A DNA stretch of 64,000 bases from Acidovorax sp. NCPPB 3576 (GTDB lineage: Bacteria > Pseudomonadota > Gammaproteobacteria > Burkholderiales > Burkholderiaceae_C): assembly GCF_028473605.1 (NCBI RefSeq), contig NZ_CP097267.1, positions 4,270,501 through 4,334,500 on the forward strand. The letters are read 5' to 3'. Of the stretch, positions 1 to 64,000 are shown piece by piece. How positions within the stretch are numbered: position 1 is the stretch's first letter; the number at the start of each line of letters is the position of its first letter. The position numbers and the translations under genes were made by a program. The notes under the pieces were generated by a model. The model was not told the origin of the DNA and searched no databases. It saw only the letters and a list, made by a program, of their open reading frames with translations.

Positions 1-13
1 GCGTAGGACGCGG

Positions 14-1543
14 TCAGCCCAGCGGCACCGGCACGAAGATCTTGTCGCCGTCGCGCTGGATCAGCAGGGCCACCGATTTGCCCGCCTTGGCCATCGCCTC
101 GCGCACCTGCTCCACGCCCCGGGCCGGCGTGCCGTTGATCGCCAGCAGCACGTCGCCGGGCTGCACGCCGGCCAGGGCGGCGGGGCCACGGGCATCCTCC
201 ACCAGCAGGCCGCCGTCCACGCCGGCATCGCGGCGTTCCTGCGGCTGCAAAGGCCGCAGCGCCAGGCCCAGGCGGCCCTTGCCGGCGGACTTTTCCGAAC
301 TGGCGATCTTGGTGGCCTTCTCGCTCGCATCGCCCAGCGTGGCGGTGAACTCCTCGGGCTTGCCATGGCGCCACACCTCCAGGCGCGCCTGCGTGCCGGG
401 CGCCGCCTGGCCCACGATGGCCGGCAGATCGCCCGAAGCCACGATGCGCTGACCGTTCACGCTGCGGATCACGTCGCCCGATTTCAGGCCCGCCTTGTCG
501 GCCGGGCCGCCCTCTTCCACGCCGGCCACCAGCGCCCCTTCGGGCTTGTCGAGCTGGAACGAATCGGCAAAGGCCTGGTTCACCTCCTGCACCGACACGC
601 CCAGGCGCGCATGGCTGGCCTTGCCCGTCGCCACGATCTGGTCCTTGACCTTGGCCGCCACCTCGATCGGGATGGAGAACGACACGCCCTGGTAGCCGCC
701 CGAGCGGCTGTAGATCTGCGAATTGATGCCCACCACCTCGCCGCGCGCATTGAACAGCGGGCCGCCCGAGTTGCCGGGGTTCACCGCCACGTCGGTCTGG
801 ATGAAGGGCACGTAGCTGTCGTCCGGCAGCGAGCGCCCCTTGGCGCTCACCACGCCGGCCGTCACGCTGTTTTCGAAGCCGAAGGGCGAACCGATGGCCA
901 GCACCCACTCGCCCACCGCGAGGTTGCGCGTGCTGCCCAGCTGCACCACGGGCAGGTCCTTCGCGTCGATCTTGAGCACCGCGATGTCGGTCTTGGGGTC
1001 GGAGCCCAGCACCTTGGCCCGGAACTCGCGCCGGTCGGTCAGCTTTACCGTGACCATGTTGGCGCCCTTCACCACGTGGGCGTTGGTGAGGATCACGCCA
1101 TCGGCGCTCACGATGAAGCCCGAGCCCTCGCCCCGCGTGGGCACCTCGCGCTGGCGGCCGGGGGCCTGCAGGCCGGGCGGCACCATGCCGAACCGGCGGA
1201 AGAATTCGAACATCGGATCGTTCGGGTCGATGCCCTGCGCGCCGCTGCGCGGGTGCGCCGCGGTCTCGTCATCGTCGTCGTCCGAATCGGTCATGGACGT
1301 CTTGGTGGTGCCGCTCACGCTGATGTTCACCACCGCCGGGCCGTTGCGCGCGGTGATCTGCGCGAAGTCCGGCGCCGTCACGCCGCCCGTGTAGGGCATG
1401 GCCGCTGGCTGCATCGCAGCGGGCGGCATGGCGGCGCGGCTGGAATGCATGTTGGTCACCAGGCCCGCGCCGGTGGCGCCGATGGCACCGGCGGTCAGCA
1501 GGGCCAGGGTCAGGCGGCGGGGGGTCGAGAGAACGGAGTTCAT
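14..1543 (-). CDS. Do-family (DegP/DegQ-like) periplasmic serine endoprotease
   Basis: A trypsin-like protease that should degrade or refold damaged envelope proteins in the periplasm. The 509-residue product starts with a basic, hydrophobic signal-like segment and an Ala/Met/Pro-rich stretch. The catalytic triad is visible: His156 in LTNAHVV, Asp186 in KTDIAVL and Ser259 in NPGNSGGPL. Two PDZ domains follow (roughly residues 300-400 and 415-509), as usual for the family. I place the start at 1543 because AAAGGA lies just upstream; an in-frame ATG nine codons earlier lacks such a site. A run of Asp residues (about 88-92) lies between the signal and protease regions. Its promoter region has been separated from the next gene by the insertion sequence beginning at 1609. 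DegP, DegQ and MucD cannot be told apart from sequence alone. Confidence 0.93.
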   Translation of the reverse strand: MNSVLSTPRRLTLALLTAGAIGATGAGLVTNMHSSRAAMPPAAMQPAAMPYTGGVTAPDFAQITARNGPAVVNISVSGTTKTSMTDSDDDDDETAAHPRSGAQGIDPNDPMFEFFRRFGMVPPGLQAPGRQREVPTRGEGSGFIVSADGVILTNAHVVKGANMVTVKLTDRREFRAKVLGSDPKTDIAVLKIDAKDLPVVQLGSTRNLAVGEWVLAIGSPFGFENSVTAGVVSAKGRSLPDDSYVPFIQTDVAVNPGNSGGPLFNARGEVVGINSQIYSRSGGYQGVSFSIPIEVAAKVKDQIVATGKASHARLGVSVQEVNQAFADSFQLDKPEGALVAGVEEGGPADKAGLKSGDVIRSVNGQRIVASGDLPAIVGQAAPGTQARLEVWRHGKPEEFTATLGDASEKATKIASSEKSAGKGRLGLALRPLQPQERRDAGVDGGLLVEDARGPAALAGVQPGDVLLAINGTPARGVEQVREAMAKAGKSVALLIQRDGDKIFVPVPLG

Positions 1544-1608
1544 GGCAGTCCTTTCGTTGGGTCGTTGCATGGGGGCAGTTTGGGCAACGAGACTTAGGTG
1601 TGGCTTAG

Positions 1609-3015
1609 CAGGCTGAAGAAATACCCCCGCTCAGCCAGCCCGGCAACCCAACCCCGGTAAGCTCACCAGTCCCTCCCATCTCCATTGCCTGACCCCATGC
1701 GCGGCGCCGACACCTTCACCGAGAGCCTGTTTTCCGTTCGCAAGCTCGACGACTTTGTCCCAGCCTCGCATCCCCTGCGTCCCATCCGCAAGATGGTCAA
1801 CGCAGCCTTGGCCAAGATGGATGCCCTGTTCTCGCGCATGTACGAAGCAGACATCAAAGGCGGGCGCCCCAGCATCGCCCCCGAGAAGCTGCTGCGCGCC
1901 ATGCTGCTGCAAGTGCTGTACAGCGTGCGCTCGGAGCGCCAGTTGATGGAGCAGGTGCAGTACAACCTCTTGTTTCGCTGGTTCATAGGCCTGTCCATGG
2001 ACGACGAGGTCTGGGTACCCAGCGTGTTCACCAAGAATCGTGAGCGCCTGATCGAGCACGACGCCGTGATCGAGTTCTTCAACGAAGTGCTCAAGATCGC
2101 CGACAAGAAGCACTGGCTCTCGGGCGAGCACTTCAGTGTGGACGGCACGCTCATCCAGGCCTGGGCGGGCCACAAGAGCTTCGCGCGCAAAGGCGACGAT
2201 GACGCGAGCGGTGATGGTCGTGATGGCAATAGTGACAACACAGATGATGGCCATGGTGCAGATGCCAAAGCCAACAGCGATGGCGGCAACTTCAAGGGCC
2301 AGCGGCGCAGCAACGACACCCACGAATCCACAACCGATGCCGATGCCCGGCTGTACCGCAAAGGCAATACCGCCAGCGAACTGCGCTACATGGGGCACAC
2401 CCTGAGCGACAACCGCCACGGGCTGGTGGCCAATGCGGTAGTCACGCTGGCCGATGGCTACGCAGAACGGGAAGCAGCCAAGGCCATGATCAACGACGCC
2501 AGGCAGGCGCAGGCCGATCCCATGCGAACCATCACGCTGGGGGCAGACAAAGGCTATGACGCATGCGAATTCATTGAAGCGTGCCAGGCCATGAACGTCA
2601 CGCCCCACGTGGCCCAGAACAAGTCAGGCAGAAACTCGGCCGTGCCCGAAGCCATTGCGCAAAGCGAAGGCTACGCGGTATCGCAACAAAAGAGAAAGCT
2701 CATCGAGCAAGGCTTTGGCTGGGCCAAGACCGTGGGCGGCATGAGGCAGGTGATGGTGCGAGGAATCAAGCGCGTGGACCAGATGTTCGTGCTGACGATG
2801 GCGGGCTACAACCTGGTGCGCATGCGCACGCTGGGGCAATGGGGACAGGTGCGTGCGCAGGCAGTGCATTGAGGGAAAACGGGTGCAAAGGTGGCCCCAA
2901 CATGCGCAAGAACGCCTGATTGGCCGCTCGGATCCCGGGATGTGAAAGCCAGCGAGCCCGCCGACGACCGCAGGCCAGGACTGGCTTGGAATCTGGGGAG
3001 TATTTCTTCAGCCTG
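1609..3015 (+). mobile_element. IS5-family insertion sequence (copy 1), complete with target duplication
   Basis: The element is 1407 bp. Its ends are inverted repeats, perfect over the first 16 bp (CAGGCTGAAGAAATAC read inward from each end). It is flanked on both sides by TTAG (1605-1608 and 3016-3019), a 4-bp target duplication typical of this class. One transposase gene fills it. It inserted between the protease gene and the cas3 remnant. Intact ends, duplication and open frame suggest a fairly recent insertion. Confidence 0.93.
1685..2872 (+). CDS. IS5-family DDE transposase
   Basis: This is the transposase of the insertion sequence at 1609-3015, about 395 residues and full length. The N-terminal part (about residues 15-110, through GGRPSIAPEKLLRAMLLQ) is the helical domain found before DDE_Tnp_1 catalytic domains. 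The presumed catalytic acids lie in FSVDGTL, LGADKGYDA and the C-terminal LIEQGFGWAK. A charged, Gly/Asn/Asp-rich insert of about 50 residues (about 175-225) separates the first acid from the rest. The start is uncertain: the frame opens at a TTG (1685) with an ATG at 1697, and neither has a clear ribosome binding site. Confidence 0.92.
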   Translation: MPDPMRGADTFTESLFSVRKLDDFVPASHPLRPIRKMVNAALAKMDALFSRMYEADIKGGRPSIAPEKLLRAMLLQVLYSVRSERQLMEQVQYNLLFRWFIGLSMDDEVWVPSVFTKNRERLIEHDAVIEFFNEVLKIADKKHWLSGEHFSVDGTLIQAWAGHKSFARKGDDDASGDGRDGNSDNTDDGHGADAKANSDGGNFKGQRRSNDTHESTTDADARLYRKGNTASELRYMGHTLSDNRHGLVANAVVTLADGYAEREAAKAMINDARQAQADPMRTITLGADKGYDACEFIEACQAMNVTPHVAQNKSGRNSAVPEAIAQSEGYAVSQQKRKLIEQGFGWAKTVGGMRQVMVRGIKRVDQMFVLTMAGYNLVRMRTLGQWGQVRAQAVH

Positions 3016-3019
3016 TTAG

Positions 3020-3199
3020 GGGCACCGGAGGGCTGGCGATGCAGGCCAGGTTGCGGCACAGTTCAGTCACTGGACGTAACAAAAGGCGCGCCAAAGGGAA
3101 ACCCCGCAGGCGGCACGCCACGCCCAGCCGCCACAATGCCCCCGCCGACAGCTCATCCATAAAGGACTGCGGCCACCGACCCAAAGGGAGGAAAAACCA
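3020..3199 (+). promoter_or_regulatory. Former upstream region of cas3, now abutting an IS end
   Basis: There is no gene in this 180-bp stretch. It ends in a strong ribosome binding site (GGGAGG at 3186-3191) eight bases before the TTG that opens the cas3 remnant. Before the insertion it would have formed, with the bases up to 1608, a divergent promoter region between the protease gene and cas3. No clear -35/-10 pair was recognised. Confidence 0.4.
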
Positions 3200-3376
3200 T
3201 TGAACGACGAAGAACAGCGCACTGGCACGCCGCGCTTTTACGCGCACTCCACGGACAGCGCCGACCAGAGCGATTGGCAGCCACTGCCGGACCATCTGCA
3301 CGCCGTGGGGCGAGGGGCCGGGGAGTTTGCCGCTGTTTTTGGCGGCCAGGCGCTGGCCTGCCGGCGCGTAGGTTGA
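3200..3376 (+). pseudogene. cas3: Truncated 5' end of type I-C cas3 (HD-domain start)
   Basis: Only 58 codons remain. They start at a TTG preceded by GGGAGG and end at a TGA created inside a CRISPR repeat. The peptide carries RFYAHSTDSADQSDWQPL, then PDHLHAVGRGAGEFAAVF, which matches the way type I-C Cas3 proteins begin: the YAHS histidine, Trp-x-x-L, then the HL-x-x-V helix leading to the HD nuclease motif. Everything downstream (the rest of the HD domain, the helicase, and cas5/8/7/4/1/2) is missing. The reading frame runs without a gap into a degenerate repeat ending GTTGAAAC. I infer one deletion from codon ~53 into the array. The assignment rests on motif recognition; a translated search would settle it. 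Confidence 0.72.
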
Positions 3377-3640
3377 AACGTTTCCGAAATCCCGCAACCA
3401 ACTGACACGCTGCCGTCGCGCCCCGTGCGGGCGCGTGGGTTGAAACAAGGGGATGGTGACAGCGCTTGGATCGACCTGGGAGTCGCGCCCCGTGCAGGCG
3501 TGGGTTGAAACAAGGCGGCCGGCTGGGCCGTGCTGGGAAAGACCAGGTCGCGCCACGCGCGGGCGCTTCGGTTGCAACTTAAGCGCCTCGGCAGTGCTGT
3601 TGCCTTCTTTGGGTTGCGTCCCGTGCGAGCGCGGGTTAAG
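3348..3640 (+). CRISPR. Degenerate type I-C CRISPR array, about five repeats
   Basis: Repeats of 30-32 nt end at 3379, 3446, 3511, 3578 and about 3640. The best copy (3415-3446) begins GTCGCGCCCCGTGC and ends GGGTTGAAAC, the familiar type I-C form. The start-to-start period is 67, 67, 65 and 66 nt. The four spacers are 35, 35, 35 and 34 nt (3380-3414, 3447-3481, 3512-3546, 3579-3612). The first repeat is damaged at its 5' half, where it joins the cas3 fragment. The third lacks 2 nt, and the fourth and fifth carry several substitutions. A very weak sixth copy may start at 3680, exactly on the period. No leader and no other cas gene is present, so the array cannot grow and is probably inert. 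Confidence 0.85.
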
Positions 3641-3744
3641 AATTCAGCAGACCGGCGAGCGATTTGATGGAAGCTCTTCGTTGCGCCTTTGCCAACGTTG
3701 GCGTTTACCAATAGCGTTCAAAGAAACGATGACAGCGAGCAATC
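3641..3744. other. Decayed tail of the CRISPR array
   Basis: No gene is seen. A GTTGCGCC match at 3680 falls 67 nt after the fifth repeat and may be the eroded start of a sixth repeat; the rest does not match. The stretch ends at the AATC target site of the second insertion sequence. Its original continuation resumes at 5034. Confidence 0.3.
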
Positions 3745-3748
3745 AATC

Positions 3749-5029
3749 GGGAACCTCTCACAACTCGCGCTGGTAGGCGCCCCCAGCCCAGCCGCGCAGA
3801 TTTCAGCGCCTTGAATGCGCAATAACGCCTGCGCAGTGGCCTGGAGCCTTTCACTTGAGGCGCTGCGGCCCCTTCAACTCAGGCTTTCGCCGTTTGCAGG
3901 CGCACCTGTGCCTTGGTGGTAGCCGGTTTGAAGAACGCATCCACGCCTCGCTCCAGGAAGGACGCCAGGCGCTTCATGTTGTAGCAGGCGGCCATCATCG
4001 TCATCCCCACCGTGGCGCGCGCCTGCCCGATCGTGCGCACGAACTTGCCCCCCAGGTGGCGGATGCCGGCGAACACGTGTTCGACCTTGGCCCGCTGGCT
4101 CGCAATGCGCTGGTTGCGCCGCTTCTGGCACTCGCTCAAGGGCTGGCCCGTCCGCGCCCTGCGCTGCATCGCGTCCACAAAGCCCAGCACTTTCAGCATC
4201 TGGCGCCTTTGGCGGCTCGGGTAGGCTTTGTCCGCATGCACGGCCCGCCCGGTGTTGTGCAGGTCCAGCACCTCCTCGAAGTGGTGCCCGTCGTGCTCGC
4301 TGGCCGTGCCCGTAGCGATGCGGCGGATGAAGCCGTGCTTGAGGTCCACGCTCACGCTGAGCTTGTAGCCGAAGTAACTCTTGCCGTGCTTCTTCGTGTG
4401 CGTGGCATCCACATCCTTTTGCCTGCGCCGCACATCGCTCCACTCAGGCGTTCTGCCCTCGGCCAGTGCCTCGCGTTCCGGCCTGTCCAGGCGCTGGCGG
4501 GGCGCGGGCACCAGCGTCGCATCAATGGCCTGCCCGCCCCGGGCGATGTAGCCGTGGCGGTGCAACTGCATATCCACCCCCTGGAACAGCACCGTGGCCC
4601 CCTCCACACCCAGGCGCTCGCCGAAGCGCCAGATGGTGTTGCGGTCCGGCACGTTCATCGCATCCTGCAGCAGGCAAAACCGCTGGTAGCTCGCCCGATC
4701 CAGCAACTGGTATTCCATCTGCTCATCGGACAGGTTGTACAGCCGCTTCAAGACCAGGATGCGCACCATCACCTCGGTGGGATAGGCGGGCCGACCACCC
4801 TTGCGGCCATCGCCGCGCTCGATCAAGGCATCCACCAGCCGCGCCAGTTCTGCAAAGTCGATGTGCCGCGCGATCACCTGCAGCGGATCGCCCACCTCAT
4901 CTCTCTTGTGCTGGCGCGAGGCCTCGGCGAACAGGTCGAACTTCAGCGCGCTGCGGGGTGTGATCATGGCAAGGGGCGGGTCAGGCTTGTCGGGTCAGAA
5001 AGAGAGTGGATGGGTTTTGAGAGGTTCCC
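3749..5029 (-). mobile_element. IS5-family insertion sequence (copy 2, different from the first)
   Basis: The element is 1281 bp with ends GGGAACCTCTCA and its complement, flanked by AATC on both sides (3745-3748 and 5030-5033). Its one gene is on the minus strand. The terminal repeats and transposase differ from those of the element at 1609-3015, so two separate insertions hit the same dying locus. Confidence 0.92.
3879..4967 (-). CDS. IS5-family DDE transposase
   Basis: The product has 362 residues and is full length. The N-terminal helical domain includes GGRPAYPTEVMVRILVLKRL (about residues 57-76). The catalytic acids are expected in AIDATLVPAPR, VHADKAYPSR and KVEHVFAG. The protein ends close to the inner edge of the terminal repeat. 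It is related to the other transposase here only at family level; the linkers and ends differ. Confidence 0.93.
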   Translation of the reverse strand: MITPRSALKFDLFAEASRQHKRDEVGDPLQVIARHIDFAELARLVDALIERGDGRKGGRPAYPTEVMVRILVLKRLYNLSDEQMEYQLLDRASYQRFCLLQDAMNVPDRNTIWRFGERLGVEGATVLFQGVDMQLHRHGYIARGGQAIDATLVPAPRQRLDRPEREALAEGRTPEWSDVRRRQKDVDATHTKKHGKSYFGYKLSVSVDLKHGFIRRIATGTASEHDGHHFEEVLDLHNTGRAVHADKAYPSRQRRQMLKVLGFVDAMQRRARTGQPLSECQKRRNQRIASQRAKVEHVFAGIRHLGGKFVRTIGQARATVGMTMMAACYNMKRLASFLERGVDAFFKPATTKAQVRLQTAKA

Positions 5030-5033
5030 AATC

Positions 5034-5124
5034 GAGTCACATCACATAAAGGCGCCCAGGATTCATCCCAAAAGAGGCATCTCTCTAGAAAGAACACATA
5101 CCACCAAGCCCCCTCAGTCCGCAC
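5034..5124. other. Short intergenic remainder beyond the second IS
   Basis: Ninety bases with no recognisable gene or repeat lie between the insertion sequence and the end of the permease gene. They are probably the far flank of the lost CRISPR locus. Confidence 0.3.
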
Positions 5125-6852
5125 TCACCCGCGACTGCGCAACGTCCTGCTCAGCAAAACCACCGGCACCAACCCCACCGCCACCAGAGCCAGCGACGGC
5201 AATGCGGCTTCGCCCAGCCGCTCGTCGCGCGCCAGCTGGTAGGCGACCACGGCCAGGGTGTCGCTGTTGAAGGGCCGCAGCACCATGGTGGCGGGCAGTT
5301 CCTTCATCACGTCCACGAACACCAGCAGCGCCGCGGCAGCCGTGGAGCGCTTGAGCAGGGGCCAGTGCACGCGGGCCAGCAGGCCGGCGCCGCCGGCGCC
5401 CAGCATGCGGGCAGAGTCGTCCAGGCTGGCGGGAATGCGCGCGTAGCCGCTTTGCATGGACTGCAGGGCCACGGCGCAAAACCGCACGAGGTAGGCCCAC
5501 ACGATGCCGACCGCCGTGGCGGTGATGATCGACGGCAGGCCCCACTGGGGCGCGGCGGCCTGCAGCCAGCCGACGGGCAGCAGCAGGCCCACGACGATCA
5601 CGGCGCCGGGCACGGCATACCCCAGGCTGGCCAGTTGCGCCACGCCGCGGGTGAGCGCGCCGGCCCGCCGCCGCACGGCGAAGGCCAGCACCAGGGCGAT
5701 GGCCACGGCCAGCACGGCGGTGATGCTGCCCAGGCGCACGCTGTTGCCGGCCCATTCCAGAAAACGCGACCAGGGCAGCACCGACCAGTCGGCCGCCAGG
5801 GGCCGCAGCATGAAAACCACCGGGGCCACGAAGCCGAAGACCACCGGCAGCACGCACACCGCCCAGGCGGCGGCGCAGCGCAGCCCCTGCAGCCGCTGCG
5901 GCTGGGCCTCGGCGGAGCCCGCGCGGCCCGCCCCGCCCGCAGCAAAGCGCATGCGCCGCTGCGCACGCTGCTCCAGTTGCAGCAGCAGCATGACGAGCAC
6001 GAGCAGGATGGTGGCCAACTGCGCCGCGGCCAGGCGGTTGTCCATCGACAGCCATGCCTTGTAGATGCCGGTGGTGAAGGTCTGGATGCCGAAGTAGCTC
6101 ACCACGCCGAAGTCGGCCAGCGTTTCCATGAGGACCAGCGCCACGCCGGCCGCGACCGCGGGGCGCGCCAGCGGCAGCGCGACCGTGCGCACGCGCCGCG
6201 CCAGCGGTGCCCCCAGCAGGCGGGCGGCCTCCATGAGATGGGCGGCGCGCTCGCCCAGCGCCGTGCGGGCCAGCAGGTACACGTAGGGGTAGAGCGAGAA
6301 GATGAACACCCACACCGCGCCGCCCAGGCTGCGCACCTCGGGCAGCAGCCGGCCTTGCAGGCCATAGGTTTCGCGCAGCCACACCTGCAGCGGGCCGCTG
6401 AACTGCAGAAAGTCGGTGTAGGCATAGGCGGTCACGTAGGCCGGCATGGCCAGGGGCAGCAGCAGCAGCCATTCCAGCGTGCGGCGGCCGCGAAAGTCGA
6501 ACAGCGTGACCGCGGCAGCCGTCGCCGTGCCCACGACCGCCGCGCCGATGGCCACGGCCAGGCCCAGCCACACCGTGGTGGCGAAGTAGCCGGGCAGCAC
6601 GGTGGCGGCCATTTCGCGGAGGATGGCACCGGCCTCGGCGCCACCGGCGCTGCCCGGCAGCCACGACGCGAGCACGGCCAGTACCGGCAAGGTCAGCGCG
6701 GCGGCCAGCAGCAGCAGGGGGACGGATCGCAGGGCAGAAAGAAGGCGTGGCAAGGGCGGGCCCTGAAGGGAAGGGTCGGGAGAATCGGACGAGGCATCTC
6801 GGTCGAAGACGGCCTTGATCGGGCGCTGGACGGCAGGCCGGCAGGGCCACAC
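5125..6852 (-). CDS. Ferric-iron-type ABC transporter permease (FbpB/SfuB-like)
   Basis: An inner-membrane permease made of two fused binding-protein-dependent transport domains, with about twelve hydrophobic segments, as in Fe(III) and thiamine importers. It would pass substrate from a periplasmic binding protein into the cytoplasm, energised by the ATPase encoded divergently at 6901. Permease EAA-type loops are visible in ARLLGAPLARRVRTVALPLA and SARMLGAGGAGLLARVHWPL. The start is uncertain. A GTG at 6852 keeps it clear of the divergent gene; a TTG at 6753 would put the start just before the first membrane segment. Neither has a good ribosome binding site. No binding-protein gene is in the window, so it must be elsewhere if the importer works. 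Confidence 0.85.
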   Translation of the reverse strand: MWPCRPAVQRPIKAVFDRDASSDSPDPSLQGPPLPRLLSALRSVPLLLLAAALTLPVLAVLASWLPGSAGGAEAGAILREMAATVLPGYFATTVWLGLAVAIGAAVVGTATAAAVTLFDFRGRRTLEWLLLLPLAMPAYVTAYAYTDFLQFSGPLQVWLRETYGLQGRLLPEVRSLGGAVWVFIFSLYPYVYLLARTALGERAAHLMEAARLLGAPLARRVRTVALPLARPAVAAGVALVLMETLADFGVVSYFGIQTFTTGIYKAWLSMDNRLAAAQLATILLVLVMLLLQLEQRAQRRMRFAAGGAGRAGSAEAQPQRLQGLRCAAAWAVCVLPVVFGFVAPVVFMLRPLAADWSVLPWSRFLEWAGNSVRLGSITAVLAVAIALVLAFAVRRRAGALTRGVAQLASLGYAVPGAVIVVGLLLPVGWLQAAAPQWGLPSIITATAVGIVWAYLVRFCAVALQSMQSGYARIPASLDDSARMLGAGGAGLLARVHWPLLKRSTAAAALLVFVDVMKELPATMVLRPFNSDTLAVVAYQLARDERLGEAALPSLALVAVGLVPVVLLSRTLRSRG

Positions 6853-6859
6853 GGATGCA

Positions 6860-6878
6860 AATGCGAATTCTACGCATT
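6860..6878. promoter_or_regulatory. Fur-like palindrome between divergent transporter genes
   Basis: The 19-bp inverted repeat AATGCG-N7-CGCATT, preceded by CA, resembles betaproteobacterial Fur boxes with AATGcgAAT half-sites. It lies 22-40 bases before the ATPase start and close to the permease start, so one bound repressor could close both promoters. Iron regulation is inferred from the motif and the transporter type. Confidence 0.45.
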
Positions 6879-6900
6879 GGCGCCTTCTAGAATCGCGGCC

Positions 6901-7968
6901 ATGTTCCTTGAAGTCTCCCAACTGGAAGTGCGCTATGCCGGCCGCGCGCAAGCCGCCGTGCGCGGCGTCACCCTGGGCCTCGCAGCGGGCGAGATCGGCG
7001 TGCTCATCGGCCCGTCCGGCTGTGGCAAGACCACGTTGCTGCGCGCCGTGGCCGGGCTGGAGCCCGTGACGGCCGGCGAGATCCGGCTGAGCGGCGCCGT
7101 GGTAAGCAGCGCTTCAGGCCGCAACGTGCCGCCGGAGCAGCGGCGCATCGGCATGGTGTTCCAGGACTACGCCCTCTTCCCGCACCTTTCCGTGGGGCGC
7201 AACGTGGCCTTCGGCATCCACCGCCTGCCGCGCGCCGAACAGGCGGCGCGCGTGGACGAGGTGCTGCGGCTCGTGGGCCTGGAAGGCAGCGCCGCACGCT
7301 TTCCGCACGAGTTGTCCGGCGGGCAGCAGCAGCGCGTGGCGCTGGCCCGCGCGCTGGCGCCACGGCCCCAGCTGATGCTGCTGGACGAGCCGTTTTCCAA
7401 CCTGGATGTGGACCTGCGCGAGCGCCTGGCGCACGAGGTGCGGGGCATACTGAAAGCGGCGGGCGCCACGGCGCTGTTCGTCACGCACGACCAGCTGGAA
7501 GCCTTTGCCATCGGCGACCGCATCGGCGTGATGGAAAGCGGCCAGTTGCATCAGTGGGACGATGCCTATGCGCTCTACCACCGCCCGGCCACGCGGTTCG
7601 TGGCCGACTTCATCGGCCACGGGGTGTTCGCGCCGGCCACGCTGGAGCAACGCGGGGACAACGTGGTGGCCCGCACGCCCCTCGGTGACCTGACCGATGT
7701 GGCCGAGTGCCCCCTGCCGTCCAGCTACCCCGCAGGGGAATGCGACGTGCTGCTGCGGGCCGACGATGTGGTGCACGACGACGCCTCGCCGGTGCAGGCG
7801 CGCATCGTTCGCAAGTCGTTCAGGGGCTCGGAGTTTTTGTACACGCTGCAATTGCGGGACGGCCTGACGGTGATGGCCCATGTGCCGAGCCACCACGACC
7901 ACGCGGTGGGCGAGTGGATCGGCATTCGACCGCAGGTGGACCATGTGGTGGCGTTTCCACGGGCCTGA
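6901..7968 (+). CDS. Ferric-iron-type ABC transporter ATP-binding protein (FbpC-like)
   Basis: The cytoplasmic ATPase partner of the divergent permease, 355 residues. Visible motifs are Walker A GPSGCGKTTL (about residue 37), the Q-loop in FQDYALFPHL, the signature LSGGQQQRVALARAL, Walker B LMLLDEPFSNLD and the switch histidine in FVTHDQ. The remaining ~120 residues form the TOBE-type regulatory domain usual in FbpC/PotA-like subunits. The start is the ATG at 6901, just after the Fur-like palindrome. The substrate is probably ferric iron, judged from the permease type and the operator; thiamine or spermidine cannot be ruled out. Confidence 0.88.
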   Translation: MFLEVSQLEVRYAGRAQAAVRGVTLGLAAGEIGVLIGPSGCGKTTLLRAVAGLEPVTAGEIRLSGAVVSSASGRNVPPEQRRIGMVFQDYALFPHLSVGRNVAFGIHRLPRAEQAARVDEVLRLVGLEGSAARFPHELSGGQQQRVALARALAPRPQLMLLDEPFSNLDVDLRERLAHEVRGILKAAGATALFVTHDQLEAFAIGDRIGVMESGQLHQWDDAYALYHRPATRFVADFIGHGVFAPATLEQRGDNVVARTPLGDLTDVAECPLPSSYPAGECDVLLRADDVVHDDASPVQARIVRKSFRGSEFLYTLQLRDGLTVMAHVPSHHDHAVGEWIGIRPQVDHVVAFPRA

Positions 7969-8024
7969 ACCCGTCAGCCGAAAGCGCAGCGATGCCAGAC
8001 CAGCAGCCCCCCCCCCCGGGCCTG

Positions 8025-8939
8025 CTACGACAGGAAGAAGGCAATGAAGACGGGGGCCAGGATGGTGAGGATGAAACCGCTTACCAGGGCCAACGGGACC
8101 GCATCCGGATGGCAGGCCTGCTTGACGATCGGTAGCGTGGAATCGAGCGCCGTCGCCCCCGCGCTGCCGATTCCGATCGCGGGCTGGTGCCGGCCGATGG
8201 CGTAAAGCGCGACGATGGCTATCAGCTCCCTGAACAAGTCGGTCATCAGCGCCATGGTCCCGTAGGTCTGCCCGAGGTGGTGCCCGACCATGACGCTCGA
8301 CAACGTGAACCAGCCAAAGCCACTGGACAGCGCCAACGAGATTTTCATCGTCTCGCCCGTGGCCCACGAGGCAGCCACCGCGCCCACGAACGAGCCGATC
8401 ACCACCAGCACCGGTACGGACAGCACGGCCCATGAAAACCAGTTGGAGCTGAGCTTGACGTACGCCAGATCGATGCCCACCAACACGATCAATGCCAGCA
8501 GGATGGCCGAGCTCGATGGCAGCCAGAGGGCACCGGCCAAGTAGGCCTGGTTGACGAAAAAGAGCGCACTGCCAAGCGCCACCATGGACAGGGCAATGCA
8601 GCACTCCTTCAAAGGCGGCCAGATCGTGCGGAAACCCAATGGGCCGGCTTGGGTTTCAGTGGCTCCACCGCTGCGAATGCCGGCGGCAAAGATCAGGCCG
8701 CAAGGCACCAAGGTCGTCAGCAAGGCGAAGACCACGGCGGTTTTGACCACTTGGCCGACCGACTGCGCGGAAAGAATGACCTCGCCGAACTCCACGCCAA
8801 TCAGGAAAAGCAGCAGCCAGACGAGGGGCAATATCAAGCGGATCAAGCCGGAACCGAATCGGTGCGGGATTATCTTTCCCGCAATGAATCCGCCCGCCAG
8901 TGCCAGCACAATGGGGAGCAACGAATAAAAAACGCCCAT
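8025..8939 (-). CDS. LysO-family amino acid exporter
   Basis: A 304-residue integral membrane protein with about eight hydrophobic segments and few charges. It belongs to the family of the E. coli lysine exporter LysO (YbjE, DUF340), recognised from the N-terminal layout (GGFIAGKIIPHRFGSGLIR, then VWLLLFLIGVEFG) and the late SGFGWFTLSSVMVGHHLG region. It should move an amino acid or analogue out of the cell. Its gene starts 3 bp after the upstream dioxygenase gene, so the two are surely co-transcribed, and an Lrp/AsnC regulator lies divergently beyond. The true cargo may be the hydroxylated product rather than lysine. A run of ten C at 8007-8016 lies just beyond its end. Confidence 0.82.
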   Translation of the reverse strand: MGVFYSLLPIVLALAGGFIAGKIIPHRFGSGLIRLILPLVWLLLFLIGVEFGEVILSAQSVGQVVKTAVVFALLTTLVPCGLIFAAGIRSGGATETQAGPLGFRTIWPPLKECCIALSMVALGSALFFVNQAYLAGALWLPSSSAILLALIVLVGIDLAYVKLSSNWFSWAVLSVPVLVVIGSFVGAVAASWATGETMKISLALSSGFGWFTLSSVMVGHHLGQTYGTMALMTDLFRELIAIVALYAIGRHQPAIGIGSAGATALDSTLPIVKQACHPDAVPLALVSGFILTILAPVFIAFFLS

Positions 8940-8942
8940 GGT

Positions 8943-9707
8943 TTATATGCTCTGCCTCATTCTGGAAAAGTCGATAAGTATAACGCAGCGCTCTCCGTCC
9001 TCCGCCTCGTTTTCTTTTCTGCGAATGGGTGTCACATAATGTGAAACGCGCGGATCGTGAACCACGAAGCTCTCCAGAAACTGCGAGAGTTCGAATTCCG
9101 CGATCACCTGCTCTTGGGGCACCTCGTGCAGCCCCAGGCCGCGCGCCTGCACCGTACCGATGTAATTGGTGCCCCCCACCGTGCTTTTCGTCCTGCGTAT
9201 CAGGTGGGCGAAGGTGAACGGTTCGCCATCCTGATGGAAGCAGTCCGGCGAACTGATGCCCAGGTCCGACTCGGAGCCTGACCGGAGTTTGACGAAATGC
9301 ACGCCGAAATAGATGGGCGACCGGCGGTCGGTTTCAGACCAGAAGGTGTGCGAGAAATCCTTCTTCACCAAGTCGCACAGGAAATCCGTGGCCTTCGCCT
9401 GGTCGCTCAACGCATGAAAGTAGCGGATATCGGGATGCTCCGGGTTGTTGCCTCCCTGGTCGTAGCCGGATAGCTGCGCACCCTGGTCGTCCCGCACCGT
9501 AGGAATCCAGTGAATATCCGCCTGCGCATCCCACGGAAGAATGATTCCGTTGCCATACCGCCGAAACCGCTTGACCTGAGCGGGCGCGTAGGGGTCATGC
9601 TCCAGGCGATCGAACTCCTGGTGGAGCGTTTTCAACTCCCCGGGATCGCATTCGATTTCGGGGACGAATTGGCAGAAGCCGTTTTGTTTGAGCTGGGTTT
9701 GAATCAT
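8943..9707 (-). CDS. 2-oxoglutarate/Fe(II) dioxygenase, amino-acid-hydroxylase-like
   Basis: A 254-residue cytoplasmic enzyme of the 2OG-Fe dioxygenase family that includes the bacterial L-isoleucine and related free-amino-acid hydroxylases. The iron-binding His-x-Asp is in DCFHQDGEPFTFAHLI (about residues 150-165), the distal His is in VVHDPRVSHYVTPI, and a later Arg in GERCVILIDF could hold 2-oxoglutarate. In this family the enzyme uses O2 and 2-oxoglutarate to hydroxylate a side chain and releases succinate and CO2. The gene is first in a two-gene unit with the LysO-type exporter. The start is the ATG at 9707; no strong ribosome binding site precedes it. The substrate is not known; a small aliphatic or basic amino acid is an inference from family and neighbours. 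Confidence 0.75.
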   Translation of the reverse strand: MIQTQLKQNGFCQFVPEIECDPGELKTLHQEFDRLEHDPYAPAQVKRFRRYGNGIILPWDAQADIHWIPTVRDDQGAQLSGYDQGGNNPEHPDIRYFHALSDQAKATDFLCDLVKKDFSHTFWSETDRRSPIYFGVHFVKLRSGSESDLGISSPDCFHQDGEPFTFAHLIRRTKSTVGGTNYIGTVQARGLGLHEVPQEQVIAEFELSQFLESFVVHDPRVSHYVTPIRRKENEAEDGERCVILIDFSRMRQSI

Positions 9708-10022
9708 GTGTGGATGTATTAAGAACAGCGTTCAGTCGAACGCTGGTTGGCTGAATTTTCATGTCACGCTCTGAGTGGCATTGAGCCGAGACACCAGGAC
9801 CTCTTGCAGTATTCCTCGCGAGCAAATAGCCATGCCGCATCCGCATAAAGCAGGAGGATTCCCTTTCCGAATTTTTCTTCAATTCGCTTATATTGCCCTC
9901 TGCTTGAAAGGGCACCCATTCTAATAAGGAGGTACGAATTGAAGGAATGCAAAAAATGAGATTCAAATGCCAATCATCCTTAATAAATTAGATATTTTTC
10001 ACCGTTACCTAATTTAAAGAAT
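9708..10022. promoter_or_regulatory. AT-rich divergent control region of the hydroxylase/exporter and Lrp genes
   Basis: These 315 bases are clearly lower in GC than their surroundings, most of all from about 9860 to 10020. Both neighbouring transcription units start outward from here, so it should hold their promoters and Lrp-type sites. A near-perfect ribosome binding site (AAGGAGG, about 9927-9933) stands before only tiny frames, the next being a six-codon TTG frame. No known riboswitch was recognised. Confidence 0.5.
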
Positions 10023-10475
10023 ATGGACAACATTGATCGCAATCTGCTGAGCGCTTTGCACCAGGACGCCAAGACCACCGTGAAAGCGCTCAGCGAGCGG
10101 GTCGGCCTTTCTCAGCCCAGTTGCGCTGAACGGATCAAACGATTGATCGACCAGGGGGTGATCGAAAAATTCTCGATCCAGGTGTCACCCAAGGCCATCG
10201 GGTTCCCGATTGCGGCCATCGTGCGGGTTCGACCACTGCCCGGGGAGATGTCCCGGGTCGAGCAAGTGATTCGCGGCATCGACGCGGTCGTGCAATGCGA
10301 CAAGGTCACCGGCGACGACGCCTTTTTCTGCCGGCTTTATCTGCGCGAGATCGAAGAGCTGGACCATTGCCTGGGCAAGCTGGCACCGTATGCCACGACC
10401 AGCACGTCCATCGTGAAATCCACGCAGGTCGCCAACCGGCTCCTGCCATTGGAAGAGCCCGCCCGCGCGCATTGA
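10023..10475 (+). CDS. Lrp/AsnC-family transcriptional regulator
   Basis: A 150-residue DNA-binding regulator. Residues 1-60 are the AsnC-type winged helix-turn-helix (starting MDNIDRNLLSAL, with LSERVGLSQPSCAERIKRL as the recognition part). The rest is the RAM/AsnC ligand domain that binds an amino acid and sets oligomer state. It is divergent from the dioxygenase-exporter pair, the usual arrangement for a regulator that senses the pair's substrate. Its ATG follows an A/T-rich leader with only a weak ribosome binding site. Confidence 0.92.
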   Translation: MDNIDRNLLSALHQDAKTTVKALSERVGLSQPSCAERIKRLIDQGVIEKFSIQVSPKAIGFPIAAIVRVRPLPGEMSRVEQVIRGIDAVVQCDKVTGDDAFFCRLYLREIEELDHCLGKLAPYATTSTSIVKSTQVANRLLPLEEPARAH

Positions 10476-10538
10476 CACAGGGCCGAAGGCAACGATACCG
10501 GCGGCACCGCCAGGCGGGCCGCCGGGGGCCGGGCTTCG

Positions 10539-11279
10539 TCAGCTACGGCGCAGTCCGTCCACGGCGTGGCGCAGATCGTCGGCCCAGGCGCGGCGGTCGC
10601 GGCCCTGCGCTTGCTGCAGGGGGCCGTAATGCACCACCGCCACCACGGCGTCTGCGGTCAAGGTGCGCCACAGCGAGCCGACCAGGGTGTCGTCGCCCAC
10701 ATAGTTGGGCGCGGTGGTCGGTGCGCCGGTGGCGCGTTCCACGAATCGCAGGCCCACGGGTTGCACTGGCGCATCGGCGGCCACGGCGGCCTGCAGCAGG
10801 TTGGCGTGGAACGGCAGCAATTCGGTGCCATCGGCCGTGGTGCCTTCAGGGAACACGGCCAGCACTTCATGGCGCGCCAGCGCTTCCTGCATCAGCCGGA
10901 CCATGCGCAGCGCGTCGCGGCGCGAGCTGCGTTCCAGATAGAGCGTGCCCGCCGCCGTGGCGAGCGTGCCCACCAGCGGCCAGCCCTTGATGTCCGACTT
11001 GGAGATGAACCGGCAGTGACGCGCGGCATGCATGACGGTGATGTCGAGCCAGGACAGGTGGTTGGCCACCAGCAGCACCGGGCCCTGGGGTGCGGGCGTG
11101 CCGCGCACGTCGAGGGTGATGCCGGCGTGCACCAGCATCTGGCGCGACCACGCCTGCACGCGCGCGTGTTGCTCGCCCTCCGGCATGCGGGGAAACCGCA
11201 GCGCCACGGTGGCCAGGCCGGTCACCAGATGCGCCAGCACACGCGCCAGGCGCCATGCGGCGCGGGCCTGGCGCTTCAT
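10539..11279 (-). CDS. 1-acyl-sn-glycerol-3-phosphate acyltransferase (PlsC family)
   Basis: A membrane-associated acyltransferase, 246 residues, that adds the second acyl chain in phosphatidic acid synthesis or acylates a related lipid. The family motifs are clear: the NHLSWLD form of HX4D (about residues 73-79) and FPEGTT (about 145). An N-terminal hydrophobic stretch (ARVLAHLVTGLATVALRF) should anchor it. I start it at the ATG 11279; the frame stays open into the preceding gene, but the family begins here. It is last in the yqgE-to-pyrX run, 34 bp after pyrX. Confidence 0.9.
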   Translation of the reverse strand: MKRQARAAWRLARVLAHLVTGLATVALRFPRMPEGEQHARVQAWSRQMLVHAGITLDVRGTPAPQGPVLLVANHLSWLDITVMHAARHCRFISKSDIKGWPLVGTLATAAGTLYLERSSRRDALRMVRLMQEALARHEVLAVFPEGTTADGTELLPFHANLLQAAVAADAPVQPVGLRFVERATGAPTTAPNYVGDDTLVGSLWRTLTADAVVAVVHYGPLQQAQGRDRRAWADDLRHAVDGLRRS

Positions 11280-11313
11280 GCGGCACGCCCGGTTGCAGCG
11301 GCGGCGCGCACGC

Positions 11314-12615
11314 TCACGCGCCGCTGCGCTCGAAGGCGATCTGCCCGCCCACCAGCGTGCAGCGCACGCGGCCGGGCAGTTCATAGCCCGAGAACGGGGT
11401 GTGCTTGCCCTGGCTGCGCAGCGCGCCGGCCTCCACGGTCCAGGCCGCGCTGGGATCGACCACGCACAGGTCGGCCACGCCGCCTTCCACGATCTGGCCC
11501 ACGCTGGCCTGCAGGGTGCCCAGGGCGCCGCCCAGCACGCGGGCGGGCTCCGAAGTGACGGTGGCCAGCGCACGCGCCAGCGGCACCCCGTGGTCGGCGG
11601 ACCACTTGAGGGCGATGCCCAGCAGCAGTTCCAGCCCCGTCGCGCCCGGCTCGGCCTCGGCGAACGGCAGGGTCTTGGCGTCTTCGTCCACGGGAGTGTG
11701 GTCGGACACCAGCGCATCGATGGTGCCGTCGGCCAGCGCGGCCAGCAGGGCGTCGCGGTCGCGTTGCTGGCGCAGCGGCGGCGACAGGCGGGCGCGGCTG
11801 TCGAAAAAGCCGATGTCGGTGTCGGTGAGCAGCAGGGAGTTGATGCTCACGTCGCAGGTCACCTTCAGGCCCTCGGCCTTGGCCCGGCGCACCAGCTCCA
11901 CGCCCGCGGCGCTGCTGATGCGGCACAGGTGCACGCTCGCACCCGTGGTCTTGAGCAGCTCGAAGATGGTGTGCAGCGCGATGGTCTCGGCCGCCACGGG
12001 CACGCCGGACAGGCCCAGGCGCGTGGCCAGCGGCCCGCTGGCCGCCACGCCGCGCCCCAGGTGCAGTTCCTGCGGGCGCAGCCAGACGGTGTAGCCGAAG
12101 GTGGCGGCGTACTGCAGCGCGCGCTGTGTGACCTGGGTGCTGGCCAGCGGCACATCGGCCTGGCTGAAGCCCACGCAGCCGGATTCGGTCAGCTCGGCCA
12201 TTTCGGTGAGCACCTCGCCGGCCAGGCCGCGCGTGAGCGCGCCCAGCGGAAAGAGGCGCGCCTGGTGCAATTTTTCGGCGCGGAACTTGAGCATCTCCAC
12301 CAGGCCCGGTTCGTCCAGCACGGGGTCGGTGTCGGGCGGGCACACGAGGCTGGTCACGCCGCCGGCCACCGCCGCCGCCATCTCGGATTCGAGCATGCCC
12401 TCGTGCTCGTGGCCGGGCTCGCGCAGCCGCGCCGCCAGGTCCACCAGCCCGGGCAGCACGATGCAGCCGGTGGCGTCGATCACGCGGTTGGGCGCGAAGT
12501 CCCGCGGCACCCGCTGCACGGCGATGACACGGCCGGCGGCCACCGCGATGTCGCCGGTCTGGTCGAGCCCGCTGGCGGGATCGATCACGCGGCCGTTCTG
12601 GATCAGTATCTTCAT
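11314..12615 (-). CDS. pyrX: PyrX: dihydroorotase homologue without zinc ligands (PyrC')
   Basis: A 433-residue class I dihydroorotase fold that follows pyrB. The key metal-binding His-x-His is gone: where active enzymes read D-x-H-x-H-L-R-E-P-G, this protein reads [10 protein letters not shown] (about residues 58-67). The later [10 protein letters not shown] region is kept. Pseudomonas PyrC' shows the same loss and serves as an inactive subunit that holds aspartate carbamoyltransferase together. I infer the same structural role, with the active dihydroorotase encoded elsewhere. The start is the ATG at 12615. The gene is separated from pyrB by a 71-bp gap holding a hairpin repeat. Confidence 0.88.
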
Positions 12616-12621
12616 GGGTTT

Positions 12622-12681
12622 AAGCAAAAAAGGCCACCAGCGCATATTCCACTAGGGCGTATAGCTATAAATTTAATAGCA
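12622..12681 (+). repeat. Intergenic hairpin repeat, copy A (inside the pyr operon)
   Basis: One of four copies. It runs AAGCAAAAAAGGCC, then a central near-palindrome around CCACTAGGGC, then GCTATAAATTTAATAGC, whose arms GCTAT/ATAGC can pair. It fills the gap between pyrB and pyrX, so it is transcribed within the operon. Confidence 0.8.
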
Positions 12682-12686
12682 AACGA

Positions 12687-13649
12687 TCACGCTTCGTTTC
12701 CAGCGACGATGGACATCACCGCCATGCGCACCGCGATGCCGAAGGTGACCTGAGGCAGGATCACGCTCTGCTTGCCATCCACCACGGCGGAGTCGATCTC
12801 CACCCCGCGGTTGATGGGGCCGGGGTGCATGACGATGGCGTCGGGCTTGGCCAGTTGCAGCTTCTCGGGCGTGAGGCCGAAGCTCTTGAAGTATTCCTGG
12901 CTGGACGGCAGCAGCGCGCCGCTCATGCGCTCGTTCTGCAGGCGCAGCATGATGATGACGTCGGCGTCCTTGATGCCCTCCTCCAGCGTGTGGCACACGC
13001 GCACGCCCATCTGCGCCATGTCGGACGGCACCAGCGTGCGCGGGCCCACCACGCGCACTTCGGCACAGCCGAGCGTGGTGAGGCCGTGGATGTCCGAGCG
13101 GGCCACGCGCGAATGCAGCACATCGCCCACGATGGCCACGGTGAGGTTGCTGAAATCCTTCTTGTAGTGGCGGATGGTGTACATGTCCAGCAGCCCCTGG
13201 GTGGGGTGGGCATGCCGGCCATCGCCCGCGTTGATGACGTGCACGTGGGGCGCCACGTGCTGGGCGATCAGGTAGGGCGCGCCCGATTCGCTGTGCCGCA
13301 CCACGAACAGGTCGGCGGCCATCGCCGACAGGTTGGCGATGGTGTCCAGCAGCGACTCGCCTTTGCTGGCCGAGCTGCGCGCGATGTCCAGGTTGATCAC
13401 GTCGGCCGACAGGCGCTTGGCGGCGATCTCGAAGGTGGTGCGGGTGCGCGTGCTGTTCTCGAAGAACAGGTTGAACACGCTCTTGCCGCGCAGGAGCGGC
13501 ACCTTCTTGACCTCGCGGTCGTTCACCGACACGAAGTTGGCCGCGGTGTCGAGGATGTGCGTGACGATGCTCTTGGGCAGGCCCTCGATGGACAGCAGGT
13601 GGATCAGCTCGCCGTTGGCGTTGAGTTGGGGGTTGCGCTTGTACAGCAC
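12687..13649 (-). CDS. pyrB: Aspartate carbamoyltransferase catalytic subunit
   Basis: This enzyme joins carbamoyl phosphate and aspartate in the first committed step of pyrimidine synthesis. The 320-residue product has the carbamoyl phosphate motif [13 protein letters not shown] (about residue 65), [21 protein letters not shown] and HPGPINRG. It starts 2 bp after pyrR and is followed by pyrX, which probably forms part of the same complex. No pyrI is present, consistent with a pyrX-type holoenzyme. Confidence 0.97.
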
Positions 13650-13651
13650 CG

Positions 13652-14194
13652 TCAGGCCTCTTGGACTTGGAAGTGGAAGGTGCCGGCCTCGGTTCGGGCC
13701 AGCGCCAGCGATTGCGTGTCCGGCAGCGCCACGCGGGCGGCGGCGAACTCGGCCTGCACCGGCAGTTCGCGCCCGCCCCGGTCCACCAGCACGGCCAGCC
13801 GCACGCTCGCGGGGCGGCCGTAGTCGAACAGTTCGTTGAGCACCGCGCGGATGGTGCGGCCGGTGTAGAGCACGTCGTCCAGCAGCAGGATGTCGGCGCC
13901 GTTCACGTCGAAGGGCAGCGCCGTCTGGGCGCTCACCGCCATGCCGCGCTGGGAGAAGTCGTCGCGGTGCATGGCGGACGACAGCACGCCCGCCCCGCCG
14001 GGCAGGCCCAGGTCCTTTTGCAGCCGCTCGGCCAGCCAGGCGCCGCCCGAGGCGATGCCGGCCAGCTGGGTGTTGTCGGTGCGCAGGCTGCGCACGCCGC
14101 GCAGCAGCTCGCGGTACAGCGCCTCGGCGTCGAGCGCGAGGGTGCCCGGGGTCGGCGGTGAAGGCGTGGGTGAAGTCGGGGGCGTGGCACTCAT
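13652..14194 (-). CDS. pyrR: PyrR: pyrimidine regulator / uracil phosphoribosyltransferase
   Basis: A 180-residue type I phosphoribosyltransferase. The PRPP loop is [17 protein letters not shown] (about residues 103-119). The N-terminus is a Pro/Ser/Thr-rich extension of about 18 residues before the fold begins. In Gram-positives PyrR binds pyr mRNA; in proteobacteria its role is less settled, and it may act as a UPRTase or on translation. Its start codon overlaps the ruvX stop (ATGA), so translation is coupled. Confidence 0.92.
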
Positions 14195-14625
14195 GGAAGA
14201 TTCCTCAAAAACTGCTCCAGGATGATGCAGGCGGAGGCGGCGTCGGCATCGCGGGCGCCGGACGAATGCGCCTCGGTGGTGCTGTAGCGCTCGTCCACCT
14301 CGAACACCTGCAGGCCGAAGCGCCCGCGCAGCTGGCGCGCGAACTTGAGGGCGCGCGCGGTGTTCTCGTGGCTCGCGCCGTCAGGGTGGTAGGGCACGCC
14401 GATGACCAGCGCATCGGGCTGCCATTCGCGGATGCGCTCGGCCACCAAGGCAAAGCGGGCATCGCCTTCGGCGCGGAGGGTGGGCTGGGGGGTGGCGGTG
14501 CGCAGCAGGCGCGAGCCCACGGCGACCCCGGTGCGCTTGAGTCCGAAGTCAAGCGCCAGAAAGCTCTGGAAATGCGCGGGGACGGCCAGCGGGGCGTTGG
14601 GGGCGGCGGCGGGCGTGCCGCTCAT
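14191..14625 (-). CDS. ruvX: RuvX/YqgF: Holliday junction resolvase-like nuclease, rRNA processing
   Basis: A 144-residue RNase H-fold protein of the YqgF family, linked to pre-16S rRNA 5' end processing. Motifs include [16 protein letters not shown] near the N-terminus, [12 protein letters not shown], and the C-terminal DERYSTTEA with acidic residues for metal binding. It starts at 14625, overlapping the yqgE stop by four bases, and its own stop overlaps pyrR. The yqgE-ruvX pair is a standard proteobacterial arrangement. Confidence 0.94.
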
Positions 14626-15221
14626 GCATGCCCCGCGTCGGGCGAGAGCATCCAGGTCTGGAGCCCCAGCAGGCCCAGGGCACGGTCGTAGCGCTCGACC
14701 ACCGGCGTGTCGAAGATCACCGACAGATCGGCGCCCACGGTCAGCCAGCTGTTCTCGGCCAGCTCGGATTCGAGCTGCCCCTCGCCCCAGGACGAATAGC
14801 CCAGGGTGACCAGCACGCGGCGCGGGCCGGCGCCGGTGGACAGGGCCTCGAGCACGTCCTTGGACGTGGTCATCTCCAGTCCGCCGGGGATGGTCATGGT
14901 GGAGGCATAGGCCGATTCGTCGGGGTCCACGCTGTCGGTCAGCATGGGTTCGTGCAGCACGAAGCCGCGCTCGGTCTGCACCGGGCCGCCCTGGAAGACG
15001 GGCTCCTGGGACAGGTCCGCCCGGCGCAGCGACAGATCGACCTTGTCGAAAAGGCCCTTGAGGCTGATGTCGGAGGGTTTGTTGATGATCAGGCCGAGCG
15101 CACCACGCTCGCTGTGTTCGCACAGGTACACGACGCTGCGGGCAAACGACGCGTCTTCCAGTCCCGGCATGGCGATCAAGAAATGGTGCGTCAGGTTCAT
15201 GGGCGCAGAATCGGCAGGCAT
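14622..15221 (-). CDS. yqgE: YqgE/AlgH family protein
   Basis: A 199-residue cytoplasmic protein of the UPF0301 family. Typical features are LTHHFLIAMPGLED at the start, the GALGLIINKP segment and QGGPVQTERGFVLH. The biochemical role is not established; in Pseudomonas AlgH affects alginate and secondary metabolism. The start may be the ATG at 15221 or the one at 15200 (MNLTHHF). It is the first gene of the minus-strand run leading through ruvX and the pyr genes. Only 21-43 bp separate it from the divergent photolyase gene. Confidence 0.92.
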   Translation of the reverse strand: MPADSAPMNLTHHFLIAMPGLEDASFARSVVYLCEHSERGALGLIINKPSDISLKGLFDKVDLSLRRADLSQEPVFQGGPVQTERGFVLHEPMLTDSVDPDESAYASTMTIPGGLEMTTSKDVLEALSTGAGPRRVLVTLGYSSWGEGQLESELAENSWLTVGADLSVIFDTPVVERYDRALGLLGLQTWMLSPDAGHA

Positions 15222-15242
15222 TTGCCAATTTTAGCGACGATC

Positions 15243-16715
15243 ATGGAGCAAACCTTTTCATCGGGCCTTGTCTGGTTCCGCCGCGACCTGCGCAGCAACG
15301 ACCACGCCGCCTTGTACAACGCATTGCGCCAGTGCGCGCAGGTGCATTGCGCCTTCGTTTTTGACCGCGAGATTCTCGACGCCCTGCCCCGCGCGGACCG
15401 CCGCGTGGAGTTCATCCGCGAATCGCTGGCCGAGCTGGACGAGTCCCTGCGAGCGCTTTCGGGACACGGCCACGGCGGGCTGATCGTGCGCCACGCGATC
15501 GCCCACCAGGACATTCCCGCGCTCGCCAAGGAACTGGGCGTGCAGGCCGTGTTCGCCAACCACGACGACGAACCCCTGGCGCTCGAACGCGACGCGCGGG
15601 TGCGCGGGGCCCTGGATGGCATGGGCAAGCGCCTGCTCACCTTCAAGGACCACAGTATTTTCGAGCGCGCCGAGGTGCTGACCCTATCGGGCACGCCCTA
15701 CACCGTGTTCACGCCCTACAAGAACGCCTGGCTGCGCAAGATCGATGCGTTCTACCTGAGCTCGTACCCCGTCGAACGCCATGCCGCCCGGCTGGCTCCG
15801 AGGCCTGAAGGCATGCGCAGCCCGGTGCCTTCGCTGCAGGCTCTGGGTTTCGAGCCGACCGGCCTGGAGTCGCTCCACCTGCCCACCGGCATGCAGGGCG
15901 CGCAGACGCTGTTCCAGGATTTCATCCAGCGCATCGACGCCTACGACGAGGCGCGCGACTTTCCCGCGGTGAAGGGCCCGAGCTACCTGAGCGTGCACCT
16001 GCGCTTCGGCACGCTATCGCCCCGCGTGGCCGCGCGCGCGGCGCACGAGCGCAGCCGGGCAGGCAGTGCGGGAGCCGCCACCTGGCTGAGCGAATTGATC
16101 TGGCGCGACTTCTACTTCCAGATCCTCGCCCACCATCCCCACGTGGCCGGCGCGAGCTTCAAGCCCGCCTACGATGCCATCGAATGGGAAAGCGGCGCCC
16201 ACGCCCAGACCCTCTTCGCCGCGTGGTGCGAGGGCCGCACGGGCTACCCGCTGGTGGACGCCGCCATGGCGCAGATCAACCAGACGGGCTACATGCACAA
16301 CCGCCTGCGCATGGTGGTGGCCAGCTTCCTCACCAAAGACCTGGGACTCGATTGGCGGTGGGGCGAGCGCTACTTTGCACAGAAGCTGAACGACTTCGAC
16401 CTGTCGGCCAACAACGGCGGCTGGCAATGGGCCAGCTCCAGCGGCTGCGACGCCCAGCCGTACTTTCGCATCTTCAACCCGGTGAGCCAGAGCGAGAAAT
16501 TCGACCGGGACGGCAAGTTCATCCGCCGCTACCTGCCGCAACTGGCGGGCCTGCAGGGCAAGGCGCTGCACGCGCCCTGGAAGGCGGCGCCCCTGGAGCT
16601 GCAGGCGGCAGGCGTGGTGCTGGGCAAGGACTATCCGCGGCCCGTGGTGGACCATGACGAAGCGCGGCAACGCACGCTTGCGCGGTATGCAGTGGTGAAG
16701 GTCGCGCCGGGCTGA
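15243..16715 (+). CDS. phrB: Deoxyribodipyrimidine photolyase
   Basis: A light-driven repair enzyme that splits cyclobutane pyrimidine dimers using FADH-. The 490-residue product starts LVWFRRDLRSNDHAAL, typical of the antenna-binding domain. It carries the FAD-binding core, with RTGYPLVDAAMAQINQTGYM (about residue 335), and WASSSGCDAQPYFRIFNP near the C-terminus. The length fits the class I bacterial enzyme. It stands alone, divergent from yqgE and ending at a shared terminator. Confidence 0.96.
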   Translation: MEQTFSSGLVWFRRDLRSNDHAALYNALRQCAQVHCAFVFDREILDALPRADRRVEFIRESLAELDESLRALSGHGHGGLIVRHAIAHQDIPALAKELGVQAVFANHDDEPLALERDARVRGALDGMGKRLLTFKDHSIFERAEVLTLSGTPYTVFTPYKNAWLRKIDAFYLSSYPVERHAARLAPRPEGMRSPVPSLQALGFEPTGLESLHLPTGMQGAQTLFQDFIQRIDAYDEARDFPAVKGPSYLSVHLRFGTLSPRVAARAAHERSRAGSAGAATWLSELIWRDFYFQILAHHPHVAGASFKPAYDAIEWESGAHAQTLFAAWCEGRTGYPLVDAAMAQINQTGYMHNRLRMVVASFLTKDLGLDWRWGERYFAQKLNDFDLSANNGGWQWASSSGCDAQPYFRIFNPVSQSEKFDRDGKFIRRYLPQLAGLQGKALHAPWKAAPLELQAAGVVLGKDYPRPVVDHDEARQRTLARYAVVKVAPG

Positions 16716-16796
16716 CCGCACAACGGCGGCCCGTGGCGAAGCGGCTGCCGGGACAGGGCGCGTCACGCGATAGGCCTTTGTCCAACGCCTCAGAAT

Positions 16797-16828
16797 GAAA
16801 AAAGGGCCGCTCGAAAGCGGCCCTTTTT
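16797..16828. terminator. Bidirectional intrinsic terminator
   Basis: The stem AAAGGGCCGCT / AGCGGCCCTTT (16801-16811 and 16816-16826) has a four-base loop. A-tracts on the left and T-tracts on the right serve both directions. It lies between the convergent photolyase and chpA genes. Confidence 0.9.
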
Positions 16829-16854
16829 GCCGAAGGCAATCGCAGCGAACCCCG

Positions 16855-19800
16855 TCAGGCCACGGCCGCCTCGGCGGCCGCCCGCGCATAGTGCTGCACC
16901 AGGCTCAGCAGTTCCTCGTCGGAGTACGGCTTGCCCAGGTAGTGGTTCACCCCCAGCTCGGCCGCATGCTCTCGGTGCTTTTGCGCGATGCGCGACGTGA
17001 TCATGATGATCGGCAGGTCGCGCAGCCGCGCATCGGCACGGATGTTCCGCGCCAGGTCGAAGCCGTCCATGCGTGGCATTTCGATGTCGGACAGCACGAC
17101 GGTCGGGCGCTCTTCCTGCAGCCGCTCCAGGGCCTGCAGGCCATCGGCCGCCAGCACGACGCGGTAGCCTTCGCGCTGCAGCAGGCGCTGCGTGACGCGG
17201 CGCACCGTGATCGAATCGTCCACCACCAGCACCAGCGGCACCTGGCTGGGCGCCGACAGCGCCGGCACCCCAGCCTTGCGGTCGCCATCGCCGGCGCCCT
17301 GGGCATCGGCATCGCCGGCCGGCGCCGACAGCGCTGCCAACTGGGCGCGCACCTGATCGCCATACACCGTGGACAGCGCCACCGGGTTGTAGATGAGCAC
17401 GACGGCACCGGACGCCAGCACCGACATGCCCGCCAGACCCGGCAGGCGCGACAACTGCGGGCCGAGGTTCTTCACCACGACTTCCTGGTTGCCGAGCACT
17501 TCGTCCACGTGGATCGCGATGCGTTGCGACGCGCTGCGCAGCACCACCACCGGCCGGGTCTTGCCCGAGGTTTCGCTGCTGCGCTGCGAAGACTGCAGCA
17601 AGGCGCCCGCCCAGAAGAAAGGCAAGGCCTCCACACCGTCCTCGAACGCGCCTTGCTGGTAGGCGGAGTCCAGTTCGGTGGCGGTCGTGCGGCGCACGAT
17701 CTCCACCAGGTTGGCCGGCACGCCGATGGTCAGGTCGCCCGCGCGCAGCATCACCACCTGCGTCACGGCCGTGGTGAGCGGCAGCACCATGCGGAAGGAG
17801 GTGCCCTGCCCCGCCGTGGTGTGGGTTTCGATCCGGCCGCCGAGCGCGTTCACCTCGGCACGGACGACGTCCATGCCGATGCCCCGCCCGGCCAGGCCCG
17901 TGATCTCGTTCGCCGTCGAGAAGCCCGGCATGAAGATCAGGTTGGCCGCGTCGGCCGTGCTCAGCTCGGTATCGGCGGGGACGAGCCCCTGGTCCACGGC
18001 CTTGGCCCGGATGCGCTCGATGTTCAGGCCCGCGCCGTCGTCGCGGAACTCGACCGAGACGTCGTTGCCTTCCTGGTGCAGGTCCACCGTGATGGTGCCC
18101 GACGCCGGCTTGCCCGCGGCCGTCCGGTCCTCGGGGGCCTCGATGCCGTGGGCCACGCAATTGCGCAGCAAGTGTTCGAAGGCGGGCGTCATGCGGTCCA
18201 GCACACCCCGGTCCATCTCGATCGATCCGCCGGAGATGTCCAGCTTGATCTGCTTGCCGGTTTCCTTCGACGCCTGGCGAACCACCGCGTACAGGCGCTC
18301 GGAAATGCCCTCGAACTCCACCATGCGCGTGCGCAGCAGGTCGCGCTGCAGCTCGCGGGCCTGGCGGCCCTGCGAGATCAGATCGTCTTCGGCGCCTTCC
18401 ATGGAACGCTGCAGATTGCGCTGCACCGTGGCCACGTCGTTCACCGACTCGGCCATCATGCGCGTCAGTTCCTGCACCCGCGTGAAGCGGTCGAACTCCA
18501 GCGGATCGAAGCCCGCGGCGGAATCCTTGGACAGCGCCAGGCGCGACTGCATCTGCGACTCCGCCTGCACTTCGATGTCGCGCAGTTGCTGGCGCAGCCG
18601 GTCCAGATTGCCCGACAGGTCGTTCAGCGAGCCCTTCATCTGACCCAGGCGCACATCCAGGCGCGAGCGGGCGATCATCACCTCGCCCGCCTGGTTGACC
18701 AAACGGTCCAGCAACTGGGCACGCACACGCACCGACTGGCTTGCGACAGGCCGCACGGCGGTGAGTTGCGAGGCCGCCGGCAGGCGCACCGCGGGCAGCT
18801 TTTGCAGCACCGGTGCCTCGGGTGCATCGGCCGGGGCCGACACGGGCTGCGAGTCCTGCCGTTCGGCGGCCGGCACCGGCGCCACGGCGACGGGTTCGAC
18901 CAGGCCTTGCGAACCGATCTTGCGCAGCCCATCGAAACTGGCCTGCAGACCATCGAAGCTGGCCAGCAACGGCTCGATCAGTTCCGACTTCGGATCTTCG
19001 ACGTCGATCTGCTCGACGGCCGATTCCAGGCGGTGGGCCATTTCGCCCAGCCGCATGGCACCGGCGAGCCGCGAACTGCCCTTGAGGGTGTGAAGGGCAC
19101 GCAGCAGTTCGCTGCGGGCGCCCAGGTTCTCGGGGCGGGCAGCCCACTGCCGCAGCGCGGCGCCCAGCACCGGCAGCAACTCGATCGCCTCTTCCTCGAA
19201 GATGGGGAACAGGTCGGGGTCGATGACGTCCAGCGCATCGATGTCGTCGTCGATATCGGAAGACAGCGACACCGCATGGGCAATGGCCGAATCCACTTCG
19301 TCGTCGTACGGGTTCGACACCACGACCGACAACGCAGGCGCCACATAGCCGCGGGCCACGGGTGCGGGCACTTCGGGCGCGGGCTCGGGTGTGGCGGCTT
19401 CCGGCTCGGGCAGCGACTCTTCAGCAAAAGCTGCGGCCTCGGCGGTTTCTTCCACCGGCACCTGAACGGTTTCGGCCGGGGCGTCCTCTGCCTGGGGTTC
19501 CTGGGGTTCTTCGTGCAGCGCCGGCTGCGGTTCGTCGGCAGGCGCGTCGCTTCCCAACGCAGCCAGGCCGCTGCCGACCTCGGTCTGCAAAATCTCGCGC
19601 AGGTCGGCCAGCACCTGCTGGTTCGGCTCTTTGAGGAAGCCGGCGGCAAACTGGTGCAGCAAACGGCGGATATCGTCGGCCGCAGCCAGGAAGACGCGGG
19701 CCTGTTCCGCCGTGCCTTCGCCGCGCAATTGCACATGTTGGAGTGCATGCTCCAGGGCGCGTGCCATTTCCGACAGCGCATGGAAGCCGACGGTGGCGGA

Positions 19801-22800
19801 ACTGCCAGCCAGCGAATGGGCCAGTGCCACGGCCGTGTCCGGCAGCGGCTCGTGCAGCTCCAGGGCCCATTCCTGCAGGCAGGTGGCCAGGCGGCGCGAC
19901 CATTCGTCGGCCTCGTTCAAATACACGTTGTACAGCGGGATGCCGATGCGCAGGGTCTCGATGACCTTCACGGCTTCGTCCTGCGCAGCCAATTCGGCAT
20001 CGGCATCGGCAGGGAAATCCTCGATCCCATCCTCCATGGCCTCGACCACCTCGACCACTTCACGCACGGACGCCATTTCGGGCTCGGGCGCGGGGTCGTC
20101 CTGGGTGGCGGGGGTGTCCGGCAACGCCGGTGCAGATTCGGGCTCCAGCTCGGGCACTTCCAGCGCAGCGGACTCCGCTTCCAGTTCGGGCAATGTCTCG
20201 GCGGCAAGTTCGGCGGGCAGGTCCAGCGCCAGATCGGCCAGTTCCGCCTTCGACAGCTCGGACAGCGCCGCGGGCTCTGCAGCGTCCACCAGCACGTCGT
20301 CGAGCGATGGCAACGGCACCTCGGGCACAGGCTCTGGCGAAGGCGTGGCAGAGGCCGGAGGCAGTTCTTCTGCCAGGGCATCGGCAAAGACCGAGAAGTC
20401 GATGTCTTGCGCCATCTCGGGCGTCGCGGCCTGGGCTGGCACCGACGGTGCAGCTTCGGTGCCGGCAAGCCCTGGCATCTCCGTGTCCGCGAAGTCGAGC
20501 AGCGGTGGCTCGTCTTCCAGGATCAGATCGAATTCATGCGCCGGCACCGACGCTGGCGGAGGCGCCAGGGCCTCGACGGCAGCGGGTGCCTCGGACGCCT
20601 CTGGCGCTTCGGCAGGAAGATCGAACTCGGGCAACGGCTCCAACAGGTCTTCGGACACGGTGGGAGCCGGATCGGCCACATCTTCGGCCAGCGCACCCGC
20701 CGAGGGCACGGCCAGCGGCAGGAAGGTGCCGGTGTCCCGCATGGCGTCCGCCGACGCGCTGAACGGCCGGGGTTGCCAGGCCGACGCATCGCCAGCCGCA
20801 ATGGCGTCCGCCCAGGCGCCAAATGCACGCAGGGCTTCGCCCGATAACTGCAGCAGTGCCGGTGGCATGGGCTTTTGCTCCGCCAGCCAAGCGTTGAGCA
20901 CCTGTTCCATCGACCAGGCCGCTTCGCCGAAGGCATCCAGGCCCACCATGCGCGAGCTGCCTTTGAGGGTATGGAACGCGCGGCGCAGCGTGGTCTGCTC
21001 GCTCAGGTCTCCCGGCTTGGCCGTCAGGGCTTGCACCGCAGCCAGGCCGTTCGTGACCACTTCGCGGGCTTCTTCCAGGAAGATGTCGAGCAGTTCCTCT
21101 TCTCCGTCATCCGGCATCGAATCGACCGTCGCGACAGGCGCGGCGGCGGCCACGGACGGCGCGGTGCCGCCCTCCAGGGATTCGGCCGCAGCGGGCGAGG
21201 TGTCCTGCGCGAGCGCTTCAGCGGACGAAGGCAGCTCCAGCACTTGTTCCAGCGTCGGGGCGAGGTCTCCCAGGGATTCCTGCACCACCTTGGGTGCGGG
21301 CTCCACACGGGGAACGATCTCGGGCGCGACCACGGGGCCGCGCTCTTCGACCTTGGCGACCAGTTCCTCGGGCGCGTCGGTGGCACGGCCACGCGTTCGG
21401 CCCATGAGAATGCGCAACTCGCCCAGCTCTTCGTCATAGACGAACAGCTTGCGGGCCATGGTGCGCTGGTAGCTCAGCATGTCGATCAGGAAGCCCAGGG
21501 CCCCCAGGCTGCTGCCCAGCTTTTCGAACACCTGCTGGCGCTCGGACTCGGGAACCTGGCCGACCAGCAGACGCTCCACGGTGTCGCGCATGCGCAGCAC
21601 CGCCAGCGAGGCCTGATCCAGGCCCAGCACCGACAGCACACCGCGCATCTGCGCCAGGCGGCCCGGCACGGGCGCCAGCGTGGACAGATCGTCCGGGCTG
21701 CGGAAATACTGGTCCATCGCCTTCTCGGCCTCGCCGAGCGTGGAGCGCAGTTCGTCCACCACGCTGCCCATCGTCTGGTGGTCGCTGACGCGGCGGTACA
21801 GCTCTTCCATCCAGGGTTCGAGGGGCGCCGAGTCACCGCCGGCAGTCACGTTGTCCAGGCGCTCCGCCAGCCGTGCTGCGCGGTCCGTCATGTATTCGTG
21901 CGCGGAATCCAGTTCTTCGAACGTGGCCTGCAGATACAGCACGGCCGTGGCCACTTCCATGGCCAGCGCCGGCGATGGGGGCTCCCCGGAGCGGGTCGTC
22001 ACCTCCACCGCGCGGGTCAACGCCTTGGCGAGGCTGTCGCTGCCCGGGTGGAGCTTGGCCAGCGAATCGCACACCAGGCTGAACTGGTCGGTGGCAGGCT
22101 TGAGCTTGTTGCGGTCGCCCCCCGCAAGGGCCGACCAGGTCTCGGTGGCGGCGGCCATGCGCTTGCGCGCCTGGGCCAGCAGTGCGGGATCGAACAGCCC
22201 GAACCGCGGGGTTTCGTAATCCACGGCCTTGAACCGGTCCAGGCCGAACGCCTGGCGAACGGCCTGCAGGGCCGATCCATCGGCCGCGGGCTCGTCGGCC
22301 GCCAATGGCCGCGCCTGGGAGCAGAAAAAGAGCAGGTCCTGCACCAGCCGGTCGGCGATGGTCGGGTCGCCCTTGGCCAGGGTGGCGTACTGCATGAGCA
22401 CGCGGGAGGCCACGCGCTTCACATACAAGTCGGGGTTGAGGCGGCCCTTGGACAGCGCCTCGAAGAAGCCGGCGCAGATCTTCCAGAACGCGCGCGACTG
22501 GCGGTCCGACTGCGAGGCCACGAAGGCCAGGCAGATGTCCCGCAGATCGCTTGCAGCAGCCAAATCGCCCGTCTTGACGATGCGCAGCACTGCCGAGTCG
22601 AGCCGTGCACGGGCTTCGGGGCCGTAGCTGAGCGGCGGCACGGACACGGCGAAGTCAGGTTCGCGAAAGCGGCGCTCCACCGGCCACAGATCGGCGGGGT
22701 GCACACGCTCGGCGCCCGCCAGCGCCTGAGCGTCGCGGTATTGCGGGAACAGCGCGACCGGGGAGACGGATTTGCCCGCCAGCACGCTCTCCAGGTATTC

Positions 22801-23172
22801 GATCAGCGCGAAGCTCGCGCGCTCGATCACGCCCGCGGCTTCGTCGCTGCACAGCTCGGGGCGGTGCACGAACTTCTGCACGGCCGATTCCATGGCGCGC
22901 AGCACGAGCGCGGGCGGGCCCATGCCCACCATCTCCAGCGCCCCGCTGGCCTGGTGCAACTGCTGCCGCGCGATGCGCAGCGTGCCGGCGTCGAGCGCCG
23001 CCAGATCGGATTCACGCGCCAGCTCGGCGTCGCGCACGAAGCGGCGCATGGCCTTGACGGCACCGTCGAGGGACTTGCGCAACTCATCGAGCACCCAGGC
23101 AAGAGGACCCAGGTCCTGCTCACCCTGGGTCCAGTCTGCGGCGGGTGCGTTTGCGGCGTCAGTAGATGACAT
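16855..23172 (-). CDS. chpA: ChpA/PilL-type hybrid chemosensory kinase of the type IV pilus system
   Basis: A 2105-residue CheA-like kinase that should receive signals from PilJ and phosphorylate PilG and PilH to steer twitching motility and cAMP output. Domains in order: an N-terminal Hpt-like region (LHQASGALEMVG, about 73); an extended FimL-like helical region; an Hpt with RRAFHTLKGSSRMVG (about 735); a long acidic, Ala/Pro/Glu-rich linker (about 840-1050); an Hpt with LAHSLAGSSATVG (about 1124); a second acidic linker; an Hpt with LRALHTLKGSSRLAG (about 1362); dimerisation and HATPase (LLRNCVAHGIEAPEDR, about 1664); a CheW domain (about 1800-1940); and a C-terminal receiver with LVVDDSITVRR and phospho-Asp in SDIEMPRMDG. 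It is last in the operon. Confidence 0.94.
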   Translation of the reverse strand: MSSTDAANAPAADWTQGEQDLGPLAWVLDELRKSLDGAVKAMRRFVRDAELARESDLAALDAGTLRIARQQLHQASGALEMVGMGPPALVLRAMESAVQKFVHRPELCSDEAAGVIERASFALIEYLESVLAGKSVSPVALFPQYRDAQALAGAERVHPADLWPVERRFREPDFAVSVPPLSYGPEARARLDSAVLRIVKTGDLAAASDLRDICLAFVASQSDRQSRAFWKICAGFFEALSKGRLNPDLYVKRVASRVLMQYATLAKGDPTIADRLVQDLLFFCSQARPLAADEPAADGSALQAVRQAFGLDRFKAVDYETPRFGLFDPALLAQARKRMAAATETWSALAGGDRNKLKPATDQFSLVCDSLAKLHPGSDSLAKALTRAVEVTTRSGEPPSPALAMEVATAVLYLQATFEELDSAHEYMTDRAARLAERLDNVTAGGDSAPLEPWMEELYRRVSDHQTMGSVVDELRSTLGEAEKAMDQYFRSPDDLSTLAPVPGRLAQMRGVLSVLGLDQASLAVLRMRDTVERLLVGQVPESERQQVFEKLGSSLGALGFLIDMLSYQRTMARKLFVYDEELGELRILMGRTRGRATDAPEELVAKVEERGPVVAPEIVPRVEPAPKVVQESLGDLAPTLEQVLELPSSAEALAQDTSPAAAESLEGGTAPSVAAAAPVATVDSMPDDGEEELLDIFLEEAREVVTNGLAAVQALTAKPGDLSEQTTLRRAFHTLKGSSRMVGLDAFGEAAWSMEQVLNAWLAEQKPMPPALLQLSGEALRAFGAWADAIAAGDASAWQPRPFSASADAMRDTGTFLPLAVPSAGALAEDVADPAPTVSEDLLEPLPEFDLPAEAPEASEAPAAVEALAPPPASVPAHEFDLILEDEPPLLDFADTEMPGLAGTEAAPSVPAQAATPEMAQDIDFSVFADALAEELPPASATPSPEPVPEVPLPSLDDVLVDAAEPAALSELSKAELADLALDLPAELAAETLPELEAESAALEVPELEPESAPALPDTPATQDDPAPEPEMASVREVVEVVEAMEDGIEDFPADADAELAAQDEAVKVIETLRIGIPLYNVYLNEADEWSRRLATCLQEWALELHEPLPDTAVALAHSLAGSSATVGFHALSEMARALEHALQHVQLRGEGTAEQARVFLAAADDIRRLLHQFAAGFLKEPNQQVLADLREILQTEVGSGLAALGSDAPADEPQPALHEEPQEPQAEDAPAETVQVPVEETAEAAAFAEESLPEPEAATPEPAPEVPAPVARGYVAPALSVVVSNPYDDEVDSAIAHAVSLSSDIDDDIDALDVIDPDLFPIFEEEAIELLPVLGAALRQWAARPENLGARSELLRALHTLKGSSRLAGAMRLGEMAHRLESAVEQIDVEDPKSELIEPLLASFDGLQASFDGLRKIGSQGLVEPVAVAPVPAAERQDSQPVSAPADAPEAPVLQKLPAVRLPAASQLTAVRPVASQSVRVRAQLLDRLVNQAGEVMIARSRLDVRLGQMKGSLNDLSGNLDRLRQQLRDIEVQAESQMQSRLALSKDSAAGFDPLEFDRFTRVQELTRMMAESVNDVATVQRNLQRSMEGAEDDLISQGRQARELQRDLLRTRMVEFEGISERLYAVVRQASKETGKQIKLDISGGSIEMDRGVLDRMTPAFEHLLRNCVAHGIEAPEDRTAAGKPASGTITVDLHQEGNDVSVEFRDDGAGLNIERIRAKAVDQGLVPADTELSTADAANLIFMPGFSTANEITGLAGRGIGMDVVRAEVNALGGRIETHTTAGQGTSFRMVLPLTTAVTQVVMLRAGDLTIGVPANLVEIVRRTTATELDSAYQQGAFEDGVEALPFFWAGALLQSSQRSSETSGKTRPVVVLRSASQRIAIHVDEVLGNQEVVVKNLGPQLSRLPGLAGMSVLASGAVVLIYNPVALSTVYGDQVRAQLAALSAPAGDADAQGAGDGDRKAGVPALSAPSQVPLVLVVDDSITVRRVTQRLLQREGYRVVLAADGLQALERLQEERPTVVLSDIEMPRMDGFDLARNIRADARLRDLPIIMITSRIAQKHREHAAELGVNHYLGKPYSDEELLSLVQHYARAAAEAAVA

Positions 23173-23219
23173 GAATTCGTCCCCGGCTCCGCGAGCCAGT
23201 TCGTTGATGGGTCCGCGCG

Positions 23220-25499
23220 TCAGGCGATCTTGAAACGGGCAACCGACTGGCGCAGCTCTTCAGCCATGTGCGACAGCTCGCGCACCTGCTGGGCCGTCGT
23301 GCGGGTGCCTTCACCGGTCTGCTCGGTCACCGCGAAAATGTGCTGGATGTTGTCGGCCACTTCGTTGGCCAGTTCGGCTTCGCGGGACGTGGAGGACGAA
23401 ATCTGCTCGATCAGGTCCGCCAGGCGGCGCGACACGCGGTCGATCTCGGTCAGGGCCGTGCCGGCGCTGTCGGACAGCCGGGCCCCTTCCACCACACCCT
23501 GCGTGGAACGCTCCATGGCGGCCACGGCATCCTGGGTGTCGGTCTGAATGGCCTTCACCAGCGCCGAGATCTGGCGCGTGGCATCGGCGGAGCGCTCGGC
23601 CAGCCGCTGCACTTCTTCCGCCACCACCGAGAAGCCGCGACCGGCTTCGCCGGCCGATGCGGCCTGGATGGCGGCGTTCAGCGCCAGCACGTTCGTCTGC
23701 TCGGTAATGTCGGAAATCAGTTCGGTGATTTCACCGATCTCCTGCGACGATTCACCCAGGCGCTTGATGCGCTTGGAGGTGTCCTGGATCTGGTCGCGGA
23801 TGGAGTTCATGCCGCCGATGGCGTTCTGCACGGCTTGCAGGCCGGAGTCGGCCGCCTGCAGCGACTGGCGCGCCACCGAGGCCGATTCCTGCGCCTGCGT
23901 GGACACTTCGTTGATTCGGCTCGCCATGTCGAGCACCGAGCGGCCGGTTTCGCGAATTTCGCGCAGCTGCTCGGTGGAGGCGGCCAGCAGTTCGGTCGAG
24001 GTGCTGTCCACCTGGGACGTCGTCTGTGCCACACGGGTGGCCGTGTTCTGCACGCTGCCCACCAGCTGGCGCAACTCTTCCACCGTGTAGTTCACCGAGT
24101 CGGCAATGGCGCCCGTGATGTCTTCCGTCACGGTGGCTTCCTGGGTCAGATCGCCTTCAGCGACCGACTGCAGTTCGTTCATCAAACGCAAAATGGCGGC
24201 CTGGTTGGCGTCGTTCACGCGCTTGGCTTCCTGCTCCTGGCGGCGGGCGTCCTTTTGCTGCGATTCGGCAGAAGCCTGGCGCGAGCGGCTGTCCATCAGC
24301 TGGACGCGCGAGATGCCGATACCGCACAGCAGCACGAACAGGCCGGCGATGGCCAGCGCAGCGAACTGCCCGGCACCCAGGCCCGTCTGGGACGACAGCT
24401 TGGTCTGCAGGCCTTCCAGTTGGCGGCGCAGCGGTTCGCTGTCGGCAATGATGGCGGACTGTGCTTCGCGGGCGGACACCAGGCCCTGCAGGTTGCCCAG
24501 AATGGCGCTGGCTTGCGAGCGGGTCTGCTCGTACAGCTTGATCAGGCTTTCCAGTTGCTCGCGGGTCTGCGCGTCCCGGGTGGCGGCCAGGCGCAGGTCG
24601 GCGCTGCCGTCCAGCATGCCCTGGGCGATTTCCTTGAACGAGTTCAAGTCCTTGCCCAGCAGGAACACGGCCTCGGGGCTCACGCCTTCGGTGGTCTGGA
24701 ATTCGTTGGCGGACTTGCCGATGCGCTGGGTCAGCATCACCAGCTGGCCGGCGGCGGAGATTTCAGCGGCGGGCGCGTTCTGCTGCAGCTTGAGCGAGGA
24801 GATCGTTTCGGCGATTTCCAGCAGGTCGGAGGACTGGCGGTTGATGGTGCGAAGCGCGTCGCCCACCTGCGTCAGGATCTTTTGCTGGCCCATCACCACG
24901 CTGGCGTTGCGCTCGGCGCGCTCCATGAGCGGCGTCACGGCTTCCAGGTCGGGCTTGAACTGCTCGCCCAGGGCCTGCACGTTGCGCTCGTTGTCGCCGC
25001 TGTTCAGTGCGCGCACGTCGCGTGCCAGCGAGCCCGAGCTTTCCATCACGTCCGGGAAGGCCTGGGGGCTGCCCACCAGTGCCTGCGAAACCGACTTGGC
25101 CAGGCGCTGCGACTGCATCAGCGACTGGCCGGTGGCGGCCAGCTGCTGCGCGGAACGGTCGGCCTGCTGCAGCACCCACCCGGCGATCACCGCCAGGACG
25201 ATCACGCCGATGGCCAAGAGCATCAGCAGGCGGCGCTGGTGGCTGGCGGCGGTGGCGCGGCCCAGCAAGGGCAGCGAGATCAGGTCTTCGTCGGCCACTT
25301 CGCCTTCGGAGAACTGCGAGATCGCGGACGGATCGCCCTGCACGCTGTTCATGGCGTCGGCCTGGTAGGAGTCACGCAGCGAGGATGCGTCGGACGTCAA
25401 CGGATCCAGCCCGGCATCCGCCCCCGAAAGCCCCGGGTTGGCATCCGGCTCGGCGGGCTTGCGGTTGAACATTTTTGCAAATGGGTTGACGACGGACAT
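23220..25499 (-). CDS. pilJ: PilJ: methyl-accepting chemotaxis protein of the pilus system
   Basis: A 759-residue inner-membrane chemoreceptor. The first membrane segment is LLMLLAIGVIVLAVIAGWVL (about residues 90-109). A periplasmic helical sensory part of about 260 residues with PilJ-type repeats follows, then a second membrane segment (FAALAIAGLFVLLCGIGI, about 377). The cytoplasmic part is a HAMP-like region and a long coiled-coil signalling domain with the conserved hairpin tip containing EQTNVLALNAAIQAASAGE. It sits between pilI and chpA, as in Pseudomonas. Confidence 0.95.
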   Translation of the reverse strand: MSVVNPFAKMFNRKPAEPDANPGLSGADAGLDPLTSDASSLRDSYQADAMNSVQGDPSAISQFSEGEVADEDLISLPLLGRATAASHQRRLLMLLAIGVIVLAVIAGWVLQQADRSAQQLAATGQSLMQSQRLAKSVSQALVGSPQAFPDVMESSGSLARDVRALNSGDNERNVQALGEQFKPDLEAVTPLMERAERNASVVMGQQKILTQVGDALRTINRQSSDLLEIAETISSLKLQQNAPAAEISAAGQLVMLTQRIGKSANEFQTTEGVSPEAVFLLGKDLNSFKEIAQGMLDGSADLRLAATRDAQTREQLESLIKLYEQTRSQASAILGNLQGLVSAREAQSAIIADSEPLRRQLEGLQTKLSSQTGLGAGQFAALAIAGLFVLLCGIGISRVQLMDSRSRQASAESQQKDARRQEQEAKRVNDANQAAILRLMNELQSVAEGDLTQEATVTEDITGAIADSVNYTVEELRQLVGSVQNTATRVAQTTSQVDSTSTELLAASTEQLREIRETGRSVLDMASRINEVSTQAQESASVARQSLQAADSGLQAVQNAIGGMNSIRDQIQDTSKRIKRLGESSQEIGEITELISDITEQTNVLALNAAIQAASAGEAGRGFSVVAEEVQRLAERSADATRQISALVKAIQTDTQDAVAAMERSTQGVVEGARLSDSAGTALTEIDRVSRRLADLIEQISSSTSREAELANEVADNIQHIFAVTEQTGEGTRTTAQQVRELSHMAEELRQSVARFKIA

Positions 25500-25520
25500 G
25501 GTGCGGCCTTACAGAAAAAC

Positions 25521-26048
25521 TCAAGCACTGATGCTGAGGAAAGCGGGGTGTTGGGACAGGGCTTGCAAGTTGAGCTCCTGCCATTGGACTCCCTGGGAGT
25601 CCAGATACGTGGTGCCGTAGAACGGCGGCGCGTCGTCGCCAGGGGGCTCGGAGGAAACGAAGGCTTCCGTGCCGCGCAGGCCGGCCAGGCGATCGACCAG
25701 CAGCGCGGCGTTCACATCGAGCACCGCATTGAAGGCCAGCAGGCTGGCATCGGCCAGCGTCTGCTCGGTGCGGGTGGAGGGCAGGCCCAGCAGGCCCGCC
25801 AGATCGACCACGCCAATCAGGGAGCCGCGCAGATTGGCCACCCCGAGGAACCAGGCATGGGTATAGGGCACGGCCTGCACGCCGCCCCAAGGGAAGATCT
25901 CTCCCGACTGGCCCAGCGGCAGCAGGAAACGGCGCCCCGCCGACTCGACGGCCAGCCAGGACGAAACAGACACACCCTCGCCCCGCGCCGCCTGCAGGCG
26001 GGCTGCAAGGCGGGTCTGGAGCTCTCTCAGCGCTTCACGGTTGGCCAT
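25521..26048 (-). CDS. pilI: PilI: CheW-like coupling protein
   Basis: A 175-residue CheW-domain protein that should link PilJ to ChpA. The CheW fold is seen in WFLGVANLRGSLIGVVDLAG (about residues 67-86), with the usual surrounding strands. It lies 16 bp after pilH and 21 bp before pilJ in the same operon. Confidence 0.93.
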   Translation of the reverse strand: MANREALRELQTRLAARLQAARGEGVSVSSWLAVESAGRRFLLPLGQSGEIFPWGGVQAVPYTHAWFLGVANLRGSLIGVVDLAGLLGLPSTRTEQTLADASLLAFNAVLDVNAALLVDRLAGLRGTEAFVSSEPPGDDAPPFYGTTYLDSQGVQWQELNLQALSQHPAFLSISA

Positions 26049-26064
26049 GGACGGTCGGCCGCTT

Positions 26065-26430
26065 TTAGTTCAGTGCGTCGATCTTGGCTTGCAGCTCGGC
26101 GGGGTCCACCGGCTTGGTGATGTAGCCGCGAGCGCCCTGGCGCATGCCCCACACCCGGTCGGTTTCCTGGTTCTTGCTGGTGCACATGATGATCGGCACA
26201 TCCGCGAACTGGGGATCGCGGGTGATGGCGCGCGTGAGCTGAAAGCCGTTCTGGCCCGGCATCACGACGTCCATGAGGATCAGGTCGGGCTTTTCTTCCG
26301 CAAGGCGGCGAAAGGCTTCTTCGGCGTTCTCCGCGGTGCGGACCTGCATGCCCTTCTTTTGCAGCAAGTCGGTCAGAAACATCAACTCGGTCTTCGAGTC
26401 GTCAACGACCAGTACTTTCTGGATAGGCAT
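26065..26430 (-). CDS. pilH: PilH: CheY-like response regulator
   Basis: A 121-residue single receiver domain. The acidic pocket is VVDDSKTE near the N-terminus, the phospho-Asp is in LILMDVVMPGQNG (about residue 53), and the switch Lys is in YITKPVDPAEL. In the Chp system it opposes or buffers PilG. Its ATG overlaps the pilG stop by one base. Confidence 0.93.
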   Translation of the reverse strand: MPIQKVLVVDDSKTELMFLTDLLQKKGMQVRTAENAEEAFRRLAEEKPDLILMDVVMPGQNGFQLTRAITRDPQFADVPIIMCTSKNQETDRVWGMRQGARGYITKPVDPAELQAKIDALN

Positions 26431-26837
26431 TACATCGCTCCTTGTTGGGCATTACCGAACTGCTGAACTGCTTTCAGCAACTGGTCTTTGGTAAATGGTT
26501 TGGTGAGATATTCCTGGCACCCCACCATGCGTCCACGCGCCTTGTCGAAAACGCCGTCCTTGGAGGACAGCATCACGACGGGCGTGTCGGCGAAGCGCGC
26601 GTTGCGCTTGATGATGGCGCAGGTCTGATAGCCGTCCAGCTTGGGCATCAGGATGTCGCAGAAGATCAACTGGGGCTGGTAGTCGTTGACCTTGGCCAAG
26701 GCATCGAAGCCATCATCGGCGAGCAGCACTTCGTGGCCGCCCTGCTTGAGGAAGATTTCTGCGCTGCGGCGGATGGTGTTGCTGTCATCCACGACGAGCA
26801 CCTTGAAGGATGCGCCTGTTGTAGTCAATTTCGTCAC
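26430..26837 (-). CDS. pilG: PilG: CheY-like response regulator
   Basis: A 135-residue receiver domain with a short N-terminal lead. Motifs are VVDDSNTIRRSAEIF, phospho-Asp in LIFCDILMPKLDGY (about 62) and the Lys in YLTKPFTKDQL. It is the output regulator of the pilus chemosensory system, expected to promote pilus extension and adenylate cyclase activity. It follows the rubredoxin gene by 42 bp and is probably co-transcribed with it. Confidence 0.93.
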   Translation of the reverse strand: MTKLTTTGASFKVLVVDDSNTIRRSAEIFLKQGGHEVLLADDGFDALAKVNDYQPQLIFCDILMPKLDGYQTCAIIKRNARFADTPVVMLSSKDGVFDKARGRMVGCQEYLTKPFTKDQLLKAVQQFGNAQQGAM

Positions 26838-26879
26838 CGCTCCTGAAGGGGAAAGAACAACGCTGGCAGGAGCCGCGCC

Positions 26880-27053
26880 TCAGATCTGGACCATTTCGAA
26901 GTCTTCCTTGCGAGCGCCACACTCCGGACAGGTCCAATTCATGGGCACTTGATCCCACGGCGTATCGGGCGCTATTCCGTGCTCAGGAGAACCCGTTGCC
27001 TCGTCATATATCCAACCGCAAATCAAGCACATCCAGGTTTTAGGGTCCGTCAC
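26880..27053 (-). CDS. Rubredoxin
   Basis: A 57-residue one-iron electron carrier, short enough to be missed by length cut-offs. Both iron-binding knuckles are present: MCLICGWIYDEATG and WTCPECGARKEDFEMV. The start is a GTG at 27053 (an in-frame TAA lies two codons upstream); the next possible start is the ATG seven codons later. It is the first gene of the pilGHIJ-chpA run, with AAGG upstream. Its redox partner is not in the window. Confidence 0.93.
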   Translation of the reverse strand: MTDPKTWMCLICGWIYDEATGSPEHGIAPDTPWDQVPMNWTCPECGARKEDFEMVQI

Positions 27054-27148
27054 AGCTTAAATGGCCTTCACATAGAATGCAACGATTGTATCCAAGCATC
27101 TCAACGGGAAGGCAGTTTCCGTGCCAACCGTTACGCTGGTGCGGCGCC

Positions 27149-28099
27149 ATGACCACAGATTCCCCCCTCCCCCCAGAACCTTCCCTGCCCGATGAAGACG
27201 CCGAAGACGGCGCCACCCCCGCCTGCGTGATGGTGTTCAACGCCAACGACCCGAGCGGGGCTGGCGGCCTGACGGCCGACATCGCCACCATCGCCTCCGT
27301 GGGCGGCCACCCGATCGCGGTGGCCACCGGCGCCTACATCCGCGACACGGCCGAGATCTTCGACCACTACGCCTTCGACGACGAAGCCGTGGCGGAACAG
27401 GCCCGCACCGTCCTGGAAGACCTCACGGTGCAGGCCATCAAGGTGGGCTTCGCGGGCAGCCCCGAGAACCTGAGCGCCATCGCCTCCATCGCGTCCGACT
27501 ACGACGAGGTGCCCGTGATCGCCTACATGCCCAACCTGTCCTGGTGGCGGGACGACCTCATCGACCAGTACCTGGACGCCTTTCAGGAACTGCTGCTGCC
27601 CCAGGTCTCCCTGTTGGTTGGAAACCACAGCACCTTATGGCGCTGGCTGCTGCCGGACTGGAGCAGCGAAAAGAAGCCCTCTGCGCGCGATCTGGCCATG
27701 GCCGCCTCCGAACTGGGCGTGCCCTATGTATTGGTGACCGGCATTCCCGCGCCCGAGCAGTTCGTGGAGAACGTGCTCGCCTCGCCGCAGACGGTGCTGG
27801 GCAGCGGCAAGTTCGAATTGTTCGAAGCCACCTTCGCCGGGGCCGGCGACACGCTCTCGGCCGCCCTGACGGCGCTGGTGGCCAGCGGCAACGACCTGGG
27901 CGAAGCCACCAGCGAGGCGCTCGCCTACCTGGACCGCTGCCTGGACGCCGGCTTTCGCCCGGGCATGGGCCACATCATTCCCGACCGCATGTTCTGGGCG
28001 CAGCCCGACGACGACGAGGATGACGAAGACGGCGAGCCCACTCCCGACCCCACCGCCATCGAAGGCTTCGTGATGCCACCCCATGACACCCAGCACTGA
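27149..28099 (+). CDS. thiD: Hydroxymethylpyrimidine/phosphomethylpyrimidine kinase
   Basis: This enzyme phosphorylates HMP and HMP-P in thiamine synthesis. The 316-residue product has the ribokinase-like fold: [20 protein letters not shown] near the N-terminus and the anion-hole motif [12 protein letters not shown] (about residue 232). That motif has the GAGDT form with Asp as base, where many ThiD proteins read GTGC. A charged, Asp/Glu-rich tail closes the protein. The start is taken at 27149, beyond a longer frame. It overlaps hemL by 17 bp and is divergent from the rubredoxin gene. No THI-box was recognised upstream. Confidence 0.88.
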
Positions 28100-29396
28100 T
28101 CTCAACCTTTCCCTGTTCGAACGCGCCAAGGCGCTCATCCCCGGTGGCGTCAACTCGCCCGTGCGGGCCTTCAAGGCCGTGGGCGGTACGCCGCGCTTCG
28201 TGCAGCGCGCGCAAGGCGCGTACTTCTGGGACGCCAACGGGCAGCGCTTCATCGACTACATCGGCTCGTGGGGGCCGATGATCCTCGGCCACGGCCACCC
28301 GGCCGTGCTCGAGGCGGTGCAGAAGGCGGCGCTCGACGGCTTCAGCTTCGGCGCCCCGACCGAGCGCGAGGTCGAACTGGCCGAGGCCATCATCGCGCAC
28401 GTGCCGTCGATGGAGATGATCCGCCTGGTCAGCTCGGGCACCGAGGCCGGCATGAGCGCCATTCGCCTGGCGCGCGGCGCCACGGGCCGCAGCAAGATCA
28501 TCAAGTTCAACGGCTGCTACCACGGCCATGCCGATGCCCTGCTGGTGAAGGCCGGCTCGGGCCTGGCCACCTTCGGCCACGCCACGAGCGCGGGCGTTCC
28601 GCCCGAGGTGGTGCAGCACACCCTGGTGCTTGAATACAACGACATCGCGCAGCTGGAAGAAGCCTTCGCGCTGCACGGCCGGGAACTGGCCTGCCTGATG
28701 ATCGAGCCGATCGCCGGCAACATGAACTTCGTGCGCGCCAGCGTGCCGTTCATGCAGCGCTGCCGCGAACTGTGCACGCAGTACGGCGCGCTGCTGGTGT
28801 TCGACGAGGTGATGACCGGCTTTCGCGTGGCACTCGGCAGCGCCCAGAGCCTGTATGCGCGGAGCATCCCCGGCTTCCAGCCCGACCTCACGGTGCTGGG
28901 CAAGGTGATCGGCGGCGGCATGCCGCTGGCGGCGTTCGGCGGGCCGCGCGCGATCATGGAACAACTGGCGCCGCTCGGGCCCGTGTACCAGGCCGGCACG
29001 CTGTCGGGCAACCCGGTGGCCACGGCCTGTGGCCTGGCCACGCTGCGCGAGATCGGCCGGCCGGGTTTCTACGACGCACTGGGCGCACGCACCCGCTCGC
29101 TGGTCGATGGCCTGGCGCAAGCCGCGCAGGCGGAGGGCGTGCCGTTCAGCGCCGACTGCGAAGGCGGCATGTTCGGCTTCTTCCTGCTGCCCGAGCTGCC
29201 CCAGAACTATCCCACGGTGATGGCGACGGACGGCGCGCGCTTCAACACGCTGTTCCACGGCTTGCTGGACCGCGGCGTGTACATCGCACCGGCGCTGTAT
29301 GAAGCCGGCTTCGTGAGCAGCGCGCACACGGCGCAGGACATCGACGAGACGGTGGCGATCGCCCGCGACGTGTTCCGCACGCTCGCCGCCCGGTAG
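28083..29396 (+). CDS. hemL: Glutamate-1-semialdehyde 2,1-aminomutase
   Basis: A PLP enzyme that makes 5-aminolevulinate for haem from glutamate-1-semialdehyde. The 437 residues show [20 protein letters not shown] at the start, [31 protein letters not shown] and the PLP lysine in [18 protein letters not shown] (about residue 279). It is co-transcribed with thiD, whose 3' end it overlaps. Confidence 0.97.
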
Positions 29397-29412
29397 CGTT
29401 CGCAGGCGGCGC

Positions 29413-29473
29413 TTCGGGTGGCCGGGCGCCGCTTCGCGCGGCCACTCCGCAGGCTGGGCGCGCGGCGCACAGT
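29413..29473 (+). promoter_or_regulatory. PIP box with spaced -10 (HrpX-type promoter)
   Basis: TTCGG at 29413-29417 and TTCGC at 29433-29437 are separated by exactly 15 bp, which is the TTCGB-N15-TTCGB plant-inducible-promoter box (equivalently TTCG-N16-TTCG). A YANNNT hexamer, CACAGT, lies 30 bp further on (29468-29473), the spacing known for HrpX/HrpB-controlled genes. It precedes the hrpW-like effector. Confidence 0.8.
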
Positions 29474-29482
29474 GTTCGCGAA

Positions 29483-29501
29483 GCCACGCATGTTGCGTGG
29501 C
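29483..29501 (+). other. Perfect 8-bp hairpin followed by T-run in the effector leader
   Basis: GCCACGCA-TGT-TGCGTGGC is followed by ATTTTG. It begins about ten bases after the -10 of the PIP-box promoter. It could be the hemL terminator (87 bp past its stop) or a stem at the 5' end of the effector mRNA. Confidence 0.5.
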
Positions 29502-29542
29502 ATTTTGACCGGCGGCCCGTTCCGCCGAGATCGCGAGCACGC

Positions 29543-30799
29543 ATGAGCCCCATCGACCTTCTTTCTTCCTTCAGTGCCTGGAACACCCAACGCAAGTCCC
29601 AGGTCCACTCCGGAAACTCGCCCTCCTCCACATCGGGCGCCGACAGCCAGTCGCTGCAAAAAGCCATCGAGTCGCTGCTGCAGGGTTTTCTGGAAAAGCT
29701 GATCAAGGAACTGTCCGCCCTGCAGGGCGCCGGCAAGTCCGACGACTCCAGCAGCGGATCGCCCTCTCCTGCCCCATCTCCGTCTGCGTCGCCGTCGGCC
29801 CCCCCGTCGCCCGCGCCTGCGCCTTCCTCGGGCCCTTCGCCGGCACCGTCTCCCACCAGCACAGCCACACCGGCACCGAGCGCACCGGCGCCGGCACCCG
29901 CCCCGGCTCTTGCGCCGCCGGCAGCACCGCCCGCACCCGCGCCGGACCCGGCCACGGCAGGGAACAAGACCCCGCCTTCGCCGGCACCCGCACCGACGGA
30001 AACGGGCACGGGCAAGGCCCCGGCGTCCGCCCCCACCTCGGCACCGGCCCCGGCGCCCGCGACGGATTCACCCTCGGGCGGCACCGTCACCAAGCCCCCA
30101 GCGAACATGAAGGTCACCGAGCCCACGGGCGTGGAAGAGGTGAACAAGCCCATCATCGTGAAGGCGGGCACGACCTACGACGGGCAAGGCAAGCTGTTCA
30201 ACGCCGGCGCCGGGCTGAACGGCGGCGGCACCGCCGAAACGCAATTGCCGATGTTCATCCTCGAGCCGGGCGCATCGATCAAGAATTTGCAGTTCAAGGG
30301 CGGGGACGGCATCCATCTGCTGGGCGATGCCAAGCTGGACAACGTGCACGGCCTGCAGACCGGCGATGACTTCGTCACCGTGGATGGCGCGGAGAACAAG
30401 GCCGTCGATGCCCAGCGCGCCGGCATCTCGGCGAAGGACCTGCCGAGCGGCCCCGCGAAGGTGGAGATCACCAACTCGTCGTTCCAGAACAGCCACGACA
30501 AGGCGATCCAGATCAACGGCGATGTGGACCTGAAGCTCAAGGGCATCTACGCCGACAACATCGGCCAGCTGGCGGTCACCCGCGGCGGCTACCCGATCAC
30601 GGCGAACGTGGACATCTCCGATTCGACGCTGCAGAACCTCAAGGCCTTCACCTTCCGCTTCGACTCCAAGCACTCCACCGTGAACATCTCGAACACCGAT
30701 GTGGACGGCGGCAAGACGCCGGTGAACGTGATGGCGGGCGACCCCAGCAAGGTGCACGGCGCCGGCAGCGTGCGCCAATCCGTCCAGACCGTCGGGTGA
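29543..30799 (+). CDS. hrpW: HrpW-like type III secreted harpin/pectate lyase
   Basis: A 418-residue protein with two parts. Residues 1 to about 70 are Ser/Gln-rich with an amphipathic helix (LLQGFLEKLIKELSALQG) and no Sec signal, as in harpins and type III substrates. A low-complexity linker of about 130 residues made of Pro/Ala/Ser follows. From about 200 on there is a class III (PL3) pectate lyase domain, including VKAGTTYDGQGKLFNAG, FILEPGASIKNLQFKG, GDGIHLLGDAKLDNVH and DKAIQINGDVDLKLKGIYAD. The same architecture is known for HrpW of plant pathogens. A PIP box upstream supports control by HrpX. It should be injected or secreted into the plant apoplast; enzyme activity is not certain, since many HrpW proteins bind pectate without clear lyase activity. 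Confidence 0.88.
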   Translation: MSPIDLLSSFSAWNTQRKSQVHSGNSPSSTSGADSQSLQKAIESLLQGFLEKLIKELSALQGAGKSDDSSSGSPSPAPSPSASPSAPPSPAPAPSSGPSPAPSPTSTATPAPSAPAPAPAPALAPPAAPPAPAPDPATAGNKTPPSPAPAPTETGTGKAPASAPTSAPAPAPATDSPSGGTVTKPPANMKVTEPTGVEEVNKPIIVKAGTTYDGQGKLFNAGAGLNGGGTAETQLPMFILEPGASIKNLQFKGGDGIHLLGDAKLDNVHGLQTGDDFVTVDGAENKAVDAQRAGISAKDLPSGPAKVEITNSSFQNSHDKAIQINGDVDLKLKGIYADNIGQLAVTRGGYPITANVDISDSTLQNLKAFTFRFDSKHSTVNISNTDVDGGKTPVNVMAGDPSKVHGAGSVRQSVQTVG

Positions 30800-30816
30800 C
30801 CTGACGCGCCACAACG

Positions 30817-30878
30817 GCGAAGGCCCTGCCAGCGCAGGAAGGCAGGGTCTGCCTTTCCCGCGCTGGCAGGGCCTTCGC
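30817..30878. terminator. Long perfect hairpin between convergent genes
   Basis: Nineteen-base arms (30817-30835 and 30860-30878, starting GCGAAGGCCCTGCC) enclose a 24-nt loop. It sits between the ends of the hrpW-like gene and purH. There is no T-run, so termination would rest on the very stable stem; it could also protect both 3' ends. Confidence 0.6.
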
Positions 30879-30904
30879 GCATCGGGAGGTTCCTGCCGCC
30901 CGGC

Positions 30905-32530
<1,626 letters not shown>

Positions 32531-32556
32531 GGCAGAGGGTGGGTTTGATTGAAATC

Positions 32557-32606
32557 GGGCTTCAGCGCAATATCCACTATGGCATATCGCTATTAAATTT
32601 ATAGCA
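32557..32606 (+). repeat. Intergenic hairpin repeat, copy B
   Basis: The copy has TTCAGCGCAATATCCACTAT, then GGCATATCGC, then TATTAAATTTATAGCAA. It matches copies A, C and D across the centre and the GCTAT/ATAGC stem; the A-run at its left end has eroded. It lies between purH and fis. Confidence 0.75.
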
Positions 32607-32612
32607 ACCGCA

Positions 32613-32846
32613 TTACAGCAGCTTGTGCTCCACCAGCTTCTTGCGCAAGGTGTTGCGGTTCAGTCCCAGCCATTCGGCGGCGCGGGACTGGTTGTTGTCG
32701 GCGTGGCTCATGACCACTTCCAGCAGGGGCTTTTCGACCACGCGCACGAGCATGTCGTACATGCCGTCCGGCGTCTCGCCGCCTAAGTCGCGAAAGTAGC
32801 CCTGCAGGCTCTCCCGCACGCACTCTTCGATGTGTTTCTTGCTCAT
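32613..32846 (-). CDS. fis: Fis-family nucleoid and transcription factor
   Basis: A 77-residue DNA-bending protein. The C-terminal helix-turn-helix [20 protein letters not shown] is unmistakable. Its ATG (32846) overlaps the dusB stop by four bases, the common dusB-fis arrangement in which both are co-transcribed and growth-phase controlled. Confidence 0.94.
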
Positions 32847-33892
32847 GCCGCCAGGTCTTCCTGTTTTTCGCTGGGGTCTGCGTCCTCGGTGTGCGCGGGG
32901 GGCAGCCGGTCCATCCGTTGCCCGATCGCATCCAGATAGCGGGCCACCGCGTGCCACTGCTCGGAGCAGTCCTCGATGGTGTTGATGTGTTGCCTGAACG
33001 CCTCGCCGCCGGGCAGGGCCCGCACGTACCAGGCGATGTGCTTGCGCGCGCTGCGCATGCCGGTGAACTCGCCGTAGAGGCGATAGTGGTCCTGCAGGTG
33101 GTCCAGCAGCAGGCGCCGCACCTCGGCCACCAGCGGCGGCGCCAGGTGCTCGCCCGTGGCAAGGTAGTGCGCGATCTCGCGGAAGATCCACGGCCGGCCC
33201 TGCGCCGCGCGCCCGATCATGATCGCGTCGGCGCCCGTGGCGGCCAGCACCTCGCGCGCCTTCTCGGGCGAGGTGATGTCGCCGTTGGCCACCACCGGCA
33301 CGCGCACCGCGGCCTTCACGGCGGCGATGGTGTCGTACTCGGCCTGGCCACGATAGCCCTGCTCGCGCGTGCGGCCGTGCACGGTGAGCATCTGGATGCC
33401 CACGCCCTCGAACGCCCGGGCCAGGGCCACGGCGTTCTTGTGCTCCTGGCTCCAGCCGGTGCGCATCTTGAGCGTGACGGGCACGTTGCGCGGGGCGCAG
33501 GCCTGGACCACCGCCTCGGCGATTTCCAGGGCCAGGGCCTCGTTCTGCATCAGGGCGGAGCCCGCCCATTTGTTGCAGACCTTCTTGGCCGGGCAGCCCA
33601 TGTTGATGTCGATGATCTGGGCGCCCCGGTCCACGTTGTAGAGCGCGGCCTCGGCCATCATCTCGGCGTCGGTGCCGGCGATCTGCACGGCGATGGGGCC
33701 GGGCTCGCCCTCGTGGTTGGCCCGGCGCGAGGTCTTGAGGCTGTCCCACAGGTCCTTGCGCGAGGTGACCATCTCGCTCACCGCGTAGCCTGCCCCCAGC
33801 GCCTTGCACAGTTGGCGGAACGGCCGGTCCGTGACGCCCGCCATCGGGGCGACGAACAGGCGGTTCGCCAAAGGAATGTGGCCGATGTGCAT
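32843..33892 (-). CDS. dusB: tRNA-dihydrouridine synthase B
   Basis: An FMN enzyme that reduces specific uridines in tRNA. The 349-residue product starts MHIGHIPLANRLFVAPMAGV, with the ADINMGCPAKKV-type catalytic segment (here IIDINMGCPAKKVCNKWAGS, whose Cys is the general acid) and VANGDITSPEKAREV plus AIMIGRAAQGRPWIF for FMN binding. The frame stays open 34 codons further upstream, but the family begins at 33892. A basic, Glu-rich tail follows. Confidence 0.95.
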   Translation of the reverse strand: MHIGHIPLANRLFVAPMAGVTDRPFRQLCKALGAGYAVSEMVTSRKDLWDSLKTSRRANHEGEPGPIAVQIAGTDAEMMAEAALYNVDRGAQIIDINMGCPAKKVCNKWAGSALMQNEALALEIAEAVVQACAPRNVPVTLKMRTGWSQEHKNAVALARAFEGVGIQMLTVHGRTREQGYRGQAEYDTIAAVKAAVRVPVVANGDITSPEKAREVLAATGADAIMIGRAAQGRPWIFREIAHYLATGEHLAPPLVAEVRRLLLDHLQDHYRLYGEFTGMRSARKHIAWYVRALPGGEAFRQHINTIEDCSEQWHAVARYLDAIGQRMDRLPPAHTEDADPSEKQEDLAA

Positions 33893-34015
33893 GGGAGGGG
33901 GGAGGCAGCGCGTGCTGAAAAAGGAGGCAGGATTGTAACTGCTCAAAATTTCAGCAAATGAAAAGTTGCGTCCGGCGCCGCCACCGCCCCCCATCGGCGG
34001 CCTGCCGCGCCGTTC

Positions 34016-34867
34016 TCAGCGCGCCCCGCGGCGCTCGCGGGCCATGTGCTGCAGGTAGCTCACCAGATCGTCCAGATCGCTGTCGCTGAGCCGGTCCGGC
34101 GAGAAGCCGGGCATCGACTGCCCGGGCCACTGGCGCACGCTGGCCGGGTTGCGCACCAGCTGGCGCAGCGCCTGCGGCTGGAAGTACTCCACGGGACTCA
34201 TCGGCAGGTTCAGGTCGGGCCCCAGGCGCGCCTCGCCGCCGCCGTTCATGGTGTGGCAGACGAAGCACTGCGCCACGAAGATCGCCTGGCCGCGCCGGCG
34301 CGCATCGCCCGCGGGCACCTCGGGTGCGACGCCGATCCGGGGCCAGCGCTTTTCCGGCGCCTCGCGCACGTGCAGCCGGGCCACCGCGTAGGGCCACTGC
34401 TCGCTGAGCACGCCGTCGGCCACCGGCCAGACGATGTAGAACGGCCCGGAGCCCGACGCCTTGCCCGGCAGCGCGGGCCAGGGCGCACCGGCCGGCTCGA
34501 CCGCCAGCCAGGCCTGGCCCCGCCCCGGGCGCAGCACCAGCGCGCCGGGCAACTGGGCGACGAAGCCATCGAGCGCGACCGCCTCCAGCACGTCGCCCGC
34601 GCCCAGGCCCAGGCCGTTCAGCACGGCGGACAGGGGCACGGCGCGGTAGCGCATGGGCCGGTGGTAGGCCACGTCCGCCGGCACGTCGATGTCGCGCGCC
34701 TCGGGGTGGCGCAGCAGCGTTTCGGTATCGACCTGCCGGGCACCGGCCGGACCTTCCAGGTGCAGGACCGCAGCCTGCGCCGCGCCGGCCAGCCAACAGG
34801 CCAGGCCCAGCGCGCACACGGCCAGGGCACGGCGCGCGGCCGGGACGGAAACATCGATCCATCGCAT
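34016..34867 (-). CDS. Periplasmic c-type cytochrome with N-terminal molybdopterin-type domain
   Basis: A 283-residue exported protein. A Sec signal (about residues 1-33, ending LAGAAQAA) is followed by about 160 residues that resemble the oxidoreductase molybdopterin-binding fold in layout (VPLSAVLNGLGLGAGDVLEA, YIVWPVADGVL). A C-terminal cytochrome c domain has the haem motif CFVCH and the distal Met in MPGFSPDRLSDSDLDDLVSY. It should carry electrons in the periplasm; the donor is unknown. The ATG at 34867 has a strong GAGGAGG site. It is divergent from the YqaA-type gene. Confidence 0.75.
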   Translation of the reverse strand: MRWIDVSVPAARRALAVCALGLACWLAGAAQAAVLHLEGPAGARQVDTETLLRHPEARDIDVPADVAYHRPMRYRAVPLSAVLNGLGLGAGDVLEAVALDGFVAQLPGALVLRPGRGQAWLAVEPAGAPWPALPGKASGSGPFYIVWPVADGVLSEQWPYAVARLHVREAPEKRWPRIGVAPEVPAGDARRRGQAIFVAQCFVCHTMNGGGEARLGPDLNLPMSPVEYFQPQALRQLVRNPASVRQWPGQSMPGFSPDRLSDSDLDDLVSYLQHMARERRGAR

Positions 34868-35001
34868 GGGGGGAACCTCCTCTTGTATGGGTGTGCAACG
34901 CGTGCCCGCCGCCCGGGCGCGCCGCAGCGGGATCGTATCGGAGCCCAAGCGCCTGTCCGACAAAGGCGGCGGGCGGGCGTCCCCTAAACTGCGCCCCAGT
35001 T

Positions 35002-35481
35002 ATGGAAATCTGGATGAACCACCTCATGGACCTGCTGGCGCTGCCCCAGTACGGCCTCAGCACCGTGTTTTTGGTGTCGTTCATCTCCGCCACCTTGCTG
35101 CCGCTGGGCTCCGAGCCCGCGGTGTTCGGCCTCATCAAGCTCAACCCCGAACTCTTCTGGCCCGCCGTGCTGGTGGCCACCGCCGGCAACACCCTGGGCG
35201 GCGCGTTGAGCTGGTGGATGGGCTACGGGGCGCACAAGGCCGTGGACCGCGCCCGTGGCGAGCACTCCAACCCCCGGGCGCTGGCCTGGCTGCAGCGCTT
35301 CGGCGCCAAAGCGTGCCTATTGAGCTGGCTGCCCATCGTGGGCGACCCGCTGTGCGCGGTGGCCGGCTGGCTCAAGCTGCCCTTCTGGCAGTGCGTGGCC
35401 TACATGGCGGTGGGAAAGTTCGGGCGCTACCTGACCATGACGGCGGGCCTGCTGTACCTCTGGCCCGAGGCAGGGGGCTGA
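35002..35481 (+). CDS. YqaA/DedA-type membrane protein
   Basis: A 159-residue inner-membrane protein of the SNARE-associated (VTT/DedA) superfamily. Features are the re-entrant region FISATLLPLGSEPAVFGLI, the NTLGGALSWWMGYG loop and WLPIVGDPLCAVAGWLKL. Family members are tied to lipid or membrane homeostasis; the exact substrate is not known. The start is set at the ATG 35002; the nearby alternative at 35014 is possible. Confidence 0.85.
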   Translation: MEIWMNHLMDLLALPQYGLSTVFLVSFISATLLPLGSEPAVFGLIKLNPELFWPAVLVATAGNTLGGALSWWMGYGAHKAVDRARGEHSNPRALAWLQRFGAKACLLSWLPIVGDPLCAVAGWLKLPFWQCVAYMAVGKFGRYLTMTAGLLYLWPEAGG

Positions 35482-35489
35482 ATTCCTGT

Positions 35490-35546
35490 TGCTACCAATT
35501 CAATAGCAATATGCCCTAGTGGAATATGCGCTGATGGCCTTTTTCA
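35490..35546 (-). repeat. Intergenic hairpin repeat, copy C (opposite orientation)
   Basis: Read on the minus strand it gives GAAAAAGGCCATCAGCGC, then ATATTCCACTAGGGCATATT, then GCTATTGAATTGGTAGC. It matches copies A and D over nearly its full length. It lies between the convergent YqaA-type gene and the sensor kinase gene. Confidence 0.8.
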
Positions 35547-35601
35547 CTCCAATCCTCACGAACCCCCCTGCGCTGCGGCCGGCGCGGGCCCTGAAAGTCC
35601 C

Positions 35602-37005
35602 CTAACCCGGCCTGACCGGCCCCGGCTCGAAGTGGAGGATGGCCGAGGTACCCACGGAGACCGACGACTCCAGCACCAGCCGCCAGCCGAACCGCTCGCA
35701 GATGCGCTGGGTGAGGAACAGGCCCATGCCCGCGCCCCCGGCGCCCCCGGCGCGCTTGCCCGATTGCTTCAACGACTCGGTGAATCGGTGGGCGGACTGC
35801 GCCGTGTCGAAGCCGCACCCGGTGTCGCGGATGCACAGCGTGGCGCCGGTGATCGACACATGGATCTCGCCCTCGTGCGTGTGCTCGGCGGCGTTGCGCA
35901 ACAGGTTGCCCGCCGCGATGCGCACCATGGATTCGGGCGCCATCAACGTGGTGGGCTCCAGCGCATCGAGCACGTAGCGCACGGGCTTTCCGGACAGCAG
36001 ATAGGCGTGGTCGCGCACCAGGTCGGGAACCAGCGCGTGCAGCACCGTGACCTGCCGGCGCTCTTCGGGACCGGGCTCGCGCGACAGGTAAAGCAGCGCC
36101 TCCATGATCTGGGTCAGGTTCTCCACCGCCTCGTCGATGCGGTGCAGGGGCCGCTGGGCGCGCTCGGGCAAGGCCTGCTGGTGCAGCACGTCGGCCGCGC
36201 CGGAGATGATGGCCAGCGGCGTGCGGAATTCATGGCTGGCCTGGTCGAGCAGGCTGCGCTCGCGCTCCACCGCCAGCTCCACCCGTTCGAGGTGCGCGTT
36301 GGCCTCTTGCGCAATCACGTTGAGCTCGCTCTTGCGGTAGCGCACGGGCAGGCGCTGCGAGGGTTTCAGCGGATCGAGCTCGCGCATCCGCCGCGCCAGG
36401 TCCTGCACGGGCCGGGTCAGGCTCAGTTGAAGCCACCAGATCACCGCACCGATCATCAAGAGGTTGAACAGCATGAACAGCACGCTCAGCTGGACGCTGC
36501 GGTTCTGCTCGTCCTCCAGTTCGGTCAGATCGATGGACATGATCAGCCGGCCCTGCGGCACGGCCGTGACCATGACCGTGTAGCTGCGGGAGCGGTCCGC
36601 CGCATCGCCTGCGCTGGCGAATGGTGCCTTGCGGGGCGTGAGAATCGAAACGGCGACGGCGAACGTCGAAGGATCGGCGATCTGTTCGATCTGGCCTTCG
36701 GTGTAGTACCCCGGGGCCAGCGCGGCGAAGAACGCCGGCATGCCGGGCGCAGCCGTGGCGCCGCTTGGCAGCAGCCAGCCCTTGACCGTGCCCTGGGTCG
36801 GCAGCGTGTCGCTCAGATCGGGCCGGGACGACTGCAGGACGCTGCGCGTGCCCGACTCCAGCAGGTGGTGCCAGATGGGATGCTCGACCAGGCCCTGGCT
36901 CAGCTTGCCTTGCACCAGCAGCGCCAGGGCGAGCATGGCGCCGAACATCAGCAAGGTGGCGTTGATCAGCCACTGCAGGCTCTGCACGCGCCATGGCCAC
37001 TTCAC
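35602..37005 (-). CDS. Sensor histidine kinase (two-component)
   Basis: A 467-residue inner-membrane kinase. The first membrane segment (about residues 11-30) leads to a periplasmic domain of about 150 residues, then a second segment (LFMLFNLLMIGAVIWWLQLS, about 195), a HAMP linker, the phospho-acceptor His in LLDQASHEFRTPLAIISGAA (about 271) and an HATPase with GNLLRNAAEHTHEG, IRDTGCGF and GAGMGLFLTQRICERFG. The GTG at 37005 overlaps the regulator's stop. It is last in the mipA-lpxO operon, so its signal is probably an envelope condition. The ligand is not known. Confidence 0.9.
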   Translation of the reverse strand: MKWPWRVQSLQWLINATLLMFGAMLALALLVQGKLSQGLVEHPIWHHLLESGTRSVLQSSRPDLSDTLPTQGTVKGWLLPSGATAAPGMPAFFAALAPGYYTEGQIEQIADPSTFAVAVSILTPRKAPFASAGDAADRSRSYTVMVTAVPQGRLIMSIDLTELEDEQNRSVQLSVLFMLFNLLMIGAVIWWLQLSLTRPVQDLARRMRELDPLKPSQRLPVRYRKSELNVIAQEANAHLERVELAVERERSLLDQASHEFRTPLAIISGAADVLHQQALPERAQRPLHRIDEAVENLTQIMEALLYLSREPGPEERRQVTVLHALVPDLVRDHAYLLSGKPVRYVLDALEPTTLMAPESMVRIAAGNLLRNAAEHTHEGEIHVSITGATLCIRDTGCGFDTAQSAHRFTESLKQSGKRAGGAGGAGMGLFLTQRICERFGWRLVLESSVSVGTSAILHFEPGPVRPG

Positions 37006-37715
37006 GCCGAAGCCCCGCCCAGCCGGTAGCCGGCCCCGGTGACGGTATGCAGCAGCCGGGCTTCGCCGGGCTGGTCGATCTCGCGCCGCAGCAGGTGCAT
37101 CCTGGAGCGCAGCAGGTCTGCGTCGGGAACGTCCTGGCCCCAGATCAGGCGCTCCAGCCGGTCGCGGCGCACGGTGCCTGGCGATTCGCGCATCAGCAGC
37201 TCCAGGATGTTTCGGGACGTGCCCGACAGCGCGACGGAGCGCGTGCCCCGCGTCACTTGCAGCGTATCCAGGTGGTAGGCCAGATCGCCCACCCGCAAGG
37301 TGCGCCCGGCCGCCGCCCGGGCCTGGGCACGGCTGACCATCACCCGCAGGCGGATCTCCAGTTCGGGCAGGGCCACCGGCTTGACCAGATAGTCGTCCGC
37401 CCCGTTCTCGAAGCCCAGCAGCTTGCCTTCCAGCTGGTCCTTGGCGGTGAGCATGATGATGGGGGTCACGCAGGCATGCTCCTGCCGCAGCTTGCACAGA
37501 ACGCTCATGCCGTCCATCCGGGGCAGCATCCAATCCAGGACGATCGCGTCGTACCGGTTGCGGATGGCCAGATCCAGGCCCGAGTTGCCATCGGGCGCCG
37601 CATCCGGCACGTGCCCGCAGGCCTCCAGGTAGTCGAAGATGTTCGCGGCCAGCGCGCGGTTGTCCTCGATGATGAGGACTTGCAGAGGGACGGGATGGGC
37701 GAGGCTGGCGTTCAC
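37002..37715 (-). CDS. OmpR/PhoB-family response regulator
   Basis: A 237-residue regulator with a receiver domain (LIIEDNRALAANIF, phospho-Asp in AIVLDWMLPRMDG at about 58, Lys in YLVKPVALPEL) and a C-terminal winged-helix DNA-binding domain ending VTGAGYRLGG. The start is the GTG at 37715. It lies 47 bp after the lpxO-like gene and is translationally coupled to the kinase. It may control the whole operon, including its own gene. Confidence 0.92.
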   Translation of the reverse strand: MNASLAHPVPLQVLIIEDNRALAANIFDYLEACGHVPDAAPDGNSGLDLAIRNRYDAIVLDWMLPRMDGMSVLCKLRQEHACVTPIIMLTAKDQLEGKLLGFENGADDYLVKPVALPELEIRLRVMVSRAQARAAAGRTLRVGDLAYHLDTLQVTRGTRSVALSGTSRNILELLMRESPGTVRRDRLERLIWGQDVPDADLLRSRMHLLRREIDQPGEARLLHTVTGAGYRLGGASA

Positions 37716-37762
37716 TGGACAGGCAGTTTCACAGCAAGGGGATGAAAGGCCGCGGCGGGCGG

Positions 37763-38734
37763 TCACGCCGGCAGCAGCCACTGCACCGACGCCAGGGCGC
37801 CGGCGGCGATGCCGAAGACCGCACCCAGCAAAGCCAGGTTGATGCCCCACTTGAGGGCATTGTAGAGAGGGCGATTGCGCTCGCGCAGCTGCTTTCCCCG
37901 GGCGCGCACGGGGGCGAGCGCGGCGAACAAGGCACTGGCGACGCCGCGCCGGTCGCGGGCATCGTTGGGCGTCTGGACCGCGCGGGCCAGCAGCGAATAC
38001 GCCGCATTGAAAACGCGCCCGGGCAGCGCCATCGGCCTGCGCACGTCGCACATCAGGATGAGCCGCGGCGCGTCGGTGTCGTTGGTCACGAAGTGCAGGT
38101 AGGTCTCGTCGAACACGAAGGCCTCGCCATCGCGCCAGGCCCGCTCGACGCCATCGACGTTGATGAAGCACTGCGCCGCATTGGGCGTTGCGAGCCCCAG
38201 GTGGTATCGCAGCGAGCAGCCCAGCGGATCGGCGTGGGGCGTGAGCCCCGAGCGCGGGGGCAGCACGGCGAACATGGCCGCCCGGATGTCGGGAAACCGC
38301 GAGAGGATCTCCAGGGTTCGGGGGCAGCTGGCGATCGCCGATGGGTAGGTGTAGCCATACCAGTGCAGGTAATAGCGGCTCCAGCCGTATTTGTAGAAGG
38401 TGCGAAAGCCCACATCGAACGACGCGGGCGAGCCCTGGCGCCGCGCCTCGTCGAACCCCCCGTGCGCCTGCATGGCCAGGGCTTCATCGCGCAGGGTTTC
38501 CCAGTGCTGCGCCAGCTGCGCAAGCTGGGCGTAGCGATCGACCGGCACGAACGGACCACGGGCCCAGCGCCGGGTGAAGAGATACAGCACGGCGTTGGGC
38601 AGCGCGAACACCGGCCAGCTCTTGCGCCAATACTGCTGCACGCTGGCGTACCGCGCCCGGCCCCGCAACCGGTACACATACGCCATGGCCACCAGCCAGC
38701 CCCCGGCAAGGCCCGCCAGCACGGTGGCGATCAC
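37763..38734 (-). CDS. LpxO-like Fe(II)/2-oxoglutarate hydroxylase (lipid A)
   Basis: A 323-residue member of the aspartyl/asparaginyl beta-hydroxylase family, closest in layout to lipid A 2-hydroxylase LpxO. It has an N-terminal membrane anchor, the ALPNAVLYLFTRRWARGPFV segment, GWSRYYLHWYGYTYPSAIAS, the iron ligands in LTPHADPLGCSLRYHLGL (His-x-Asp) and the distal His in DETYLHFVTND, and a C-terminal hydrophobic segment. LpxO adds a 2-hydroxyl to a secondary acyl chain of lipid A. The neighbours (MipA and a two-component pair) support an envelope role. The start codon overlaps the preceding small ORF by four bases. Confidence 0.82.
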   Translation of the reverse strand: MIATVLAGLAGGWLVAMAYVYRLRGRARYASVQQYWRKSWPVFALPNAVLYLFTRRWARGPFVPVDRYAQLAQLAQHWETLRDEALAMQAHGGFDEARRQGSPASFDVGFRTFYKYGWSRYYLHWYGYTYPSAIASCPRTLEILSRFPDIRAAMFAVLPPRSGLTPHADPLGCSLRYHLGLATPNAAQCFINVDGVERAWRDGEAFVFDETYLHFVTNDTDAPRLILMCDVRRPMALPGRVFNAAYSLLARAVQTPNDARDRRGVASALFAALAPVRARGKQLRERNRPLYNALKWGINLALLGAVFGIAAGALASVQWLLPA

Positions 38735-38979
38735 AGCGCCGCTCCGGTTGCGCCATCGGTGCTATCGGTGCTGGCCGCCGCCCTGGCCAGCGGGCTCGGC
38801 GCCTGCTCGCCACGGCCCGCCGCGCGCGGGCTGCCGTGGCGGTACACGGACATATAGGCCTTTGCCAGCAGCCAGCTCCCGGCCGGGGAGGCCGGCCTGA
38901 TCGCATTCGCGGCGCAGCCCACGGCCGCGCCCTTCCCCACGGACGGCACCGATGCCTGTCGTTCCGGCCCGCCGCGCAT
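38731..38979 (-). CDS. Small coupled ORF of unknown function
   Basis: 82 codons. The sequence is Ala/Gly/Ser/Pro-rich with one moderately hydrophobic stretch (SWLLAKAYMSVYRHG, about 35-49), and I recognise no domain. What supports it is the context: its ATG overlaps the mipA stop (TGATG) and its TGA overlaps the lpxO-like start (ATGA), so a ribosome could pass straight through the three genes. The composition also fits an out-of-frame GC-rich filler, so it may be a spacer that merely stays open. Confidence 0.42.
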   Translation of the reverse strand: MRGGPERQASVPSVGKGAAVGCAANAIRPASPAGSWLLAKAYMSVYRHGSPRAAGRGEQAPSPLARAAASTDSTDGATGAAL

Positions 38980-39770
38980 CAGAAGCTCCTGGACAGGCCG
39001 AACATCACCGACCCTTCGCCGTTCGTGTCGGCCTTCAGGAGCGGGCTGTTCGTGATCTTCTTGGGCAGCACCTTGTATTGCAGCGCCGTCATGAACTGCC
39101 AGTGCTGGCCGATCGGGTGCACGTAGGTCAGGCCCAGCTTGGGGATCGTCGCCGCACCGGGCTTGTAATCGACCACGCCCCGCGCCACCTCTTCGTTCAA
39201 GGTGCCGTAGTAGTAGTTGGCCATGTCCTTGGACAGATAGCTCACGCTGATGCTGGGGGTGAGCCGCCCCCGGCCGAGCTGGAAGCCGTAGCCGTACCTG
39301 GCGCTCAGCTCGAACCCTTCGCTCGCGCCCGTCACGTCGGCCTTGGCGGTCAGCTCGAATTCACCGGCCGCGCCGCGCCAGGACGCGGCCACGCCCAGAT
39401 CCAGGCCGTTGTCCCGGTCCTCCAGCAGGCTGCGGTTGATGCCGTTGCGCGCCAGTTCCGGCACGCCGAAGTCCTTGGCCGAGATGCCGTCGGTGCGCAG
39501 CGAAGCGATGGCATCCAGGCTGAAGCCCTTGCTGTGCATCAGATGCGCGCCGGCGGTCAGCCCGCGAAAGTAAAACCGCTCGCCTTCATAGCGGATCAGC
39601 GGCAACGCGGTGGTCTTGTTGCCTTCGCCGGCATAGGGGCTGTCCTTGACCATGAGCCCCAGGCCCAGGCCCCAGCGCGGGGACGGCGCCTCGGATTGCG
39701 ATGCGGTCTGCGCCGTGGCGAGCACGGGCAGGGTGAGGAGGCAGGCCAGGACGGAGCAAGAGGTGTTCAT
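38979..39770 (-). CDS. mipA: MipA/OmpV-family outer membrane protein
   Basis: A 263-residue exported beta-barrel protein. A signal peptide (about 1-20, ending PVLATAQ) is followed by alternating strand segments: RWGLGLGLMVKDSPYAG, TTALPLIRYEGERFYFRGL, and a C-terminal strand ending GLSRSF with the terminal Phe typical of outer membrane barrels. MipA was described as a scaffold for murein synthesis and turnover enzymes; OmpV relatives have been linked to antibiotic and osmotic responses. The ATG at 39770 is chosen because the signal peptide starts there. It is first in the operon with lpxO and the two-component genes. Confidence 0.9.
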   Translation of the reverse strand: MNTSCSVLACLLTLPVLATAQTASQSEAPSPRWGLGLGLMVKDSPYAGEGNKTTALPLIRYEGERFYFRGLTAGAHLMHSKGFSLDAIASLRTDGISAKDFGVPELARNGINRSLLEDRDNGLDLGVAASWRGAAGEFELTAKADVTGASEGFELSARYGYGFQLGRGRLTPSISVSYLSKDMANYYYGTLNEEVARGVVDYKPGAATIPKLGLTYVHPIGQHWQFMTALQYKVLPKKITNSPLLKADTNGEGSVMFGLSRSF

Positions 39771-40123
<353 letters not shown>

Positions 40124-41089
40124 TCACCCCTGGCTCTGCGGCGATGGAGGAGAGCCGGTCGCCGGGACCGCTTGCGGCTTGGATTCCGGGGGTTCGGCCG
40201 GCGCTTGGGGCGATGCCTCCAGCGGCTCGACACCGTCGCGCAGCACCCCGTTGACCTCCGCCCCGAAGATCAGGGTGGTGGCGCTGATGTACAGAAACAC
40301 CAGCGTGGCCACCACGCCCGCGAAACTGCCATAGACCAGCGCCAGCTTGCCGGCGCTGCGCAGCGTGTACGACAGGGTGGCGGCCGCCCCCACCCACATC
40401 GCCGCGCCCACGATGGCCCCCGGCACCACGGTGCGCAGCCGCTGCCGCAGATCGGGCAGCCAGCCATAGAGCAGCGCGTACAGCACCGTCAGCACCAAAA
40501 ACGCCGAGCCGTAGCGCACGCTGTTGCGCAGCCAGGGCGTCTCCTGGCCCACACCCACGTTGCGCTCCAGCAGCTGCCACACATAGGGCATGACGATCAC
40601 CGAGCTGAACGCCGCGAAGATGCCGCCGCCCACCACCACCGTGAACACCGTCACCTTGATGCGCGCCTTCCAGAACGGCAGGCCGCGCTCGATGCCGTAA
40701 GAGCGGTTCAGCGCCGTGCGCACAGCCTGCATGCCCGACGACGCCGTCCACAGCGTGACCAGGAAGCCGATCGCCAGCAGCGCCTGGTTGCGCTGCGCCA
40801 GCACCTGCTGGATCACCGGCTGCATCGCGTCGCGCACGACCGGCGGCGCATATTCCAGCACGCGCTGGGCCAGGGCCGCCGCATCCCCGGGCTCGCCCAC
40901 ATAGGCCGCCGTGGCCGACAGCAGGATCAGCAGCGGGAACATCGCCAGCACCGAGGAGAACGCCATGCTCCCGGCCTGGTTCGCGCTCTGGTGGAGGATG
41001 TAGTTGCGGATCGCCAGGGCGATGACGGGCAGCCCCGGAATGGCCCAGGCGATTTGCCGCACGCGGTGCAGGACGGTCATCGGTGCCAT
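40124..41089 (-). CDS. YihY/BrkB-family (UPF0761) membrane protein
   Basis: An inner-membrane protein of about 321 residues with six hydrophobic segments, once misnamed RNase BN. Family marks include SANQAGSMAFSSVLAMFPLL, WTASSGMQAVRTALNRSYGI and the late GAEVNGVLRDGVEPLEASPQ tail. The function of the family is not settled. The start is not certain: the ATG at 41089 is preferred, with others at 41080 and in the frame up to 41200. It stands as a single gene. Confidence 0.85.
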   Translation of the reverse strand: MAPMTVLHRVRQIAWAIPGLPVIALAIRNYILHQSANQAGSMAFSSVLAMFPLLILLSATAAYVGEPGDAAALAQRVLEYAPPVVRDAMQPVIQQVLAQRNQALLAIGFLVTLWTASSGMQAVRTALNRSYGIERGLPFWKARIKVTVFTVVVGGGIFAAFSSVIVMPYVWQLLERNVGVGQETPWLRNSVRYGSAFLVLTVLYALLYGWLPDLRQRLRTVVPGAIVGAAMWVGAAATLSYTLRSAGKLALVYGSFAGVVATLVFLYISATTLIFGAEVNGVLRDGVEPLEASPQAPAEPPESKPQAVPATGSPPSPQSQG

Positions 41090-41200
41090 GCGTTTGTCCA
41101 ACTCTGCATCCTTCTTCGTTCCGCCGATCAACCGGCGCTTGTGTGAAACCAACCCATCGACACGCGGAGCGCCAGGATGACCCGCGGCTCGGGGCCGCAC

Positions 41201-41466
41201 CCGCTGACTGTCGCCGAAGCCACGCAGGCCCTCTGTAGGACTCGAAGAACATCCGGAGTCGCCTCAGGGGGCGCGCCGCGCCACGATGCCAACGCCGCTG
41301 ACTGCAGCGCGCAAGCCCCTTTGACAGCCTGCACAGGTTACAGATGCATCCAGTGGTGACCGATCCAATATTCCGAACAGCGGAAAGATAGACTGCGCGC
41401 GGTCGTTGCCGGAGAAGTCCGGACGACTGACTGGGTTCATTTCAATCATTACAACGGAGGAATTTC
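41201..41466 (+). promoter_or_regulatory. Leader region of the secreted kelch gene
   Basis: 266 bases without a gene. A consensus TTGACA lies at 41321-41326; the hexamer 17 bp on (ATGCAT) is a poor -10. A very good ribosome binding site (GGAGGA) stands at about 41456-41461, before the ATG at 41467. No PIP box was seen here. Confidence 0.35.
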
Positions 41467-42600
41467 ATGAAACGATTTCTGTGGGGCCTGGGAATGGCCC
41501 TGGCGCTGATCGCCCCCGGGGCGCAGGCGCATGGGAGCGCAGCAGAAGCATCAGCCGCAGCAGACGGCCGCTGGAGCCGGCTGGTCACCACGGGCGAGGG
41601 GCCGTCCGTGCGCTCGACGCCCGCTGTGGCGCCGGTCCTCGGGTCCATCTACCTGTTCGGCGGGGTCAAGGACGATTTCGCCAGCGGCGAGAACACGTTC
41701 TACGACGACCTGTACCGCTTCGACCCCCGCCTGGCCCGGTGGACGCCGCTGTCGCCCTCCGGCGCCAAGCCGCCGGCCCGGGCCTTCGCCGCGAGTGCCG
41801 CCGTGCCGGCGCGGCACTGGATGCTGGTGTTCGGCGGCGCCAACTACAGCGCCGACCTTTCTTCGCTCACGTTCTTCGACGACCTGTGGGCCTACAGCGC
41901 CCTGCTGAACCGCTGGACGCAGTTGCAGCCGGGCAATCCGGGACCCTCGGCCCGGTCGCGCCCCGCCATGTGGGTGGACGGCGAGAAGGTCTATGTGTTC
42001 GGCGGCATCCAGACCGATTTCAACACCTTGAACGACCTGTGGGCCTTCGACCTGCGCACCAATCTGTGGACCCAAATCATCGCCAATGGCGACCCGAACT
42101 CGCCGACCTCGCGCCATGAGGCCGCGGTGGCCGGGCGCGCATGGGACGGGCAATTGACGCTGTACGGCGGGCAATTCAGCGACAGCGACGGCTTCGTCTC
42201 GTTGAACGACACCTGGCGCTTCGACCTCGCCACCCACCAGTGGCAGAACATCACGCCCGCCGAAGCCGACAAAAACGTCGATGCGCCCCGCCACCAGGGA
42301 TCGACCGTGCAGATCGGCCACGCGCTGCTGATGGCCGGGGGCGACCTGCCGGGCGGCAGTTCCGGCTGCGGCGCAGCGTTTCCGCAAAACGCCACGTCCG
42401 AACTGTGGCGCTTCAACCTGCACGACCGCAAGTGGCGCCTGCTGGCCCCGGGCGGCGATGCCTTCCCGGCGATCAAACGCACCAACGCGGCCGCGGTGGG
42501 TGGGGTGATGTACGTGTTCTCAGGCTTTGGCTTCTCGTGCCAGAACGATGAGGGTGGGCAGGTTTGGAACCCTGACGTCTACGCTTTCCGGCCCCGCTGA
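41467..42600 (+). CDS. Secreted kelch-repeat beta-propeller protein
   Basis: A 377-residue protein with a Sec signal (about 1-20, ending GAQAHG). Five or six kelch repeats follow, each with a LFGG/VFGG-type turn, a D-[LT]-W/Y strand and a closing Trp. Examples are SIYLFGGVKDDF with DDLYRFDPRLARW, HWMLVFGGANYS with DDLWAYSALLNRW, KVYVFGGIQTDF with NDLWAFDLRTNLW, and LTLYGGQFSD with NDTWRFDLATHQW. The last repeat, MYVFSGFGFSC, probably closes the propeller with the N-terminal strand. Such proteins bind proteins or glycans or act as galactose oxidase-like folds; no metal-site residues stand out. Its partner is unknown. Confidence 0.85.
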   Translation: MKRFLWGLGMALALIAPGAQAHGSAAEASAAADGRWSRLVTTGEGPSVRSTPAVAPVLGSIYLFGGVKDDFASGENTFYDDLYRFDPRLARWTPLSPSGAKPPARAFAASAAVPARHWMLVFGGANYSADLSSLTFFDDLWAYSALLNRWTQLQPGNPGPSARSRPAMWVDGEKVYVFGGIQTDFNTLNDLWAFDLRTNLWTQIIANGDPNSPTSRHEAAVAGRAWDGQLTLYGGQFSDSDGFVSLNDTWRFDLATHQWQNITPAEADKNVDAPRHQGSTVQIGHALLMAGGDLPGGSSGCGAAFPQNATSELWRFNLHDRKWRLLAPGGDAFPAIKRTNAAAVGGVMYVFSGFGFSCQNDEGGQVWNPDVYAFRPR

Positions 42601-43391
42601 CCGGGGGCGCCCGTGGGCTGCGCAAGGCAGCCTTCGGGCGCGGGTCTGGGCGCGCAGGCATGAACAGGATTCGATGGGTAGTCGTCTCTCTGCTCTGACG
42701 CTTGATGTCCCCAGACGGGCCGTGGAAATCCATCGGATCAAGGTGAGCACCGACGAACAGACGGGCGCTGTAATCGACCCAGAGCGTGCACTGGTCAAGT
42801 CAACTTGAAGGTCGACTATGCAGCGTCTCCTGCCCTTCGGTCGCCGCTGCCGTACTCACCCTCTCGGCCACCTACCGGTCACTGACTTGGTTGGCCAATG
42901 GCTCGACGAACGGCCGGTCCGAGAGGGCGCCGCGGTCGTTCGCGAATGTCTGCCGTACCGCCAGGGCATCCCGCCATAGGAAGATCGCTGCTCCGGCCTC
43001 CGAAGTTGCGCTACCCTGAGCAGATCTTCGGATCGTCGATCTCGCTGCCGAAAAGCGGTCACTCATGTCTGCGCTGATATGGTGAGGATCTCCCAGCATC
43101 CAGGTTTTGCGGCACATGACGAACACGGCAACGCCTCCGCGTGAGCAGCAGTTCCTGGCCGGTACCGGGTCTTACCTGGCTGCCGAAGCCGGCTGCCGAT
43201 CTTCGGCGGATGGACTTGACCGACCACGGACGCCTTGCGGTCGATCTGGCAGGCTCCTTGTCTCGGCCAGAAGCCGGCATTCGTGGACGATTGGTGCCAG
43301 GCATCTGACTGGTACTGCCAGCAGCGATGACCTCCAGTGCAGCACGCCAACTCCTTGCCCGAATCCGGTCCAGCACCGATCACATAAGCGG
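42601..43391. other. Gene-free stretch before the HNH nuclease
   Basis: Almost 800 bases with short, poorly coding frames on both strands and no protein I recognise. The string AGCGGTCACT occurs twice (near 43055 and 43389). It looks like decayed or accessory DNA, different in texture from the packed genes around it. Confidence 0.4.
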
Positions 43392-44351
43392 TCACTGTCC
43401 GACAGTCGTACCGTCGAGCGCACCGTAGTGCTTTTTGATTGAAGTATGAGTCCCCACAACACCAGCGTCGTCGATCGTCAGCAGCTTGTGGTCGTATAAG
43501 GCGTGAAGATCCTTGCGGAGCAGCAGCCCATCCTCGGCCCGGTTGTGGCCTTCGCGCCAGTTGTGACCAATCTTGTGTGCGGCGTCAAGCGCCTTCCCCA
43601 CATCGCAGCCCGATATGGCGCACCGACCCTTGTAGGCCATGAACACCTCTCGCCTAAACGCGGCCTGATCGGGACGCACCTCGACACTGGCAAACCTTGC
43701 CGCTTTCACTTCCAGGCGCTCATCCGTCTCTGGCGGCGTCGTATTCGTGTTCGCCTTCCAGTAATCGTACAGCCGCTCTCGCTCAGCAGCGTCGTCAGCA
43801 ATGCCGAACTCCTTCTCGAATCCTGGCGAGCATCTGCCCATCGGGGAGACGATCAGCGCTGTGATGATGGGTTCGTCAAGGCTCTCGGACTGGTGACCCA
43901 GGAAGTCCATCACCCGCCGGATGTTGCGAAACCCGATGCCGAACGCTGCCATCACCTGGCCGTAGCGGACGGTCTCGCCAACCCTTGCAACTTCGATGAG
44001 CCAGTCACGGATCGCGGGGAGTTGATCCTTGTAAATTTGCTCATCCTTGGCGGGCGCAGATCGGCGCTTCACCGTCTTCGCCAGCATCGCAGCCAAACGC
44101 GGCTTGACGTTCGCACCGACGTTTCCAGCCGGTTTGAGGCCAGGTAGCCACTGCTCGCCCATTTCAAGGAGGACAGCAGAAATGTTCTGCATTCGGTATT
44201 CGAATGCCTTCTCCGTGCGTGGGAACTGCTTGGCTAGGTCGCGGTATACCTGACGCTTCGAGTAGGACTTGCGCTCGGCCTCCCGGCGTGCCATTCCGTT
44301 GTAAGCGTCCACCGCAGCCGATAGCTCAGCATCCGTCCAATCGTCGCTCAT
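43392..44351 (-). CDS. HNH endonuclease, restriction-like
   Basis: A 319-residue protein. The N-terminal ~90 residues (WTDAELSAAVDAYNGM, then FEYRMQNISAVLLEMGEQWL and GLKPAGNVGANV) form a module often found before nuclease domains in McrA-like and other restriction-type proteins. A middle domain (about 110-200, with VGETVRYGQVMAAFGIGFRN) is not assigned. The C-terminal HNH nuclease has GRCAISGCDV, DAAHKIGHNWREGHN and GLLLRKDLHALYDHKLLTID (about 240-290), with the His-Asn-His metal site complete. It could cut modified or invading DNA. The ATG at 44351 has a GGAGA site. No methyltransferase is adjacent, so if it restricts, it probably recognises modified bases; this is inference. Confidence 0.85.
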   Translation of the reverse strand: MSDDWTDAELSAAVDAYNGMARREAERKSYSKRQVYRDLAKQFPRTEKAFEYRMQNISAVLLEMGEQWLPGLKPAGNVGANVKPRLAAMLAKTVKRRSAPAKDEQIYKDQLPAIRDWLIEVARVGETVRYGQVMAAFGIGFRNIRRVMDFLGHQSESLDEPIITALIVSPMGRCSPGFEKEFGIADDAAERERLYDYWKANTNTTPPETDERLEVKAARFASVEVRPDQAAFRREVFMAYKGRCAISGCDVGKALDAAHKIGHNWREGHNRAEDGLLLRKDLHALYDHKLLTIDDAGVVGTHTSIKKHYGALDGTTVGQ

Positions 44352-44799
44352 GCGTCTCCCTCTCCTTCTCAAATAATCGTGCACGGTGGGCATCTCTGAG
44401 TCAAGCGCACTGGCACCCACATTTGACGGTGCCGAAGGAGTTCTTCACCGCCTTGCTGAAGCGGTCTGGCCTCACAAATTCACATTTGCTGCTCGACGGT
44501 ACGAATGCCAGCTTCCAGGCGCCCAATTCGGTCAAGTCTTGGACGGCTTTGATTCGTGAGCGCTAGTACGGCGTCGTCGACAGCTGAAATCGAGGCCTTC
44601 GCAGGGGTGAGCTGGCGCCGCATAGCTTGCCTATTGCTGAACGGCCGGTTCTGGATGAACACCGGACACGCATTGCCCGCAGGCCCCACTGACCGCTTGT
44701 TGCGGCCGCCTAAAGTCGTCATTCAGTGGCGAATGTCTCTCAACAGCCTGAAGCGGCTCATGCATTTCTCCACACATCACGCTGTAGGCTTGGCCGCGC
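44352..44799. other. Gene-free stretch between the HNH gene and small unknown genes
   Basis: 448 bases with no recognisable gene. A plus-strand frame through 44204-44566 has no ribosome binding site and lies largely over the HNH gene, so I do not call it. Repeats and terminators were not seen. Confidence 0.35.
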
Positions 44800-45009
44800 T
44801 CAATCCTTGAGGCTCACCCCCAGATTGCCCAGCTTTTTTGCATACGAGTCCCTGCGTTTTGCTGCCTTTGCAGCGGCTTTGGAGGCGGCTTGGACTGCCT
44901 TCGGGCCCTTAGCCGCAGCAGCTTTGATCAATCCGAACTTGTGAGCGGCATCTGCCTCGGCCCGCTTGAAAGTGGCGATGAGTTCAGCATGGGCAACGGA
45001 TGGATTCAC
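44800..45009 (-). CDS. Small Ala/Lys-rich protein of unknown function
   Basis: 69 residues, mostly helical in composition: FKRAEADAAHKFGLIKAAAA, then QAASKAAAKAAKRRDSYAKK. It is strongly basic and resembles histone-H1-like or other nucleic-acid-coating tails in composition only. The start is a GTG at 45009 with GGAG six bases before it, which supports a real gene. It lies 25 bp after the 45035 gene and is probably co-transcribed with it. Confidence 0.55.
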   Translation of the reverse strand: MNPSVAHAELIATFKRAEADAAHKFGLIKAAAAKGPKAVQAASKAAAKAAKRRDSYAKKLGNLGVSLKD

Positions 45010-45034
45010 AGGTACTCCATATCAATCAGCGGCG

Positions 45035-45499
45035 TCACCCTTCAATTTGGACGTCGGTGCGAAGCAAGGCGGTTCTCAATTCGCGATTCGCAGGTTTTGA
45101 AACATCCACCTTTTGAACAGCCAGGTCGAACGGTGAACCTGGCTTGATGCTGGTTGGCAGTATCTTTTTTGCTGGATTCTTGGCGGGGTACGTGCCCCGA
45201 CCCGGACACATGCGAACGGAAAACCCGAATTCTTCGAGTGCACCTTTCGCATACAACTCCGCTAATTGTTGAAACGTTACGAAGGTCGAACGTTTGACGT
45301 CTTTGAATCCTGGCCGACTGATGTCACGAACGATCTCGAATTTACCAAGCGAATCTCGCTGTGTATCGGTAAACGGATGGAGCAAGAAAGTCTGACGAAC
45401 CCCATTTTTGGACACCAGAGTGTGCTCGACGGCTATATCGGTTAACAGCATATTTTTCTCGCTCTTCAAGCTGCAGTTGCACAGCACATCATTTGCCAT
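45035..45499 (-). CDS. Hypothetical protein in accessory islet
   Basis: About 154 residues from the ATG at 45499 (the frame is open ten codons further). I recognise no domain. It is mixed alpha/beta with basic stretches (TYPAKNPAKKILPTSIKPGS) and Cys residues near the start (CNCSLKSEKN). GC content is visibly lower than in the neighbouring core genes, which points to transfer. It is paired with the small Lys-rich gene downstream. The length and pairing would fit a toxin/antitoxin or an anti-phage accessory, but nothing in the sequence shows that. Confidence 0.5.
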   Translation of the reverse strand: MANDVLCNCSLKSEKNMLLTDIAVEHTLVSKNGVRQTFLLHPFTDTQRDSLGKFEIVRDISRPGFKDVKRSTFVTFQQLAELYAKGALEEFGFSVRMCPGRGTYPAKNPAKKILPTSIKPGSPFDLAVQKVDVSKPANRELRTALLRTDVQIEG

Positions 45500-45529
45500 C
45501 CCACCCAAAGTCGCAGATCGTGTTTTCAC

Positions 45530-45850
45530 ACCACGCCACTGGGAAGCAATCGCTTTGGGTCTAAAACGGCCTGCCAGTGGGGGAGTGGGTAAAAGCTCGA
45601 AATTAGCCTGAACTGCCGTTCAGCCGAAAGAGAGCATGCCGGCCGATAGATGTCTGATGCGAGAAGCTTATCGCGAGCGTTCAGGTCAACGGACTGGCCA
45701 AACTCCACCACTGCAATATGCATCCGCGGCAAAGCTCTATCCAAGAAGCGCTATTTCGCTCTTATTGAAATCAAGGAATCGAGAGCGCCACTAGACAGCC
45801 CTGCATTTTTCCGAGCGCTGGCCGACGCCCGCAAACGTCGGCCAAGCTTG
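45530..45850. other. Intergenic stretch beside ychF
   Basis: About 320 bases without a supported gene. Part of it may be the promoter for the minus-strand hypothetical gene at 45499. It is lower in GC than the ychF side. Confidence 0.35.
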
Positions 45851-45874
45851 AAAAAACCGACGCGTGCCGGTTTA
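45851..45874 (-). terminator. Intrinsic terminator of ychF
   Basis: Read on the minus strand, AAACCG, an eight-base loop and CGGTTT are followed by a T-run. The stem starts at the ychF stop codon itself. Confidence 0.7.
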
Positions 45875-46966
45875 AACGTTGAACAGGAAGTTCATCACGT
45901 CGCCATCCTTGACGACGTATTCCTTGCCTTCCGCGCGCATCTTGCCCGCGTCCTTGGCGCCCTGCTCGCCCTTGAAGGCGATGAAGTCTTCGAAGGCAAT
46001 CGTCTGCGCACGGATGAAGCCGCGCTCGAAGTCGCCGTGGATCACGCCTGCGGCCTGGGGCGCGGTGTCGCCCACGTGGATGGTCCAGGCGCGCACTTCC
46101 TTCACGCCGGCCGTGAAGTAGGTCTGCAGGCCCAGCAGGGTGAAGCCGGCGCGGATCAGGCGGTTCAGGCCGGGTTCGGCCTGGCCCATCTCGGCCAGGA
46201 ACATGTCGCGGTCCTCGTCGCTCATCTCGGACATTTCCGCTTCCATCTTGGCGCAGATGGCCACGACGGGCGCGTTCTGGGCGGCGGCATATTCCTTGAG
46301 GCGCTCCAGCAGCGGGTTGTTCTCGAAGCCGTCATCGCTCACGTTGCCCACGAACATGGCGGGCTTGGCGGTGATCAGGCAAAAGGGCTTGAGCAGCGGC
46401 GCGTCTTCCTTGCTCAAGGGCACGGTGCGCGCGGGCTTGCCTTGGTCGAGCGCGGCCTGGATGGGCGTCAGGATGGACACCAGCTTGGCGGCTTCCTTGT
46501 CGTTGCCCGACTTGGCGGCCTTGCTGTAGCGGTTGAGCGCCTTTTCCACCGTGGCGAGGTCGGCCAGGCACAGCTCGGTCTGGATGACTTCGATGTCGGA
46601 GATCGGGTCCACGCGGCCGGCCACGTGGATGACGTTGTCGTCCTCGAAGCAGCGCACCACGTTCACGATGGCGTCGGTTTCGCGGATGTGCGCGAGGAAC
46701 TGGTTGCCCAGGCCTTCGCCCTGGCTGGCGCCGGCCACGAGGCCCGCGATGTCCACGAACTCGACGATGGCCGGCACGATGCGCTCGGGCGTGATGATGT
46801 CGGCGAGCTGCTGCAGGCGGGGATCGGGCACTTCCACCACGCCCGTATTGGGCTCGATGGTGCAGAACGGATAGTTCTCGGCGGCGATGCCGGCCTTGGT
46901 CAGCGCGTTGAAGAGGGTGGACTTGCCCACATTGGGCAGGCCCACGATGCCGCATTTCAGGCTCAT
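45872..46966 (-). CDS. ychF: Redox-sensitive Obg-like ATPase/GTPase YchF
   Basis: A 364-residue TRAFAC P-loop protein that binds ribosomes and prefers ATP in most species. Walker A is [14 protein letters not shown] (about residue 8), the switch region is [20 protein letters not shown], and the C-terminal TGS domain ends [20 protein letters not shown]. It is full length and stands alone, with a clear terminator. Confidence 0.97.
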
Positions 46967-47063
46967 GGCAGGGCTTTCAGGTGTTCGGGAGACAAACCCG
47001 CGATTTTACGGGGTGGACCCGAGTCCACCGCGGACAGGGCCAACCGGGCCCTGTCCGGGCGGC

Positions 47064-47936
47064 TCATTCGAAGCGCAGATCGGCCGCCACAGGCTGGCCC
47101 ACGCGCAGCATGCGGCCGGCGCCTTCGCGCACGATGGCGTTCATGCCGAAGGTGACGGCCCCGCCCAGCCGCCGGTCGTGGCGGTAGGTGCGCATCATGT
47201 CGCTCACCTCGGGGCTGCTGGCGGCGGTGGCCGGGTCGATGTCCGGGATGGGGCAGCGCGCGCAGGGCTTGGTGGGCTGCAGGTGCACTTCCTCGCCCTC
47301 CCCGGTGCCGATGTAGAGCCGGTCAATGCGGTCCTCGTCGTGCGCCTGCAGTCCATCGACCACGATGTTGGGGCGAAAGCGCTCGATGCCCACGGCCGCA
47401 TGGCCGGCGGCCCGCAGCCGCTCGTTCAGACCGTCGAGCGAAGCCTGGCTGGCCAGCAGCAACGGAAACCCGTCGGAAAAGAGGTTGGGTACCTCCAGGC
47501 CATCGGACCACTTCGGGCTGGACAGCCGGCGGTGCTCGGGGTCGAACCGCACCATGCGGCAGGGCTGGCCCAGAAAGTCGGTGAACCACTGGGCGGCCAG
47601 CGGGCCCATGTCCCAGGCGGGCACCGTGTCGTCCCACAGCTGCACGGTGGCCGGGCCTTCCACCTGGTCGATCGCAACGTGCAGCGCCAGCATGCCGGGG
47701 GCGCGCAGCACCATTTCTTGCACCTTGAGCTGGGGCCGGACCAGGGCCATGCGCGGCAAGGTGCGCTGGGTGAGGAAGTGGCCGGCCGCGTCCACGACCA
47801 TCCAGGCGCGGTCCAGGTCCAGCCCGGTGTCGGTGAGCAGCGCCTGGCGCACTTCGATGCCGGCGCAGGATTTGACGGGGTGGACGAACAGGCGCGCGAT
47901 GGTGCCGGCAAGGTCGTGGTCAGGGCGGAAAGTCAC
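47064..47936 (-). CDS. MOSC-domain protein (YcbX-like)
   Basis: A 290-residue protein. An N-terminal MOSC_N beta-barrel (GTIARLFVHPVKSCAGIEV) is followed by the MOSC domain with the molybdenum-ligand Cys in QPTKPCARCPIPDIDP (about residue 230). Relatives handle molybdenum cofactor or reduce N-hydroxylated compounds with a ferredoxin-like partner; no ferredoxin domain is fused here. The start is a GTG at 47936, set by the family's N-terminus. It is divergent from the UbiH-type gene. Confidence 0.88.
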   Translation of the reverse strand: MTFRPDHDLAGTIARLFVHPVKSCAGIEVRQALLTDTGLDLDRAWMVVDAAGHFLTQRTLPRMALVRPQLKVQEMVLRAPGMLALHVAIDQVEGPATVQLWDDTVPAWDMGPLAAQWFTDFLGQPCRMVRFDPEHRRLSSPKWSDGLEVPNLFSDGFPLLLASQASLDGLNERLRAAGHAAVGIERFRPNIVVDGLQAHDEDRIDRLYIGTGEGEEVHLQPTKPCARCPIPDIDPATAASSPEVSDMMRTYRHDRRLGGAVTFGMNAIVREGAGRMLRVGQPVAADLRFE

Positions 47937-48032
47937 GGGAAAAAAGCTCCAGGGGCGCGGGCGCGAAACCCATCGGTGAAAGCGGGATTGTGCCCGCCCG
48001 TGCCGCCTTGGCCGGCTCCTACAATGCCCGGC

Positions 48033-49163
48033 ATGGCCCAAACCTTTGATGTATGTATCCGTGGCGCTGGCGTCGTGGGCCGCACCCTGGCCCTGCTGCT
48101 GGCCCGCGAACGGCTCCGTGTGGCCCTGGTCGGGACCCCAGCGCCCCCGGCGGCCGATGTGCGCGCCTATGCCTTGAACGCCGCCTCGCGCGGGCTGCTC
48201 GAATCGGTGCGCAGCTGGCCCGATGCCGCACACGCCACCGCGGTGCGGCAGATGCAGGTGCATGGCGACCAGGGCGGCGAAGTGACGTTCGATGCCGAGC
48301 GCCAGGGCACCGAAGCGCTGGCCTGGATCGTGGACGTGCCCGCGCTGGAGGCCCGCCTGGCCGATGCGCTGCGGTTCCAGCCCCAGGCCGAATGGGTGGA
48401 CGCCCCGGTGCCCGCCGCGCTCACCGTGGTGTGCGAGGGCCGCGCCAGCCGCACGCGCGAGGAATTCGGCGTGGACTTCGCCACCCTGCCGTATGGGCAG
48501 CACGCGGTGGCCACCCGGCTGCAGTGCGAGCGGCCCCACGGCCAGGTGGCGCGGCAGTGGTTCCTGCCCGACGGCATCCTGGCCTTTTTGCCGCTGGAAG
48601 GCGCCACGGGGAACTCCGTCGCGGTCGTCTGGTCAGTCTCGCAGGACCGGGCGCAGCGCCTGGCGGCCCTCGATCCCGCCGAATTCGAACAACAGATCCA
48701 GCAAGCCAGCCAGAACACCCTGGGCACCGTGCAGTTGAGCGCGGACCGCACGGCCTGGCCGCTGCAGCAGGCCCGCGCGGACCGCTGGTGCGGCCCCATG
48801 GCGGCACCGGGCCAACCGGGCGCCGCGCGCAGCTGGGTGCTGGCGGGCGATGCGGCGCACAACGTGCATCCGCTGGCCGGCCAGGGCCTGAACCTGGGGC
48901 TGGGCGACGCCCAGGCGCTGGCCCGCGTGCTGAACGGGCGCGATTACTGGCGCGGCGTGGGTGACCTGCGGCTGCTGCGCCAGTACGAGCGCGAACGCAA
49001 GGCGGCCCTGCTGCCCATGGGCTGGACGATGGACGGGCTGCAGCAGCTTTTCTCGCGCAGCGAGGGGCCTTTGATGGCGCTGCGCAACTGGGGCATGAAG
49101 GGCTTCGAGCGCAGCGGCCCGCTCAAGGATTGGGTGACGCGCCAGGCCATGGGCCTGCGCTGA
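48033..49163 (+). CDS. UbiH/UbiF/VisC-family FAD hydroxylase
   Basis: A 376-residue flavin monooxygenase, probably for a ring hydroxylation in ubiquinone synthesis. The FAD dinucleotide fold is VCIRGAGVVGRTLALLLARE (about residues 7-26) and the second FAD motif is WVLAGDAAHNVHPLAGQGLN (about 268-287). The protein is slightly short for UbiH (~390). A TACAAT -10-like hexamer at 48020-48025 lies very close to the ATG. Which carbon it hydroxylates cannot be read from sequence. It precedes dsbC on the same strand. Confidence 0.88.
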   Translation: MAQTFDVCIRGAGVVGRTLALLLARERLRVALVGTPAPPAADVRAYALNAASRGLLESVRSWPDAAHATAVRQMQVHGDQGGEVTFDAERQGTEALAWIVDVPALEARLADALRFQPQAEWVDAPVPAALTVVCEGRASRTREEFGVDFATLPYGQHAVATRLQCERPHGQVARQWFLPDGILAFLPLEGATGNSVAVVWSVSQDRAQRLAALDPAEFEQQIQQASQNTLGTVQLSADRTAWPLQQARADRWCGPMAAPGQPGAARSWVLAGDAAHNVHPLAGQGLNLGLGDAQALARVLNGRDYWRGVGDLRLLRQYERERKAALLPMGWTMDGLQQLFSRSEGPLMALRNWGMKGFERSGPLKDWVTRQAMGLR

Positions 49164-49255
49164 CGGGACGGAACGAAGGGCCGAAAGGCGGGCCGCTGGC
49201 GACCGCCGCGGCGCATTGCATTGATGAACAACGAGTTGTAGAACGAAAGAATCGC

Positions 49256-49975
49256 ATGAAACTGATCTCCTCCCTGCTGGCCGGCGCCGCGCTCACCCTG
49301 TCCCTGGGCGCGTTCGCCCAGGAAGCGGTCATCCGCAAGGCGCTGTCCGAGCGCATTCCGCAGCTGGAGAAGATCGACGAGGTGCGCACCACGCCCATGC
49401 AGGGGCTGTACGAAGTGCGCATCGGCACCGACCTCTTCTACACCGATGCCAAGGGCAACTACCTCATCCAGGGCGAGCTGATCGACACCAAGGTCCGCCG
49501 CAACCTGACCGAAGACCGCATCAACAAGCTCACGGCCGTGGACTTCGAGGCGCTGCCGTTCAAGGATGCCTTCACCATCGTGCGCGGCAACGGCAAGCGC
49601 AAGATCGCGGTGTTCGAAGACCCCAACTGCGGCTACTGCAAGCGCTTCGAGAAGGACCTGCAGAACGTGGACAACGTCACCGTGTACATGTTCCTGTACC
49701 CCATCCTGAGCCCCGATTCGGCCGAGAAGTCCCGCAACATCTGGTGCGCCAAGGACCGCGTGGTGGCCTGGCAGGACCAGATGGTCCGCGACAAGCCCGC
49801 GCCCGCCGCCAGTTGCGACACCGCCGCCGTGCAGCGCAACCTGGCCTTCGGCAAGAAGCACAAGATCACCGGCACGCCGACGATCATCTTCGCCGACGGC
49901 TCCCGCGTGCCGGGAGCGATCAACGCGCAGGAAGTCGAAAAGCGCATGGCCGACGCCGGCGGCTCCGGCAACTGA
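49256..49975 (+). CDS. dsbC: DsbC-type thiol:disulfide interchange protein
   Basis: A 239-residue periplasmic disulfide isomerase. It has a signal peptide (about 1-21, ending LGAFAQ), an N-terminal dimerisation domain (about 22-80), and a thioredoxin fold with active site CGYC in FEDPNCGYCKRF (about 124). A further Cys pair is likely for structure (NIWCAKDRV and AASCDTAA), and the cis-Pro is in GTPTIIFADG. Start 49256 is fixed by the signal peptide. Confidence 0.93.
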   Translation: MKLISSLLAGAALTLSLGAFAQEAVIRKALSERIPQLEKIDEVRTTPMQGLYEVRIGTDLFYTDAKGNYLIQGELIDTKVRRNLTEDRINKLTAVDFEALPFKDAFTIVRGNGKRKIAVFEDPNCGYCKRFEKDLQNVDNVTVYMFLYPILSPDSAEKSRNIWCAKDRVVAWQDQMVRDKPAPAASCDTAAVQRNLAFGKKHKITGTPTIIFADGSRVPGAINAQEVEKRMADAGGSGN

Positions 49976-50086
49976 GCCCCGGCGTGCGCGGCGGCCGCCA
50001 CCGCGCACGCCACTGACCGCCGGGCGGCGCGGACCACTCCCTGCGCCGGCCCGGGCCTTCCCCGACCCTTCAGCGCCGCACGCACC

Positions 50087-51877
50087 ATGTCCGTCCTTCG
50101 CACTCCCCACCCCGCCGTCCACTACCGCGTCGAGCCCGCGCAACTGCACGCCCACCTGTTCAGCGTGACACTGACGGTGGCCAGGCCCGCAGCGCAGCAG
50201 GAACTGTCGCTGCCCGTGTGGATTCCCGGCAGCTACCTCGTGCGCGAATTCGCCAAGAACCTGCAGCGCCTGCGCGCGCAGCAGGACGGCAAGGAAGTGC
50301 CGCTGGCCCAGCTGGACAAGTGCCGCTGGGAGGTGCAGTGCCGCAACGACCACCCGCTGGTGCTCACGTACGAAGTCTGCGCCTACGACACCTCGGTGCG
50401 CACGGCCTTCCTCGATGCCACGCGCGGGTTCTTCAACGGCACCAGCCTGTGCCTGCGCGTGCATGGCCAGGAAGCCGCGCGCCACGACCTCGAAATCGTG
50501 AGCACGCCCGCGGTGGCGCGCTGGTCCGTCGCCACCGGGCTCACTGCCGAGAAGACCACGCGCGCCGGCTTCGGCACCTACCGCGCGGAGCACTATGACG
50601 AGCTGGTGGACTGCCCCGTGGAGATGGGCCCGTTCTGGAGCATCCGCTTCACGGCCTGCGGCGTGCCGCACCGGCTGGTGATCGCGGGCGCCGCGCCTTC
50701 GTTCGACGGCAACCGCATCGTGGCCGACGTGCGCCGCATCTGCGAGACCGGCATCCGCTTCTGGCACGGCAGCGGCAAGCCGCCCTACCCAAACTACCTG
50801 TTCTTGCTGAACGTGGTGGACGACGGCTACGGGGGCCTGGAGCACCGCAACTCCACCGCGCTGATCTGCGGACGGCGCGACCTGCCGCGCATCGGCCAGG
50901 CGCGGGCGCCCGAGGGGTACAACACGCTGCTCGGCCTGGTGAGCCACGAACATTTCCACACCTGGAACGTCAAGCGGCTGCGCCCGGCGGAGTTCGCGCA
51001 GTACGACTACACGCAGGAGAACTACACGCGCCTGCTGTGGTTCTTCGAGGGCTTCACCAGCTACTACGACGACCTGCTGCTGCGCCGCGCGGGCCTGATC
51101 GACAACGCCGCCTACCTGCGCCTGCTCACCAAGACCATCAACCAAGTGCTGCAGACGCCGGGCCGCAAGGTGCAGTCGGTGGCGCAGGCCAGCTTCGACG
51201 CCTGGGTCAAGTACTACCGCCAGGACGAGAACACGCCCAACAGCACGGTGAGCTACTACACCAAGGGCTCGCTGGTCGCGCTGTGCCTGGATCTGGCCCT
51301 GCGCCGCGAAGGCCAGGCCACGCTGGACGACGTGATGCGCGCCCTGTGGGAGCGCTGCGCCGCCGGGCCCATGTCCGAGGCCGACCTGCTCGCCGCGGTG
51401 CAGGCGCTGGCGGGCCGCTCGTTCGCCACCGAGATCGCGCAGTGGGTGCACGGCACCGACGACCTGCCCCTGGCCGAACTGCTGGCGGCCAACGGCGTCA
51501 CGCTGCAGGGCGAGCCGGCGCAACTGGCCCAGCGCCTGGGGGTGCGGGTGGCCGAGGGCCCGGGCCTGCAGATCAAGGTGGTGCTGCGCGGCGGGCTGGC
51601 CGAGCAGGCGGGCTTCGCGGCGGGCGACGAATGGCTGGGGATCGAGGTGCAGGGCGAGGCCTGGCGCGTGCAGCGGCTGGACGACGTGCCCCTTTATGCC
51701 GGCGTCGAGCCCCGCGTGACGGCGCTGGTGGCGCGTGACCGGCGGCTGCTCAAGCTGGCACTGGAATTGCCGCAGCCCGCCCACGCGGGGGCCGAGCCCG
51801 ATGCCGACACCATCGGCCTGTCGGTGGCCGACGCAGCCCTGGCCAACCGCTGGCTGGATGGCGGAGCGGGCCAGTAG
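50087..51877 (+). CDS. M61-family metallopeptidase with PDZ domain
   Basis: A 596-residue glycyl-aminopeptidase-like protein. The N-terminal beta domain precedes the catalytic part with zinc motif [15 protein letters not shown] (HExxH form, about residue 286) and the third ligand Glu in [20 protein letters not shown] domain covers about 490-570 ([18 protein letters not shown]). There is no signal peptide, so it is cytoplasmic or the start is incomplete. Family members trim N-terminal Gly or Ala; the physiological substrate is unknown. Confidence 0.92.
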
Positions 51878-51951
51878 AGGAGCCTTGCAGAGGCTTGCCG
51901 AAGACCCTTGGGTATAGTCTGCCGATCACAACGAGCAACGGAGATACCCCC

Positions 51952-52731
51952 TTGGCCTACGAAGTCATCGAGGTCCGCATCGAGGCGGACAAGGTCGGCG
52001 TCATCACGCTGAACCGGCCCAAGCAACTGAACGCGCTGAACGACCAGCTCATGAACGAGCTGGGCGAGGCGCTGCAGGCCTTCGACGCCGACGAGAAGAT
52101 CGGCTGCGTCATCGTCACCGGCAGCGAAAAGGCCTTCGCCGCGGGCGCGGACATCGGGGCCATGGCGCAGTACAGCTTCGCCGACGCGTACAAGGGCGAC
52201 TACATCACGCGCAACTGGGAGCGCATCCGCTCCATCCGCAAGCCGGTGATCGCCGCGGTGAGCGGCTTCGCCCTGGGCGGCGGCTGCGAGCTGGCCATGA
52301 TGTGCGACTTCATCATCGCGGCCGACAACGCCAAGTTCGGCCAGCCCGAGATCAAGCTGGGCGTCATTCCCGGCGCCGGCGGCACCCAGCGCCTGCCGCG
52401 CGCGGTGGGCAAGGCCAAGGCCATGGACATGGCCCTCACCGGCCGCATGATGGATGCCGCCGAGGCCGAGCGCGCCGGCCTGGTCAGCCGCGTCGTGCCC
52501 TTCGCCCAGCTGATGGACGAGGCCCTGGGCGCCGCGCTGCAGATCAGCGACTTCTCGCAGATCGCCGTGATGGCGGCCAAGGAATCGGTCAACCGCGCGT
52601 TCGAGAGCGGGCTGTCCGACGGCGTGATGTTCGAGCGCCGCCTGTTCCACGCACTGTTCGCCACCAGCGACCAGAAGGAAGGCATGGACGCCTTCGTGAA
52701 CAAGCGCAAGGCGACCTTCACCCACCAGTGA
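51952..52731 (+). CDS. Enoyl-CoA hydratase
   Basis: A 259-residue crotonase-family enzyme that hydrates 2-enoyl-CoA in fatty-acid or aromatic acid breakdown. The oxyanion-hole segment is [15 protein letters not shown]; the two catalytic Glu lie in [15 protein letters not shown] (about residue 114) and [20 protein letters not shown] (about 134). The start is a TTG at 51952 with GGAG ten bases before, giving the usual [10 protein letters not shown]-terminus; the frame opens further upstream but without family sequence. A TATAGT hexamer lies at 51913. Confidence 0.93.
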
Positions 52732-52791
52732 CGCGCCACTCCGCACTGCCCCTGCCACGGGGCTGCGGCACCGCCTCCCCCGCCGCTGCCC

Positions 52792-53742
52792 TCAGCGGCT
52801 TTTTTTCGCCCGCACCGGCGCCTTGGCGGCCGGCACCGGCAGCCCGGCCTGCCAGTGCGCCGGATCGGCGAAGCGCTCCACCAGGAAATCCAGCAGCGCG
52901 CGCAGCGCCGGAGGCACCTGCCGGCGCGAGGCGTACACGCCATGCACGCCCAGCGTGCGCGGCACATGGCCCGGCAGCAGGGCCGTGAGCCGCCCCTGGG
53001 CGATCAGCGGCGCGGCGGCATAGACCGGCTGCAGCGTCACGCCCGCGCCGTGCAGCGCGGCGGCCAGCAGCACCTGCGATTCGTTGGCGCTCAGGTTGCC
53101 GCCCACCGGCACCGCGATGCGCTCGCCCCGGTGCGTGAACTCCCACAGGCTGCGCCCGAAGTACGAATACGTGAGGCAGTTGTGCGTCGCCAGGTCCTGC
53201 GCACGGCGCGGCGTGCCGTGCGCGGCCAGGTAGGCGGGCGCGGCGCACACCACCGAGGCGCACTCGCCCAGCGTGCGGGCGATGAGGTTGGGGTCCAGGT
53301 CGTTGCTGATGCGCACGGCCAGATCGATGCGCTCCTGCACGAGGTTGACCGGCCGGGAATCGATGTGCAGGTCGATGGCCACCAGCGGATGGCGGCGCAG
53401 GAACTCGGCCACCGCGGGCGACAGCACCTCCTGCGCGAGCGACTGCGAGCTGGCGATGCGCAGCAGGCCGCGCGGCACCTCGGCCCCCTCGCCCACCGGC
53501 ACCGCCATCTCGGCGGCCAGCTCCAGCATGCGCCGGCAGCGCGCCAGGGCCTGCTCGCCGGCCGCCGTGAGGCCCAGGCGGCGCGTGGTGCGGTGCAGGA
53601 GCCGGGCGCCGGCCCAGGCCTCCATCTGCGCGAGGTAGCGCGTGACCATAGCGCGCGACATGTCCAGCGATTCGGCGGCGGCGGTCATGCTGCCGCGCTC
53701 GGCGATGCGCACGAAGACGTCGGCGGCGGTGAGGCGGTCCAT
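52792..53742 (-). CDS. LysR-family transcriptional regulator
   Basis: A 316-residue regulator with the N-terminal winged helix (FVRIAERGSMTAAAESLDMS, recognition helix in SRAMVTRYLAQME) and the periplasmic-binding-like effector domain after residue 90. A basic tail ends the protein. It is divergent from the MBL-fold/DsbA pair over a 127-bp gap and probably controls it. Confidence 0.94.
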   Translation of the reverse strand: MDRLTAADVFVRIAERGSMTAAAESLDMSRAMVTRYLAQMEAWAGARLLHRTTRRLGLTAAGEQALARCRRMLELAAEMAVPVGEGAEVPRGLLRIASSQSLAQEVLSPAVAEFLRRHPLVAIDLHIDSRPVNLVQERIDLAVRISNDLDPNLIARTLGECASVVCAAPAYLAAHGTPRRAQDLATHNCLTYSYFGRSLWEFTHRGERIAVPVGGNLSANESQVLLAAALHGAGVTLQPVYAAAPLIAQGRLTALLPGHVPRTLGVHGVYASRRQVPPALRALLDFLVERFADPAHWQAGLPVPAAKAPVRAKKSR

Positions 53743-53744
53743 AT

Positions 53745-53756
53745 TCGATCGATCGA
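53745..53756. promoter_or_regulatory. 12-bp perfect palindrome at the LysR start
   Basis: TCGATCGATCGA lies two bases before the LysR start codon. A LysR protein could bind it to repress its own gene; this is a guess from position and symmetry. Confidence 0.3.
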
Positions 53757-53869
53757 TGCAACAAAGCTTTGCATGGTAGGGGGTTTTTCGGCCGATCCAG
53801 GCAACCTACGATCCAGCCCATTCCTTCTTTCCTTCATTCGTTCAACCCGTCGCTGACCAGGAGCCCGCC

Positions 53870-54772
53870 ATGTCCCGCACACCCCGATTCCTTCGCACCC
53901 TGATCGCCGGCGCCGCCAGCCTCGGCTTCGCCGCCGTGGCGCTGGCCGCCGGCCCGCTGCAGTTGCAGGTGTACAACCCCGGCACGAAGAGCCTGTTCCC
54001 CGTGTCGTCGGAGCTGATCACGGGCGACACCGAAGCCGTGCTGATCGACGCGCAATTCCAGCGCGACGACGCCCAGGCCCTGGTGGAGAAAATCCGCGCC
54101 AGCGGCAAGAAGCTGACCACGGTGTACATCAGCCACAAGGACCCCGATTTCTACTTCGGCCTGGACGTCATCCAAGCCGCCTTCCCCGAGGCGAAGATCG
54201 TCGCCACGCCGCAGACGGTGGCCGGCATCCAGGCCTCCAAGGACGGCAAGCTCGCCCACTGGGGCCCCATCCTCAAAGGCAATGCGCCCCAGGCCCTGGT
54301 CGTGCCCGAGCCGCTGCAGGGCGACACCATCACGCTGGAAGGCCAGGCCATCCAGATGATCGGCCTGAACGGCCCCACGCCCGGCCGCACGGTGGTGTGG
54401 ATTCCCTCGCTGAAGGCCGTGGTGGGCGGCGTGCCGGTGGCCGCCAACATCCACGTCTGGATGGCCGACACGCAGACGCCCGAATCGCGCCGCGACTGGC
54501 TCGCCACGCTCGACCAGATCGAGGCGCTGCAGCCGGAGGTCGTAGTGCCGGGCCACTTCGTGCCGGACGCCAGCGGCCGGGAGCCGCGCAGCACGGCCTC
54601 GGTGGCGTTCACCCGCGGCTACGTGAAGGCCTTCGAGGAAGAAGCCGCCCGCGCCAAGGACTCGGCCGCGCTGGTCGCCGCCATGAAGAAGCGCTATCCG
54701 CAACTGGGCGAATCGTCTTCGCTGGAGTTGGGCGCCAAGGTCATCAAGGGCGAAATGAAATGGCCGCAGTGA
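53870..54772 (+). CDS. Exported MBL-fold protein with altered metal motif
   Basis: A 300-residue protein with a signal peptide (about 1-26, ending AAVALAAG) and the metallo-beta-lactamase fold. The usual HxHxDH motif is replaced by YISHKDPDFYFGLD, keeping the first His and the Asp and losing the second and third His. The distal GH in VVVPGHFVPDASG is kept. It may bind metal differently or have lost hydrolysis. It overlaps the next gene by 13 bp and is divergent from the LysR gene. Confidence 0.85.
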   Translation: MSRTPRFLRTLIAGAASLGFAAVALAAGPLQLQVYNPGTKSLFPVSSELITGDTEAVLIDAQFQRDDAQALVEKIRASGKKLTTVYISHKDPDFYFGLDVIQAAFPEAKIVATPQTVAGIQASKDGKLAHWGPILKGNAPQALVVPEPLQGDTITLEGQAIQMIGLNGPTPGRTVVWIPSLKAVVGGVPVAANIHVWMADTQTPESRRDWLATLDQIEALQPEVVVPGHFVPDASGREPRSTASVAFTRGYVKAFEEEAARAKDSAALVAAMKKRYPQLGESSSLELGAKVIKGEMKWPQ

Positions 54773-55506
54773 ACGCCGGCGCACCGTCCGCAGTGCTGCA
54801 CTACGTCTTCGACCCACTGTGCGGCTGGTGCTACGCCGCCGCGCCGCTGGTGCAGGCCGCACGGCAGGTGCCGGGCCTGGCGATCGCGCTGCACGGCGGC
54901 GGCATGATGGCCGGCCCCAACCGCATCGCCATCACGCCCCGGTGGCGCGACCACGTGGTGCCGCACGACCGGCGCATCGCCCAGCTCACCGGCCAGCCCT
55001 TCGGCGAGGCGTACTTCGAAGGCCTGCTGCGCGACCCGACGGCGGTGATGGATTCGGAACCGCCGACCACCGCCATCCTGGCCGCCCAGGCCCTGGGCCA
55101 GCGCGGGCTGGACATGGCGCACCGCATCCAGCAGGCGCACTATGCGCAAGGCCGCCGCGTGGCGGACGCCGCGGTGCTGCGGGATCTGGCGGCAGAAATG
55201 GGCCTGGACGCCGAAGCATTCCACGCCGCCTTCGCGCAGTGGCAAGGCGCGCCGACCCAGGCGCACTTCGCGGAAAGCCGCCAGTGGCTGGCCCGCGCGG
55301 GCGGCCAGGGCTTTCCCACCCTGGCGCTGGAGCAACCCGGTGCGCCGCTGCAGACGCTGGACATCGGCCCCTGGCTCGGCCAGCCCGAGGCCTGGAAGAC
55401 CGTGCTGCGCCAGCGCCTGGAGGCCGGGCGGGCCGCCATCGCACCGGCCGCCATCGCACCGGCCGGCAGCGCCCTGGCCTGCCGCCCGGACGGCTGCGCG
55501 ATCTGA
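54760..55506 (+). CDS. DsbA-family (FrnE-like) thioredoxin-fold protein
   Basis: A 248-residue protein without a signal peptide. The thioredoxin active site is CGWC in VFDPLCGWCYAAAPLV (about residue 21), and the helical insert matches the FrnE/HCCA-isomerase branch. The cis-Pro lies in GGQGFPTLALEQ. A 15-bp tandem duplication (55432-55461) adds a repeated AAIAP near the C-terminus, and the last residues hold a Cys pair (CRPDGC). The gene overlaps the MBL gene, so both products may work on the same process. Confidence 0.88.
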   Translation: MAAVNAGAPSAVLHYVFDPLCGWCYAAAPLVQAARQVPGLAIALHGGGMMAGPNRIAITPRWRDHVVPHDRRIAQLTGQPFGEAYFEGLLRDPTAVMDSEPPTTAILAAQALGQRGLDMAHRIQQAHYAQGRRVADAAVLRDLAAEMGLDAEAFHAAFAQWQGAPTQAHFAESRQWLARAGGQGFPTLALEQPGAPLQTLDIGPWLGQPEAWKTVLRQRLEAGRAAIAPAAIAPAGSALACRPDGCAI

Positions 55507-55534
55507 TGGCGGGCGGGCGTCCCCTGCCCCCCGG

Positions 55535-56710
55535 TCAGCCGGGCAAGACCGGCTCGCCCAGGTTGAGCATCAGCCGGTTGGCCCAGGCGAAGATCGCCAC
55601 GGCGTGCACGGCATCGAGGATTTCTAGGTCCGACAGGCCGGCCGCGCGCAGCGGCCGCACCTGGTCTGCACCAAACGCGCCGGGCGCGCGCGTGAGGTCG
55701 ATGCTGGCCTGCACGATGGCCTGTTCGCGTGCCGTGGTGCCCGCGCCCTGCGGCTCGGTGAACACCTGCACGATCACGTCGTTGCGCTTGGCCAGCTGCT
55801 CGAACCGCTGCGCATGCACCGAGGCGCAGTACACGCAGCCGTTCACGCGCGAGACCACGGCGCTGGCCAGCTCGCGCTCGGCGCGCGACAGCCCCCCGGG
55901 CGCGTACATGATCGCGTTGAACACGATCGACCGTTCCTCCAGGATGCGCGGCTGGTGCACCAGCACGCGGTAGTAGTCGCTGGTCTTGGCCTTGGGGTGG
56001 CTGGCCTCCAGCACCGCCAGTTGCGCGGGCGTGGCCTGCGCCAGGTCCAGCACGGGCAGCCAGGCTTTCCACTCCAGCGTCTCGCTGGTGTAGCCGTTCA
56101 CGCGCACGGGCTCGCCGGGCTTCGGCAGGTGGGCCGGATGCACGAACGGCGCGGCGGCCGGGGCCGGCTCGCCAGCGGCGGCGGCGGGCGAAGCCGCCGG
56201 CGTTCCAAGCGCCGCCAGGGCCTGCAGCCCCGCCACCACGCGCACCTGGTAGGCCACGAAGGCGATGAGCTGCGCCAGCGCCACCACGGCGGGCGTGGAC
56301 AGGCCGGCGGCGGGCAGCTGCAGCAGCGCCTCGCGGTCGCCCTCCACCGGCCGCGCGGCCAGCAGGTCGGCAAAGCGCAGGATGGCCTGCAGGCGCGGGT
56401 CCTGCACTGGCGAATCGCCCGAATCCAGGGCCGCGCGCTGCGCGGGCGCGAGGTCGGCCAGGCCCTGCAGCCGCGCCGTGTAGTGCGCTGCCACCGGCGC
56501 GCTGCCGGCATGAAAGGCGATGGCCCGCGCGGCCAGCAGGCGCTCGGCCAGGGAGAGGCCCTCCAGCGCGGGATCGAACAGGCTGTCGTAGCTGCCCTGC
56601 GTGGCGGCCACCACCTTGTCGCGCTGGTGGCGCACGGCGTGCACGGGGTCGCCTGCGGTCAGCGGCACCAGGGTGTCCACCAGATCGGGGGAAAGGGATG
56701 CATCGGTCAT
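55535..56710 (-). CDS. Double AhpD/CMD-domain alkylhydroperoxidase-like protein
   Basis: A 391-residue fusion of two carboxymuconolactone-decarboxylase/AhpD-like halves joined by an Ala/Pro-rich linker (about 178-195). The C-terminal half keeps the active CxxC with His (NGCVYCASVHAQRF, about 290). The N-terminal half has no CxxC (RAIAFHAGSAPVAAHY at the matching place). Such halves are known as separate neighbouring proteins (the Avi_7170 and Avi_7169 type families) beside peptide-type ABC transporters; here they are fused. The predicted role is peroxide or thiol redox chemistry on an imported compound. It is last in the operon. Confidence 0.85.
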   Translation of the reverse strand: MTDASLSPDLVDTLVPLTAGDPVHAVRHQRDKVVAATQGSYDSLFDPALEGLSLAERLLAARAIAFHAGSAPVAAHYTARLQGLADLAPAQRAALDSGDSPVQDPRLQAILRFADLLAARPVEGDREALLQLPAAGLSTPAVVALAQLIAFVAYQVRVVAGLQALAALGTPAASPAAAAGEPAPAAAPFVHPAHLPKPGEPVRVNGYTSETLEWKAWLPVLDLAQATPAQLAVLEASHPKAKTSDYYRVLVHQPRILEERSIVFNAIMYAPGGLSRAERELASAVVSRVNGCVYCASVHAQRFEQLAKRNDVIVQVFTEPQGAGTTAREQAIVQASIDLTRAPGAFGADQVRPLRAAGLSDLEILDAVHAVAIFAWANRLMLNLGEPVLPG

Positions 56711-56757
56711 GTCGGCTCCGGTTGGGCGGCACGGCGGCCGCCAGGGATCTCAGTGTT

Positions 56758-58080
56758 TTAGGGCTGCAGGGCAGATTCTTCTAGGGCAGCGTGCTTCAAA
56801 AAAGATAGCACCTGCCGCCACGAGTGTTCGTCGGCCCATGCATTGGGCGCGGGCGTGCCGCCGCCGGTGCTGAGCCGGCCCGAGACCGGGTGGGCGTACA
56901 CGGTCTGCGTGGTGGGCAGGTAAGGGAACAGGATGGAATGCCCCGCGCCCGCGTAGTCGTACTGCGCCACCGGGTGCGGGTGCGCATGGGCCTTGAGCCG
57001 CTCCACGACCATGCGGCCGTAGCGCGACGAGGGCCAGGAGCCGTCGTCCTCGGCGGTCAGCAGCAGCACCGGGCCGCGGATGCGCTCCACGCGGATGCGG
57101 GCGCGCTCCACGGCGTCCTCGTCCTGCAGCGCGGTGAGCAGCGCGTTGGCATGGCGGCGCGGCTCGGGGCCCTCGTCCCACGGCGCCCAGGTGGCGGTGC
57201 GGTTGTTCTCCCACAGGTGCGGCAGCGGCTGGCCGCGGAAGATCCACGCCGGGCCGTTGCGGCTGTCGGGGCCGTTGGCGGGGTTGCAGGCGTTCTGCGC
57301 GCTGTGCACCACCGCGCCCGGCACGTAGCCGATGACGGCCGAGACCTGCTCGGGAAACAGCGTGCCCAGCAGCAGCACCAGCTCGCCGCCGCGCGACTGC
57401 CCGCTTAGCGCGACGAAGCCGCCGCGCGGGCGCACCGTGCGGTGCAGCCAGGCGAGCGCGGTCTCGAAGTATTCGAGGTGCGTGTCCGAGATGTGGTCGG
57501 GCCGCCCCGGCGACTGGAAGTAGCCCAGCGCCAGCGCCGCGTAGCCGTGCGAGGCGTACAGCGCGGCGCGCGGCTCGTTGATGCCGCCGCCCGAGCCGTT
57601 GAGGACCAGCACCGCCGGGTGCGGGCCCGGGCTCGGCGGCAGGAACAGCGTGCCCGACAGCCCGTCCTCGCGCACATCGCGCCGCACCACGCCGGGGCCG
57701 ACCAGGTGCTGCACGAAGCGGCCCGCGAGCGGCGCCTCGCCGGTGGCGGCGCGCTCCAAAGCGATGTCCGTGGTCAGCGGCGCGGCCGGGGTGCTGGCGA
57801 ACAGCGCGCGCGGCGCCTGCCCGCCGTCGGGCACCTGCGACCACACCAGGCCCATGGGCGACACGCCGGCGTAGCTGCCCGACCACGGCGCGTCGCGCGA
57901 CAGGTCCACCGTGCCCTGGGCATCGGCCTCGAAGACGGCCTTGGCGCGCCAGGCGACGCCCGGACCGCGCAGGGTGTGGCTGCGCAGCGTGACAGTCTCG
58001 CCGGGGGCGAGCCCGCTGGCCACGATGTGGCGCGGCACGTCGATCAGCGCGTCGGCGGGGGTGATGGTGAGCGCGGCCAC
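56758..58080 (-). CDS. BAAT/acyl-CoA thioesterase-family alpha/beta hydrolase
   Basis: A 440-residue protein. An N-terminal Ig-like thioesterase/BAAT domain (ITPADALIDVPRHIVASGL) is followed by an alpha/beta-hydrolase domain with nucleophile motif SGQSRGGELV (about residue 225), acid Asp in LLTAEDDGSWPS (about 350) and His in GAGHSILFPYLP (about 385). In the family these act on acyl-CoA or transfer acyl groups to amino acids. It lies between the binding protein and the AhpD-like gene, so an acylated or esterified imported compound is a likely substrate. Confidence 0.82.
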   Translation of the reverse strand: MAALTITPADALIDVPRHIVASGLAPGETVTLRSHTLRGPGVAWRAKAVFEADAQGTVDLSRDAPWSGSYAGVSPMGLVWSQVPDGGQAPRALFASTPAAPLTTDIALERAATGEAPLAGRFVQHLVGPGVVRRDVREDGLSGTLFLPPSPGPHPAVLVLNGSGGGINEPRAALYASHGYAALALGYFQSPGRPDHISDTHLEYFETALAWLHRTVRPRGGFVALSGQSRGGELVLLLGTLFPEQVSAVIGYVPGAVVHSAQNACNPANGPDSRNGPAWIFRGQPLPHLWENNRTATWAPWDEGPEPRRHANALLTALQDEDAVERARIRVERIRGPVLLLTAEDDGSWPSSRYGRMVVERLKAHAHPHPVAQYDYAGAGHSILFPYLPTTQTVYAHPVSGRLSTGGGTPAPNAWADEHSWRQVLSFLKHAALEESALQP

Positions 58081-58083
58081 GCC

Positions 58084-59673
58084 TTACTTGCCCACGCGGG
58101 TGACTTGCAGGGCGGTGGTGCGGTCGCTCAGGATCGGCTCGACCTTCAGCCCCTTCTTGGCCGCCCAGATGTTCTGGTAGTGGAACAGCGGGATCTGGCC
58201 CACGTCGTCAGTGACCAGCTGGGCGGCATGGCGGAACACGGCCTCGCGGCGGCGCGCGTCGAACTCCACCGTGGCGGCATCGAGCGCCTTGTCCACCGCT
58301 TCGTTGCTGTAGCGGCCCCAGTTGTTGGCGCCGCGCCCGCGCTGGGCGTCGGTGGTGGCGAGCGTCTGCAGCAGGCCGTAGCCGGCCTCGCCCGTGCCGT
58401 TGCCCCAGGCGATCACGCTGACGGCGAAGTCGTTCTTGTTGGCGCGGCTGGCGTACGAGGCCCAGGGCAGCACCTCCACCTTGGTCTTCACGCCCGCGCG
58501 GCTCCAGAACTGGGCCACGGCCTGCACGGTCTCGGGCGCCTGCGGGTAGCGGTCGCCGGGCACGTGGATGGTGATCTGGAAGCCCTGCGGAAAGCCGGCC
58601 TCGGCCAGCAGCTTTTTCGCCTGCTCCACGTTGTAGGCAATGGGTTTGACCTCGGGGTTGTAGCCGAAGCTGCCCTTGGGCATCCACTGGTTGGCCTCGG
58701 TCACCGTGCCCTGCAGCACGCGGTCCACGATGGCCTTGCGGTTGATGGCCAGCGACAGCGCCTGGCGCACGCGCACATCCCGCAACGGGTTCTGCGCGAG
58801 CGGCTTGCCCGCGTTGTCGGTGACGAACTCGTTGGCGCCGGCCTTGAAGCTGGGCTGCAGCAGCAGCGCGCGCAGGCCGGGGTAGGTATAGACGCTCACG
58901 CTGGGCGTCTTGCGCAGCTTCTCCACGTCGGTCACGGCGACCTTGTCGATCACGTCCACATCACCCGCCAGCAGCGCGGCGGTGCGCGCCGCGCCGTTGT
59001 TGATGTAGCGGTAGTTCACCTTCTCCCACAGCGGCTTGGTGCCGTAGTAGCTCGCGCTGCGCTCGAACACCGTGCGGTCGCCCGGCACGTAGGAGACGAA
59101 TTTATAGGGCCCCGTGCCCACGACGGCGCGGCCGGCGTTGTAGTCCTCGGTCCTGGATTTTTCGCCCACGTGCTTGCTCACGATGTAGATCGATGCGATC
59201 TCCAGCGGCAGCATGGGGTTGGGCGTGTTGGTCTTGACGATGACCGTGTGCGCGTCCTTGGCCGTTGTCGATTCGACCGTGCGCAGCGCGCCCGCATAGG
59301 ACGCCACGCTGCCGGGCACGTTGCGCGCGCGCTGGAACGAAAACACGATGTCGTCGGCGGTGAAGGGCGTGCCGTCCTGCCACTTCACGTCGGTGCGCAG
59401 CTTGAACTCCCAGGTCTTGTCGTCCAGCGTCTTCCAGCTGGCGGCCAGGCCCGGCTCCAGCTTGCCGCCGTCGCGCGAGTTGACCAGCGAGTCCCAGAAA
59501 TGCAGCGCCAGCGAGCGGTCGCCCGCGTGGTTGTTGAGCTGCGGATCGACCGACGACACCGGGTCGGCGAAGCCGATGGACAGCGTGTTGCCGTTCTGCG
59601 CGAGCGCGCCAGTGGCACCGGTAGCGGCGAGCAGCGCGGCGGCGGCCAGGGTGGCGAGGCGGAAGGAAGTCAT
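58084..59673 (-). CDS. Peptide/nickel-type ABC transporter substrate-binding protein
   Basis: A 529-residue periplasmic binding protein of SBP family 5. The signal peptide (about 1-26, ending TGALAQ) is followed by LSIGFADPVSSVDPQL, and the family signature lies in KWQDGTPFTADDIVFSFQRA (about 98-117). The cargo may be a peptide or a different oligomeric compound; the adjacent hydrolase and AhpD genes favour something other than a plain dipeptide. It follows the second ATPase gene by 56 bp. Confidence 0.92.
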   Translation of the reverse strand: MTSFRLATLAAAALLAATGATGALAQNGNTLSIGFADPVSSVDPQLNNHAGDRSLALHFWDSLVNSRDGGKLEPGLAASWKTLDDKTWEFKLRTDVKWQDGTPFTADDIVFSFQRARNVPGSVASYAGALRTVESTTAKDAHTVIVKTNTPNPMLPLEIASIYIVSKHVGEKSRTEDYNAGRAVVGTGPYKFVSYVPGDRTVFERSASYYGTKPLWEKVNYRYINNGAARTAALLAGDVDVIDKVAVTDVEKLRKTPSVSVYTYPGLRALLLQPSFKAGANEFVTDNAGKPLAQNPLRDVRVRQALSLAINRKAIVDRVLQGTVTEANQWMPKGSFGYNPEVKPIAYNVEQAKKLLAEAGFPQGFQITIHVPGDRYPQAPETVQAVAQFWSRAGVKTKVEVLPWASYASRANKNDFAVSVIAWGNGTGEAGYGLLQTLATTDAQRGRGANNWGRYSNEAVDKALDAATVEFDARRREAVFRHAAQLVTDDVGQIPLFHYQNIWAAKKGLKVEPILSDRTTALQVTRVGK

Positions 59674-59729
59674 GGCGGGCCTTTCAGGAAAAAACGAACG
59701 GGATACAGCGGGCAACGGGCAAATGCCGC

Positions 59730-60794
59730 TCAGCCATCGTTGAGATGGCAGGCGCTCTCGTGCCGCACGGCGATGCCGCGCAGCCGCGGCACCTCGGTGG
59801 CGCAGCGCGGCATGGCGTGCGGGCACCGGGGGTGGAAATGGCAGCCCGAGGGCGGCGAAATGGGGCTGGGGATCTCGCCGCGGATGGACGAAAAGCGCGT
59901 GCGCCGCGCGGCCACGCTCGGGATCTCGGCCAGCAGCGCCTGCGTGTAGGGGTGGTTGGGCCGGGCGAAGAGTTCCTCGACCGGCGCGCTCTCGACCACG
60001 CGGCCCAGGTACATCACCACCACGCGGTCGCACACGTGTTCCACCACGCCCAAGTCGTGGCTGATGAACAGGTAGGTCAGGCCCAGCTGGTCGCGCAGGT
60101 CCATGAACAGGTTGAGGATCTGCGCCTGGATCGACACGTCCAGCGCCGCCACGGCCTCGTCGCACACCAGCAGGCCCGGCTGCACCGCCAGCGCGCGGGC
60201 GATGCCGATGCGCTGGCGCTGGCCGCCGCTGAACTGGTGCGGGTAGCGGTGGCGCAGCGCAGGGTCGAGCCCCGCGCGGCGCAGCTGGGCGCTCACGTAG
60301 TCATCGAGCCCAGCGGCATCGGTCAGGCCGTGCAGCAGCGCCGCCTCGCCCACGATGCGCGAGACGCGCAGGCGCGGGTTCAGGCTGGCGAACGGGTCCT
60401 GGAACACCATCTGCGTGCGCAGCCGCGCGGCCAGCCGGTCGCGGTGGCTCAAGCCTTCCAGCGGGCGCCCGTCCACCCGCACCTCGCCCTCCGTGGCCGG
60501 CAGCAGCCCGGCGGCGATGCGGCCCAGCGTGGACTTGCCGCAGCCCGACTCGCCCACCAGCCCCACGACCTCGCCCGCATGCACCGCCAGGTCCACGCCA
60601 TCGACCGCGTGGGTGACGACCGGCGCTTTGGAAAGGCCCAGGCGCCGCAGCGCCCGGCCCACGGGGCCCGGCGGCGGCTGCAGGCCGAAGCGCTTGGCCA
60701 CGTCGCGCAGCTCCACCAGCGGCGGGGCGGCGGCAGTGACCGGGGTGGCGCCGCCAGGGCCTGGCGGCGAAAGAACGTCGCGAACCTCGTTCAT
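59730..60794 (-). CDS. Oligopeptide-type ABC transporter ATPase (DppF-like)
   Basis: A 354-residue ATPase. Walker A is GLVGESGCGKSTLGR, the signature FSGGQRQRIGIARAL, Walker B LLVCDEAVAALDVSIQAQ, and the switch His is in FISHDLGVVEHV. The C-terminal oligopeptide/dipeptide domain has Cys in HPRCPHAMPRC, a possible cluster site. Walker B reads DEAVAALD where DEPVSALD is usual. Its start overlaps the preceding ATPase gene by four bases. Confidence 0.92.
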   Translation of the reverse strand: MNEVRDVLSPPGPGGATPVTAAAPPLVELRDVAKRFGLQPPPGPVGRALRRLGLSKAPVVTHAVDGVDLAVHAGEVVGLVGESGCGKSTLGRIAAGLLPATEGEVRVDGRPLEGLSHRDRLAARLRTQMVFQDPFASLNPRLRVSRIVGEAALLHGLTDAAGLDDYVSAQLRRAGLDPALRHRYPHQFSGGQRQRIGIARALAVQPGLLVCDEAVAALDVSIQAQILNLFMDLRDQLGLTYLFISHDLGVVEHVCDRVVVMYLGRVVESAPVEELFARPNHPYTQALLAEIPSVAARRTRFSSIRGEIPSPISPPSGCHFHPRCPHAMPRCATEVPRLRGIAVRHESACHLNDG

Positions 60795-61834
60795 GCCGAA
60801 CCCTCCGAATCCCCGGGATGGAAGCACCGCACGGCATGCGCCGGGGCCTCGGCGCGCGGGTGCGTGATGGCCGGCGGCGTGCCGCAGGCCGCGCTGGCGC
60901 GCGCGCAGCGCGGCGCGAAGGCGCAGCCCGGCGGCATGTGCAGCAGCGACGGCGCCATGCCGGGAATCTGCCGCAGCCGCTCGCCGCGCCGGTTGGCGCT
61001 GGGCAGGCTGCCGATCAGGCCCTGGGTGTAGGGGTGCTGCGGGTGGTCGAGCACGTCGTCCACCGTGCCGTGCTCCACGATGCGCCCGGCATACATCACG
61101 GCGATCTCGTCGGCCAGGCCCGCCACCACCGACAGGTCGTGGCTGATCCAGATCAGCGAGGTGCCACGCTCGCGCACCAGCTTTTGCACCTCGGACAGGA
61201 TCTGCGCTTGGATGGTCACGTCCAGCGCCGTGGTCGGCTCGTCGGCAATGATGAGGTCGGGCCCGTGCAGCAGCGCGATGGCGATCGCCACGCGCTGGCG
61301 CATGCCGCCCGACAGCTGGTGCGGATAGGCCCGCAGCCGGTCGTCGGGGCTGGGAATGCCCATCAGCGCCAGCGTGTCGCGCGACAGGGCGCGGGCCTCG
61401 GCGGTGGTGGCGCGGCGGTGCGCCTTCACGGCCTCGATCATCTGCGTGTCCACGCGCAGCACCGGGTTGAGCGTGGCCATCGGGTCCTGGAAGATCATGG
61501 CGATGCGGTTGCCCTGCAGCGCGCGCCGCTCGGCAGCCGGCAGCGTGGTGAGGTCGCGGCCCTGGAACAGCACCTGCCCGCCCTCCACGCGGCCGGGCGG
61601 ATCGACCAGCCCCATGATCGAAAAGCCGGTGACGGATTTGCCCGAGCCCGACTCGCCCACCAGGCCCAGCACCTTGCCGCGCCCGAGCGTGAACGACACG
61701 CCGTCCACCACCGGCAGCACGCCGGCGCGGGTGTGAAAGCGCGTGCGCAAATCGCGCACCTCCAGCGTGGGGGCGCCGGCGGGCACTGCGGCAGCGGACG
61801 CCGGGATCGGGGAAGACGATACGGCGCCCATCAT
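60791..61834 (-). CDS. Oligopeptide-type ABC transporter ATPase (DppD-like)
   Basis: A 347-residue ATPase. Walker A is [15 protein letters not shown], the Q-loop [15 protein letters not shown], the signature [16 protein letters not shown], Walker [19 protein letters not shown], and the His in [14 protein letters not shown]. The Cys-containing C-terminal region ([15 protein letters not shown]) is typical. It starts at 61834, overlapping the permease stop; a second ATG follows at once. Confidence 0.93.
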
Positions 61835-62757
61835 TTCTGCAGCCTCGGGTTGAGCACGTCGCGCAGCTGGTCGCCCACGAGGTTGATCGCGACGATGGTG
61901 AACAGCAGCGCCAGGCCGGGAAAGAAGCTGATCCAGTATTCGTTGGACAGCAGGTACTGGTAGCCGTTGGAGATCAAAAGGCCCAGCGACGGCTCGGTGA
62001 TCGGCACGCCCAGGCCCAGGAACGACAGCGTGGCCTCCAGCGTGATGGCGCGCGCCACCTGCAGCGCGCCGATCACCAAGAGCGGCGGCAGGCAGTTGGG
62101 CAGGATGTGCCCGGTGACGATGCGCCAGCCGGGAATGCCCTGGCCGCGCGCGGCCTCCACGTATTCGCGACGCGCCTCCACCAGCGCCTGGCCGCGCGCC
62201 GTGCGGGCGTAGTAGGCCCACTCCAGCAGCACCAGCGTGAGCACCACGTTGCCCACGCCCTTGCCCACATAGGCCAGGATCATCAGCGCCATGAGGATGG
62301 TGGGAAACGACAGCAGCAGGTCCACCACGCGCATCAGCAGCGCATCGACCTTGCCGCCCGCATAGGCCGCCAGCAGCCCCACCAGCGTGCCGATCACCGC
62401 CGCCACCACGGCCGAGCCCACGCCCACCAGCAGGCTGATGCGCAGGCCGTACACGATGGCCGAGTACAGGTCGCGCCCCTGCCCGTCCGTGCCCAGCCAG
62501 TAGGTGAAGGTGCCCTCGGCGTTGGCCGCGCCGGGCTTCAGGCGCGCGTCCAGCACATCGAGCTGCATCAGGTCGTAGGGGTTCTGCGGCGTGATCCAGG
62601 GCGCGGCCAGCGCCGCGATCACCACCAGCGCCAGCACGGCCAGCGCGGCGGCGGCGGTGCGCGAGCGCAGGAAGTCCGCCGCCACGCGGTACCAGATCGA
62701 CCGGTCGTCGAAGCCCCGCGCCACGAGGGCGTCGGGCGAAACCACAGGCTGCGTCAT
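61831..62757 (-). CDS. Oligopeptide-type ABC transporter permease (DppC-like)
   Basis: A 308-residue inner-membrane permease with about six hydrophobic segments. It has an N-terminal OppC_N-like part (RVAADFLRSRTAAAALAVLA), the substrate loop YWLGTDGQGRDLYSAIVYG and the EAA motif in YVEAARGQGIPGWRIVTGHI. Its start overlaps the end of the other permease gene by four bases. Confidence 0.93.
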   Translation of the reverse strand: MTQPVVSPDALVARGFDDRSIWYRVAADFLRSRTAAAALAVLALVVIAALAAPWITPQNPYDLMQLDVLDARLKPGAANAEGTFTYWLGTDGQGRDLYSAIVYGLRISLLVGVGSAVVAAVIGTLVGLLAAYAGGKVDALLMRVVDLLLSFPTILMALMILAYVGKGVGNVVLTLVLLEWAYYARTARGQALVEARREYVEAARGQGIPGWRIVTGHILPNCLPPLLVIGALQVARAITLEATLSFLGLGVPITEPSLGLLISNGYQYLLSNEYWISFFPGLALLFTIVAINLVGDQLRDVLNPRLQK

Positions 62758-63728
62758 GCCGCGCCCTCCACCCGGGCGCGCGGGTCCAGCAGGCGGTAGA
62801 GCACGTCCACCACCAGGTTGAGCGTGACGAAGATCACCACCACCACCATCAGGTAGGCCACCACCACGGGGCGGTCCAGGCTGTTGATGCTGTCCAGGAT
62901 CAGCTTGCCCGCACCGGGCCACGCGAAGATGCTTTCGGTCACCACCGCATAGGCGATGGTCGAGCCCAGCTCCAGGCCCAGCACCGTGACGAGCGGGATC
63001 AGCGTGTTGCGCAGCACGTGCATGCACATCACCCGCGCGGGCGACAGGCCCTTGGCGCGCGCGAACTTCACGAAGTCCTGCGGCAGCACCTCGCGCACGC
63101 CGGCCCGCGTGAGCCGCAGCACCAGCGAGATCTTGAACAGCGCCAGGTTGAACGCCGGCAGCGCCAGGTGCTGCAGGCCATCGAGCGTGAGGAACGACCA
63201 CGGCACCCCGAACAGCTCCCGCGTGGCGCCACGGCCGCTGGCGGGCATCCACCCCAGTTGCACGCTGAACACCATGATGAGCATCAGCGCCACCCAGAAC
63301 GCCGGCAGCGAGAAGCCCGCGATGCTGATTGCCATGAGCGCCTTGGACACGGCACTGTCCGGCCGCATGCCGGCGTAAAGCCCCAGCGGCACGCCCAGCA
63401 CCACCGCCAGCACCAGCGCGGCCAGGGCCAGCTCCAGCGTGGCGGGCAGGCGCTGCAGGATCAGGCGCACGGCGTCTTCCTGGTACACGAAGCTCTTGCC
63501 CAGGCTGCCGTGCAGCGCGCCGTCGATGAAGGCCAGGTACTGGCGCCACAGCGGCTGGTCCAGCCCCAGGCGCGCGATGGCGGCCAGGCGCTCCTGCTGG
63601 TTCATGTCGTCGCCGATCAGGATGTCCACCGGGTTGCCGATGGCGTGCAGGCCCACGAAGACGATCACCGTCATGGCCAGCACCACCAGCAAGGCCTGGC
63701 CCAGGCGGCGCAGCAGCCAGCCGGTCAT
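62754..63728 (-). CDS. Oligopeptide-type ABC transporter permease (DppB-like)
   Basis: A 324-residue inner-membrane permease, first gene of the seven-gene operon. The N-terminus is MTGWLLRRLGQALLVVLAMT, and the EAA-type loop is DFVKFARAKGLSPARVMCMH. Six hydrophobic segments are seen. The start is set at the ATG 63728. The gap to the next gene upstream holds copy D of the hairpin repeat, which must lie near or inside this operon's promoter region. Confidence 0.92.
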   Translation of the reverse strand: MTGWLLRRLGQALLVVLAMTVIVFVGLHAIGNPVDILIGDDMNQQERLAAIARLGLDQPLWRQYLAFIDGALHGSLGKSFVYQEDAVRLILQRLPATLELALAALVLAVVLGVPLGLYAGMRPDSAVSKALMAISIAGFSLPAFWVALMLIMVFSVQLGWMPASGRGATRELFGVPWSFLTLDGLQHLALPAFNLALFKISLVLRLTRAGVREVLPQDFVKFARAKGLSPARVMCMHVLRNTLIPLVTVLGLELGSTIAYAVVTESIFAWPGAGKLILDSINSLDRPVVVAYLMVVVVIFVTLNLVVDVLYRLLDPRARVEGAA

Positions 63729-63761
63729 GGCCGCGGGGCCGCGGGCGGCCGCGAGCGCTTC

Positions 63762-63822
63762 AAGCAAAAAAGGCCTCCAGTGCAATATCCACTAGGGCAT
63801 ATCGCTATTATTTTCATAGCAT
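63762..63822 (+). repeat. Intergenic hairpin repeat, copy D
   Basis: It runs AAGCAAAAAAGGCCTCCAG, then TGCAATATCCACTAGGGCAT, then GCTATTATTTTCATAGC. It is the best-preserved copy with copy A. It fills most of the 94 bp between the permease start and the stop of the gene cut off by the window edge. Confidence 0.8.
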
Positions 63823-64000
63823 TTATCGCGTGGCCTCCTGGGTGCGCTCGGGGGTGGCGGCGCTCGGGGCCGTGGCGGTGGGCGCAGCGCCCTCGGGCGC
63901 GTAGGCGGGAAACTCCGCCGGCGTCCATTCGTCGCCGTCCAGCTCGGGCTCTTCGTAGCGCTGCATGGCGGCGTAGTGCAGCGCGGCGTCGTCGGCCAGC
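63823..64000 (-). CDS. 3' end of an unidentified gene, cut by the window edge
   Basis: The last 58 codons and a TAA stop (63823-63825) are visible. The peptide contains HYAAMQRYEEPELDGDEW and then an Ala/Pro/Thr-rich tail (APTATAPSAATPERTQ). The frame is open up to the edge, with codon use like the neighbouring core genes. The product cannot be named from this tail. Confidence 0.55.
   Translation of the reverse strand, partial: LADDAALHYAAMQRYEEPELDGDEWTPAEFPAYAPEGAAPTATAPSAATPERTQEATR

Follow-up and report, generated by a model that had tools for sequence, protein, structure and literature searches.

How did a short open reading frame with a strong ribosome binding site come to end inside a degenerate CRISPR repeat? 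The locus that raises this question lies in the genome of Acidovorax sp. NCPPB 3576 (designated G000), in the window, which is the whole stretch of 64,000 nt that was analysed. It is very probably what remains of a dead type I-C CRISPR-Cas locus, a scar left by a deletion that joined cas3 to a repeat of the array. The features of the locus are as follows, where G011 is the nearest relative in the genus and coordinates are those of the window.

14..1570, − strand: trypsin-like PDZ protease (HtrA/Deg type), left flank; Pfam Trypsin_2 and PDZ
1609..3015, + strand: IS element with DDE transposase (DUF772, DDE_Tnp_1), between protease and cas3 stub; TTAG target duplication
3016..3199, + strand: retained upstream region of cas3; aligns to G011 jointly with the cas3 start
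3200..3358, + strand: cas3 codons 1–53, type I-C remnant; DNA collinear with G011
3359..3379, + strand: CRISPR repeat 1, 3' 21 nt only
3380..3414, + strand: spacer 1; phage-like DNA in own genome
3415..3446, + strand: CRISPR repeat 2, 32 nt, reference copy, identical to the G011 repeats
3447..3481, + strand: spacer 2; no target found
3482..3511, + strand: CRISPR repeat 3, 30 nt, 2 nt shorter
3512..3546, + strand: spacer 3; Acidovorax phage Alfacinha1
3547..3578, + strand: CRISPR repeat 4, 27/32 to the reference copy
3579..3612, + strand: spacer 4; tail tape-measure gene in own genome
3613..3644, + strand: CRISPR repeat 5, the most degenerate, 22/32 to the reference copy
3749..5029, − strand: second IS element (DDE transposase), on the downstream side of the array remnant; AATC target duplication
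5125..6951, − strand: ABC transporter permease, right flank ("iron" is the label of the sequence-only reading)

The open reading frame occupies 3200–3376 on the + strand. It starts with TTG, has 58 codons, and is preceded by the ribosome binding site GGGAGG at 3186–3191, inside the retained upstream region. The start region of the stub, GGGAGGAAAAACCATTG, is present in the cas3 gene of G011 with no differences. Residues 1–53 show 85% identity to residues 1–53 of the G011 Cas3 (E 1.3e-27), whose frame is open over 803 aa. The second best match, the own genome aside, is the Cas3 of G012 with 73% identity. The genus sample consisted of 17 genomes including the own genome, and the stub was matched in 14 of them at E ≤ 0.1; besides G011 and G012, ten further genomes of the genus match at E 4e-9 or better. 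The Cas3 match ends at residue 53 in all 12 of these genomes. The Cas3c profile of PADLOC matches the stub weakly (E 0.0013). Searches of Pfam, NCBIfam and PDB with the short stub returned nothing relevant, and a protein database search with the 58-aa frame returned this frame itself as the sole match. The Cas3 of subtype I-C is thus represented in the window through its first 53 residues only, and the HD catalytic region is missing from the 53 retained codons.

Codons 54–58 and the TGA at 3374–3376 consist of repeat 1 sequence, read in frame from cas3; 19 of the 21 nt at 3359–3379 equal repeat positions 12–32. The sequence-only reading had described this frame, its strong ribosome binding site, its break near cas3 codon ~53 and its stop within a degenerate repeat, and had taken the peptide for the beginning of a Cas3 of type I-C, to be checked against profiles. 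All of this agrees with the searches.

The partial repeat 1 is followed by four decaying repeats and four spacers. Their starts at 3415, 3482, 3547 and 3613 give a spacing of 67, 65 and 66 nt. Such a gradient of repeat decay is what the trailer end of an array would show. The repeats have the properties of type I-C: a length of about 32 nt, a predicted hairpin, a GTTGAAAC-type end, and spacers of 34–35 nt. The predicted hairpin is not more stable than those of shuffled sequences (z −1.04). Rfam listed no CRISPR repeat family for window 2800–5200. A small palindrome, GAAACGTTTC, at 3375–3384 straddles the junction between repeat 1 and spacer 1, at the point from which spacer 1 starts to match its target.

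The counterpart of the locus in G011 (L024) has the order cas3-cas5-cas8c-cas7-cas4-cas1-cas2-array and is flanked by the same two neighbours, the protease and the ABC-transporter genes. PADLOC names these genes Cas3c, Cas5c, Cas8c, Cas7c, Cas4c, Cas1c and Cas2c, where the Cas4c call is a piece of cas4 past its stop. The synteny rests on DNA alignment: the protease side is 97% identical and the transporter side, window 5109–8921, 92%, including an ABC ATPase at 6901–7968 beside the permease. Window 3016–3358 aligns with L024 4399–4742 at 87.5%. The stretch missing from the window corresponds approximately to L024 4743–12537, about 7.8 kb in G011 coordinates with the leader included. In window 1–9000, none of cas5, cas8c, cas7, cas4, cas1 and cas2 was found, and nothing matches the DNA that separates cas2 from the array in G011, so that six other cas genes and the leader of a functional system are absent from this stretch. 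Cas1 was not found in the own genome in a genome-wide search. The comparison of the two loci shows a loss estimated at 7.8 kb, and we infer that it took place through a single event.

The type, the orientation, the extent ("seven or so" kilobases) and the loss of the leader had all been proposed from the letters alone, together with a search for an intact locus between the protease and transporter genes of related strains. G011 carries the whole cas set in full order at that site, and each of these proposals holds in the comparison with it. The G011 locus has an in-frame TAG in cas4 (L024 10300–10460) and a very short array, with only two perfect repeats left plus degenerate ones, and is otherwise a complete I-C locus. 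This nearest relative may be losing adaptation.

An ancestor carried cas3-cas5-cas8c-cas7-cas4-cas1-cas2-leader-array between the protease and transporter genes, as in G011. A deletion fused codon 53 of cas3 to mid-repeat sequence close to the trailer, the older end of the array, and the intervening DNA, leader included, was lost. The remnant can neither guide interference nor acquire spacers. The most likely mechanism would be end joining, with few or no shared bases, of the GC-rich cas3 to a repeat. The array presents the same 32-mer many times over and would be a large target for such joins, which would account for the recurrence of the scar in other genomes.

The scar is flanked on both sides by two different IS elements, on which the sequence-only reading was silent. 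The element at 1609–3015 has inverted ends with TTAG on both sides and is missing from the G011 alignment. An IS-mediated deletion was considered and rejected, since the IS ends are away from the junction. Stepwise decay, in which several deletions and IS events occurred and the present junction is the last of them, is an unlikely course of events. It would account for two IS elements with intact target duplications around the scar, for the decay already seen in G011 (the cas4 stop and the very short array), and for G004, which retains cas3 and 43 codons of cas5 with no array; however, the junction is not touched by IS ends, and cas3 goes straight into the repeat.

The state of the locus varies in the genus. 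All seven I-C cas queries were matched in 9 of the 17 genomes (G002, G003, G005, G006, G007, G010, G011, G013 and G016). In G012, cas3-cas5-cas8-cas7 runs up to the edge of a contig, and cas1 lies on a different contig. In G004 (L133), the complete cas3 and the cas5 fragment are followed by unrelated sequence; within the genus, the locus has here been partly deleted in another way. A divergent Cas3 (34%) occurs in G001, with I-C-like cas4-cas1-cas2 next to the protease. Fossil loci were found in the own genome and in G008. Cas1 was matched in none of G009, G014 and G015, and cas3 only weakly, in G009 (E 0.05); the protease was not found in G014. The distance of cas3 from the protease is 0.5 kb or less in G005, G010, G011, G012, G013 and G016. 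None of the genus genomes without cas3 kept cas1, apart from the divergent system of G001. Cas3 and Cas10 proteins have been reported from P. citrulli strains; the wording "type I-C" is absent from the available part of that study (PMC12961662).

The divergence of the stub bears on the age of the deletion. With the Nei-Gojobori method over the 53 codons, dN is 0.087 and dS 0.49 against G011, while dN is 0.144 and dS 0.64 between G011 and G012. Most of the divergence of the stub thus accrued under constraint, and for this reason the deletion is probably young compared with the split from G011. The flanks, at 97% and 92% identity, are more alike than the cas3 side at 87.5%, which raises the possibility that the locus was exchanged as well.

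Targets were found for three of the four spacers. Spacer 3 matches the gene for the terminase endonuclease subunit of Acidovorax phage Alfacinha1 at 33/35 with TTC directly 5', and is also matched in two further Acidovorax phages. Spacer 4 matches the tape-measure gene in the own genome at 30/34, with TTC 5' and mismatches at positions 3, 5, 6 and 15. Spacer 1 has two matches in the own genome, both lacking a TTC PAM; the better one (32/35) is about 0.4 kb from a phage-kind HNH endonuclease gene, and the second (26/35) has two proteins beside it, neither with a PHROGs match. The phage collection gave no match to spacers 1 and 4. Spacers 3 and 4, two of the three with a known target, therefore have protospacers preceded by a 5' TTC, as in type I-C; those of spacer 1 lack it. 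The canonical PAM of type I-C is TTC, and for Acidovorax TTN is given (PMC8482600).

Since spacers 1 and 4 (2/4) match the own genome, autoimmunity to resident prophages could have selected the loss, and a Pectobacterium study describes the toxicity of self-targeting and its relief through mutations in cas (PMC3630108). Yet spacer 4 is mismatched at PAM-proximal positions (3, 5, 6 and 15) and the spacer 1 targets lack TTC, so neither spacer looks like an effective self-target now. Autoimmunity is a rather improbable cause and is not claimed here.

Similar fusions were sought elsewhere. Residues 1–250 of the G011 Cas3 were searched against 399 genomes of the family, 54 of which matched at E ≤ 1e-6. 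The match lies in an open frame shorter than 650 aa in seven genomes (G000, G008, G144, G302, G396, G210 and G283); G391, with a 666-aa frame, was left out of the inspected set. In four of the seven (G000, G008, G144 and G302), the DNA shows cas3 running in frame into CRISPR repeats, and the first repeat provides the TGA in each case. The break codons are 53, 240, about 246 and, in G011 numbering, 560, respectively. The fusion thus recurs in three more Comamonadaceae genomes, at other codons. No repeat was found in G396 and G210 by the tests used, and the stub of G283 is upstream of a divergent cas operon. In G008 (L143 5315–6139), cas3 up to codon 240, with the HD-domain region included, runs into a degenerate repeat with TGA, and this fusion is located at a genomic site other than the protease. 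It corresponds to the 247-aa database protein P0001, which has 9 predicted member sequences spread over 8 contigs.

Wider samples, which overlap, gave matches in 39 of 399 genomes of the order, 35 of 369 of the class and 30 of 398 of the phylum, with further short or interrupted cas3 frames. Eleven such frames, examined with a test for a pair of repeat ends, yielded no new fusion, at least three of them being cut by contig ends; frames ending at contig ends in G661, G481 and G809 were left out of the 11. Genus searches around G302 and G144 revealed no further fusion. The survey was made from the cas3 side only, and the frequency of these fusions is thus not comparable with that of scars keeping other cas genes.

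The protein-database searches covered 168 distinct proteins among the best 120 of 863 and the best 120 of 357 matches. Judged by protein sequence, at least seven of the truncated Cas3 proteins listed there besides P0001 end in a clear translation of the I-C repeat (P0007, P0020, P0086, P0124, P0132, P0157 and P0165), four of them with two repeats, and repeat-translated ends are possible in P0004 and P0057. Tails were searched with a loose pattern and read by eye; P0119, falsely flagged by this pattern, was rejected. The fusions are taken as separate events because the reported pairwise identities of the fused proteins are at most 67.1%.

Stubs of another kind were also observed. In L202, L203, L211 and L180 (compare L129, in G001), I-C-like cas3 stubs are just upstream of a divergent cas operon, which has a Cas3 about 31–36% identical to that of G011, cas7, cas4 and mostly cas1-cas2 (L203 ends before cas1). 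They look like an old cas3 start left over when the effector module was replaced. In L204 10039–11111 (G636), the array beside a short cas3 stub is of the TTGAAAC type and lies upstream, not downstream.

Retention of fused short Cas3 pieces for a function, such as that of a nuclease or regulator fragment, might explain why the G008 fusion is predicted in several sequences, why P0086, P0132 and P0157 switch at the same Cas3 motif though they are only 57–61% identical, and why dN is below dS over the 53 codons. It is nevertheless very unlikely: the HD catalytic region is missing from the window stub, the break points differ widely, the window frame has no other database member, and its dN/dS is like that between intact genes, as expected from recent loss. 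That the frame is merely Cas3-like by chance, a thought prompted by the weak scores with curated profiles, has practically no probability and is already refuted by the strength of the same-genus Cas3 match (E 1.3e-27) and the collinear flanks on both sides.

The junctions bear on how a deletion from cas3 into a repeat could have formed. In G000, G144 and G302, cas3 meets the repeat at positions about 11–13, leaving 20–21 nt of the repeat, and GCC or GCCC precedes the join. The junction of G008 is about 22 nt ahead of the repeat, within spacer sequence. Joins are therefore at mid-repeat in three of the four DNA-verified fusions; for three joins out of four to fall inside a 7-nt interval of the 67-nt unit, the binomial probability is 0.004, with the interval chosen post hoc and n = 4. 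The join position is the loop of the predicted repeat hairpin, itself not more stable than shuffles. In a scan for homology between cas3 and the repeat (G011 cas3 for G000 and G233 cas3 for G302), the junction sites were not the best matches, with at most 6/11 near the junction and up to 9 elsewhere. Strong homology of cas3 and repeat as the cause of the joins was thus not found in these two cases. In P0086, P0132 and P0157, the switch from Cas3 to repeat occurs at the same IPF motif, where the repeat reads APF or similar, and this suggests a few shared bases at the break. The self-targeted deletions described in PMC3630108 were joined at microhomology of 1–9 nt.

The repeats might even be built-in deletion ends: with one GC-rich hairpin sequence offered dozens of times in an array, short matches between cas3 and the 5' half of the repeat would repeatedly seed joins at the repeat centre, and I-C loci would tend to excise themselves. 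This idea is tentative and invites more doubt than confidence. If it is true, the cas3-repeat scar would be a characteristic exit route, recording the subtype, the orientation and the last targets of the lost immunity.

The window resembles the I-C loci of the genus, those of G011 and the eight others with all seven cas genes, in the cas3 start, the ribosome binding site, the repeat sequence, the orientation and, for G011, the site. Unlike them, it has lost the whole stretch between cas3 codon 53 and the central part of a repeat. It also resembles orphan or degenerate CRISPR arrays, with few decaying repeats and no cas genes nearby, but its fused cas3 piece reveals the subtype, the orientation and the break point. 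To our knowledge, most orphan arrays leave no record of these three.

Removal of CRISPR-Cas by large deletions is described in studies on Staphylococcus (PMC3784566) and Pectobacterium (PMC3630108), the latter with 7-nt homology at some repair sites. The deletion ends given there are IS copies, long repeats or sites around a targeted island, whereas both ends of the window scar are inside one locus, in its cas3 and its array. Deletion as a route of CRISPR loss is already known, and the new part is the recurring scar of cas3 running into a repeat, of which no description was found in searches of the open-licence literature. The loss of CRISPR-Cas has so far mostly been deduced from absence. With a recognisable scar, a cas3 frame ending in a repeat, losses become countable, can be assigned to a type and can be mapped onto trees; such counts would test whether arrays themselves promote the loss of their loci. 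The scar is also a source of misannotation, as the G008 fusion stands in protein databases as a 247-aa protein.

No cas genes were found within the surrounding 10 kb examined of L144 4631–4862 (near 4,628.7 kb of the own genome), where a second orphan array, decayed and of the same repeat type, was observed.
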